From: Myxococcaceae bacterium
GTDB lineage: Bacteria > Myxococcota > Myxococcia > Myxococcales > Myxococcaceae
DNA: 39,845 bases
Direction: 5' to 3'
Assembly (NCBI GenBank): GCA_016926755.1
Contig: JAFGNZ010000052.1
Span: 1-39,845, forward strand
Positions 1 through 39,845 of this stretch are shown here, piece by piece (the first letter of the stretch is position 1; each line of letters opens with the position of its first letter). Made by a program: the position numbers and the translations under genes. The notes under the pieces are model-generated. The model did no database searches. It saw only the letters and a program-made list of their open reading frames with translations, and was not told where the DNA came from.

Positions 1-1
1 A

Positions 2-454
2 GTCCGCATCCACGCGGGTCAGGTGCTGATGTCACAAGGGCACCAGGACCTGCCGCAGGGCGTGCGCGACGCGCTGGGAGACGGGCCCGAGGTTCGCGGC
101 ATGCGTGTGACCGGCAAAGCGGGGGCTGGCATGGCCGAGTCACCGGGGCATCATGTCCTGCCGGATGAGTTCCGCGAGTGGTTTGAGAAGCGCGGCTTCA
201 CGGGCGCCATGAGCATCGACCAGTTCTGCGTCAAATTGGAGCAAGCGCACCACCAAGCGATTCACGGAGGCGGTAACTGGCGCCTGGGTCGCCTGTGGCC
301 CAAGGAATGGAACCGGGTGATCATGACGGAGCTCCTCGATGCCGAGACCAAGGCTGGCCGGATGTTGACGCGGAGCGAGATCTTGAAGCTCGTCGCGAAG
401 CGCATGAAGTTCTACGACATCCCGATGAACTTCACTCCAGGGAGAAGGCGATGA
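2..454 (+). CDS. TIGR02269-family SitA-type toxin, C-terminal part (5' end outside window)
   Basis: The frame is open from base 2, so the gene begins upstream and only about 150 C-terminal residues are seen; the ATG at 23 is internal. The visible part resembles the C-terminus of the myxobacterial paralogous lipoprotein family TIGR02269, members of which are now annotated as SitA-type polymorphic toxins delivered by TraAB outer-membrane exchange. Visible signature: a His-His-x-Leu-Pro motif, then MSIDQFCV, then HHQAIHGGGNW and a Trp-rich stretch. The spaced histidines recall HNH/AHH-like nuclease toxin domains, but nuclease activity is inference. The stop overlaps the start of the next gene (ATGA), as expected for a toxin/immunity pair. 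The lipoprotein signal would lie outside the window. Family match is from memory. Confidence 0.75.
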   Translation, partial: VRIHAGQVLMSQGHQDLPQGVRDALGDGPEVRGMRVTGKAGAGMAESPGHHVLPDEFREWFEKRGFTGAMSIDQFCVKLEQAHHQAIHGGGNWRLGRLWPKEWNRVIMTELLDAETKAGRMLTRSEILKLVAKRMKFYDIPMNFTPGRRR

Positions 455-921
455 CCGACGGACGTTCCTGGCAGGGGAACTGGAGAGTCCGCCTCTATGA
501 GCGGGTCCGCGAGCGCGGTTACGATTCACTCACCGCCTTTGCTGAGGCACGCCCCACTGCCTCACTGATGGCGCTGGCCCAGGAGCTTGGTCAGGATGAC
601 GTCGCAGGCGTGCAGGTGCTGAGCGCGCTCCTCACCGAGGCGGAGCAGCGCAAGCAGGTCACACGATGCGTTCGCGATGTGCTTGTGCGTGAGCTGTCCG
701 AGATCCTCCCCAACGGCTGGCCGGCCGTGCTGGATGACGACGCCCGGTTCGAGGTCGCCATGGCGCTCAGTTCGTGGACTGCCAACGCCCCTGAGACTCA
801 TGAGGAGCGGGTAAGGCAGGCTGGCGATTCACTTCTCGCCAATCCGCCACCCGCTGGCTGGCGCCCGCTTGGCCCCGACGACGCACTGCTCCGCACGCTC
901 CTTCCTGACGAGGAAGCCTGA
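451..921 (+). CDS. Putative cognate immunity protein (SitI-like)
   Basis: 156 residues, acidic and mostly helical in appearance, with no signal peptide or membrane segment. The start at 451 overlaps the toxin stop by four bases (ATGA), so the two are translationally coupled. A longer in-frame start at 295 lies inside the toxin gene and is rejected. Proteins of this kind follow TIGR02269 genes in myxobacteria and are often labelled NUDIX hydrolase in databases, but I see no Nudix box (GX5EX7REUXEEXGU), so the enzymatic label is doubtful. The likely role is cytoplasmic neutralisation of the SitA-type toxin in kin cells. That role rests on position and family habit, not on a recognised fold. Confidence 0.7.
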   Translation: MTDGRSWQGNWRVRLYERVRERGYDSLTAFAEARPTASLMALAQELGQDDVAGVQVLSALLTEAEQRKQVTRCVRDVLVRELSEILPNGWPAVLDDDARFEVAMALSSWTANAPETHEERVRQAGDSLLANPPPAGWRPLGPDDALLRTLLPDEEA

Positions 922-1023
922 CCGGCAGCGGCGGCCCCGCCAGCCGACGAGTGGGGCGCCATGTTGCACGTATGCCGCAGGAGCCTGCGGAATGGGTTGG
1001 GACAGGACGGGACGACACGGGAC

Positions 1024-1058
1024 GCGGCGGGATAACGACTCCAAGTCATTCCCGCCGC
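1024..1058. terminator. Bidirectional hairpin between convergent genes
   Basis: Perfect 9-bp stem GCGGCGGGA (1024-1032) / TCCCGCCGC (1050-1058) around a 17-nt loop that itself contains a GACT/AGTC pairing. It sits midway between the immunity gene and the convergent DUF3565 gene. There is no T-tract on either side. A short run of GGGAC-like units (about 999-1022) precedes it. Confidence 0.5.
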
Positions 1059-1100
1059 CTCCATCTCGAGAAGCCCAGCAATCATCACTTTGACCGACGC

Positions 1101-1487
1101 CTACGCCGGTAGCCCGGCCTCATCCACTCGCGCGCTCGCGGGTTTCGTGGCGAGCGCCTCCGTGAGATTCAAGGACCTCACGGCGTCTACCGCGAGCTCC
1201 CAGCGCCCCTCCGCGCAGAGTCCGCTGAGCCCGCCTTCCTCATAGGCCCTCGTCATCGCCTCGAGACACGCGGCACGCGTGGCCTCCGCGACAGCGGCCT
1301 GGACCTCGTCGCAGCGCTTGCAGTCGAGTTCGACGCCGAGGCGCGTCTGACGGCCCTCGGGCGTCAGCACCCAGGGCCTCTCCATCCACGGCGGCTGATG
1401 GCGCATGTGCTGCTTGTGCCCGCAGGCGAGGTCCGCCACCCAGTGGCCTTCGCCATCGAGATGAAAGCCCTCGATCTTCTGTTTCAC
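1101..1487 (-). CDS. DUF3565 family protein with C-terminal extension
   Basis: 128 residues when started at the GTG at 1487, which has GGAGG five bases upstream and gives an N-terminus beginning (M)KQKIEGFHLD as in the family. A longer GTG start at 1526 is possible. The first 65 residues match the DUF3565 pattern I know: a cytosolic domain with DLACGH, QHMRHQPPW, ERPWVLT, a Gly after the Thr-Arg, and CKRC near its end. The His/Cys set could bind metal, but function is unknown. The remaining ~60 residues (Ala/Glu-rich, helical) are beyond the usual length. It is divergent from the acetoacetate-decarboxylase-like gene with about 94 bases between them. Confidence 0.75.
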   Translation of the reverse strand: MKQKIEGFHLDGEGHWVADLACGHKQHMRHQPPWMERPWVLTPEGRQTRLGVELDCKRCDEVQAAVAEATRAACLEAMTRAYEEGGLSGLCAEGRWELAVDAVRSLNLTEALATKPASARVDEAGLPA

Positions 1488-1581
1488 ATGGACCTCCGGG
1501 CTCGCCACCTCCGGCTCTGCGCCCACTCGCGGGGCGTGTTATCACCTCGGGCAGTCACCTCAAGTGGGGAACACCGCCAAC

Positions 1582-2259
1582 ATGCCATACGCCGCGCCGC
1601 AACTCGTCCTCAACAGCCGCATGCTCTACTCGAGCTGGATCCCCGCGGATCCCAAGGCGGCCGCCGCCCTGCTGCCGCCGGGGCTCTCGCCGGCCTCCAA
1701 CCAGGCCCTCTACATGAACCAGTACGTCGTCGACTCCGAGGAGCAGACCTCCAGCTTCGGCGCCTACTCGCTGACGTACATGGGAGTGGATCTCGCCGGC
1801 CATACCGCGCCGGATGGGGTGACGCCGGCCCGCTTCTTCACCCACTACTTCAACTCCTCCGAGCGCATGCGGCAGTACGTGCAGAAGCGGGGCGTGCCGG
1901 CCTCGGCCGGGACGACGACGCTGGAGCTGGAGGCTGGGAAGCTCGTGGCCACCACGCGCGTGGAGAATGTGCCCATCATCCGGACGGTGGCACGGGTGGG
2001 CCAGAAGATCGCCTCCGTGGCCCGCGGGCACCTGACGTACGTGACGCTCGTCAGCGGCAAGCTGATGGCCGGCAACTACCCCTACGTCGGCGAGATTGCG
2101 GACTCCTTCGAGCTGCTCTCGCTGGAGTTCCTGGCCAAGGATCACCCCACCTACGCGCTCCGGCCGACCCAGGCCTTGCAGGCGGTGACGGGCTGGTGCT
2201 GGTACTCCCCGCGTGACTCCTTTGTCTACCCGGGCGGCGAGTACGAGCTGAAGAAGTAG
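1582..2259 (+). CDS. Acetoacetate decarboxylase-like family protein
   Basis: 225 residues from the ATG at 1582, which has a TGGGGA ribosome site about a dozen bases upstream; a GTG at 1564 would add six residues. The protein has the overall pattern of the acetoacetate decarboxylase-like superfamily: an N-terminal SRMLYSSWIPADP and LLPPGL segment, then alternating beta strands ending in a barrel-like region. Members include decarboxylases and uncharacterised aldolase/dehydratase-like enzymes. I cannot confirm the catalytic lysine in a typical position, so the reaction is left open. No signal peptide is present, so it should be cytosolic. It stands alone, followed by decayed DNA. Confidence 0.6.
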   Translation: MPYAAPQLVLNSRMLYSSWIPADPKAAAALLPPGLSPASNQALYMNQYVVDSEEQTSSFGAYSLTYMGVDLAGHTAPDGVTPARFFTHYFNSSERMRQYVQKRGVPASAGTTTLELEAGKLVATTRVENVPIIRTVARVGQKIASVARGHLTYVTLVSGKLMAGNYPYVGEIADSFELLSLEFLAKDHPTYALRPTQALQAVTGWCWYSPRDSFVYPGGEYELKK

Positions 2260-2267
2260 CGCCCACC

Positions 2268-2644
2268 TCACCTCGGCCGCCTGCCCGGTCGAGCCACTCG
2301 GCGCGCACTTCCTCCTCCTCCTGCGCCGCCGCCCTCGGCACTTCCATGGCCGTGTTGGCGAAGGGCATCAGCGCCCAGTCCGTCCACGCGGAGTTCGAGT
2401 CCGGGGTCTGCTTCCGGCACGTCCAGAGGACGTACGAATCCCCGGCCATCGGCGTGCCGGCCCACAACACCGTCCGCTTGTCGGACAGCTCTCCGGAGAC
2501 CAGCGCCGAGATGGGCATCTCCCCCGGCCCACGGAATGGACTCCATCGGGTCCAGGAGGAATCCCAGGCGGCCTGCTGCTCCTGGGTCAGTACCAGCCCG
2601 GTCATTTCCCCGTCCTCCGTGGAGAGGAAGCCGCTCATGCTCAT
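2268..2644 (-). pseudogene. Fragment of a Trp-repeat (lectin/propeller-like) protein
   Basis: Read leftward from an ATG at 2644, the frame has protein-like composition for about 110 residues with two spaced Trp motifs (SSWTRWSPF and SAWTDWALM) flanking a strand pair containing VLWTCRK. This resembles repeats of sugar-binding beta-propeller or tectonin-type proteins. The frame then runs without a stop into the antisense of the upstream gene (to 2051), so no natural C-terminus exists. There is no convincing ribosome site or signal peptide. I read it as a gene remnant. It could instead be a small gene whose frame shifts near 2270. The 557-base gap between the flanking genes otherwise holds only the scrap at 2751-2807. 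Confidence 0.35.
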
Positions 2645-2750
2645 CCCCTTGCCGATGTTGGACGTGATGGAGTCATCGTGAAGGCCCTCCAGGCTATTGG
2701 ACTTTCGTGGCGGCTGAGCTTCCGCTCGGCCGCATCTCCTGGTCCCTTGA

Positions 2751-2807
2751 GCCAAGGACTACGCGAGCGACAAGTACGTCTACGTCTTCGCGACCTCGCC
2801 CTACTAG
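2751..2807 (+). pseudogene. Short C-terminal gene scar
   Basis: In this frame the last codons read DYASDKYVYVFATSPY followed by TAG at 2805. That is natural-looking beta-strand protein sequence, but a stop at 2748 lies directly in front. It looks like the 3' end of a deleted gene immediately before the oligopeptidase gene. Family not recognised. Confidence 0.25.
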
Positions 2808-2819
2808 GCTGCTCCCGTG

Positions 2820-4934
2820 ATGGCCTCCAGGAACCTCGCTCCGCTCGTGCTCCTGTTCGCGCTCGCCTGCGCGACCTCCCCTTCACGGACTCCCACGTCC
2901 AGCCTGCCAGCGCCGCCGGTTGCCAGGCGCCAGCCTCACTCCGTCACCCTGCACGGGGACACGCGCCAGGACGACTACTTCTGGCTCCGTGAGAAGGACA
3001 ATCCGGAGGTGCTCGCCTACCTCGAGGCCGAGACGGCCTACGCTCGGGCCTTCATGAAGTCCTCCGCGAGCCTCCAGGAGCGGCTCTACCAGGAGATGCT
3101 CGGGCGCATCCAGCAGACGGATGCCAGCGTGCCCTACCTCAAGGGCGGCTACCGCTACTACTCTCGTACCGAGGACGGAAAGCCCTACCCCATCCACTGC
3201 CGCAGGCGTGCCCATCCCGAGGGGCCCGAGGAGGTGCTGCTCAATCTCAACGCGCTCGCCGAGGGGCACCGCTACTTCAAGCTCCTGGCCTTCCAGGTGA
3301 GCGACGACGGCCAGCTGCTGGCCTTCTCGGCCGACACCACCGGGGCGCGCGACTACACCCTCTACGTCAAGGATCTGCGCTCCGGCGCGCTGCTGCCCGT
3401 GCGGCGCGAGCACACCGACGGCGTGGCCTGGGCCGCGGACAGCCGCACCCTCTTCTATGTCACCGAAGACGCGACGAAGCGCTCCCACCAGCTCTGGCGC
3501 CACACGCTCGGTGAGGAGCGGGACACGCTCGTCTACGAGGACAAGGACGAGCGCTTCAACGTCTACCTGTGGCGCTCTCGCTCGGGCGGGTACCTCTTCG
3601 TCATGAGCCGCAGCCGCAACACGAGCGAGGTGAGGGTGCTGCCTGCCCACGCCCCCACCTCCGAGCCGCGGGTGGTGGCACCACGAGAGGAGGGCCATCG
3701 GTACTCCGTGGAGCACCGGGGCGAGCTCTTCTACATCCGCACCAACTCCGGGGGGCCCCACTTCCGGATCGTCACCGCCCCGGTGAGTGCCCCCGAGCGG
3801 AAGAACTGGAAGGAGCTCCTGCCCCACCGCGAGGCAGTGATGCTCGAGAGGATGGAGCTCTTCTCCGGCCACCTCGTCATCAGTGAGCGCGAGAAAGGCC
3901 TGCAGTACCTGGCGGTGACGGAGCTCTCCTCGGGCGAGCGCCATCGGATCGCCTTCCCCGAGCAGGTCTACGAGGTGACGCTCGACCGGAACGAGGAGTG
4001 GGACACCCGTACCCTGCGCTTCCAATACGAGTCCCCCATCACGCCCTCCTCCACCTTCGACTACGACATGGCGACGCGCCAGCGGGTGCTGCGCAAGCAG
4101 CAGACCGTCCTCGGGTACGAGCCCTCCCGCTACACCACCGAGCGCCTGCACGTGACGGCGGAGGACGGCACCCGCATCCCGGTCAGCCTCGTGTACCGCA
4201 AGGGCCTGCGCAGGGATGGCGGCGCCCCCATGTACCTCAAGGGCTATGGGGCCTACGGCTCAACGCCCTCGCTGGGCTTCTTCTCCAACGACATCTCCAT
4301 GTTCGACCGTGGGGTGATCGTGGCCACGGCCCACGTGCGCGGCGGCGGGGACCTGGGCGAGACCTGGCACGACGGCGGTCGCCTGCACCGGAAGATGAAC
4401 ACCTTCACCGACTTCATCTCCGTGGCCGAGGCGCTCATCGCCCAGGGCTACACCTCGAAGGTGCGGCTGGCCATCTGGGGAGGCAGCGCCGGCGGACTGC
4501 TGGTGGGCGCCGTGCTCAACCTGCGCCCGGAGCTGTTCCGGGTGGCCCTGGTGCACTACCCCTTCGTGGACGTGCTCAACACGATGCTCGATCCCTCACT
4601 CGCGCTCACCGTCCCCGAGTACGAGGAGTGGGGCAATCCCACTCAGCCGGAGGACTACGCGTACATCAAGCAGTACTGCCCGTACACCAACGTGAGGGCA
4701 CAGGCCTACCCGGCGATGCTGGTGATGACGGCGCTGGATGACAGCCAGGTGATGTACTGGCAGCCCACGAAGTGGGTGGCCAGGCTGCGCGCGAACAAGA
4801 CGGACCGCCAACCGCTGCTGCTCCACGTGGACATGGCCGCGGGGCACTCGGGGGACTCCAGCCGCTACGACTTCCTGCGAGAGGTGGCCTTCACCCTGGC
4901 CTTCGTCCTCACGGAGCTGGGACTGGAGCACTGA
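2820..4934 (+). CDS. Prolyl oligopeptidase family (S9A, oligopeptidase B-like) serine peptidase, exported
   Basis: About 704 residues, the usual length of oligopeptidase B (PtrB) plus a leader. An N-terminal hydrophobic segment ends in LALAC-AT (Cys17), suggesting a lipoprotein or signal peptide. Residues ~40-420 are the beta-propeller, opening with the family-typical DDYFWLREKDNPEV. Residues ~430-704 are the alpha/beta-hydrolase domain. The catalytic triad is visible: Ser556 in GGSAGG, Asp641 in LDDSQV, His676 in AAGHSGD. The family cleaves short peptides after Arg/Lys from outside the propeller pore. Bacterial PtrB is usually cytosolic, so the leader implies a periplasmic or surface peptidase here. 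Start: ATG 2820, with a GTG directly before it at 2817. No strong ribosome site. Confidence 0.9.
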   Translation: MASRNLAPLVLLFALACATSPSRTPTSSLPAPPVARRQPHSVTLHGDTRQDDYFWLREKDNPEVLAYLEAETAYARAFMKSSASLQERLYQEMLGRIQQTDASVPYLKGGYRYYSRTEDGKPYPIHCRRRAHPEGPEEVLLNLNALAEGHRYFKLLAFQVSDDGQLLAFSADTTGARDYTLYVKDLRSGALLPVRREHTDGVAWAADSRTLFYVTEDATKRSHQLWRHTLGEERDTLVYEDKDERFNVYLWRSRSGGYLFVMSRSRNTSEVRVLPAHAPTSEPRVVAPREEGHRYSVEHRGELFYIRTNSGGPHFRIVTAPVSAPERKNWKELLPHREAVMLERMELFSGHLVISEREKGLQYLAVTELSSGERHRIAFPEQVYEVTLDRNEEWDTRTLRFQYESPITPSSTFDYDMATRQRVLRKQQTVLGYEPSRYTTERLHVTAEDGTRIPVSLVYRKGLRRDGGAPMYLKGYGAYGSTPSLGFFSNDISMFDRGVIVATAHVRGGGDLGETWHDGGRLHRKMNTFTDFISVAEALIAQGYTSKVRLAIWGGSAGGLLVGAVLNLRPELFRVALVHYPFVDVLNTMLDPSLALTVPEYEEWGNPTQPEDYAYIKQYCPYTNVRAQAYPAMLVMTALDDSQVMYWQPTKWVARLRANKTDRQPLLLHVDMAAGHSGDSSRYDFLREVAFTLAFVLTELGLEH

Positions 4935-4950
4935 GAGGCGGCAGAACGGG

Positions 4951-5040
4951 CTACTCCCCGGGCGCTGGCTTGAGCAGGATCCGGAAGGTGATGCCTTGCT
5001 CGCGCTTGATGGCCGTCGACACCTCCGCGCCGCTCCGGCG
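4951..5040 (-). pseudogene. C-terminal scar of a sensor histidine kinase
   Basis: The last ~29 codons of this leftward frame read RRSGAEVST, then EQGITFRILLKPAPGE and a TAG at 4951. This matches the final strands of histidine-kinase ATPase domains (the G-G-x-F-x-x-x-L-P region). The sequence upstream in the same frame is not kinase-like, so only the 3' tip survives. The N-, D- and G-boxes are absent. Confidence 0.4.
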
Positions 5041-5351
5041 CAACACAGCGTCAATGCATCCTTGTCTACCTCCCCCGCTTGAGGGAGCAGGGGTGGCCGC
5101 AGGTGCGCGCCCGGAGCGAAGACGCCGTGATGAGGGTTGACAGGCTGAACCGCCCACATACGATCCGTTCCCCATGGCAAGTGTGCTGGGCCGCGTGACG
5201 CTGCAGCTCGGTCGGCTCTCCGCCGCCGTGCTCGCCCGCCGCCGAAGAGCGTTGCTCGAGCCGTTCATCGGGCCTGTCGAGATCGGGCTCATCACGGGCG
5301 AGTCGCTGGCCGGCGCGGCCATCTCCCCTCACGTTGTGTCCCCGCACTGAC
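5041..5351. other. Intergenic region before the kinase locus
   Basis: About 310 bases with no convincing gene. A 58-codon rightward frame (5174-5350) lacks a ribosome site and recognisable features. The promoter of the kinase trio should lie here, but I see no clear promoter elements. The kinase start has no Shine-Dalgarno sequence, so a leaderless transcript is possible. Confidence 0.4.
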
Positions 5352-8300
5352 GTGCGTTGTCCTCGCTGCCATCGGCGGCTCCCCGCATCCGTCCCGTGCC
5401 CGGCCCACCCGGGGGAGGTCGCGCCTTTCCCCGCGCGCGGCGCTCCCGCGCCACCCGAGCCGCTGCCGCCCGGTGTCACGCGGCTGGAGGGAGCGCTGGG
5501 CGAGGGCGGGTCGAGTGTGGTGTACGCGGTGGAGACCGACGACGGCGTCCCGCTGGCGTGGAAGGTCGGCCGCGCGGAGGTTGCCCCGCGCTTCGAGCGT
5601 GAGGCCGCGGCCCTCGGGAGGCTCGGTCCGCCGCATGTGCCGCGGCTCGTCTCGGCGGGCCGCGTGGGACCGCAGCCGTACCTGTTGCTCGAGCGCCTCG
5701 AGGGGGCCTCGCTGGCCGCGAGAATGGCCGACGCGTTCGCGCGCCCCGGTGGGCTCGCGCCGGCGGAATGTCTGCGCCTCGCCGCGAGGGCCGCCGACGC
5801 GCTCGCCGTGGTGCACGCCGCCGGGTGGTGCCACCGGGACGTGAAGCCGGAGAACCTGTGGATCCGTACGTCGGGCGAGATCTGCCTGCTCGACTTCGGA
5901 CTCGCCAAGCCCTCCGGGCCGGGCGCCGCGACGGGCGGCGGCGCGGACCTCACGCGCGCCGAGGAGCGCGTCGGCACCGTCGCATATATGGCGCCAGAGC
6001 AGTGCGTCGACTCGGCCGCGGCCACGGAGGCCGCCGACCTCTACGCGCTCGGCGCCGTGCTGTTCGAGTTGGTGGCGCTTCGCCCGCCGTTCGTGGGCGA
6101 CGCGTCGGAGATCCGCGACGCGCACGTCCACCGGCGCCCGCCCACGCTGGCGTCGCTCGGCGCCGACTGGCCCGAGCTCGAGCCGGTCCTGGCGCGGTGC
6201 CTCGAGAAGGATCCGGCGCGCCGCTTCGCCTCGGCCGAAGAGCTGGCTCGCGCGATTCGCGCCGTCTCCTTGCCCGCGCGCGAGGCGTCGCCATCGGCTG
6301 AAGAGCGCTCGCGAAGCTCCACCGCCACGCAGCGCCTCGCGCTGCTCGGCATCTCCACGCGCTGGCCCGTCGACGCGCTGGTCCAGGAGGCGGCGAACGC
6401 AGGCGGCGTGCTCGCGGGTGCATGGGAGGGACGGTATCTCTTCGCCTTCCCGGAGCACGCGTCGGCCGCCGCCGGGCTCGCCGCGGCCGAGCGCGTCTTC
6501 CAGCGCGCCTCGCAGCACGGTCCGTGCGAGGCGGTGACGCACGTGGCCACCGCGCGCGTCCGTGCGGGCGCGCGCGCGATTCGCATCCTCGGCCCTGACG
6601 TCTCGAACCCCGCGACCTGGTGGGACACCGCGGTTGGCGCCGGCGACGGGCCACGCCGCACGCCCGCGGCGCTCGAGTCGCGCTCCGGTGGCGAGCAGCC
6701 CAGGGCGACAAGGCCACAGACGGAGCCGCCGCTCGTCGGCCGCGGCGAGTGGGTCGATGAGCTCGTCCGGGCCCTGGCGGCCGCGACCTCGAGCGGCCCG
6801 CCGACGTTGTTCGCGCTCGCGGGCGCCGACGGCCTGGGCAAGACGCGGCTGCTGCGCGAGCTGCACGCGCGGCTCGAGGCGCGAGGTGTCCGGGTGCGGT
6901 GGTTGCCGGAGCCCGATCGCGGCGCCCCGGACGACGCCGCGGCCGAGGCAGAGCGGTTGCGCGCGGAGGGGGGTGTCTTCTTGATCGACGACGCCGATCG
7001 AGTGGACGCGTCGTGGATCCACATCATCGAGGCCGTGACCGTCGCCGATCGCGGCGCGCGCGTGGGCGCGGTCGTGGCGGGCGCGGAGCTGGCTCGCCGC
7101 TGGCCGGAGCTGGGCGAGCGCGCCGGCGCCTTCGCGCTGCACACGCTGGAGCCGCTGGGAGAGGCCGAGTTCGACGCGCTGCTCCGCGAGCTGATCCGCC
7201 CGGTCGAGTACGTCTCCGCCGAGCTGTTGGCCGACCTGCGCGCGCGCGCGCACGGCGTGCCGGGGCTCCTGATCGAGTGGGTGCGCGCGCTCGAGCGGAG
7301 TGGCGCCCTCGCGCCCGATCCAGCCACCGGCGAGTGGCGCCTCATGCCCAACGCCCTCCTCGTCCGCTCCTCGACGCCCCTGCTGGAGGCGCTGGCGAAG
7401 AACGCGCTCTCGCACCTGCCCGGCGACTTCCAGGACGTGGCGCGGCTGTGCGCGGTGCTCGGCGACGGCTCGCTCGAGCAGCTCTCGCGCGCGCTGTCGC
7501 AACTTCCGCGGTCCTGGGGCGCCTCCTCGCTCGACGCGCGGAGAGCGCTGGAGCGCGTCGCCGGTGCTGGCCTGGTGGCCTTCGATGCCGCGGGGTACCG
7601 CTTCCACCATCGGCTGATGGCGGAGGCGCTCGAGCGGACGCTGTCGCCGCCGGCGCGGCGCGCGCTGCACCGGGCGGCGTGGCTGTCGGCCTCGCTGGAG
7701 TCCGGACGCGCGCGGAGGGCGTTTCACGCAGAGGCGGCGCAGGAGCACGAGGCGGCCCAGCAGGAGTACCTCGCGGCGGCCGACGAGGCCCTGCGCGCGC
7801 GCCGCGACCTGGACGCCGAGGTATACCTGAGCGCCGCGCTGCAACAGCCCGCGGGCGCCGCGCGGTCGAGGGCCCGGTGGCTTTGGCTCAGGGCGCTGGC
7901 CCGCCGCAGGAGCCAGCGCTTCCGGGAGGCGCTCGACGACATCGACGCGGCGCTCGCGCTGGGGGCCGACGAGGTGACGCGCGTGGAGCTGCTGCTCGAG
8001 CGGGCCACCGCGCAAGACTGGCTGGAGGACTTCGCCGCCGGCACGGCGTCGACGGAGGAGGCCGCGCGCGCCGCGCGCACGGGTTCACTGCCTGAACCGA
8101 CCGGGCTCCGGCTGTCGCTGGCCGAGGGGCGCTCGGCCTTCCGCCTCGGAGATTGGGAGAAGGCGGTCGTGGTGCTCGGACCGCTCGCTGCCAGGGCGCA
8201 GGGCCTCGACGCCGAGTGCGAGGCCGTCTCGCGCGCGCTGCTCGGCGCCACGCTGGTGCTCCTGCAGCGGCTGGGCGAGGCGGAGGCCGAGTTCGCCCGG

Positions 8301-8951
8301 GCCATCGCCTGCTGCCGCGAACACCATGACTTCGTGCACCTGGGCGTCGCGTTGAGCAACCGCGTCCACCTGCACTTCGCGCGTGGCCAGCTCGAGGCCG
8401 CGCTCGGAGAGCTGCGCGAGGCGGTGAACCTGGCACGCGAGCACGCGCTGCCCCAGAACGAGCGGTGGAACAGCCACAACCTCGCGCAGTCCCTGACCTG
8501 GTTGGGCGATGCCTCCCAGGCGCTGCCGCTGGCCGAGCGCGCGCACCAGCTCGGGGTCCGGTTCTATGGCGACCGGATCTCTCCCACCTCGACGCTGTTA
8601 CTGGCGCGGCTACGGTTCCAGACGAACGACACGGTGGGCGCGGAACGCCTCGCACGGCCGGTGTTGGCCAGGCGCTCTTCGCTCTCGCCGTCGGATGCGG
8701 TCCAGGCCGAGCTGCTTTCACTCTGGCTGGATGGCGAGCCATCGCCGTGGGCCTGGAGCGCGTTGGCCGAGTCGGCCGAGGGCCTGCCGCCCGACGAGCA
8801 GACCGATCTGTGGGCCGAAGCCGCCAGAGCCCACCTGCGCGCCGGGCGCCGGGCGCTGGCCGCGCGCTGCCTCGCCGAAGCGCGACGGTGTGGCTCCTCG
8901 GGCACCACCTGGGTATGGCAGAGAGCGCTCAGCCAGCTCGACGCGTCGTAG
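5352..8951 (+). CDS. Ser/Thr protein kinase with N-terminal zinc ribbon, ATPase domain and TPR tail
   Basis: 1199 residues from the GTG at 5352, chosen because it yields the natural start (M)RCPRCHRRLP; a TTG at 5334 would add six residues. Order: a Cys-rich ribbon (CPRC...CPAHPG, residues ~2-22). Next a Hanks-type kinase with glycine loop GEGGSS (~50), LAWKV lysine, HRDVKPEN at 161, DFG at 181 and VGTVAYMAPEQ. Then a degenerate cyclase-like segment (~330-425). Then an AAA/STAND-like ATPase opening PPLVGRGEW, with Walker A GADGLGKT at 491-498 and Walker B VFLIDDAD at 542-549. Last are ~500 residues of Ala/Leu/Glu-rich TPR-like repeats. This architecture is typical of myxobacterial signalling kinases acting in the cytosol. 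The next gene, a lipoprotein, follows after 50 bases, so the two are likely co-transcribed. Confidence 0.9.
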   Translation: MRCPRCHRRLPASVPCPAHPGEVAPFPARGAPAPPEPLPPGVTRLEGALGEGGSSVVYAVETDDGVPLAWKVGRAEVAPRFEREAAALGRLGPPHVPRLVSAGRVGPQPYLLLERLEGASLAARMADAFARPGGLAPAECLRLAARAADALAVVHAAGWCHRDVKPENLWIRTSGEICLLDFGLAKPSGPGAATGGGADLTRAEERVGTVAYMAPEQCVDSAAATEAADLYALGAVLFELVALRPPFVGDASEIRDAHVHRRPPTLASLGADWPELEPVLARCLEKDPARRFASAEELARAIRAVSLPAREASPSAEERSRSSTATQRLALLGISTRWPVDALVQEAANAGGVLAGAWEGRYLFAFPEHASAAAGLAAAERVFQRASQHGPCEAVTHVATARVRAGARAIRILGPDVSNPATWWDTAVGAGDGPRRTPAALESRSGGEQPRATRPQTEPPLVGRGEWVDELVRALAAATSSGPPTLFALAGADGLGKTRLLRELHARLEARGVRVRWLPEPDRGAPDDAAAEAERLRAEGGVFLIDDADRVDASWIHIIEAVTVADRGARVGAVVAGAELARRWPELGERAGAFALHTLEPLGEAEFDALLRELIRPVEYVSAELLADLRARAHGVPGLLIEWVRALERSGALAPDPATGEWRLMPNALLVRSSTPLLEALAKNALSHLPGDFQDVARLCAVLGDGSLEQLSRALSQLPRSWGASSLDARRALERVAGAGLVAFDAAGYRFHHRLMAEALERTLSPPARRALHRAAWLSASLESGRARRAFHAEAAQEHEAAQQEYLAAADEALRARRDLDAEVYLSAALQQPAGAARSRARWLWLRALARRRSQRFREALDDIDAALALGADEVTRVELLLERATAQDWLEDFAAGTASTEEAARAARTGSLPEPTGLRLSLAEGRSAFRLGDWEKAVVVLGPLAARAQGLDAECEAVSRALLGATLVLLQRLGEAEAEFARAIACCREHHDFVHLGVALSNRVHLHFARGQLEAALGELREAVNLAREHALPQNERWNSHNLAQSLTWLGDASQALPLAERAHQLGVRFYGDRISPTSTLLLARLRFQTNDTVGAERLARPVLARRSSLSPSDAVQAELLSLWLDGEPSPWAWSALAESAEGLPPDEQTDLWAEAARAHLRAGRRALAARCLAEARRCGSSGTTWVWQRALSQLDAS

Positions 8952-9001
8952 GCGCACCCCTTGCACAAATCCTCACCGGACCCAGTGCTGAGGAGGCAAA
9001 G

Positions 9002-10414
9002 ATGTTGAATCGTGTAACCCTGGCGGTCACCCTTGTGCTGGTGGGGTGTGGCGTGGAGAGTTCCAGTCGGGATGAATCGAGCGGCGCTCCGGAGGTCATG
9101 GTGACGAGCGCCGAGGAGCTCACCGAGAGTGCGATCCGCAACGACGGCATCATCGTCGGGAACGCCCTGAGCACCCGCGCGCTCATGTTCAACGCGCTGT
9201 CGACCAACTACGCGGCGAACGATGCGCTGACCCAGAACCCCTTGACGAGCGCCACGTTCTCGAGCGTGACCGTGCTGCGCGAAGCGCTGGAGGACCCGGC
9301 CGCCCGCGAGTTCTTCGGGTACATGGTGGGGTGCGCGCTGTCGGGCAGTACGTCGGTATCGTGGACGTCGTCTGCCAACGTGACTCACACGTTCAAAGGT
9401 CAGGCGGGCCTGTGCGGGGAGTGGCAGAAGCTGTCGGCGGGAGCGCGCGTGAGTTCGGGCTGCCAGGAGCTGGTCAGCGCGTGCATCCTGGCGCGCAACA
9501 ACGCGTATGGCTTCCACGTGCCGCTCTCGGTGCGCGGCGACGACTCGGCCGGCGGTCCCACGCTCGCGGCTGGCTTGAAGTTCGGCGCGTACGACTGGCG
9601 AGACCGCAGCCGGACCGTGTCCAGCCTGGAGGCGTGCGGCTCGTCGAGCCATGGCGTCTCGCGGAACTGCGGCTTCCGCCCCGGGCATGTGCGCGCGTGC
9701 ACCCCGGGCGCCACCGTCACCGTCGCCGCCGGAGCGCCGTCCGAAGCACGGTGCAACGTCGACCCGCCGCTCGGCGCGGTCACGTCAGGAGACATGGTGC
9801 TCCGCGCCTGCGAGGGCCTGGCTGCCTGCGACAGCGGCACCCCCGAGCTGCTCGACGCCTCTGAGGGGTATGAGTGCCCCAACTATCTCTACAAGCCGAC
9901 GCTGAACTTCACCTGTCCGCCGAGCGGGCTGTTCAATGTGATGGAGGCGCCATACGCCAGTGAGTTCAGCGGCTCGGTCGAGCTCGGGGAGCTCGGCAGT
10001 GCGCCCGCGCTCGAGCAGGATCAGTTCGCGGTGCGCGAGGGCGCGTTCTTCGGCAACATCTTCGTGCCCGAGTCGCTGGCGTACGAGGTGACGTACAACA
10101 AGGGGCAGCAGCTCATCACGCCCATCAGTGGTGGCAAGGTCGTCTACAAGAGCATGCATACCTGCGCCGACGCGGCCTGGGAGCGGTCGGCCGACTACGC
10201 CTGGACTCGAGTCTGCACCAGCGGCTACTGCGCGGCCCATTCGATCGGTGTGTGCCAGAGCAAGTGCGGGGTCGACTCCACCGGAGACGGGGAGTTCCGC
10301 ACGTGCTGGGACGACTCCTCTTCCTCTTCCTGGTCGTTCGGGCTCACGACCTTCCTCCACCACGCGTGCGACCTGCGCCCCAGTGGTGATCCCAAGAGCT
10401 GTAATCGCTGGTGA
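9002..10414 (+). CDS. NAL-repeat, Cys-rich lipoprotein of a myxobacterial family
   Basis: 470 residues with an excellent ribosome site (GAGGAGG at 8990-8996). The leader ends LVGC, giving lipid attachment at Cys16, so it is an envelope lipoprotein. An Asn-Ala-Leu-rich stretch follows (GNALSTRALMFNALSTN...DALTQNPLT), then FFGYMVGCAL, a Gly-rich GLCGEWQ segment and VSACILARNNAYGFHVPLSVRG. I know this order from a family greatly expanded in myxobacterial genomes, function unknown. The remainder is Cys-rich with CxxxC pairs and a Ser run near residue 450. It lies between two kinase genes and overlaps the second by four bases (GTGA), suggesting a sensor or substrate role for the envelope side. That role is inferred from context. 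Confidence 0.75.
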   Translation: MLNRVTLAVTLVLVGCGVESSSRDESSGAPEVMVTSAEELTESAIRNDGIIVGNALSTRALMFNALSTNYAANDALTQNPLTSATFSSVTVLREALEDPAAREFFGYMVGCALSGSTSVSWTSSANVTHTFKGQAGLCGEWQKLSAGARVSSGCQELVSACILARNNAYGFHVPLSVRGDDSAGGPTLAAGLKFGAYDWRDRSRTVSSLEACGSSSHGVSRNCGFRPGHVRACTPGATVTVAAGAPSEARCNVDPPLGAVTSGDMVLRACEGLAACDSGTPELLDASEGYECPNYLYKPTLNFTCPPSGLFNVMEAPYASEFSGSVELGELGSAPALEQDQFAVREGAFFGNIFVPESLAYEVTYNKGQQLITPISGGKVVYKSMHTCADAAWERSADYAWTRVCTSGYCAAHSIGVCQSKCGVDSTGDGEFRTCWDDSSSSSWSFGLTTFLHHACDLRPSGDPKSCNRW

Positions 10415-11634
10415 CTGCCATGTTCCTCTACGCGGAAGACGAGCTCGGGGAGGGCGCCTTCGTCGACGGCTGGGTCGTCGAAGCGCGGGTGGCCCGCGGC
10501 GCGATGGCGGCCGTCTACCGCGCGCGCCACGCCTCGAGCGGTGAGCGGGCGGCGCTGAAGGTGCTGCTGCGGCGCCACCTGCATGATCCGGTGGCGCTGG
10601 CGCGCTTCGCCCTCGAGCGTGACGCCTTGAGCCGCGTGCTCCACCCGGCGGTGGTGGGCTGCGTGGGCGGCGGCGAGCTGGCCGACGGCCTGCCCTTCCT
10701 CGCGCTCGAGTGGCTGGAGGGGCAGACGCTGGCCCAGCGCGTCGAGCAGCGAGGGCCGCTGTCCTTGCCAGAGGCGACGGCGGTGATGAAGACGGTGTGC
10801 GAGGCGGTCGACGCCACGCACCGCGCCGGGCTCGTCCACCGGGACCTGAAGGCGGAGAACCTGTTCTATCTCGAGGGGGGCGGCGTCAAGCTGCTCGACT
10901 TCGGCATCGCCCGCCAGACCGGGCCCGACTCCGCTGGCCTCACCAGCACCGGCCACGTGCTGGGGAGCCCGGTCGCGCTGGCGCCCGAGCAGATTCGCGG
11001 CGAGCCTCCTACGCCAGCCACCGACGTCTACGCGCTGGGGGTGCTGGCGCACGTCATCCTCGCCGGCCGCCCGCCGTTCGAGGCCGCGCGCCTCATCGAT
11101 CTGGAGGCGCTGCACCTGTCGGCGCCGAGGCCACCCTTGAGCAGCCGCGTGTCGGTGCCCGCGGCCCTGGACGCGGTGGTGGCCCGCTGCCTCGAGCGCG
11201 ACGCCGCTTCGCGGTACACCTCGACGCGCGAGCTCTGGGAGACCTGGGAGCGCGCGGTGTCGCCCGCCGCGGAGGTGCTGGGCGTGGGCGTGCTGGTGCG
11301 CCTCGATGTCGATGCCGATGCCGACGACGAGACCCTGGAGGCGCTCGAGCAGCTCGAACGGGGCGCTGCGACGGCGCTGTCGAATGCCGGCTTTCAGCTC
11401 GTCGTCGAGAGCGCGCTGCTCCTCGGCTGCCGCGTCGCCGATGGTGAGCGCGCGCAGCTCGAGGAGCGCTGGAGGACCTTCGCCCGCGAGCTCCGGGCGC
11501 GCCTTTCGTCGCAGGGGGGGACGCGGGTGTCGCTGGGGGTGCACGTCTCGCCGGTGCGCGTCGAAGGCGGCGCGGTGGTCGAAGGCGAGGTGCTGAGCCC
11601 GCCGGCCTGGCCTCCGTCGTCGCGCGTCGGGTGA
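10411..11634 (+). CDS. Ser/Thr protein kinase with degenerate C-terminal domain
   Basis: 407 residues from the GTG at 10411, which overlaps the lipoprotein stop; an ATG at 10420 is an alternative. Kinase domain ~18-275: the glycine loop is atypical (ARGAMAAVY, lacking the usual GxGxxG), while the AALKV lysine, HRDLKAEN at 143-150, DFG at 163 and APEQ are intact. So it should be active despite the loop. Residues ~285-400 form an alpha/beta domain (VLVRLDVD..., LGVHVSPVRVEGG...) reminiscent of a catalytically dead nucleotide-cyclase domain, similar in position to the segment in the first kinase. No transmembrane helix, so cytosolic. The gene ends 13 bases from the convergent FHA activator gene. 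Confidence 0.88.
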   Translation: MTAMFLYAEDELGEGAFVDGWVVEARVARGAMAAVYRARHASSGERAALKVLLRRHLHDPVALARFALERDALSRVLHPAVVGCVGGGELADGLPFLALEWLEGQTLAQRVEQRGPLSLPEATAVMKTVCEAVDATHRAGLVHRDLKAENLFYLEGGGVKLLDFGIARQTGPDSAGLTSTGHVLGSPVALAPEQIRGEPPTPATDVYALGVLAHVILAGRPPFEAARLIDLEALHLSAPRPPLSSRVSVPAALDAVVARCLERDAASRYTSTRELWETWERAVSPAAEVLGVGVLVRLDVDADADDETLEALEQLERGAATALSNAGFQLVVESALLLGCRVADGERAQLEERWRTFARELRARLSSQGGTRVSLGVHVSPVRVEGGAVVEGEVLSPPAWPPSSRVG

Positions 11635-11647
11635 GCAGACGGGGCGC

Positions 11648-12994
11648 TCAGCCCTCGGAGCCGGCGGCCCGCCGGCTGCGCCGCATGATCCGGTGCAGGG
11701 ACACGCGGTCGATCTCTGCCGCCTGCGCCGCGGCGGTGACGTTGCCGTTGTGCAGCTCGAGCAGCTTCTGGACGTACCCGCGCTCGAAGGCCTCGATGGC
11801 TTTGCGCTTGGCGTCGGCGTATGGCACCGAGGCGTCGATGATCAGCTCGCCGCCCTCGTCGGTGGTGGGGTCAGCTGGGCTCAGCTCGAGCTCGCGCTCG
11901 AAGACGAGGCAGCGCTCCAGGTAGTTGCGCAGCTCGCGGACGTTGCCCGGCCAGGCGGCCTGCCGCAGCCGCTCGACGAACTCGGGGGTGCACACCCGCT
12001 GGACGACGTCCGGCGGCGCCTTCAGCTCATCGAGCAGGCCCTCCACCACGAAGGAGATATCCTCGGCGTGCGCGCGGAGTGGCGGCAGCATGACGCACAC
12101 CACCGCCAGCCGGAAGAAGAGATCGGGCCGGAAGCGACCCGAGTTCACCTCGGTGCGCAGGTCCCGGTGTGTGGCGGCGATGAGCCGGACGTTGACGGGC
12201 ACGTACTGGTTCGAGCCCACCCGGCGGATCTCCTTCGCGTCCAGCGCGCGGAGCAGCTTGGGCTGCAGCTCGAGCGGCAGCTCGCCGATCTCGTCGATGA
12301 ACACCGTGCCGCCGTTCGCCTCCTCGAAGATGCCGATGCGCCGCTGCTGGGCGCCCGAGAACGCTCCCCGCTCGTGCCCGAACAGCTCGGTCTCCAGCAG
12401 GTTCGCCGGCAGCGAGCCGCAGTCGACGGTGAGGAAGGGCCGGCTCCTGCGCGCGCTGGCCGCGTGCACCGACCGCGCCGCGCGGCTCTTGCCCGTGCCG
12501 GTCTCCCCGAGCAGCAACACGGTGGCGTCGCTCGCCGCCGCCCGCTCGAGCATCGCGAAGCACGAGCGCATGGAGGCCGAGCTCCCCCTGAGCGACCCGA
12601 ACCGGGTGTTCTCGGAGATCTCCAGCCGGTTGCTCTCGAGCGAGAAGTCGAACCTCAAGGTGACCCGGCCGAGACGGATCAGGCTGCCGCCGCGCAGGTA
12701 TCCATCGTTCACCTGCAGCCCGTCCACGTAGATGCCGTTCAAGCTCTCGAGGTCGCGGATGCGCGCGCCCTTCGGCGTCATCGTTATCTCGCAGTGGAAG
12801 CGCGAGACCGTGGCGTCGGCCAGCCGGAGCTGGTTCAACTCGTGCTGGCCGATGGTGCAGGCGTCTTCGCGCGACTCGTACGTCTTGCCCGCGTCATCGC
12901 CGTCGAGCACGGAGAGCTTGAAGCGCCTCACTCGCGGCCCTTCCGCCGGCTGCGAGGAGCCATGGGGTATGGTCTTGCGATCGTCGGTGCTCAT
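11648..12994 (-). CDS. FHA-AAA+-Fis transcriptional activator (sigma54-dependent type, GAFSGA variant)
   Basis: 448 residues. N-terminal FHA domain (~25-115) with SRFH and LNGIYVDG, the phosphothreonine-binding core. AAA+ domain (~130-360) with Walker A GETGTGKS at 163-170, a TVFIDEIGE Walker B, and the sigma54-contacting loop as GAFSGA at 210-215 instead of GAFTGA. C-terminal Fis-type helix-turn-helix (~415-440). Such proteins read phosphorylation by Ser/Thr kinases and activate target promoters; two kinase genes lie right beside it. The changed loop is conservative but leaves open whether it works with sigma54. A dyad and a strong hairpin lie upstream. Likely targets are the four-gene run just behind it, by proximity. 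Confidence 0.92.
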
Positions 12995-13014
12995 CCTTCG
13001 CCGTGTTTACCAGA

Positions 13015-13033
13015 ATCACGGGAAAAGCGTGAT
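13015..13033. promoter_or_regulatory. Inverted repeat upstream of the FHA activator gene
   Basis: ATCACG (13015-13020) and CGTGAT (13028-13033) flank seven bases, 21-39 bases before the activator start. Position and symmetry suit an operator or autoregulatory site. No matching half-sites were noticed elsewhere. Confidence 0.35.
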
Positions 13034-13043
13034 CTGCCCGGCT

Positions 13044-13078
13044 GGGGCCGCCGCGGCTGGCGTGGCCGCGGCGGCCCC
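13044..13078 (-). terminator. Strong GC hairpin ending the four-gene run
   Basis: Perfect 14-bp stem: left arm 13044-13057, right arm GCCGCGGCGGCCCC at 13065-13078, 7-nt loop. It lies 57 bases beyond the stop of the Cys-rich lipoprotein gene and before the activator start. There is no immediate T-tract, so it may act through Rho or as an RNA-stabilising end. Confidence 0.55.
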
Positions 13079-13135
13079 CTGTCCCAGGGTTGCTCGCCTG
13101 GCGGGTGGGCGTGAGCGCTGCGCTGTCGGCGGATG

Positions 13136-13837
13136 TCAGGTGCCGGGGCAGGCGGTGTAGTCGACAGTGCAGCCGAGGATGACGCCCATGCAGCCGCAGG
13201 TGCGCGCTCCATGGTCATCGAAGGCGCGGACGGACGCGTTCCGGGCGCCCTCCATGCGCGTGTGGACGCACAGCGAGTAGTCCTGGAGCGTTCCAGGTGC
13301 GTCGGAGTAGACGGCTTCGCCGGCGGCGAGCATGGTGCTGGCGCACTGCACCGCGTGCTCGAACGTGTCGGTGTCGACGCTGATCACCCGGAGCCCGCAG
13401 CCGTTCGGGTCGGTGATGCCGACTGGGAAGCGCGCCGACCCGGCCGGGCAGAGCCCCGACGACGGCTGGCAGACGTCGCCGATGCAGGCCATCCCGGCGC
13501 CACACATCGGCGATCCCGAGCCGTCGCAACAGGGGCCACCGGGCATTCCGCAAGCCTGGCACACCTCGGGGCCCATCGCGGGGCTGACGCAGCGAAGCCC
13601 GGAGTCGCAGACCCCGTGCATGGAGGTGGGGGTGTAGCAGCAGCCCGCCCCCGCGGCGCCACAGGGCCGGCAGCTCGTCTCCACGCAGCTGAAGCCGTCG
13701 TTGCAGCCGTCCGGCCGACAGCAGCCGCCGCTCTCGCCAGGGCGCGACTCGTCGCAGCCCCCGCTGCCACCGCACTTGCAGCCACCCAGGACGATGGCGC
13801 TCAACAACCCAAACCACAGCAGGAAGGAACGTCTCAT
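13136..13837 (-). CDS. Cys-rich lipoprotein
   Basis: 233 residues. The start at 13837 has TGAGGAC upstream, and the upstream gene's stop is part of this site. The leader ends IVLGGC, a good lipobox (Cys20). The mature part starts with short Cys-rich modules (CCRPDGCNDGFSC, CCYTPTSMHGVC, GPCCDGSGSPMCGAGMAC), like disulfide-knotted eukaryote-style or myxobacterial surface repeats. The C-terminal ~85 residues form a distinct domain with conserved-looking Cys pairs, ending TCGCMGVILGCTVDYTACPGT. Function unknown; an outer-membrane anchored, disulfide-rich surface protein is the likely type. It is the last gene of the four-gene leftward run, 11 bases after its neighbour. Confidence 0.75.
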   Translation of the reverse strand: MRRSFLLWFGLLSAIVLGGCKCGGSGGCDESRPGESGGCCRPDGCNDGFSCVETSCRPCGAAGAGCCYTPTSMHGVCDSGLRCVSPAMGPEVCQACGMPGGPCCDGSGSPMCGAGMACIGDVCQPSSGLCPAGSARFPVGITDPNGCGLRVISVDTDTFEHAVQCASTMLAAGEAVYSDAPGTLQDYSLCVHTRMEGARNASVRAFDDHGARTCGCMGVILGCTVDYTACPGT

Positions 13838-13848
13838 GGCAGGTGTCC

Positions 13849-15582
13849 TCACGGGTGCAGCAGGTAGTAGACGTCGGCGCCGTCGCTGGTCAGGCCGCGG
13901 AGCAGCACCGTGTTCGTGTCGGAGAGGGCCAGCGCCTCGACGAAGGTGACGCCCTTCTCCTGCGCCACCTGGTCGATCCGGATCACCTTGCCAACGTTGT
14001 CGGTCAGGTACGGCACGGGGCCGCTCTTGCCGCAGTCGGCGGTGCCCGTGAACCAGCCGGCCTCGTTGAGGTCCTTCACCGTGGCCGAGCTGCAGCCCGA
14101 AGGCAGCGGCTGCCACACGAGGCCCTTCTTCGGCTCCCAGCGGAAGGGCTGCATCTGCCCCTGGGCGTTGCGCGCGTGGCCCACCACCATGCCGGACGCG
14201 ATGGTGTCGACCGCCTCGCCCTCGAACTGGCTGAGCACGCTGACGCTGTCCTCGTAGACCAGCGCCGGCATGGGCTTCTGGTCCGAGAGCAAGCCGACGG
14301 CGAACTGGCCCGCGCTGTTGCCCGCGGCGCGCGAGAGCATCAGGGACTGGAGCTTGGGCAACGGCCTCGCGCCGGTCTCGTCCAGCGCGCGCCACTCGCC
14401 TGGGGCCGTGAGGTCCCGCGCCAGGGCCAGCCCCAGCGGGTTGATGCCGACGGGCTCCACGTCTTTGTACGCCCGCGCTTCTTCCTGGTGCATGTTCCAC
14501 AGGAAGGCGACGGGCGAGTCTCCTTGCTTCGCGTTGCCCAGGAGCTCACCGCCGGGCGTGTAGGCCACCACCGTCGGGTCGCTGAGCTTGAGGAGTGATG
14601 ACAGGTCCACCGACTCTTGCGACTTCGGATCGTAGAGCGCGTCGCCCGCCTTTCCGCGGAAGAGCACCCGGCCGTCGGCGAGCAGGCCGAAGGGCCGGCC
14701 CTGCATGAGCAGCAGCCGGAGCACCGACGGCGGGATCGTGATGTAGCACGCGTGCCGGTCCACCAGCGCCATGCCGATGGCGCCACCGGCCGAGGCCACG
14801 ATCTGCGCGCTGCCCGTCCATGATGGGGAGATGGCCACGGTGAAGCGCGCGGAACGCCTGCCCTCGGGGACGATCACCGGCCGCACCTGCACGTGCGATG
14901 GGTCGGTGCTGCGCAGGTCGACCGTCGCGCCGCCCGCCGGAGCCATCGACTCCAGTGTGACTACGCCACCGGCATAGGTGGTGCTGCTGGACGCGCAGCG
15001 CGAGCCCGGCAGGTCCAGCGACACCGAGGCAAGCAACGGCCGCGGCAGCCCGCCGAACGCGCGGAAGGTGCGGACCTCGACCTCCTTGCTGAAGCCCCAG
15101 CAGGCCGGCCAGACGTACTGGCAGCCCTCGACGAAGATCTTCGACCCTGGTCCTGGGATGAGCAGCACGTCGTACGCACACGCTACGCCGCCGCACGTGG
15201 GCGTGGCGGTCCCGGGCACCAGGAGCGCCTGGGCGACGATCTGGCCGCTGAGCCGCTCGATGTGGGTGGAGCCCGAGATCAGCGTCGGCGAGAGGCTCTG
15301 GTTGAACGTCCAGATGATGGTGCTGCCGCTCCGCGCGCCGGTGAGGCGCACAGAGTCGGGGTGGGAGATGCCGAGGTGGGAGAGCGGCACCGTGATGTCG
15401 AGGGTCCCGGCCGGCTTGGGGATGAGCCATTCGCCGGCCGTGAAGGTCTCGCCGTCGAGGCGCGCCTGGGCATGGATGAACCGGAGGTTCGTGCCGCGCC
15501 GGACGTCGTCGATGGCATCGGCGTGCGCCGCGGTGGCCGCGGTGAGCACGGCCAGGAGGCAGTACGTGAGCTTTCGATTCAT
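13849..15582 (-). CDS. Secreted protein with HAF-like repeat C-terminus
   Basis: 577 residues from the ATG at 15582 (GAGAGG upstream). A Sec signal peptide is visible (hydrophobic core LLAVLTAATA, cleavage after AHA near residue 21). Residues ~25-290 look beta-rich, with Ig-like strands and two Cys pairs (CGGVAC, CQYVWPAC). Residues ~300-577 carry spaced units resembling HAF-type extracellular repeats: AFLWNMHQEEARAY, then PFRWEPKKGLVWQPL followed by VKDLNEAGWFTGTADC. Such repeats form propeller-like folds in exported proteins. No catalytic motif was seen. Its gene lies 11 bases from both neighbours, so the three downstream genes are a tight operon and the products probably act together outside the inner membrane. 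Confidence 0.75.
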   Translation of the reverse strand: MNRKLTYCLLAVLTAATAAHADAIDDVRRGTNLRFIHAQARLDGETFTAGEWLIPKPAGTLDITVPLSHLGISHPDSVRLTGARSGSTIIWTFNQSLSPTLISGSTHIERLSGQIVAQALLVPGTATPTCGGVACAYDVLLIPGPGSKIFVEGCQYVWPACWGFSKEVEVRTFRAFGGLPRPLLASVSLDLPGSRCASSSTTYAGGVVTLESMAPAGGATVDLRSTDPSHVQVRPVIVPEGRRSARFTVAISPSWTGSAQIVASAGGAIGMALVDRHACYITIPPSVLRLLLMQGRPFGLLADGRVLFRGKAGDALYDPKSQESVDLSSLLKLSDPTVVAYTPGGELLGNAKQGDSPVAFLWNMHQEEARAYKDVEPVGINPLGLALARDLTAPGEWRALDETGARPLPKLQSLMLSRAAGNSAGQFAVGLLSDQKPMPALVYEDSVSVLSQFEGEAVDTIASGMVVGHARNAQGQMQPFRWEPKKGLVWQPLPSGCSSATVKDLNEAGWFTGTADCGKSGPVPYLTDNVGKVIRIDQVAQEKGVTFVEALALSDTNTVLLRGLTSDGADVYYLLHP

Positions 15583-15593
15583 GGACGTTCCTC

Positions 15594-17423
15594 TCACAGG
15601 GTGAGGCGGTTGAGCAGCGCGCGGGCCTGGACGCGGTACGCCGCGGGCACCGACGGGTTCATGAGGACTGCCTGCAGCGACTGCACGACTGCGGGCGAGG
15701 CGGTCTTGGCGTCGTTGAGCAGCGCCATGAGCGTGCGCTCCGCGCCGGGAGCCAGGCGCCGCTCGACGAGCAGGTCGCGCAGGCCGAGCTGCTGCTCATC
15801 GGTCAGCGCCCGGTGGCGGAGCGCGTCGAACAGCGCGGCCTGTCCCTCGGCCGAGCTCTCGTGCCCGAGCCGCTCCAACAAGAGCGCGGTCGCCTCCGGC
15901 GTGGTGACCCGGCGCAGCGCGATGGCCGCGGCGGCGCGCAGCGAGTCGTCATTCGACGCGAGCACGTCTCGCACCGCATCGGTCGTGCGCGGGTCCCCAG
16001 CGTTGCCGAGCGCGCGCAGGGCCAGCTCCTGGTCTCGAGCGTCGATCGCCAGCTGCAGGTCGTCGAGGAGGACGTCTCCGGCGAGCGTGGCCAGCGCCGA
16101 GTCTTTGCCGCGCATCCGGTTGGCCATCGAGCCGAGGGTGAAGGCGCGCACGCGGCGCTGCGCGCCGTCCTTGGCGGCGAGCGCGGCGGCGTGCTCGTCG
16201 AGCACGAACTGCACCGCCTCGCGGGTCGGCTGGGCGACGAGGCCCAGGCGCTGGTAGAGCTCCTCGAAGACGCGGGGGTCTTGCTTCGCCACGTCCTGGC
16301 TCATGATGGCCCGCAGCGCCGCCTGCGCCTCGGCGTGGCCGGCCGAGACCAGCAGGTCCACGAGCTGAGCGCGCATCGGATCGGAGGAGAGCCGGGCGAA
16401 GGCCGGCACCAGCTCGCGGCACTTCTCCGGGTGGAGCTCCAGGTAGCCGGCCGCCTGCCAGACGAACTGCGCACGGTTGGCCAGCTTCTTCGGGTCGTCG
16501 GTCGACTCGAGCGTCTGCAGCACGTCCTCGAAGGTGATTCCACCGGCGCGCGACTCGAGCAGCGCGCGCTTCACGTCGATCTCCTGGGCCAGCGGGCCCG
16601 GAGTGCGCACCACCGGCTTGTCCGTGGGCCGCGCCGCCACCACCGACGCCTTGCGGGTCTCCTTCGAGCGCAAGGTGAGGGAGTGGGTCATCCGGAGCAG
16701 CGGCTTGCCGGCGGCGTCGCCGGCCTCGACGTTCTCGCGGAGGTCAACCGACTCGAGCGGCCCCTCGCCACTGAAGCGGAACGTGGCGTGCGACTCGACC
16801 CGGATGTCCTTCGGCGCGCCGATCGCGAGGCGGAGCTGCGTGAAATGCGTCCGCGTGCGCGCCAGGGTGCTCCTCGCGTCGTCGGCCCAGTGAGCCACGC
16901 TCTCGACATCGCCCGCGGGCAGCCGCTCGGTGTAGGAGAGCGGCGCGTCGCCAGGGAGGCGCGGGAACAGCTCTGCCGCCAGGGCCTGCAAGAGGTAGCG
17001 GTTGAGCGCCCCATCGCTCTCGGCGAAGCGCACGGATTCGATGGAGCCGTTCTCCTCGACCATCACCAGCGCCTCGGCACCCTCGAGCCCTTCGGCAGGG
17101 AGCTTCTGGCCCAGCACCTCGGAGTCGAACCGCCAGAGCCGCTCCACCTTGAGCAGCACGCCCGTGCGCGTCGCATCGCCGTCCCCCGGCGTCAGGCTCA
17201 CGTCGGCCTCGAGCGCCAGCCCGCCAGCCAACATGCCTTCACCGGTCGGCATCGCCGAGGTCTGCTGCTGCTGCCAATCGAGCGCATACACGCGCGTGAC
17301 GCCCGGTTGCCATCGCTGCACGCGCGAGGCCACCGCAGAAGATTCCGCTCCAGCGCCCCACAGGACGCCCGCTGCCACCAGCACCGCCACCGCCAGGCAC
17401 ACTGTCACCAGGATCCGCTTCAT
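15594..17423 (-). CDS. Exported helical-repeat protein resembling the vitellogenin/MTP lipid-transfer N-terminal module
   Basis: 609 residues from the ATG at 17423 (GGAG upstream). Signal peptide or N-terminal anchor at 5-24. Residues ~38-260 are beta-rich with YALDWQQQ, GLALEADVSL and an ENGSIESVRFAESD...LNRYLLQALAAELFPRLP segment. Residues ~285-609 are paired helices, with AFTLGSMANRM (427-437) and LALRALGNAGDP (467-478). This order (beta barrel, 'NG...V..LN...LQ' segment, helical horseshoe with 'GS..NR' and 'LKALGNAG') is that of the LPD_N/Vitellogenin_N module of eukaryotic large lipid-transfer proteins. A generic HEAT-repeat protein is the alternative, since 'ALGNAGDP' also occurs in HEAT units. 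The terminator just upstream and the tight spacing downstream are described separately. Confidence 0.7.
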   Translation of the reverse strand: MKRILVTVCLAVAVLVAAGVLWGAGAESSAVASRVQRWQPGVTRVYALDWQQQQTSAMPTGEGMLAGGLALEADVSLTPGDGDATRTGVLLKVERLWRFDSEVLGQKLPAEGLEGAEALVMVEENGSIESVRFAESDGALNRYLLQALAAELFPRLPGDAPLSYTERLPAGDVESVAHWADDARSTLARTRTHFTQLRLAIGAPKDIRVESHATFRFSGEGPLESVDLRENVEAGDAAGKPLLRMTHSLTLRSKETRKASVVAARPTDKPVVRTPGPLAQEIDVKRALLESRAGGITFEDVLQTLESTDDPKKLANRAQFVWQAAGYLELHPEKCRELVPAFARLSSDPMRAQLVDLLVSAGHAEAQAALRAIMSQDVAKQDPRVFEELYQRLGLVAQPTREAVQFVLDEHAAALAAKDGAQRRVRAFTLGSMANRMRGKDSALATLAGDVLLDDLQLAIDARDQELALRALGNAGDPRTTDAVRDVLASNDDSLRAAAAIALRRVTTPEATALLLERLGHESSAEGQAALFDALRHRALTDEQQLGLRDLLVERRLAPGAERTLMALLNDAKTASPAVVQSLQAVLMNPSVPAAYRVQARALLNRLTL

Positions 17424-17446
17424 CGCCCATGCTCCTTCATTGAGAG

Positions 17447-17480
17447 AAAAGGGGACCGCCGACGCCAACCGGCGGTCCCC
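17447..17480 (-). terminator. Intrinsic terminator/attenuator inside the four-gene run
   Basis: Perfect 10-bp stem GGGGACCGCC (17451-17460) / GGCGGTCCCC (17471-17480) with a 10-nt loop. On the leftward transcript it is followed directly by TTTTCTCT. It lies between the 706-residue secreted protein gene and the lipid-transfer-like gene, whose start is only 24 bases beyond. So it should cut expression of the three distal genes relative to the first. Confidence 0.8.
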
Positions 17481-17495
17481 GTCACAGCTACCTGC

Positions 17496-19616
17496 TCACA
17501 AGCGGGTGAGCGGTACGTCCACCGACTCGTTGAAGATGGGGACCTCGGGGCCGCCGAAGCCGGACCAGGAGACGATGGTGACCTCGCCGCGGATGCAGAA
17601 CGGGCAGGGCCCGAGCTCGCCGAACAGCGAGATGCGCCCGTCGAGGTAGCGCTGCCTGATCGCCAGCGACAGCCTCAGCCGCAGGATCAGCTCAGACGTC
17701 GAAGACAGGTAGATGCCCGCCGACCCGCGCAGCGGCACGTCGACGCGGGCGATGAGGACCGAGCCGCGGATACCCGCGCGGAAGCCCGGGATGCCCACTG
17801 CCACCGACGCGAAGCCCGACACGCCGGTGTACGGCTTCATGGAGCCCGTCAGGTCGATCCCCACCATGTCCATGCTGCAGTCGCGAGAGACCTGACCGCC
17901 CAGGCGGAACTCGACGCCGATGTTGGCCGAGATGCCGCCGGACACGGTCACCGGGATGAAGGCAATCCAGAAGGTGCCGGTCGCCTCTCCCACCGTGCCG
18001 TCAACGAAGGTGGGGTTGGCCACCTGGAAGTCGAGGAACGCCGGCGCGCGCGTGTCATTGCGGTAGACCTCCGAGCCCCCCAGGCGCGCCAGGATGAACA
18101 TGTGGATGTCGTTGTTGTCGGTCTCGAGGAAGCCCTCGACGTGCGCGACCTCACCGCCGGCGCCAAAGACCCAGGCCGACGCGGTGGCGTGGCCGCCGAA
18201 GCGCAGCTCGGCGTCGCAGAAGCGCGAGCCCCAGGTCGCCGACCACTCGCCGCCGTAGTTCAGCGCCCCGCCGAAGGTCGAGCGGTCACCGAACTCGCCC
18301 CCGTCGGAGTAGGTGCCGCCGCGCCGCGTGGTGCCGGTGGAGGGATCTTTCGGCTCGCCGAGCCCCCCGATGTACTCCCAGTAGATGGCGAGGTACTCGG
18401 CCAACAGCGAGGGGCTGAGCGTGTAGTCCTTGAGCTTCAGCCCTGGCAGCTTGAGCAGCAGCGCGTTCCGCACGAAGCTCGTGTCGCTGAAGTCATCGGC
18501 GGTCAGCTGCAGGCACTGGGTGAGGTCCTGCTGACGGCGCTGGTCCATCACCCGGCTCACCATGTCCTTGTAGAGCCGCGGGCTCCAGTCGCACCGGGTG
18601 ACCGCCTGCGCGTCGAGGCAGCCGTCCTGCTCGGCCTTGATGAGCGCGGCCTCGATGCGAGCATCGGCGGTGCGCAGGTCCTGCGCGACCTGCTTGGCCA
18701 ACACCTCCGGGTTCTTCGCCTGCTTCACGACGGCCTGGTACGAGTCCCAGATGCCCTGGCGCTCGGCGAGCAGGTCTTCGAAGTCGCGCTGCTTCACGCG
18801 AAGCTCGTCCAGGACGTCATCGGCCTCCTTGACGAGCTGCTTGCTCATCTGCGCGTGCCACGAGTCGGTGACGGCGTAGAAGCTGCGAGCCGTCGGGTTG
18901 TTGGCCTTTGCCGCGGCGTCGGACTTGAACTCATACGGCAGCTGCCCGGAGGGGTACGGGCCCGGCTGGAAGAGGAAGTACGCGCTCTTCGGGGCCTTCA
19001 CCTTCCCGTCGAAGATGGGCGCGAGCGGCTTCTGATCGCTGCCGTAGAGCGTTCTGTTGGCGATGCCGTCGTTCGAGAACGCGTGGTTGAGCAGGGCGCG
19101 GAAGTCGGCGCCGTGCACACCCGCCTTTGCCTCGAACGTGGAGTACCCCAGGTACTTCTCGTGAACGTACTCGCGGCAGGAGCGGATGAGGGTGCCGTTG
19201 CCCTCCCACTCCTTCAGCGCTTTCGCGTGCTGAGCTTCGGCCTGCGAGAGGTTCTGGAAGTTCTTGCGGTGGAGGATCTGATTGGCGGAGACCAGTCCCG
19301 ACACCTGGGTGGTGAGGCCGGCGAAGTTCGAGGTCGTCGGCTGTACCGGCGCCAGCGAACCGACAGCGGCCACGCTGCCGCCGAGCTCGTCCGGCAGCAG
19401 GCGCTGCACCTGCGGAAGCTTGCCGACCTGCGTCTCCCATTCGGTGTCGATGAGCGACTCGCAGTATGACTTGTAGTTGGGGAAGCACGCGCCCGAGCGA
19501 TAGCTCTCGTCGACGCACTCGGACACGGTGGGTTTGGGGCAGGTTTGCGCCGAGGCACAAAGGGACGTGCCCAGGACCAGGGCGTACGCTGCCGCCCGCA
19601 GACTTCTGAAACGCAT
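17496..19616 (-). CDS. Large secreted protein, helical N-half and beta-rich C-half
   Basis: 706 residues. Signal peptide (AAAYALVLGTSLCASA, cleavage near residue 23). The N-terminal half is helical with several Cys residues (CPKPTVSEC, CFPNYKSYC). A charged coiled-coil-like stretch lies at ~262-330. Residues ~430-700 are strand-rich with long amphipathic beta segments and many Gly (VTVSGGISANIGVEFRLGG, GFASVAVGIPGFRAGIRGS), ending GPCPFCIRGEVTIVS. No family recognised. It is the promoter-proximal gene of the leftward run, and a terminator after it suggests it is made in excess over its operon partners. If the neighbour is a lipid-transfer module, the amphipathic beta region could be a lipid-binding or assembly partner; that is speculation. 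Confidence 0.75.
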   Translation of the reverse strand: MRFRSLRAAAYALVLGTSLCASAQTCPKPTVSECVDESYRSGACFPNYKSYCESLIDTEWETQVGKLPQVQRLLPDELGGSVAAVGSLAPVQPTTSNFAGLTTQVSGLVSANQILHRKNFQNLSQAEAQHAKALKEWEGNGTLIRSCREYVHEKYLGYSTFEAKAGVHGADFRALLNHAFSNDGIANRTLYGSDQKPLAPIFDGKVKAPKSAYFLFQPGPYPSGQLPYEFKSDAAAKANNPTARSFYAVTDSWHAQMSKQLVKEADDVLDELRVKQRDFEDLLAERQGIWDSYQAVVKQAKNPEVLAKQVAQDLRTADARIEAALIKAEQDGCLDAQAVTRCDWSPRLYKDMVSRVMDQRRQQDLTQCLQLTADDFSDTSFVRNALLLKLPGLKLKDYTLSPSLLAEYLAIYWEYIGGLGEPKDPSTGTTRRGGTYSDGGEFGDRSTFGGALNYGGEWSATWGSRFCDAELRFGGHATASAWVFGAGGEVAHVEGFLETDNNDIHMFILARLGGSEVYRNDTRAPAFLDFQVANPTFVDGTVGEATGTFWIAFIPVTVSGGISANIGVEFRLGGQVSRDCSMDMVGIDLTGSMKPYTGVSGFASVAVGIPGFRAGIRGSVLIARVDVPLRGSAGIYLSSTSELILRLRLSLAIRQRYLDGRISLFGELGPCPFCIRGEVTIVSWSGFGGPEVPIFNESVDVPLTRL

Positions 19617-19955
19617 GGGGGATGCTCTCCTTTGGGAACGGCCGAAGTTGGCCGTGCCCGTCCCTAGAGCAGGCCGCGTACCAGGGGCCGCTCAGAGGGA
19701 GGCGCGCGCAGCAGCGTGACCGTGTCGGCCACAGCGGTGAGCGGCTTGGGGGGCGAGCGTGGCTCCGCCGGTTTCAGGTGGGAGCCAGGCGTTCAGCAGC
19801 CGAGCCTCCCCTGGCCCCGCGCGAATGGCTGGCGGTCACGGGCTGCGAGAGAGACCTGGGCCGCGGAGCAAGCGGGGTGTGGCCCGGCGGGTTTCAGATG
19901 CGCTCGTGATGTCTCGGGGCGCTCGCGCCCTCGTCATCCCAGAGGTCCGAGAGGT
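19617..19955. other. Intergenic region with small inverted repeat and a 21-codon overlapping frame
   Basis: About 340 bases between the hybrid sensor kinase gene and the secreted-protein run. It should hold the run's promoter and the kinase gene's end. TGGCTCC (19760-19766) and GGAGCCA (19781-19787) form a 7-bp inverted repeat with a 14-nt loop. A leftward 21-codon frame (19894-19959, starting MNLSDLWDDEG) overlaps the kinase stop as ATGA; it may be a truncated downstream gene or chance. Confidence 0.4.
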
Positions 19956-22775
19956 TCATGCCGCGCGGCCCCCCTTGGCGAACTGGAGAGAGAGCAGGCC
20001 CGCCTGAGAAGCGGGGAGCCACAGCCGCACCGTCGTCCCATGGCCGATCTGGCTATCAATGTTCAGGGTTCCTCCGTGGGACTCGATGAACCGCTGTGTC
20101 AGTGAGAGGCCAAGCCCGACCCCCTCGCCAGGCGGCTTCGTGGTGAAGAACGGCTCGATGACCCGCGGCAGCAGCTCCGCGGGGATGCCGGGCCCGTTGT
20201 CACTCACGGTCACCTCCACCCCCTGCGCGCCCTTCTGCTCCAGGGCTCGGGCCTCGATCGTCACCGTGCCCTCGGGTGGACTGGACTCCAGGGCGTTCTT
20301 CAGCACGTTGAACAGCGCGCGCTCCATCTCCGCCGCGTGCACATGGACCCAGGGAGGCTCGGCCCCCGAGAGCCGGTGCTCGAGGCGCACGCCACGCTGG
20401 GCCAGCTCGGGCTGGGCCAGCTGGATGACCTGCTCCACCACCGCTCCGACTTCACACGGCCCGCGGACGGCGGCCGGGCGGCTCGAGAACTCGATGAGCT
20501 CCTTCAGCAGGCTCGCGCAGCGCCGTGACTGCCGGTCAATGACCTCGAGCGTCGCGCGCTGTTCCTCCGGGCCGAGCGCGTACCGGGACATCGCCTCGAT
20601 GCTCATGCGCATGGCGGCCATCGGGTTGTTGAGCTCGTGGCAGAGCCCCGCGATCAGGGTGCCCACGGCGGCCATCTTGGCCTTCAGCACGAGCTGCTCC
20701 TGCGTCTCTCGGAGCTGCCGCAGCGCCTCCTCCAGCTCACGCTTCCTGGCGTCCAGCTGCAGGTAGACGCCGTGCAGGCGCACGGCCGCGCGCACCCGGG
20801 CCTTGAGCTCCTCGGGGCCGAACGGCTTGCCCAGATAGTCGTCCGCCCCTGCCTCCAGGCCGACGACCAGCTCCTCGCGGCTGGCCTTCGCCGTCAGCAG
20901 GAGCACGGGGATATCCCGATACTGAGCGCCCCCCTTGAGCAGGGAGACCAGCTCGGTGCCGTCCATCTCCGGCATCATCACATCCGAGACGATGACGTCC
21001 GGCCGCTGCCGCTGCACGGCCTCCCAGGCCTGCCTGCCGGTCTCCGCCAGCTCGAGCTCGTACTCACCGGCCAGGATCTCGGCCAGGAAGGCGCGCATGT
21101 CGGCGTTGTCCTCGGCGATCAGCAGGCGCGGCGCCGGGGCATTGGGCATGCGAGTCACCTGAGGAGAGGGGGCCTGCGCGGGCTGGAGCCGCGCGCGGTA
21201 GCCCTCACCCGGGCGCGCCTGGGCTCCGCTCCCGGGGCCGCGCGCCACGAGCTGATCCGCGCTCTTCGGCAGGCGGACGATGAAGCGCGCGCCCGCTCCG
21301 AGCTCGCTCTCCACGGAGACATGGCCTCCCATGAGCTCGGTGAACGCCTTCACGATGGCCAGCCCCATGCCGGTGCCCTCGTGCTTGCGCGTGGTGGAGC
21401 CGTCCACCTGCTGGAAGCGCTGGAAGAGCATCCCCTGCCGATCCTTGGGGATGCCGGGCCCCGTGTCCTTCACCGACAGCTCGAGCTGCGAGTCCACGGC
21501 CCGCAGGGCCACGGTGATGGTCCCCCCCTCGGGAGTGAACTTGAGCGCGTTGCCCAGGAGGTTGAGGGCGATCTTCTCGAACTTGCGCCTGTCGAGCGGC
21601 GGCGTGCCCAGGTCCGGGTCGGCCTCGAAGCGCACGTCGATGCCCCGGGCGGCACCCGCCGAGCGCGCGTCCTCCACGATGTGGGCCGTCATGGGGGTGA
21701 CCTCCAGGGGCTCCCAGTCGACCTCCATCCGTCCAGCGTCCACCTTCTGGTGGTCCAGGATGTCGTCGACGAGCCGGAGGAGCCGCTCGGCGTTGCGGCG
21801 GATGCGCTCCAGGTCGACTCGGGCGTGGTCGGACACCTCGCTGGAGCGCGAGGAGAGCAGCATCTCGAGCGGACCCAGGATCAACGTCAGGGGGGTGCGC
21901 AGCTCATGGCTCATCACGGTGAGGAACTCGCTCTTGGCGTGAGCGGCGGCCTCCGCGGCCTCCTTCGCTTTCTGGAGGTCCACCTCCATCCGCTTGCGCT
22001 CGGTGATGTCCACGTAGAGCCCCAGCATGCCGTTGACGGCGCCCACCTCATCCCTGAGAGGGACCTTGCTGGTCAGCAGGGTGCGCTGCGAGCCATCCGC
22101 GCGCATGAGCGGCTCTTCGAGATCGAGGATGGGCGTGCCGGTCTCCATCACCTGGCGGTCGATCTTGCGGAAGAAGTCAGCCTCCTCGCGCTTCTCCAGG
22201 AAGTCGTATTCGGTCTTGCCGACGAGGTTCTCCAGCGTCCCAACGCCCGCGTCGTTGATGAAGTTCTGGTTGGCGCCGAGGTAGAGCCCCTCGCGGTTCT
22301 TCCAGAAGATGGCGTGGGGCACGTTGGAGATGACGTAGCGGAGCACGGCCTGCTGCTGCTCGAAGTCCCGGAGCCGCTCCACGGTCTTGTGCTCGTGCGT
22401 GACGTCCCGCAGGAAGATCCACACCTGCCCTTTCTGGGGACGCAGGCGGACCTCCAGCCACTGGTCGGCCGAGGCGCGGTGCTCGATGAGGCGCGTGGGC
22501 ACCTGCCCGTCGAGCGCGCGCCGGCAACCTTCGAGCAACGCCGGGGAGAGGGGCGTCCCGCCCAGGGCTGACTCCAGCGTGCGCCCGATGAGCTTCGACC
22601 GAGGCAGCCCGAGGAGCTGCTCGGCTGCTGGGTTGGCGACCTGGACCTTCAAACCTGGAGTCAACGTGAGGAACCCATCCTCGAAGGCCTCCGCGACTTC
22701 AAGCGCCGAGAAACCCGCCAACCCACCACCTGGCGCGGTTGCTCCGGGCGATGTCTCTTCGGGGGGGAGCCCCAT
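19956..22775 (-). CDS. Hybrid sensor histidine kinase, PAS-PAS-HK-REC-HK
   Basis: 939 residues from the ATG at 22775, which has a near-perfect ribosome site (AAGGAGG) and removes a 20-residue unlikely extension. No transmembrane segment, so a cytosolic sensor. PAS domains at ~20-130 and ~145-265. First kinase core with HELRTP (His290), DTGPGIP and GTGMGL. A receiver with AEDNADMR, phospho-acceptor Asp598 in SDVMMPEMDG and a KPF lysine. A coiled linker. Then a second kinase core with CHELNNP (His713), DNGPGIP and GVGLGL. Two complete kinase cores around one receiver suggest an internal phosphorelay in a single chain. No response regulator gene with an output domain lies beside it. Confidence 0.93.
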   Translation of the reverse strand: MGLPPEETSPGATAPGGGLAGFSALEVAEAFEDGFLTLTPGLKVQVANPAAEQLLGLPRSKLIGRTLESALGGTPLSPALLEGCRRALDGQVPTRLIEHRASADQWLEVRLRPQKGQVWIFLRDVTHEHKTVERLRDFEQQQAVLRYVISNVPHAIFWKNREGLYLGANQNFINDAGVGTLENLVGKTEYDFLEKREEADFFRKIDRQVMETGTPILDLEEPLMRADGSQRTLLTSKVPLRDEVGAVNGMLGLYVDITERKRMEVDLQKAKEAAEAAAHAKSEFLTVMSHELRTPLTLILGPLEMLLSSRSSEVSDHARVDLERIRRNAERLLRLVDDILDHQKVDAGRMEVDWEPLEVTPMTAHIVEDARSAGAARGIDVRFEADPDLGTPPLDRRKFEKIALNLLGNALKFTPEGGTITVALRAVDSQLELSVKDTGPGIPKDRQGMLFQRFQQVDGSTTRKHEGTGMGLAIVKAFTELMGGHVSVESELGAGARFIVRLPKSADQLVARGPGSGAQARPGEGYRARLQPAQAPSPQVTRMPNAPAPRLLIAEDNADMRAFLAEILAGEYELELAETGRQAWEAVQRQRPDVIVSDVMMPEMDGTELVSLLKGGAQYRDIPVLLLTAKASREELVVGLEAGADDYLGKPFGPEELKARVRAAVRLHGVYLQLDARKRELEEALRQLRETQEQLVLKAKMAAVGTLIAGLCHELNNPMAAMRMSIEAMSRYALGPEEQRATLEVIDRQSRRCASLLKELIEFSSRPAAVRGPCEVGAVVEQVIQLAQPELAQRGVRLEHRLSGAEPPWVHVHAAEMERALFNVLKNALESSPPEGTVTIEARALEQKGAQGVEVTVSDNGPGIPAELLPRVIEPFFTTKPPGEGVGLGLSLTQRFIESHGGTLNIDSQIGHGTTVRLWLPASQAGLLSLQFAKGGRAA

Positions 22776-22908
22776 CAATCCTCCTTGGGATGTTCCTGAA
22801 TTCGTGAAACATGATAACCTGAAAACAAGATACATGTTCCCCAGCTCCCAAGCCGTGGAGGCGGGCAGGCGAGTGTCGCGGGGCCTTGCGGCGCGGATCA
22901 GCGGCGAT

Positions 22909-22990
22909 CTACGCCTGCACGACCGCGACCGCCTGATCCGGCGTGCGGAGGTACTCCGGGGAGACCCGGATCAGAGCGACGCCCCGTCCC
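22909..22990 (-). pseudogene. C-terminal scar, class-V aminotransferase-like
   Basis: A leftward frame ends RGVALIRVSPEYLRTPDQ then AVAVVQA and a TAG at 22909. The pattern 'R.SP..Y.TP.Q.' followed by a short helix is typical of the C-terminus of class-V aminotransferases (kynureninase/cysteine desulfurase relatives). No rest of the gene is present upstream: the YbaY-like gene occupies that space in another frame. The 8-mer CGGATCAG occurs at 22894, inverted at 22933, and again at 22967. Confidence 0.35.
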
Positions 22991-23014
22991 TCTGTTCGAG
23001 CCGGTACGCCGGCG

Positions 23015-23458
23015 TCACTTGCCGGAGCGCACGAGGATCTGAACGTCGCTGCTCAGCTTTCCCTGGGTGAGCACTGGAAGGGGCGCGGGCGTGGAGAAGA
23101 GCCGCCCGGCGTCCGTGATGCGTGCCCTCGCGACGTAGGTGGCCTCGGGGCGCACGCGCTCCGGGGGAATGGCCACCGAGAAGTGGATGGGGACCTGCCC
23201 CGGGTTGCGGAGGGTCTGCTCACCCAGGACAGCCCCTGTGCTGGCGTCGGGCATCAGCTCCACCACCTCGACCTGGACGACGGCCTCCGGAGTGAGGGCC
23301 ACACGCTCGCGGTAGGTCACTGTCCCTGTGATTTGGAGCTCGGTGCCAGAAGTCATCTGTCCTTCGGGGGACGGCGGAGGAGGCTGCGGGGTCGAGGCAC
23401 ACGCGGCAAGGGTCAGCGCGGCGCAGCATCCAACGATCGTGATCGAGCGGCGAGTCAT
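23015..23458 (-). CDS. YbaY-family lipoprotein
   Basis: 147 residues from the ATG at 23458 (AGGA upstream); an ATG three codons earlier is possible. The leader ends LTLAAC, lipid attachment at Cys20, followed by a Pro-rich linker. The domain starts ITGTVTYRERVALTPEAVVQVEVVEL, the opening strands of the YbaY/YscW (PF09619) beta-sandwich, and ends with a VARARITDAGRLFST strand pair. Relatives are envelope lipoproteins of unclear role, or secretion pilot proteins in type III systems. No secretion genes are nearby, so a general envelope function is more likely. It reads in the same direction as, but well separated from, its neighbours. Confidence 0.8.
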   Translation of the reverse strand: MTRRSITIVGCCAALTLAACASTPQPPPPSPEGQMTSGTELQITGTVTYRERVALTPEAVVQVEVVELMPDASTGAVLGEQTLRNPGQVPIHFSVAIPPERVRPEATYVARARITDAGRLFSTPAPLPVLTQGKLSSDVQILVRSGK

Positions 23459-23523
23459 GGCGGGCATCCTGGCGGATTCCCCGGAAAAGAGAAGGGGCCC
23501 CCTCTGGCCTGAGCGTCGCCGGC

Positions 23524-24492
23524 TCAGAAGGCGGGCAGCTCCATCCCCTTGAAGGCGCGCTCCTCGAGGTACTCCCGGAACTCCTGCTGGTGGCTCTTCA
23601 CCGCCTCCTGGAAGCGGTACCAGTCCGTCTGCTGATACGCCTGCGGCTCCTTCCAGCGCTTGTGGTCATCGACGGCGCTCTGGAACCATGCCTCCTTGTC
23701 GTAGACGGCGAGCATCCTGCCGCCATACTCCTTGCTGCTGGCGAACTCGCGGTAGCGATTGATCCGCTCCCGGCTCAGCTCGTGCTTCGGATCGGGTCCG
23801 CCGATGCACAGCGTGAGATCCCGCACCAGCTCGTCGGCCTTCTGCGCGAGCGCCTTGTCGCTGATGGCCTTGTCCACGTAGCGCGCGAACCGTAGGAACA
23901 TGGTCCGCGCCGCCTCGAGGAAGCGCTGCGTGTTGTCCACCTGGGAGTTGCTCAGCCGCGAGTCCTCCCACACCAGCCCGACCCTGTCAGGCTGGTGCTC
24001 CGCGTCCGCGTGTCCGATGTCGGGGATGAGCCGATCCAGCGTGCCCTGCATCTTGTTGAAGCTGCTGAAGAACCCGACGAAGTTCTGGTGCGCCCAGCTA
24101 TCGGCATAGGTATGGGCGGCCACGCCGATGCGGAAGAGATCTCCCAGCTTCAGCGCCTCGTCGAGGATCCACCTGGCGTGGGGGCTGTCCGGCGTCGTGT
24201 TCAACCGGTGCATCGCGCCGTCCTTGCGTCGCGCACTCTCGACAATCGGGTCACCCGGGGGGAAGTGGAAGAGCGGATAGATGCGGAGGAGCTCCGCCGG
24301 CCGCTTGAGGATGTTGACCGTCTGGCTGATGTAGTTCTGGTACTCGGCCGGGCTCCCCTCGTCGATCGTGTAGACCTTGGTGTTGTCGTCGACGTACTGG
24401 CTCGCGTAGGCGATCGTGCGCGCTTCCTCGGCGCCAAATCCCGCTTTGGCTGCGATGAGATGGCAGATGTAGTGGTGGAATTCGATGTCCAT
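23524..24492 (-). CDS. DUF6765 family protein
   Basis: 322 residues from the ATG at 24492, with GGGGAG seven bases upstream. It begins MDIEFHHYICHLIAAKAGF, followed by AYASQYVDDN, a recurrent opening in this family. A HTYADSWAHQNF segment with two histidines lies mid-protein, together with several conserved-looking His/Asp positions. The spacing of His and Asp residues in an all-helical protein recalls S1/P1 nuclease or phospholipase C-like metal sites, but that is inference and function is unknown. No signal peptide. It is divergent from the lysoplasmalogenase gene across 189 bases. Confidence 0.75.
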   Translation of the reverse strand: MDIEFHHYICHLIAAKAGFGAEEARTIAYASQYVDDNTKVYTIDEGSPAEYQNYISQTVNILKRPAELLRIYPLFHFPPGDPIVESARRKDGAMHRLNTTPDSPHARWILDEALKLGDLFRIGVAAHTYADSWAHQNFVGFFSSFNKMQGTLDRLIPDIGHADAEHQPDRVGLVWEDSRLSNSQVDNTQRFLEAARTMFLRFARYVDKAISDKALAQKADELVRDLTLCIGGPDPKHELSRERINRYREFASSKEYGGRMLAVYDKEAWFQSAVDDHKRWKEPQAYQQTDWYRFQEAVKSHQQEFREYLEERAFKGMELPAF

Positions 24493-24681
24493 GACTGGCT
24501 CCCCGCGCTGGTTGGAAGAGGACCTAGCCAGAACCATGCCGCGAGGGCCCGAACGGGGGATCCGCTCTCACCCGAGGCATCATCGCCGTCTCGAAAGAGA
24601 GCGCCCAGGTGACGGGCACGCATGATCTGCGCCTATCGCGAAGCGGTTCGCAGAAATTGCTCGAGCCATTAGGATGTCCGC

Positions 24682-25380
24682 ATGAGCTTTGGACTGGCCA
24701 GCAGGACCTGGATCCTCGCGAGTGCAGGAGTGCTGGGAGGAGTGGCTTTTTTCGTAGGGCTGGAGCTGGCGCTGCCAGCGCTGCGGCTGGGAGCCAAGGC
24801 CGTTCCCATCCTCTGCCTGCTCGCGTGGCTGTGGCCGGCCCGTGAGCGCTATGCCTGGCTGATCAGTGCGGGCCTCGTCCTCTCGCTGGTGGGGGACCTG
24901 CTGCTGGAGGCGAGCCGGGACCTGTTCCTCCCAGGCCTGGGGGCCTTCCTGCTCGCCCACGTCGTGTACGTCGCCGCCTATGTGACGGTGAGCCGGAGCC
25001 CGAGCCTCATGCGGGGCGTGCCCTTCGCGCTCGTGGGCGTGGGGGCGGGCGTGCTCCTGTGGCCCCAGCTGGGAGGCATGGCGCTGCCGGTGACGGCCTA
25101 TATCGCCGTCATCTGCGCGATGATGTGGCGCTCAGCGGCCATGGTGGGCGGAGGAGGGCTGGAGCGGCGCGAGCAGTGGGCCGCGCTCGCGGGCGCGCTG
25201 CTGTTCGCCGCGAGCGATGGGCTGCTCTCCGTCAAGCTCTTCGTGCGGCCGGTGCCTGGCTCGAGCTACGCCATCATGCTGTTGTATTGGGCCGGACAGC
25301 TCGGCATCACGTTCTCGGCCGGCGGGTCGCGCGCTCGGGGGAGCTCCACGCCCGCGCCCGTGCCGGTACGTGCGCCTTGA
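24682..25380 (+). CDS. Lysoplasmalogenase (YhhN/TMEM86 family)
   Basis: 232 residues with about eight membrane helices. The family's conserved acidic positions are visible in LVLSLVGDLLLEA and LFAASDGLLSVKLF. Members cleave the vinyl-ether bond of lysoplasmalogens in the membrane. Myxobacteria make ether lipids, so the substrate is plausible here; this follows from established knowledge of the group. The stop overlaps a possible start of the following glycosyltransferase gene (TGATG at 25378-25382), so the two may be translationally coupled. A small GCGAA/TTCGC hairpin lies ~31 bases before the start. The ribosome site is weak (AGGATG). Confidence 0.88.
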   Translation: MSFGLASRTWILASAGVLGGVAFFVGLELALPALRLGAKAVPILCLLAWLWPARERYAWLISAGLVLSLVGDLLLEASRDLFLPGLGAFLLAHVVYVAAYVTVSRSPSLMRGVPFALVGVGAGVLLWPQLGGMALPVTAYIAVICAMMWRSAAMVGGGGLERREQWAALAGALLFAASDGLLSVKLFVRPVPGSSYAIMLLYWAGQLGITFSAGGSRARGSSTPAPVPVRAP

Positions 25381-25427
25381 TGAGGGGCGAGGCTGAGCGC
25401 TCGAGGCTCGAACCCCGGGTTTCCGCG

Positions 25428-26684
25428 ATGCGCATCTGCGTAACGACGTTCGGCTCCGAAGGAGACATCCACCCCTATCTCGCCCTCGCCACGGGCCTGC
25501 GGGAGGCGGGGCACGCGGTGGTCTTCGCGAGCGTGGACCGCTATGCCGCCCGGGCGCGCTCCCTCGGGCTCGAGTACGCGACCGTGGGGCGGCCCTGGGT
25601 GGACAAGTCCGGGCCCGAGGTGGCCGCCGCCTTCCGGGAGCGGAACCCCGCGAGGCAGGCCGGGATGTTCACGCGGCTGCTCGAGGAGGACCTCGCCGCC
25701 ACGGTCCTCGGCCTGCTCGAGGTGACGCGCGACGTGGACCTGGTCGTCAGCCATGTCTTCAACGTGGCCGGCACGGCGGCGGCGCGCGCCCACCGGAAGC
25801 CCGTGGTCGTGGGCCACCTGTTCCACAACACGCTGCGGCAGCGGCGGAGCTCCCCGCTCGGGAGCAACCTGGGTCGCCTGGGGAACGCGGTGATGTGGCG
25901 GCTGGCCGAGGCGATGACGCGCCAATACACGGACCCGCCCCTCAACCGAGCCGTGATGGCGGCGGGGCTGGCACCCTGGCGTGACATCCTGTTCCGCTCG
26001 GGCCATTCGGAGCTGTTGAACCTCGTGGCCATCAGCCCGTCGGTCGTCGCGCCGGACCCGCTCTGGGAGGGGCGTTACCGGGTGACGGGGTACTGGTGGA
26101 CGCCCCCCTCTGGCTTCACCCCGGATGCGGCCCTGGCCTCGTTCATCGAAGGGGAGCGGCCGGTGGTGGTGACGTTTGGCTCGATGGGGGGCGCGGATTC
26201 TCGAGCGATGACGGCCACGCTGGTGGAGGCGCTGCGCCGCAGTGGGCGGAAGGCCATTCTCCAGGCCGGCTGGGGCAGCCTGGGGGAGGGCGAGCTGCCG
26301 CCCAACGTGCTGCGCGTGGGCTTCGTTCCCCACGACTGGCTCTTCCCACGCGCCGCGTGCGTCGTTCACCACGGGGGCGCCGGCACCGTCGCGGCGACGC
26401 TCAGGGCTGGAGTCCCTTCCGTCGTGGTGTGGCACCTGGGGGATCAGCCGGTGTGGGGCCGGATCCTGGAGCGCCGCGGCGTCGCACCGCCAGCCATCGC
26501 CCACACCCGGCTCTCCGCTGGGAAGTTGCACCGGGCCCTCGAGCGCGTGCTGAGCGAGGACGGGTTCCGTGAGCGCGCCGGACAGCTGGCGCAGGCGATT
26601 CGCCACGAGGACGGCGTCAGCACGGCCGTGCGGGCGATTGAGAGCGCCGCGGCGGGCACCGGGCGGAGCCGCGTGATGGCATGA
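25428..26684 (+). CDS. GT-B glycosyltransferase, UGT/MGT (GT1) type
   Basis: 418 residues from the ATG at 25428, giving the canonical family start MRICVTTFGSEGDIHPYLAL. An upstream ATG at 25380 coupled to the lysoplasmalogenase stop would add 16 residues. Two Rossmann-like halves. The donor-binding signature HHGGAGTVAATLRAGVPSVV begins at residue 314, preceded by VVVTFGSMG. Such enzymes transfer sugars from nucleotide-sugars to lipids, sterols, polyketides or carotenoids. Overlap with a lipid-ether hydrolase gene hints at a lipid acceptor, but no acceptor can be read from sequence. No membrane segment. Confidence 0.88.
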   Translation: MRICVTTFGSEGDIHPYLALATGLREAGHAVVFASVDRYAARARSLGLEYATVGRPWVDKSGPEVAAAFRERNPARQAGMFTRLLEEDLAATVLGLLEVTRDVDLVVSHVFNVAGTAAARAHRKPVVVGHLFHNTLRQRRSSPLGSNLGRLGNAVMWRLAEAMTRQYTDPPLNRAVMAAGLAPWRDILFRSGHSELLNLVAISPSVVAPDPLWEGRYRVTGYWWTPPSGFTPDAALASFIEGERPVVVTFGSMGGADSRAMTATLVEALRRSGRKAILQAGWGSLGEGELPPNVLRVGFVPHDWLFPRAACVVHHGGAGTVAATLRAGVPSVVVWHLGDQPVWGRILERRGVAPPAIAHTRLSAGKLHRALERVLSEDGFRERAGQLAQAIRHEDGVSTAVRAIESAAAGTGRSRVMA

Positions 26685-26745
26685 TGCGGGCTCGCGCACC
26701 GGTGTCGGCTCTCGTGAGCGCGCGCGAACGAGGAGGCAAGCACGG

Positions 26746-27954
26746 ATGAAGGCCAAGGCCCGCAGAATCAAGTGCCCGCACTGCGGCGCCAACTTGAAGA
26801 TCGACGGGTCCGCGCTCACGGTCACCTGCGAGTTCTGCGGGACGACCTCAGCGCTGGAGGGTGGGCACAAGCAGAGCCGTCCAGCGCCTCCCGTGCCTGC
26901 CGCGAGCACAGGCGCCCGTGCGGGCGTGGGCTGGGAGACTCGCCTGAAGTTCTTCGTCCCCATGCTCGTCGGGCTGGTAGTGGGCGGGTACTCCCTGGCG
27001 CGGGTGCTTCCACGCACGGTGAAGGTGGTCGCGGGCATGGCCCAGTGGCAGGGGACCGGGTCGGCGTTGCTCCTGGACGTCAACGGTGACGGCACTCCGG
27101 AGGTCGTGGGCCGGACCCGCCGCGTGCAATCCGGGGACACGGTGACCGTCTCGGCGTTCGACGCCACGAGCGGGAAGCGGCTCTGGGAGAGCCCGGCCAT
27201 TGGGACGTATTCGACCACCTACCAGCAGCCGCTCGCGGCGGCGGACACGTTGCTCCTGGCCGCGGACGACCTGGGGCAGGTCTTCGGGATCCGGCGCGCG
27301 AACGGGGAGCAGGCGTTCGCGGTGAACCTGGGTGAGCCGGTGAAGGCGTTCTGCCGGGGCGAAGGCGGCGCGCTGGTGGCGCTGACCACGGACGGGAACC
27401 GCAGGGCGCTGGATCCCGCCAAGGGGACGGCCTCCTTCATCAACCGGGAGACTTCGTGCGAGCCGCTCGTCAACGACGCGGCGGGCGACGGCGAGTTCGT
27501 GTCGGATCGGATCGATCTGTCCCGGAGTCGCCCCCGGGTTCCGGGGATGCACGTCAAAGGCGTCCTGGCGGTGGAGACCGCGCAGGTGGTGGTGGGCACG
27601 CGCGGCCCGGGGCGCGCGATCCCGGTGGCCGCCCGCGTGGAGGACAAGGCCGTGATCTGGATGACCGTCCTGCCCGAGCAACCGGCGCTGGCGCGAGATG
27701 AGCCCCCTGCCCTCGCGCTCGCCACCCAGGACGGCGCGTTCGCCCTCTACGAGAGCCGGGACGACGGCGCGCGCCTGGTCCGCTTGAACCTGGCGGACGG
27801 CGGCAGGGTCTGGGACGTGGAGGTCCCGACCGGCACGATGAATGTCTGGGAGTCCATCATCGCTTCGCGCACGCACGTCTACGTGTCCGGCTGGGGACGG
27901 CTGGATGCGTTCGACGTCCAAACGGGCGCGCACGCCTTCCGCATCGGCCACTGA
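26746..27954 (+). CDS. Membrane-anchored zinc-ribbon protein with PQQ-like beta-propeller
   Basis: 402 residues, start supported by GAGGAGG 15 bases upstream. N-terminal zinc ribbon with CPHCG and CEFCG (Cys10, 13, 28, 31), a Pro-rich linker, one membrane helix at ~68-87, then a repeat domain to the end. The repeats alternate 'G..L..LD...G...W' strands (SAFDATSGKRLWES, VFGIRRANGEQAFAV, LDAFDVQTGAHAFRI), the pattern of PQQ-binding-like propellers. The opening blade has LLLDVNGDGTPEVVG, an FG-GAP/calcium-like loop. The ribbon would face the cytosol and the propeller the periplasm. Function unknown. It converges on the next gene with only 23 bases between. Confidence 0.8.
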   Translation: MKAKARRIKCPHCGANLKIDGSALTVTCEFCGTTSALEGGHKQSRPAPPVPAASTGARAGVGWETRLKFFVPMLVGLVVGGYSLARVLPRTVKVVAGMAQWQGTGSALLLDVNGDGTPEVVGRTRRVQSGDTVTVSAFDATSGKRLWESPAIGTYSTTYQQPLAAADTLLLAADDLGQVFGIRRANGEQAFAVNLGEPVKAFCRGEGGALVALTTDGNRRALDPAKGTASFINRETSCEPLVNDAAGDGEFVSDRIDLSRSRPRVPGMHVKGVLAVETAQVVVGTRGPGRAIPVAARVEDKAVIWMTVLPEQPALARDEPPALALATQDGAFALYESRDDGARLVRLNLADGGRVWDVEVPTGTMNVWESIIASRTHVYVSGWGRLDAFDVQTGAHAFRIGH

Positions 27955-27977
27955 GGTGCCTCGCCAGACCCGAGAGT

Positions 27978-28439
27978 TCAGGGAGGGGGGATGCCCTCCT
28001 TGACGACGCGAAGCTCCAGCACGTGGACGTAGTTGAAGAGGGGGAACTCCACCTCGCGCTGGTAGGTCACCTCGATGCGCACGTTGTCGGTGATGTGACT
28101 GCGCTCGATCAGGATCTGCTCGTCCGTCAGCCCCAGGCCTGGGACGACATGGTCGACGCCCCAGCTGTCCGTCTCCACGTGGCTCCCCATCCGGTTGGTG
28201 CGCGAGCGAATCTCCCCACGCAGGATGCCGTCGTTGTTGTTACGACCGGCGAGGTTGAAGGTGGCGCTCACCGCCTCCTCCACGTCCATATTGTCCACGT
28301 AGAAGGGCACCACCTTCGCCGCGACGTAGATGGCGGCGGCGATGATGGCCAGCACCAGGACGGTTCCGAGTTTGTTGGCCAGGTTCTGCACGTTCAACCG
28401 CCTCGCGATGGCCCGCGGCGAGCTTCCAGCGCTCTTCAC
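27978..28439 (-). CDS. DUF4845-like single-pass membrane protein
   Basis: 153 residues from a GTG at 28439, with no clear ribosome site. A GTG 17 codons further in would give an N-terminus beginning (M)QNLANKLG. One membrane helix (~24-42, LGTVLVLAIIAAAIYVAAKV) near the N-terminus, then a small alpha/beta domain ending in strands NVRIEVTYQREVEFPLFNYVHVLEL. Layout and the final 'V.V.Y...VPLF' strand resemble DUF4845 proteins, which often sit near signal peptidase genes. No such neighbour here. Function unknown; it should be inner-membrane anchored with the domain outside the cytosol. Confidence 0.65.
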   Translation of the reverse strand: MKSAGSSPRAIARRLNVQNLANKLGTVLVLAIIAAAIYVAAKVVPFYVDNMDVEEAVSATFNLAGRNNNDGILRGEIRSRTNRMGSHVETDSWGVDHVVPGLGLTDEQILIERSHITDNVRIEVTYQREVEFPLFNYVHVLELRVVKEGIPPP

Positions 28440-28533
28440 CCGGGAGGCCCTGTCCGCATTCTACAGAAGAAAGCGCGCCGAGAGCCAACCGGGCCGCGGG
28501 AGGAGGAGGGGCGACGGTGGAGGCGCGGCTCGG

Positions 28534-29919
28534 TCAGCCGTTGCCGAAGAAGGAGTCGTGAACGGCGTTGAGGCCGGCCGCCGCCTGATCCTCCTGCACC
28601 ACGCAGCTGATGTTTATCTCCGAGGCGCCCTGGGAGATCATCTCGACGTTCACGCCCGCGGCCCCCAGCGTCGAGAACATCCTGCCCGCGGTGCCGCTGG
28701 CGAACTTCATCCCCTCGCCCACCATCGCGAGGATCGCGCGGCCCGGCGTCACCTCCACGGCGCCGAGCTGCTCGAGCGCCGAGCGGACCTTGTCGGGCTC
28801 GGGGAGCCGCTCGACGGTGCACGAGATGCTGACCTCGCTCGTCGAGACGAGATCGACGACGACGCCGTGCTGCTCGAGGGCCCCGAAGACACGGGCGAGG
28901 AAGCCATGCGCGTTGTACATGCGGTTGGACGTGATGGTGAGCACGGTGATCCCGCGCTTCACCGTCACCGCGGTCACCCGGCCCGCCTGCTCGCTCGAGT
29001 AGGGGGCGATCACCGTGCCCTCCGCCTCGGGGCGGAAGCTGTTCTTGATCCGGATGGGCACGTTCGCCGAGACGACGCGCTCCATCGTGAACGGGTGGAG
29101 GACCTCGGAGCCGAAGTACGTCAGCTCGGCGGCCTCGGCGGGCGAGATGCTCGAGAGCACGCGCGCGCTCGACACCTTGCGCGGGTCGGCGGTGAAGATG
29201 CCGTCGACCTCCTTCCAGACCTGGAGCTCGTCGGCCTGATCGCGCCCGAGCCCCGCGGCGATCATCGCGGTGGTGAAGTCGGTATAGCCACGGCCGACCG
29301 CGGCGAGCAGGCCTCCGGGCACCATGCCGAAGAAGCCGGTGACGACCGGCACCTCGTCGCCGCGCGGCCGGCACTTCTCGCCGAGCTGGCCCTGCAGCCG
29401 CTGGAAGAAGGCCGGGTTCACCGCCGTCTCGCTCTCGGAGATCACCTGTGAGAGATCGATGTTGACGGCCTTCACGCCGCGATCATTCAGCACCGCGGCG
29501 AGGATGCGCGCCGAGAGCTTCTCGCCCACCGCGAGCACGTTGTCCTGCGAGCGCGGAGACAGCTCGCGGATCACCGAGATCGCCTCGAGGAAGCTCTTGA
29601 GCCGGCTGAGCTCGTCGGTGACGAACTGCTTCGCCCCGTCGCGGAGCCCGGCGTCGCGCACGCTGTCGCCAACCGCCTTGAAGTGGTTCTGCTCGATCAG
29701 CTCGAGCTCCCGCGCGAACGGGGCGCCCTTGCGCGCGGCGTCGGCGGCGGCGAGCAGCAGGCTGGTGGTGCCCTCGCTCTTGGTGGTGCCGCTCATCGCC
29801 GAGACGACGGCGATCACCGGCTGTCTGGCCAGGGTCCGCTGGATGATCCCGGCGACGTTCTGCATCCGCTCGCCACTGCCGACGCTGGTGCCCCCGAATT
29901 TTTGTACGACGATGCCCAT
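28534..29919 (-). CDS. lysC: Aspartate kinase (lysine-sensitive type layout)
   Basis: 461 residues from the ATG at 29919, giving the standard start MGIVVQKFGGTSVG; an upstream extension is rejected. It phosphorylates aspartate, the first step to lysine, threonine, methionine and diaminopimelate. The amino-acid kinase domain (~1-290) has KFGGTSVG, GRGYTDFTTAMIA and ADPRKV. Two ACT domains follow (~305-460), with VTAVTVKRGITVLTIT and FSTLGAAGVNVEMISQGASEINISC. Length fits monofunctional aspartokinases of the ThrA/LysC class rather than the shorter ~400-residue type. No homoserine dehydrogenase is fused. No other pathway genes are adjacent. Feedback control by the ACT domains is expected; the effector is not predictable here. 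Confidence 0.95.
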   Translation of the reverse strand: MGIVVQKFGGTSVGSGERMQNVAGIIQRTLARQPVIAVVSAMSGTTKSEGTTSLLLAAADAARKGAPFARELELIEQNHFKAVGDSVRDAGLRDGAKQFVTDELSRLKSFLEAISVIRELSPRSQDNVLAVGEKLSARILAAVLNDRGVKAVNIDLSQVISESETAVNPAFFQRLQGQLGEKCRPRGDEVPVVTGFFGMVPGGLLAAVGRGYTDFTTAMIAAGLGRDQADELQVWKEVDGIFTADPRKVSSARVLSSISPAEAAELTYFGSEVLHPFTMERVVSANVPIRIKNSFRPEAEGTVIAPYSSEQAGRVTAVTVKRGITVLTITSNRMYNAHGFLARVFGALEQHGVVVDLVSTSEVSISCTVERLPEPDKVRSALEQLGAVEVTPGRAILAMVGEGMKFASGTAGRMFSTLGAAGVNVEMISQGASEINISCVVQEDQAAAGLNAVHDSFFGNG

Positions 29920-30054
29920 CCTCGAACCCGTCTCCTTCCTTCCGGAGATGCCGCCCAGCCACTGGGCAAGCTGTCCGACAACCATACCAGTTCGGCCAGG
30001 GCACGCCCCGGAGGCTTCCCCCACTCCCGAAGACGCTGTTCACTGGCGTGGGGC

Positions 30055-30074
30055 GAGGCGCTGGGGCACGCCTC
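30055..30074 (-). terminator. Hairpin after the pseudopilin gene
   Basis: GAGGCG (30055-30060) and CGCCTC (30069-30074) with an 8-nt loop, 15 bases beyond the pseudopilin stop. No T-tract follows. Confidence 0.35.
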
Positions 30075-30089
30075 CCTCGCTCGTCAGGG

Positions 30090-30515
30090 CTACCTTGTCG
30101 CGACCTCGCGGGCGTCCTTGGACGAAATGTCCTCGTCGATGCCCTCGCCGCCCGAGGTGCCGTCCGCGGCGTAGGAGATGAGAACGGGTTTGCCGCCCTC
30201 GTTCATGTACACGTACTCGTTGCCCCAGGGGTCCTTCGGGATCTCCTCGAGCACCCGGAGCTCCACCAGCGCGCGCAGGCCCGTGCTGGTGTCCGGGTAC
30301 TGGCCCTTCCGCGTGTAGTAGAGCTTGAGTCCACTCTGGATGTTCTTGATGTCCAGCTCGGCGCGGTCGCGGCGCGCCTGGTTGAGCATGGGGATGACCG
30401 CCACGCCCACCGCCGCGGCGATGAGGCCCAGGATGGTGATCACCACCATGATCTCGATCAGGGTCATGCCGCGGCTGCGGCGGCGCTGCTGCTTCTTCGT
30501 CATCTTCGGATCCAT
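30090..30515 (-). CDS. gspG: Type II secretion major pseudopilin GspG-like
   Basis: 141 residues from the ATG at 30515 (GAGGC upstream). A basic leader RRRSRG is followed by the prepilin-peptidase site and the hydrophobic helix MTLIEIMVVITILGLIAAAV, with Glu at +5. The rest follows GspG: a helix with AELDIKNIQSGLKLYY, GQYPDTSTGLRAL, then DPWGNEYVY and the calcium loop with GTSGGEGIDEDI. Length is standard for GspG. GspG builds the type II secretion pseudopilus in the periplasm. No other gsp genes flank it, so it is an orphan copy or the family has several paralogues. Start alternatives at 30503 keep the same mature protein. Confidence 0.9.
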   Translation of the reverse strand: MDPKMTKKQQRRRSRGMTLIEIMVVITILGLIAAAVGVAVIPMLNQARRDRAELDIKNIQSGLKLYYTRKGQYPDTSTGLRALVELRVLEEIPKDPWGNEYVYMNEGGKPVLISYAADGTSGGEGIDEDISSKDAREVATR

Positions 30516-30675
30516 CGGCTTGCCTCGCGTGACTTTCTGGCAGGCTCGTGAGCGCTGCCGGACGGCGTGTCGCCCACTCCTGCGCTGCTCACCGGAAGGC
30601 AGAGCCACCACGGCATCGGCCTCCGGCTGGAGAGGCCACGAAGCAAGCACCGTGCCCAGGCGCGCCCGGGCAGCA

Positions 30676-30747
30676 TCAACCCAGGCCGAGGGCCTGTCGC
30701 ACGAACGCCTCGTTATCCAGCGCGCCCATGGACGGGTGGGGCTTCAT
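30676..30747 (-). pseudogene. Possible 23-codon remnant coupled to the lipoprotein gene
   Basis: An ATG overlaps the lipoprotein stop (ATGA) and the frame reads MKPHPSMGAL then DNEAFVRQALGLG and TGA at 30676. The final helix looks like a natural protein C-terminus. It may be the scar of a deleted gene, a tiny gene, or chance. Confidence 0.2.
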
Positions 30748-31286
30748 GGGAGGCCGCCATCGAGTGAGCCCGGCGGTGGCCCTGCATCCCCAGCGGAAGA
30801 GTCAACGGGCTTGGCGGGAGCTGGCGGCTTGCCTGCGTCGGGTGCGGCTGGTCCGAGGGGCCCTTCGGGCTCGCCATCCACGACACGCCGGAGGATCCGG
30901 CCATCCGTGCTGACGGCGTACTTCGCGCCCGAATCCAACGGCACGTAGCCTCCGCCACAAGAGGCAGGGTCTTCGTCGATTCGGATGAAGATGACGTTGC
31001 CCTGACGAATGACACGATAGCGATGTGCCTCTTGCCTGTCCCAGCAGGGGCGCTCCTTGGCGCTCGGCGGCAGAAAGTCATTGGCGGCGATCATGACGGC
31101 TTGGAGCACGACGCCCTCCAACTCGTAGAGTGCACCTTGCGTCCCCACTTCGACGGCTGTCCGCTCGAAGAACTGGGGGAAGACGATCGAGCGATCATCC
31201 TCGACCGGCACCGGGCGCGGATCTGGGCGCAGAACGCAAGTGGTGAGGGCGCACCCGAGTACAAGTGGCAGGATTCTCATTTTCAT
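30744..31286 (-). CDS. Hypothetical exported protein, probable lipoprotein
   Basis: 180 residues. The N-terminus MKMRILPLVLGCALTTCVL has a short hydrophobic core and a Cys at 17, but the preceding LTT is an imperfect lipobox. The middle (30-130) is an alpha/beta domain with FFERTAVEVG, a helix AVMIAANDFLPPS, and strands YRVIRQGNVIFIRIDEDPA; it has three further Cys. A GGGYVPLDSGAKYAVSTDGRILRRV strand pair follows. The last 40 residues are Pro/Ala/Asp/Gly-rich and disordered, which is usual for myxobacterial surface lipoproteins. No family recognised. It is preceded 72 bases upstream by the long palindrome. Confidence 0.65.
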   Translation of the reverse strand: MKMRILPLVLGCALTTCVLRPDPRPVPVEDDRSIVFPQFFERTAVEVGTQGALYELEGVVLQAVMIAANDFLPPSAKERPCWDRQEAHRYRVIRQGNVIFIRIDEDPASCGGGYVPLDSGAKYAVSTDGRILRRVVDGEPEGPLGPAAPDAGKPPAPAKPVDSSAGDAGPPPGSLDGGLP

Positions 31287-31357
31287 CAGATCTGAGCCAA
31301 CGCCACAGATAGGCTACTACCTTTCATCCCTCGTGGGTCGGACCATCCCGGTGAGCA

Positions 31358-31414
31358 ACTGTTCGGAAATGTCGGGGGTTTTGGGCCCGAAAAGTCCCGA
31401 CATTCTCGAACAGT
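31358..31414. repeat. 57-nt near-perfect palindrome
   Basis: The two halves pair along the whole length: 24 Watson-Crick pairs and 2 G-T pairs out of 28, with arms starting ACTGTTCG and ending CGAACAGT. It sits 72 bases upstream of the lipoprotein gene start, within a 321-base gap that contains no gene. No target-site duplication is visible. It could be an extruding DNA cruciform, an operator, an element end, or a transcript-ending hairpin without T-tract. Confidence 0.8.
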
Positions 31415-31528
31415 CATGCACGCGGGGCAGCCGTGCGTGCCAGACCCTGCGGGCTCTTGCCGGGAGTTGGCTCGACTCCTCTGCAAACGGCTCTGCTCGG
31501 GTGTCAGGTCATACGCCTGCCTGTCTGC

Positions 31529-31555
31529 TCCTGCTCAACACCCTCAAGAGCAGGA
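31529..31555 (-). terminator. Hairpin beyond the PH-like membrane protein gene
   Basis: TCCTGCTC (31529-31536) and GAGCAGGA (31548-31555) with an 11-nt loop, about 52 bases past the stop of the leftward gene. No T-tract follows. Confidence 0.35.
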
Positions 31556-31607
31556 CGCGCCTCCCCTCTATCGCCCTGAGTTCACATCGGATCGTTCTCC
31601 TGCCTCG

Positions 31608-32243
31608 TCAACGACGTGCTTCGTTGATGGCGCGCGCGAGCGCCACCGCCTTCCGCGAGCCGAGGAGGAGGCGCCTCCCGTTCGTCAGGACGAGCTGCAC
31701 TCCCTGGTCGCCCGAGACGTTGTAGGCCTTGCCGCGCGCGCCCCAGCCGAAACGGACCCCCCAGCCCCCGAACTCGAGGATGGGGCGGTACGTCCGCGCC
31801 TCGCAGGAGGCAATCGTCTCGTAAGGGATGCGGTGACGGCGCGTGAGCAGGAGGTGCTGGACGTAGAGCCCATCCGAGCGGACCTGGACGATGAGCCCGC
31901 CCACGCTCGCCAGCGCGATCAGCCACAGGCCCAGCAGGGACAGCCCGACCCCGAGCAGGAGCAGGAGACCGCGCGGCTCCGAGCGCTGATCAATCGGAAC
32001 GCCGGAGCTGACATCGTCAAGGGCCTGATAGCCGAACGAAGCCATCAGCACTCCCCCGAGCAGGATGAGGAGCCCCGGCCAACGGGAGCGCCAGCGCTGA
32101 ACCTCCTCGAAGAGGAGGGCTCCTTCGGGCTTGCCTTCCAGGGTGGCCTCCGGCGTTGCGGCAGAGAAGCCCCTATCATGCGACGAGTCCCCATCCGGCT
32201 GAAGCTGGATGCCCAGGTTCTTCAGCCCGCGCATCCAGATCAC
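31608..32243 (-). CDS. Membrane protein with PH-like C-terminal domain
   Basis: 211 residues from a GTG at 32243 that overlaps the acyltransferase stop (GTGA), so the pair is translationally coupled; an ATG at 32234 is an alternative. Two membrane helices (~56-76 and ~92-118). Then a bacterial PH-like domain: a strand set with RSDGLYV, IPYETIASCEARTYRPILEFGGWGVR and GVQLVLTNGRRLLLGS, ending in helix VALARAINEARR. The GGWG and 'G..L.L..G....GS' pattern is common in small two-helix membrane proteins of unknown function. Residues 3-13 (WMRGLKNLGIQ) are shared with the glycoside hydrolase gene, encoded by an almost identical 35-nt segment. Confidence 0.7.
   Translation of the reverse strand: MIWMRGLKNLGIQLQPDGDSSHDRGFSAATPEATLEGKPEGALLFEEVQRWRSRWPGLLILLGGVLMASFGYQALDDVSSGVPIDQRSEPRGLLLLLGVGLSLLGLWLIALASVGGLIVQVRSDGLYVQHLLLTRRHRIPYETIASCEARTYRPILEFGGWGVRFGWGARGKAYNVSGDQGVQLVLTNGRRLLLGSRKAVALARAINEARR
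32204..32238. repeat. 35-nt segment shared with 34853-34887 (copy 1)
   Basis: 34 of 35 bases match the second copy, same orientation and same reading frame on the leftward strand. It encodes WMRGLKNLGIQ at the very start of the PH-like protein gene. The flanks are unrelated. Confidence 0.85.
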
Positions 32244-33490
32244 GAGCGAGCGCAGCGCGGCTTCATCCCGAAGAGGAACCTCATCGGGGGCAGGTGCCTC
32301 ACGGCCAGCTCGTACAGGAGGAGCGTGATGACCAGAGAGGACACGCTCGTCACGAGGAACTTCGCGGGCACGCCTGCCTCCCAGCGCACCACATGGAAGG
32401 CGATGACGACGATGACCGTCTGGTGAAGGACATAGATGGGCAGGATGGCTGGGCTGGTGTAGCGGATCACCCGGAGGATCAGCGCGGCGGCTCGCGAGGA
32501 GGGACGAGGCGGCGACGCCTCCTGAGGCCCCCCGGCGCTGGCCAGCGCCGGCCCGAGGGCTCGCGAGAGCCTCCTGCCCAGGCCCAGGATGGCAACGAGC
32601 CAGAACCAGCAACTCCAGCCCTTGATGAACCTCAGCAGGAGGGCTGGCCATGCATGGCTGCTGGCCGGATCGATGTTCGTCCTCAGGCACAGGGCGTACC
32701 CGCCCAGCACGGTGAGGCTCGACAGGAGGGCCAGCACGAGCCCGCGCCCCCCACGTCGCTCCAGCGCCTGCTCGAGCCTGGCATCCAAGGCCAGCAGGTA
32801 GCCGTAGAGGAACACGAGCAGATAGACGCAGATGTTCCATCCCCCCTCCATCTGTGTCCCCAGCGTGGCCTCGATCAAGGCAAGCCACAGCCCCGGAAGG
32901 AAGAGGAGCCCGGGACGCTCGGCCGCGCCGGTCAGCCGGGCCACCATGCGCCGCCCGCGCTCCTGCTGCTGGAGGAGGAGGAAGAGCGGCAACAGCAGCA
33001 CCGAGAAGAGGAAGAGGTAGTACAGGAACCACAGGTGCGCGAGCTCGAACCCCCCCACCGGCTCCCGCGCCTCGAGGAACCCAGGGAAGGCAGGCTCGAA
33101 GTGGACGGCGAAGAACCGTGGGTAGAACTCCCAGTAGGAGAGGTGAGCGCCCGTCCGGGCCAGGTACGTGCAGTAACCTTGAGGTGGAACGACGACGAGG
33201 AGCCCAAAGAGGAGGGGGACCAGGAGCCGCTGGGTGCGCTCCAGGAGGTAGCCGCTCCAGGAGCGCCGGCCCAGCGAGAACCGGGAGCTGAACCCCGCGA
33301 TGAGGAAGAGCAGCGGCATCCCCCACAGGGAGCAGAAGAGGACGAAGGCGGTCATCCCGATGCTCTGCTGGCCGTTCTTGATGCTGAACGGCAGGATGTC
33401 GAAGACCCGGGCGGTATGGAAGAACACGAGCCCCAGCACCATGAGCGCGCGCAGCAGATCCAGCTCATGGCGCCTCTGCATGTATCCCAT
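32240..33490 (-). CDS. Acyltransferase 3 family membrane protein
   Basis: About 416 residues with ten or more membrane helices. It opens RRHELDLLRALMVLGLVFFHTARVF, the family hallmark with the conserved His in the first helix, and has a GFSSRFSLGRRSWSGYLLERTQRLLVPLLFG loop. Members O-acylate sugars, peptidoglycan, polysaccharides or lipids; the substrate is not evident here. Start candidates are the ATGs at 33490 and 33481 and a GTG at 33511. None has a good ribosome site, and a 10-bp inverted repeat covers this region. The stop overlaps the next gene's start. Confidence 0.85.
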   Translation of the reverse strand: MGYMQRRHELDLLRALMVLGLVFFHTARVFDILPFSIKNGQQSIGMTAFVLFCSLWGMPLLFLIAGFSSRFSLGRRSWSGYLLERTQRLLVPLLFGLLVVVPPQGYCTYLARTGAHLSYWEFYPRFFAVHFEPAFPGFLEAREPVGGFELAHLWFLYYLFLFSVLLLPLFLLLQQQERGRRMVARLTGAAERPGLLFLPGLWLALIEATLGTQMEGGWNICVYLLVFLYGYLLALDARLEQALERRGGRGLVLALLSSLTVLGGYALCLRTNIDPASSHAWPALLLRFIKGWSCWFWLVAILGLGRRLSRALGPALASAGGPQEASPPRPSSRAAALILRVIRYTSPAILPIYVLHQTVIVVIAFHVVRWEAGVPAKFLVTSVSSLVITLLLYELAVRHLPPMRFLFGMKPRCARS

Positions 33491-33525
33491 GCTTGGCACG
33501 ACGGTGCGCACCAGCCATGGGATAC
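33482..33525 (-). promoter_or_regulatory. Inverted repeat over the acyltransferase start
   Basis: GTATCCCATG (33482-33491) and CATGGGATAC (33516-33525) are perfectly complementary with a 24-nt spacer that contains the palindrome GGTGCGCACC (33503-33512). In mRNA the stem would trap the ATG at 33490 and abut the ATG at 33481. It could be a translational switch or a regulator site. Confidence 0.45.
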
Positions 33526-33765
33526 CTGGGTGAGGCGAGCGTCCACCCGAAGATGCCCCGGTTCACGCGGAGCGGAGGTGCTCGAAGCGCCTCCTTGATC
33601 GAGCAGTTCCGGGCCACCCAGGCAGCCCCTTGCCTGCCTTGCCCTGTGCCACGTGCCATGCACGCCTAGCTTCAAGGTGGGCGGGCGCGCGGGTGTCAGG
33701 CACACGGAAGGTTGTCGGACAGCGCGGGGCTCGGCTCAGCACCCGCTGAACGACGGGAGAGCGCC

Positions 33766-34674
33766 ATGCGCGTACTCGTAACCTGGGGATCGAAACGCGG
33801 CGGCACCGAGGGTATCGCGCGTATCCTTGGGGACGCGCTCGAGCAACACGGCTTCGCCGTTGTGACCACCTCCGTGGACGAAGTCACGAGCCTCGACACC
33901 TTCGATGCGGTGATCGTCGGAGGAGCGCTCTACGGCAACCGCTGGCCATCCAACGCGCGCCGCTTCGTCCATCGCCACCGCGCGCAGCTGCGCAAAGTCC
34001 CCGTCTGGTTCTTCTCCAGTGGGCCGCTCGACGACTCCGCGGAGCGCCAGGACATCCCCGCCACCAACCAGGTGAGCGTCCTCGCCGAACGGGTTGGCGC
34101 CAGGGGCCACATCACCTTCGGCGGTCGCCTCGAGCGCGATGCCAAGGGCTTCCCTGCGAGCAGCATGGCCAAGACCGGCAGCGGTGATTGGCGCAACCCC
34201 GAACGCATCCGGGCCTGGGCCGCCAGGCTCGCCGCCGAGCTCCCCCGCGCCACGCCCGGAACGCCTGTCGAGCATCGCGCGGGCTCCATCCCACGCTTGC
34301 TCGCTCACGCTGTCGTTGGCTGGGCCCTCTGCGCCGCGATCATGGTCCCCCTTCTCCTGCTCGTGAGTCGCACCGCCGCGCAGGTCGTCCACGTCGTCAC
34401 CGTACCGTTCATCTTCACCGCGGTCGCCTGGCACTACTTTCGCTCCCGCGGTGCCCGCGATCCCCTGCCGACAGCCATGGTCTGGACGGCCAGCGTGGCC
34501 CTGCTCGACCTCGTCTTCGTCGCCGGGCTTGTGCAGCGCAACCTGGAGATGTTCGAGAGCGTCCTCGGAACGTGGCTGCCCTTCGCGCTCATCTTCGTCG
34601 CCACCTGGGCCACCGGCGTGGCGATGTCGACGATGCCGTGGAGAGAGCGCGCGGCGGAGCAGGGCCACGCCTGA
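33766..34674 (+). CDS. Flavodoxin-domain protein fused to a four-helix membrane domain
   Basis: 302 residues from the ATG at 33766 (GGGAGAG upstream). Residues 1-165 are a flavodoxin fold like HemG/protoporphyrinogen-oxidase-type flavodoxins: strand MRVLVTWGS, phosphate loop KRGGTEGIA, then DAVIVGGALYGNRWPSNARRF, VWFFSSGPLDDS and FGGRLERDAKG. FMN binding is likely. Residues ~187-295 hold about four membrane helices. Flavodoxins of this class are usually soluble or end after ~170-200 residues, so the membrane part is unusual. It could shuttle electrons to or from a membrane pool; no partner enzyme is adjacent. It is divergent from the acyltransferase gene. Confidence 0.8.
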   Translation: MRVLVTWGSKRGGTEGIARILGDALEQHGFAVVTTSVDEVTSLDTFDAVIVGGALYGNRWPSNARRFVHRHRAQLRKVPVWFFSSGPLDDSAERQDIPATNQVSVLAERVGARGHITFGGRLERDAKGFPASSMAKTGSGDWRNPERIRAWAARLAAELPRATPGTPVEHRAGSIPRLLAHAVVGWALCAAIMVPLLLLVSRTAAQVVHVVTVPFIFTAVAWHYFRSRGARDPLPTAMVWTASVALLDLVFVAGLVQRNLEMFESVLGTWLPFALIFVATWATGVAMSTMPWRERAAEQGHA

Positions 34675-34712
34675 TCCGCCGGACGAAGGGAATCGAAGTC
34701 GTGCGGCGGCGC

Positions 34713-37052
34713 CTACGGGTTGAACCAGCCGTTGCCGCGCAGCCGGTCGATGAGCGTGCGGGAGTCGCCCGCGTTGTCTCCGACGATCACGTCCACGGAG
34801 GCGGGGTCCACGTGCCCGACGTCATCCTTGGCCAGCTGCCAGAAGCTCACCTGCTGGATGCCCAGGTTCTTCAGCTCGCGCATCCAGGCCTCGGTCATCT
34901 CGGCGTACTGCTGCGGGGAGAGATCCTGGGTGGCCTGGGTGTCGCGAGGGACGCTGAACTCACCGGCGGTGACCGGCTTGCCGGCCTTCTTGGCCAGCTC
35001 CACCCAGACCTTGAGCGAGTCGTAGTCCATCTGCGGGAAGGTGCCCTGCGAGCTGCCATCCTCGCGCTTGTTCTCCCACGGGAGCTGCCCGGGCAGGGCG
35101 GTGGGGTAGAAGTGCGGCGAGATGATGTCCGAGGCCGCCACCACGCGCTCCATGGCGGCCCGGGCGTTGCCCCAGCCGTGGGTCGGGTGCCCGAGCGCCC
35201 CCGGCGTCACCTGCAGGCTGATCAGCGGGCGGTTCGCGTCGCCACCGTTGGCGCGCACGGTGTCGCGGATCAGGTTGGCCTTCTCGACGTACCAGTCGGC
35301 GAAGCCCGAGGGGTTGTTGGGATCGCCGATCTCGTTGCCCACCGACCAGACGATGTTCGAGGCGCCCGCGTTGGCGCCGACGATGCTCTGGATGCGGGCG
35401 TCGAGCTCCGCGTCCCGGCCCCGGTAGGCGTTCACGTCCTTGTCCATGGTGGCGCCGTCGAAGAGGTCCACCGTGACGGTCATCCCGCGCCGGCTGGCCT
35501 CCTCGGCGATGATGCGCACGCGGGCGGCGAGCGCGGCGTTGTCGTTGCCCAGCGGGTTCTCGGGGAAGTCGGCGGCCCAGATGCGGACGTTGTCCACGCC
35601 CATCTCCCGGAGCCGGTCCAGGTCCTGGTTCACCGCGGCCCGGAAGCCGGCCTCGTCATGGATGGGGTGCGGCATGTGCCCGGCGTTGGAGCGGCCGAGG
35701 TCCGTGTAGTTGCCGGCCACGTAGTGCTGTGGACGGCCATCCGGGGTGAGGAGCCGGCCATCACCCGGAGTGCCGCCCGGAGTGCCGCCCGGAGTGCCAG
35801 CCTTGCGGACGTACTGCTCGCTGACCCAGCCGCTCCCGGCGGGACTGCTCACGTGCACCCAGCCGTTGCGCGAGGCGGCGCCCCCGTCCGGCGGAGCCGT
35901 CACTCGCAGGGAGGCGCCATCCGCCAGCACGTTGAGGCGAGCCTGAGCCGTGCCTGGCCCCGCGCGCAGGTTCAGCCCGCCCTGCGCGCTCACCTGGAGC
36001 GTCTCCCCCGGAGCGTAGGTGCCACCGCCCGGCCCGGCCGGAGGGGGGACTGGCGCCGGCACCTGGCCCTGGCGCGCCCGGTACTCGTCGCTCTGCTTGA
36101 ACATGGCGGTCAGGGAGTCGCGCACCTCCTGCTCGGAGTGCCCCTGGTTCGCCAGGTGGTTGGCATAGGCCACCCAGTTCGCCTTCCCACCCGGATCGCT
36201 CGCGCGCCCCAGCACCTGCTGGTAGGTGTCCTCGACGAGCTGCTCCGTGGAGAACGCCTGCGGCTCGGTGGGCGTGATGGGGCCAGTGGGGTTGGTGGGG
36301 CCGGTGGGGTCCGTGGCGCCGGGGGTGGCTCGGAAGGTGACCAGGTAGTTCACGTGGTGGTTGGCCGGCATGGAGAACGGCCCCACGGCCTGGCTCCCAT
36401 AGCCGGCGTAGGGGTTGCCCGGGACGTCCTTGGGTGTCACCCACACCATCGTCTGGTTGCCGCCGTACATCGGCGCGTCGAAGTAGGCGCCGGTCGCCCC
36501 GCCCGTGTTGGCGCTCGTGCTCCACGCATCCTTCGCCACCCCATAGGCATCCTGGATCTTCGGGCTCGCCGAGACGACGGCCTGCCCCGGGCCCGGCGTG
36601 TACTGCACGTCGAAGTAGCGGTTCACGTCCGCCGGAGAGAGCTCGCTGCCGTGCGCATCCACCACGCGCACGTACACGTTGTGGTTGCCGCCGGACTGCT
36701 GGTTATTCTGGTAACGCACCGTGTCGACGGTGAACGTGCCTCGCTCCCCCGCACTGTGCGGCTGCGCCGTCACGTTCAGCCCGGCCTCGGTGGCGATGCG
36801 GGGATCAATGTCCGCGGCCTTGGTGGCACGCACCGCCGGCCCGGAGCCGCCCGCGGCCTCGAAGTGATCCGCGGTGAAGGCGCGGGGGGCCACGTTCCGC
36901 GGCTGCGTGCTCCGCTGATCCTGGCCTGCCTTCACCTCCTTCGCGCTCGCCTCCGCCGCCTTGGGGGCAGTGGCGACGTCCTTCGGCTTCGGCTCTTCGG
37001 AGCGCTGGGGCTCCGGCTTGGGGCTGCTGGACGAGGTTCTGGAGACGGACAT
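34713..37052 (-). CDS. DUF4214-SH3b-glycoside hydrolase (family 5-like) multidomain protein, no signal peptide
   Basis: 779 residues from the ATG at 37052 (GGAG upstream). Order: Ser/Pro/Lys-rich disordered N-terminus (1-60) with AFTADHFEAAGG; an Ig-like beta domain (~100-240); a Pro/Thr linker; DUF4214 (~267-328, EDTYQQVLGRASDPGGKANW); SH3b (~353-417, GGLNLRAGPG...GWVSEQYV); a GTPG repeat; then a TIM-barrel hydrolase (~435-779) with the acid/base Glu574 in SVGNEIGDP and nucleophile Glu698 in VTAGEFSVP. Clan GH-A enzymes of this kind cut beta-glucans or mannans. DUF4214 and SH3b imply cell-surface or wall attachment, yet no Sec/Tat signal exists, so export must use another route or the protein acts after lysis. 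It is divergent from the repetitive protein gene. Confidence 0.85.
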   Translation of the reverse strand: MSVSRTSSSSPKPEPQRSEEPKPKDVATAPKAAEASAKEVKAGQDQRSTQPRNVAPRAFTADHFEAAGGSGPAVRATKAADIDPRIATEAGLNVTAQPHSAGERGTFTVDTVRYQNNQQSGGNHNVYVRVVDAHGSELSPADVNRYFDVQYTPGPGQAVVSASPKIQDAYGVAKDAWSTSANTGGATGAYFDAPMYGGNQTMVWVTPKDVPGNPYAGYGSQAVGPFSMPANHHVNYLVTFRATPGATDPTGPTNPTGPITPTEPQAFSTEQLVEDTYQQVLGRASDPGGKANWVAYANHLANQGHSEQEVRDSLTAMFKQSDEYRARQGQVPAPVPPPAGPGGGTYAPGETLQVSAQGGLNLRAGPGTAQARLNVLADGASLRVTAPPDGGAASRNGWVHVSSPAGSGWVSEQYVRKAGTPGGTPGGTPGDGRLLTPDGRPQHYVAGNYTDLGRSNAGHMPHPIHDEAGFRAAVNQDLDRLREMGVDNVRIWAADFPENPLGNDNAALAARVRIIAEEASRRGMTVTVDLFDGATMDKDVNAYRGRDAELDARIQSIVGANAGASNIVWSVGNEIGDPNNPSGFADWYVEKANLIRDTVRANGGDANRPLISLQVTPGALGHPTHGWGNARAAMERVVAASDIISPHFYPTALPGQLPWENKREDGSSQGTFPQMDYDSLKVWVELAKKAGKPVTAGEFSVPRDTQATQDLSPQQYAEMTEAWMRELKNLGIQQVSFWQLAKDDVGHVDPASVDVIVGDNAGDSRTLIDRLRGNGWFNP
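34853..34887. repeat. 35-nt segment shared with 32204-32238 (copy 2)
   Basis: Lies inside the hydrolase gene and encodes WMRELKNLGIQ on the leftward strand. One base differs from copy 1. This is the likelier source, because the helix fits the hydrolase barrel. Confidence 0.85.
35764..35799. repeat. 12-bp tandem repeat, three units
   Basis: CCCGGAGTGCCG occurs three times (the last with one change) inside the hydrolase gene, encoding the GGTP linker repeats between the SH3b and hydrolase domains. Such in-frame units can vary in number by slippage. Confidence 0.8.
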
Positions 37053-37247
37053 GGGGGGCTCCACGTAGGCGAGTCTGGGTAAATGTGCGCCTGTGTGGAT
37101 TATCTGGAACGGCCGCGAAGAATTGCGTCCAGATTTCGACTACATAGGCCTACACACTCTCGGTGCGGCCGCAAAAACGCCAGCCCCTTCACAACATTTC
37201 GGACAGATTGGAGATAACTCAGGAAAGCACTCCCGGTGAGGATCCCC
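37053..37247. promoter_or_regulatory. Divergent promoter region
   Basis: The 195 bases between the two divergent starts are less GC-rich than the rest. ATCTGGA (37102-37108) and TCCAGAT (37128-37134) form a 7-bp inverted repeat 19 bases apart. TAGGCCTA (37145-37152) is a palindrome, and CGGCCGC occurs at about 37110 and 37166. These suit a shared regulator for both units, but no known motif is recognised. Confidence 0.4.
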
Positions 37248-39047
37248 GTGGCACCTATCAAGAATAACGGTTCTCGTTCCCCGAAGACGTCCAGTCCCGC
37301 GCCGAAGTCCGCGGCCGCTGCTCCCGCGAAGTCTGCGCCCACGAAGCCCGCATCGAAGCCGGCCTCGTCGGCAAAGCGGCCCTCCGACGGCTTTGAGTCG
37401 GGGAAGAAGCCGCCCACTTCGCAGCCCGCCAACCAGGTCTCGACGAAGGCCATCAAGAGCTTCAACTCGGGAGCGAAGAGCGACATCGAGCACTTCGCCA
37501 CCTCCAAGAAGGCGGACGTCACCACCAACAAGGACGGCTCGGTGACGCGCTCGCGCACCAGCACGAGCGGGCAGACCACCCGGACGCAGGAGCTCACCAC
37601 CTCCAAGGGCAAGCTCGGCGAGACGAACCTCAAGTACACCACCACCTCGAAGACGGGTGGCGCGTCGATCAAGAACACGTATACGGCGGAGACGGATCTG
37701 TTCGGCCGGGCGCAGACCTCGCACCAGCGCGAGGCGACCTATCAGCATGGCGACCGCACGCTGAACAAGTTCACCAACGAGACGGTGGATCGCTGGGGCA
37801 TCAAGAAGAACGTCGACGCCAAGAGCACGACGATCGCCCACGGTGAGAACTCGGAGACCACCTCCAAGTCGGACACCAAGGACTCGCTGGGCAACAAGGC
37901 GTGGACCAAGGGCTCCGAGACCGTCGAGAAGAACGGCAACACCACCGTCACGAAGACGACCCAGGAGTCCGGCGGCAAGGAGCTGACGACCCACTCGAGC
38001 GCCACGTACGAGAAGGGGACGCTCACCCTCAACGAGTCGGCGGACTGGAAGAACACCCGGTTCAACAAGGAGACGAGCTACAACAAGGAGATCGAGGTCA
38101 AGCCCGGCACCCAGGACAGCGGCTTCACCCAGAAGGCGAAGAGCGACAAGCTGGGGATCGCGCAGGCGGGCGGGGATCTGCTCGGCGCGATGGGCGCCAA
38201 GAAGGAGTGGAAGTACGAGGTTCCCCCCGAGAAGATGACGGAGAAGAACCTGCTGCAGGGGGATCCCAACTCCTTCGTCGGCACGCGCAAGGGCTACACC
38301 GGCTCGCAGAGCCTGAGCATCGGCGCGGACGGCGTGAACGCCTCCTACAACCGCGAGGGCAAGCTCGGCGCCTACGCCGAGACGAAGGGCTCGACGAGCG
38401 GCAAGTACGGCACCGCGTCCTATGACGCCTCGGCCAAGGCGGAGCTCAAGGCCAGCATCGACGCCAAGGGCAAGCTGGACGCCAACGGCCTGGACGCGAG
38501 CGTGAACGCCAAGATCGGCGCGTCCGTCGAGGCCACGCTCCACGGCACCGTGGAGAGCAAGAGCATCAAGGTCGGCGGCGTGGACGTGAAGGCCACCGCC
38601 GAAGGCACGGCCCGGGCCTCCCTCGAGGCGTCCGCCGAGGCCACCGGCAACGTCAAGGTCACCCGCAACCCGCCCACGGCCATCGCCGAGGGCACCGTGG
38701 GCGCCTCGGCCGTCGCGAAGATCGAGGGTCAGATCAAGGCGTCCGCCGGCCCCTTCACGGTCAACGCGAGCGCGTACGCGAGCGCTGGCGCCGAGGCGAA
38801 GGCCAGCGGCGTGATCGGCTACCAGGATGGGAAGATCAAGATCGGCGGCAGCGCCGGCGCGGCGCTCGGCGTGGGCGCGGGCGGCGCGGTGACGGTGGAG
38901 ATCGACGTCAAGCAGATCGGCGAGATGGCCAAGAACACGGCCGTCAAGGCGGCGGATGTCAACAACGACGGCAAGCTGGGCCTGGATGACGCGAAGGCCG
39001 CCGTGGATGGCGCGAAGAAGAAGGTCCTGGGCTGGCTCGGCCTCTAA
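37248..39047 (+). CDS. Repetitive, signal-less protein resembling polymorphic-toxin scaffold regions
   Basis: 599 residues from the GTG at 37248 (GAGGA upstream); a GTG at 37236 is also possible. Residues 1-50 are Lys/Pro/Ala/Ser-rich, ending PSDGFESGKK. Residues ~65-300 are Thr/Ser/Lys-rich strand repeats such as EKNGNTTVTKTTQ and HGENSETTSKSDTKD, Rhs/YD-like in rhythm. Residues ~350-565 are Ala/Gly/Ser-rich beta repeats (ASAYASAGAEAKASG, GGSAGAALGVGAGGAV) as seen before toxin domains in WXG/LXG-type proteins. An EF-hand-like loop DVNNDGKLGLDD is at 570-581, then a short hydrophobic end. No toxin domain follows, so it may be a structural surface protein. No Sec signal. A TPR gene starts 21 bases after the stop. 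Confidence 0.7.
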   Translation: MAPIKNNGSRSPKTSSPAPKSAAAAPAKSAPTKPASKPASSAKRPSDGFESGKKPPTSQPANQVSTKAIKSFNSGAKSDIEHFATSKKADVTTNKDGSVTRSRTSTSGQTTRTQELTTSKGKLGETNLKYTTTSKTGGASIKNTYTAETDLFGRAQTSHQREATYQHGDRTLNKFTNETVDRWGIKKNVDAKSTTIAHGENSETTSKSDTKDSLGNKAWTKGSETVEKNGNTTVTKTTQESGGKELTTHSSATYEKGTLTLNESADWKNTRFNKETSYNKEIEVKPGTQDSGFTQKAKSDKLGIAQAGGDLLGAMGAKKEWKYEVPPEKMTEKNLLQGDPNSFVGTRKGYTGSQSLSIGADGVNASYNREGKLGAYAETKGSTSGKYGTASYDASAKAELKASIDAKGKLDANGLDASVNAKIGASVEATLHGTVESKSIKVGGVDVKATAEGTARASLEASAEATGNVKVTRNPPTAIAEGTVGASAVAKIEGQIKASAGPFTVNASAYASAGAEAKASGVIGYQDGKIKIGGSAGAALGVGAGGAVTVEIDVKQIGEMAKNTAVKAADVNNDGKLGLDDAKAAVDGAKKKVLGWLGL

Positions 39048-39068
39048 CCGCGAGGGCACTTCCAACCG

Positions 39069-39845
39069 ATGGTCCAGAGCGAACTCTACAGCCGTGGGTA
39101 CGAGCAGCTGAAGGCGGGCAACTACGACGAGGCGAAGCGGCTCTTCCGCGACCACGAGGAGGCCTCCGGCACTGCCGCCGAGACGAAGGCGCTGATGGGC
39201 CAGGCGGAGACGCGCCTGGCCCAGGGCGACGTGGGCGGCGCGGCCAGGCTCTACGAGCAGCTGCTCGATCGCAACCCGTCCCTTCCCGAGGTCTACCTCG
39301 GTCTCACGCGCATCAGCCTCTTCACGGGGCAGCGTGAAGGGGCGCGCGTCCACGCCACCGCGGCCGTGCGCCTGGGGCCGGAGCTGGGCCACTCCTGGAT
39401 GCTCCTGGGCCTGGTGCACGAGACGGACGGGGAGCTGGAGGCCTCGCTGCAGCACCTGCGCAAGGCCGTCGAGCTCTCTCCCACCGTCTTCCTCTGCCAG
39501 TTCAACCTCGGGCGCGCGCTGGCCGCGGCGGGCCGGCCCGCCGAGGGCATCGTGCCGCTGAAGAAGGCGACCGAGCTGGAGCCGAACAACCCGGACGGCT
39601 TCTACACGCTGGGCATGGCCTGCAAGCAGGCGCGCCGGTACGAGGACGCGCTCCGGGCCTTCGAGCGGGCGAAGGAGCTGGCCCCGAAGAACGTGGATTA
39701 CTGGGCCACCCTGGCCGACGTGCTCTTCGAGGTGAAGGAGTTCCAGGCGGCGCGAGACCTCCTCGACCGGGCGCTCGCGGCCTGTGGCGACCACCCGGCG
39801 CTGCTGGAGAAGGCGCTGGCCACGGCGATGATGCTCTCGGACACC
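39069..39845 (+). CDS. TPR-repeat protein (3' end outside window)
   Basis: The frame opens at ATG 39069 (GAGGG 12 bases upstream) and stays open to the window edge, 259 codons. It reads as tandem 34-residue helix pairs: YSRGYEQLKAGNYDEAKRLF, an ETRLAQGDVGGAARLYEQLLDRNPS unit, a SWMLLGLVHETDGELEASLQHL unit, a FYTLGMACKQARRYEDALRAF unit and more. These are canonical TPRs (W4-G8-Y11-A20-A27-P32 pattern). No signal peptide. It lies 21 bases after the repetitive protein gene, so likely in the same transcript, and could be its chaperone or export adaptor. That partnership is inference. Confidence 0.85.
   Translation, partial: MVQSELYSRGYEQLKAGNYDEAKRLFRDHEEASGTAAETKALMGQAETRLAQGDVGGAARLYEQLLDRNPSLPEVYLGLTRISLFTGQREGARVHATAAVRLGPELGHSWMLLGLVHETDGELEASLQHLRKAVELSPTVFLCQFNLGRALAAAGRPAEGIVPLKKATELEPNNPDGFYTLGMACKQARRYEDALRAFERAKELAPKNVDYWATLADVLFEVKEFQAARDLLDRALAACGDHPALLEKALATAMMLSDT

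Follow-up and report, generated by a model that had tools for sequence, protein, structure and literature searches.

A probable myxobacterial homologue of the LPD_N module of animal large lipid-transfer proteins and its near-constant pairing with a gene for a secreted beta-domain protein

The LPD_N fold (Vitellogenin_N, PF01347) is treated as a hallmark of animal lipoprotein assembly, and the question raised by the present locus is whether a myxobacterium encodes a relative of this module and, if so, with which other component it might operate. The window, that is the whole stretch of DNA that was analysed (39,845 nucleotides from a Myxococcaceae bacterium), carries a gene for a 609-residue protein to which an earlier note had ascribed the architecture of LPD_N. 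The position given there (17423-15594, 609 codons) proved exact, the strand, which had gone unnamed, being minus, and the motifs quoted there, 'NGSIESV', 'LNRYLLQALAAEL', 'GSMANRM' and 'LRALGNAGDP', are all present in the protein. The gene and its parts are:

15594-17423, minus strand: gene for the LPD_N-like protein, 609 aa
17340-17423, minus strand: residues 1-28, a hydrophobic segment predicted to be a signal peptide or a membrane anchor; hydrophobic N-terminus and linker conserved in homologues
16629-17318, minus strand: N-terminal part rich in beta structure (residues 36-265), which aligns with the N-sheet of large lipid-transfer proteins (LLTPs)
16911-16928, minus strand: E166-x4-G171 signature, E and G each kept in 58 of 59 family members
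15597-16628, minus strand: helical repeat part, residues 266-609, with the Pfam Vitellogenin_N stretch at 351-509 and HEAT_2 at 462-535
16002-16004, minus strand: codon of Asn474, a residue kept in 56 of 59 members and corresponding to Asn479 of MTP

The open reading frame has an ATG start with an AAGGAG-type ribosome site upstream, and it represents a real gene because its closest homologue is collinear over the full length at 44% identity, the differences between the two are fewest at codon position 2 and most frequent at position 3 (0.44/0.37/0.47), the GC content by codon position is 0.76/0.48/0.91, and relatives were found in 42 of 98 related genomes. A 1218-aa frame on the opposite strand (15813-19469, plus) overlaps both this gene and its upstream neighbour, and was taken as a spurious antisense frame of high-GC DNA. 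As the N-terminus of the relatives resembles a membrane anchor with a Pro/Ala-rich linker behind it, 'exported', the term used previously for this protein, may here denote tethered and periplasmic, and the protein is probably exported and held at the inner membrane. The beta-rich part starts with W-x-PG-x4-Y and continues with a central helix and E-x4-G, and would be expected to adopt a barrel fold, while the reading frame ends after the helical domain, such that the C and A sheets that form the lipid cavity are absent from the polypeptide.

Against Vitellogenin_N the window protein itself scored E 0.0029 and 16.7 bits, below the Pfam cut-off of 24 (residues 351-509 with model positions 356-526), and its sole Pfam match over the respective cut-off was HEAT_2 (E 5.6e-9). 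Vitellogenin_N was matched by 29 of 36 full-length homologues with a best E value of 2.6e-18, many homologues exceeding the cut-off and single ones reaching 60 bits. Pfam matches in the family are confined to the helical part, where the bacterial proteins match a model stretch of approximately 302-585 and a few generic HEAT proteins match the last third only; this stretch, coupled with collinear hhalign alignments to lipovitellin and MTP, identifies a helical domain of the LLTP type that goes beyond HEAT repeats. Matches to PF01347 over the cut-off occur in 53 of 195 Myxococcota genomes, at no more than five places per genome and mostly in frames of 600-780 aa, and in none of the 14 control genomes. 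Several LPD_N paralogues were observed in some genomes (G148, G004 and others), and locus L046 holds two in a single 18-kb stretch (8021-9886 and 11563 onward). The sole match in a scan of genome contigs was a HEAT fragment from a Bacillota metagenome-assembled genome, and the viral contigs scanned held no relatives.

In a PDB search with the family profile, residues 92-507 of the lipovitellin chain (1LSH) were matched with an E value of 5.8e-12, and MTP with one of 1.9e-4. The LLTP sequences used in the comparisons below were taken from PDB matches. Nearly all entries above 1LSH were designed alphaRep proteins, and since such designed HEAT proteins outscore 1LSH on the repeats, the PDB match alone is no proof of a specific relation. 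With HMMER the profile of the beta part matched no LLTP in the PDB, its relation to these proteins emerging only in profile-profile comparison. In hhalign the family was aligned to lipovitellin at 96.6% and E 5.9e-10, residues 11-494 being collinear with 1-508 in an alignment that begins at the first strand and runs past the LGNAG helix. When all repeat helices were removed, the N-terminal beta part alone still ranked lipovitellin first of 229 with a score of 36.8, as compared to a mean of 13.7 (s.d. 2.6, maximum 20.7) for decoys consisting of 226 unrelated reading frames from the same loci, and to at most 15.9 for 200 column shuffles. The N-terminal and middle regions without HEAT_2 scored 46.7 with lipovitellin and 37.0 with MTP, the best decoy reaching 21.6. 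Known LLTPs score 54-77 against each other on the N-sheet, from which it follows that the bacterial family is remote; its identity to the animal proteins is about 13%, and the N-sheet of apoB alone was unmatched by the family profile. The E-x4-G-x5-Y spacing of lipovitellin and MTP is kept, with the Y present in 47 of 59 members and replaced by Ala in the window protein.

A single-sequence AlphaFold model of the 609-aa protein (pLDDT 51.6, pTM 0.32) places strands, a helix and then a helical repeat in succession. With this low-confidence model the top five of 350,542 PDB chains in Foldseek were MTP, lipovitellin, MTP, apoB and apoB (E 2.2e-7 to 2.3e-4), the LLTPs preceding all HEAT and ARM proteins; as TM-scores were low, at about 0.3, and VIA-align put generic HEAT solenoids first, the Foldseek result backs the relation without establishing the fold. 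The LPD_N relationship asserted in the earlier note is thus upheld across the beta part as well as the helical part by Pfam matches in relatives, PDB profile search, hhalign and Foldseek, and the gene very probably encodes, as judged from sequence, a bacterial homologue of the LPD_N module of animal large lipid-transfer proteins, a module that consists of a beta barrel and a helical horseshoe.

The gene lies within a compact minus-strand cluster, between genes for two secreted proteins of 706 and 582 aa:

17496-19616, minus strand: partner gene, 706 aa, adjoining the LPD_N gene on its upstream side; the protein has a signal peptide, an N-terminal region that is helical and Cys-rich, and a C-terminal beta domain
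17499-18302, minus strand: amphipathic beta domain at the partner C-terminus, about 268 aa, the part common to all loci
17451-17480, minus strand: terminator-like hairpin in the gap between the partner and LPD_N genes, 13 pairs with a T-rich tail
13849-15597, minus strand: third gene of the cluster, for a secreted protein of 582 aa; retained downstream of LPD_N in none but the nearest loci (L032, L033, L034, L035 and L036)

The beta domain, of about 260 aa, was present in a neighbouring secreted protein at every locus read in detail. In the type to which the window belongs it forms the C-terminal end of a protein of 700-1000 aa whose gene lies upstream of LPD_N, and in a second type it is a protein of 390-440 aa whose gene may stand up- or downstream. 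A search of 98 genomes with this domain returned 73 places, of which 66 are at most 5 kb away from a tabulated match to LPD_N and a further six adjoin an LPD_N frame found with the family profile, so that 72 of 73 adjoin an LPD_N gene, the last one being located on an 8.5-kb contig fragment. The pairing of the two genes is therefore near perfect, and a functional complex of the two proteins is likely. In beta geometry the domain shows strong amphipathicity (z of 3-7 in 18 of 19, as compared to -0.3 for the 582-aa neighbour used as a control) and has a hydropathy of 0.0 to +0.4. Its comparison with the C and A sheets of MTP and lipovitellin gave scores at shuffle level and no profile similarity, nothing was matched in the PDB, and nothing significant in Pfam, Vit_open_b-sht reaching a non-significant E of 0.089 in one partner homologue; an AlphaFold model of the domain was unusable (pLDDT 33). 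The N-terminal region of the window partner (residues 25-438 of the protein encoded at 17496-19616, minus) is Cys-rich, contains the conserved motifs 'YVHEKYxxYSxFE' and 'CDWSPxxF', and matched no family, and the 582-aa protein had no significant match in Pfam or NCBIfam.

GC-rich inverted repeats with unrelated stem sequences were recognised by eye in the same 60-120-bp gap at L032, L033, L036, L037, L038 and L041, the remaining loci having gaps of 2-24 bp and no hairpin between the partner and LPD_N genes. The putative hairpins may set expression of the partner above that of LPD_N, possibly as a leaky terminator or as an mRNA stabiliser that determines the subunit ratio. A gene for a sigma-54-type activator is located near the pair in the window (11648-12994, minus), and homologues of it were observed near the LPD_N loci L032, L041, L050 and L051.

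In MTP a half barrel and a helical domain are combined with a lipid-binding domain built of two sheets, and its Asn479 hydrogen-bonds the C-sheet of the lipid cavity (PMC7444587), while vitellogenin comprises barrel, helical, DUF1943 and vWF domains (PMC8727950). The Leu-x-Asn of MTP helix 10 has its counterparts in Leu472 (54 of 59 members) and Asn474, and the retention of a docking Asn in a protein devoid of a C-sheet fits a sheet that is supplied in trans. Taking all observations together we lean towards an LPD_N homologue in a split system with its partner as the best explanation, within which docking, a cavity and a cargo are what we infer from the sequences. The secreted partner would dock its amphipathic beta domain in the LPD_N horseshoe via the conserved helix-10 Asn face, and a hydrophobic cavity would be formed by the two proteins jointly. 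LPD_N, as the tethered subunit, would load or hand over a lipid or other hydrophobic cargo, and the partner would carry this cargo across the periplasm or to the surface. Transfer of a lipid or hydrophobic cargo has a probability just short of even, and no lipid-related gene was recognised directly beside the pair in the window. The full proposal, of a two-subunit bacterial large lipid-transfer machine in which a membrane-tethered LPD_N protein and a secreted subunit that completes the lipid cavity in trans move lipids through the envelope or to the cell surface, is advanced as a tentative one.

It may instead be that the LPD_N homologue is a dedicated chaperone or assembly platform for its partner, the latter being a secreted, surface or outer-membrane beta protein, and does not itself move lipid. 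The near-obligate pairing with one partner family is in agreement with this view, as are the amphipathicity and positive hydropathy of the partner, which are those of a membrane-inserting or aggregation-prone beta protein, and the lack of lipid-cavity sheets in LPD_N itself; MTP, moreover, also chaperones apoB. However, cavity formation accounts just as well for a conserved Asn at the face where the C-sheet docks, and most partner C-termini do not possess the terminal aromatic residue usual in outer-membrane barrels, and we regard this alternative as rather unlikely.

The two other readings concern the relationship to LPD_N itself. A plain HEAT-repeat solenoid joined to an unrelated beta-rich N-terminal domain, with the likeness to LPD_N due to repeat convergence, would account for HEAT_2 being the only Pfam match over its cut-off in the window protein, for the alphaRep proteins that outrank 1LSH and for the generic HEAT proteins listed by VIA-align, but is rendered improbable by the rank of lipovitellin, far above the decoys, with a beta part devoid of any HEAT repeat, by the match of the relatives to PF01347 302-585 where generic HEAT proteins reach its last third only, and by Foldseek, in which hundreds of HEAT and ARM chains rank below every LLTP. 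For a domain known mainly from animals one might suspect that an animal gene was acquired recently, or that the sequence is a eukaryotic contaminant, yet the GC and codon pattern is myxobacterial, the identity to the animal proteins is about 13%, the gene has its own partner, and the spread of the family across numerous myxobacterial genomes, each with several paralogues, contradicts such an origin, which is consequently most improbable.

In the literature searched we found no description of a bacterial LLTP or LPD_N, of the pairing with a partner or of the split arrangement. The more canonical members are already recognised by curated profiles, so that the bacterial occurrence of the domain is implicit in databases, and the near-obligate beta-rich partner tells us more than the domain does. 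A bacterial branch of such diversity, with a partner of its own and several paralogues in a genome, would provide the LPD_N fold with a prokaryotic relative and, if the split system for which we argue is correct, the animal lipoprotein machinery with a split bacterial counterpart. It would also suggest a candidate route by which neutral or polar lipids might cross the envelope of the lipid-rich and developmentally complex myxobacteria, and would allow ideas on where vitellogenin, MTP and apoB came from to be tested directly in bacteria amenable to genetics.

When set beside known systems, the bacterial protein shares with HEAT_2 and HEAT_PBS proteins, such as alphaRep and the phycobilin lyases, C-terminal repeats that score as HEAT_2, whereas generic HEAT proteins have neither the N-terminal beta part nor the PF01347-specific stretch nor the partner gene. 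The N-terminal region of apoB-100 was among the top Foldseek matches and its helical part could be aligned, although its N-sheet alone was unmatched by profile and the bacterial protein has no equivalent of the giant lipid-belt region. The MTP large subunit (6I7S, 8EOJ) was the top match in Foldseek and second in hhalign without HEAT_2, and its helix-10 Leu-x-Asn is conserved; however, MTP is itself equipped with a lipid-binding domain at its C-terminus and has PDI as its partner (PMC7444587), while the bacterial protein ends after its helices and has as partner an unrelated beta protein without a Pfam match. Lipovitellin/vitellogenin (1LSH, PF01347) is collinear with the bacterial family by profile over both N-sheet and helical domain, the W/F-x-PG-x4-Y start, the G-x-V strand, the central helix, E-x4-G-x5-Y and LxALGNAG being in register. 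Unlike vitellogenin, the bacterial polypeptide contains no DUF1943, C and A sheets, vWD domain or N-sheet cysteines, and neither DUF1943 nor vWF type D was matched in Pfam by the 609-aa protein or its two neighbours; the bacterial protein is, moreover, predicted to be exported or tethered, and its partner is encoded by a separate gene.
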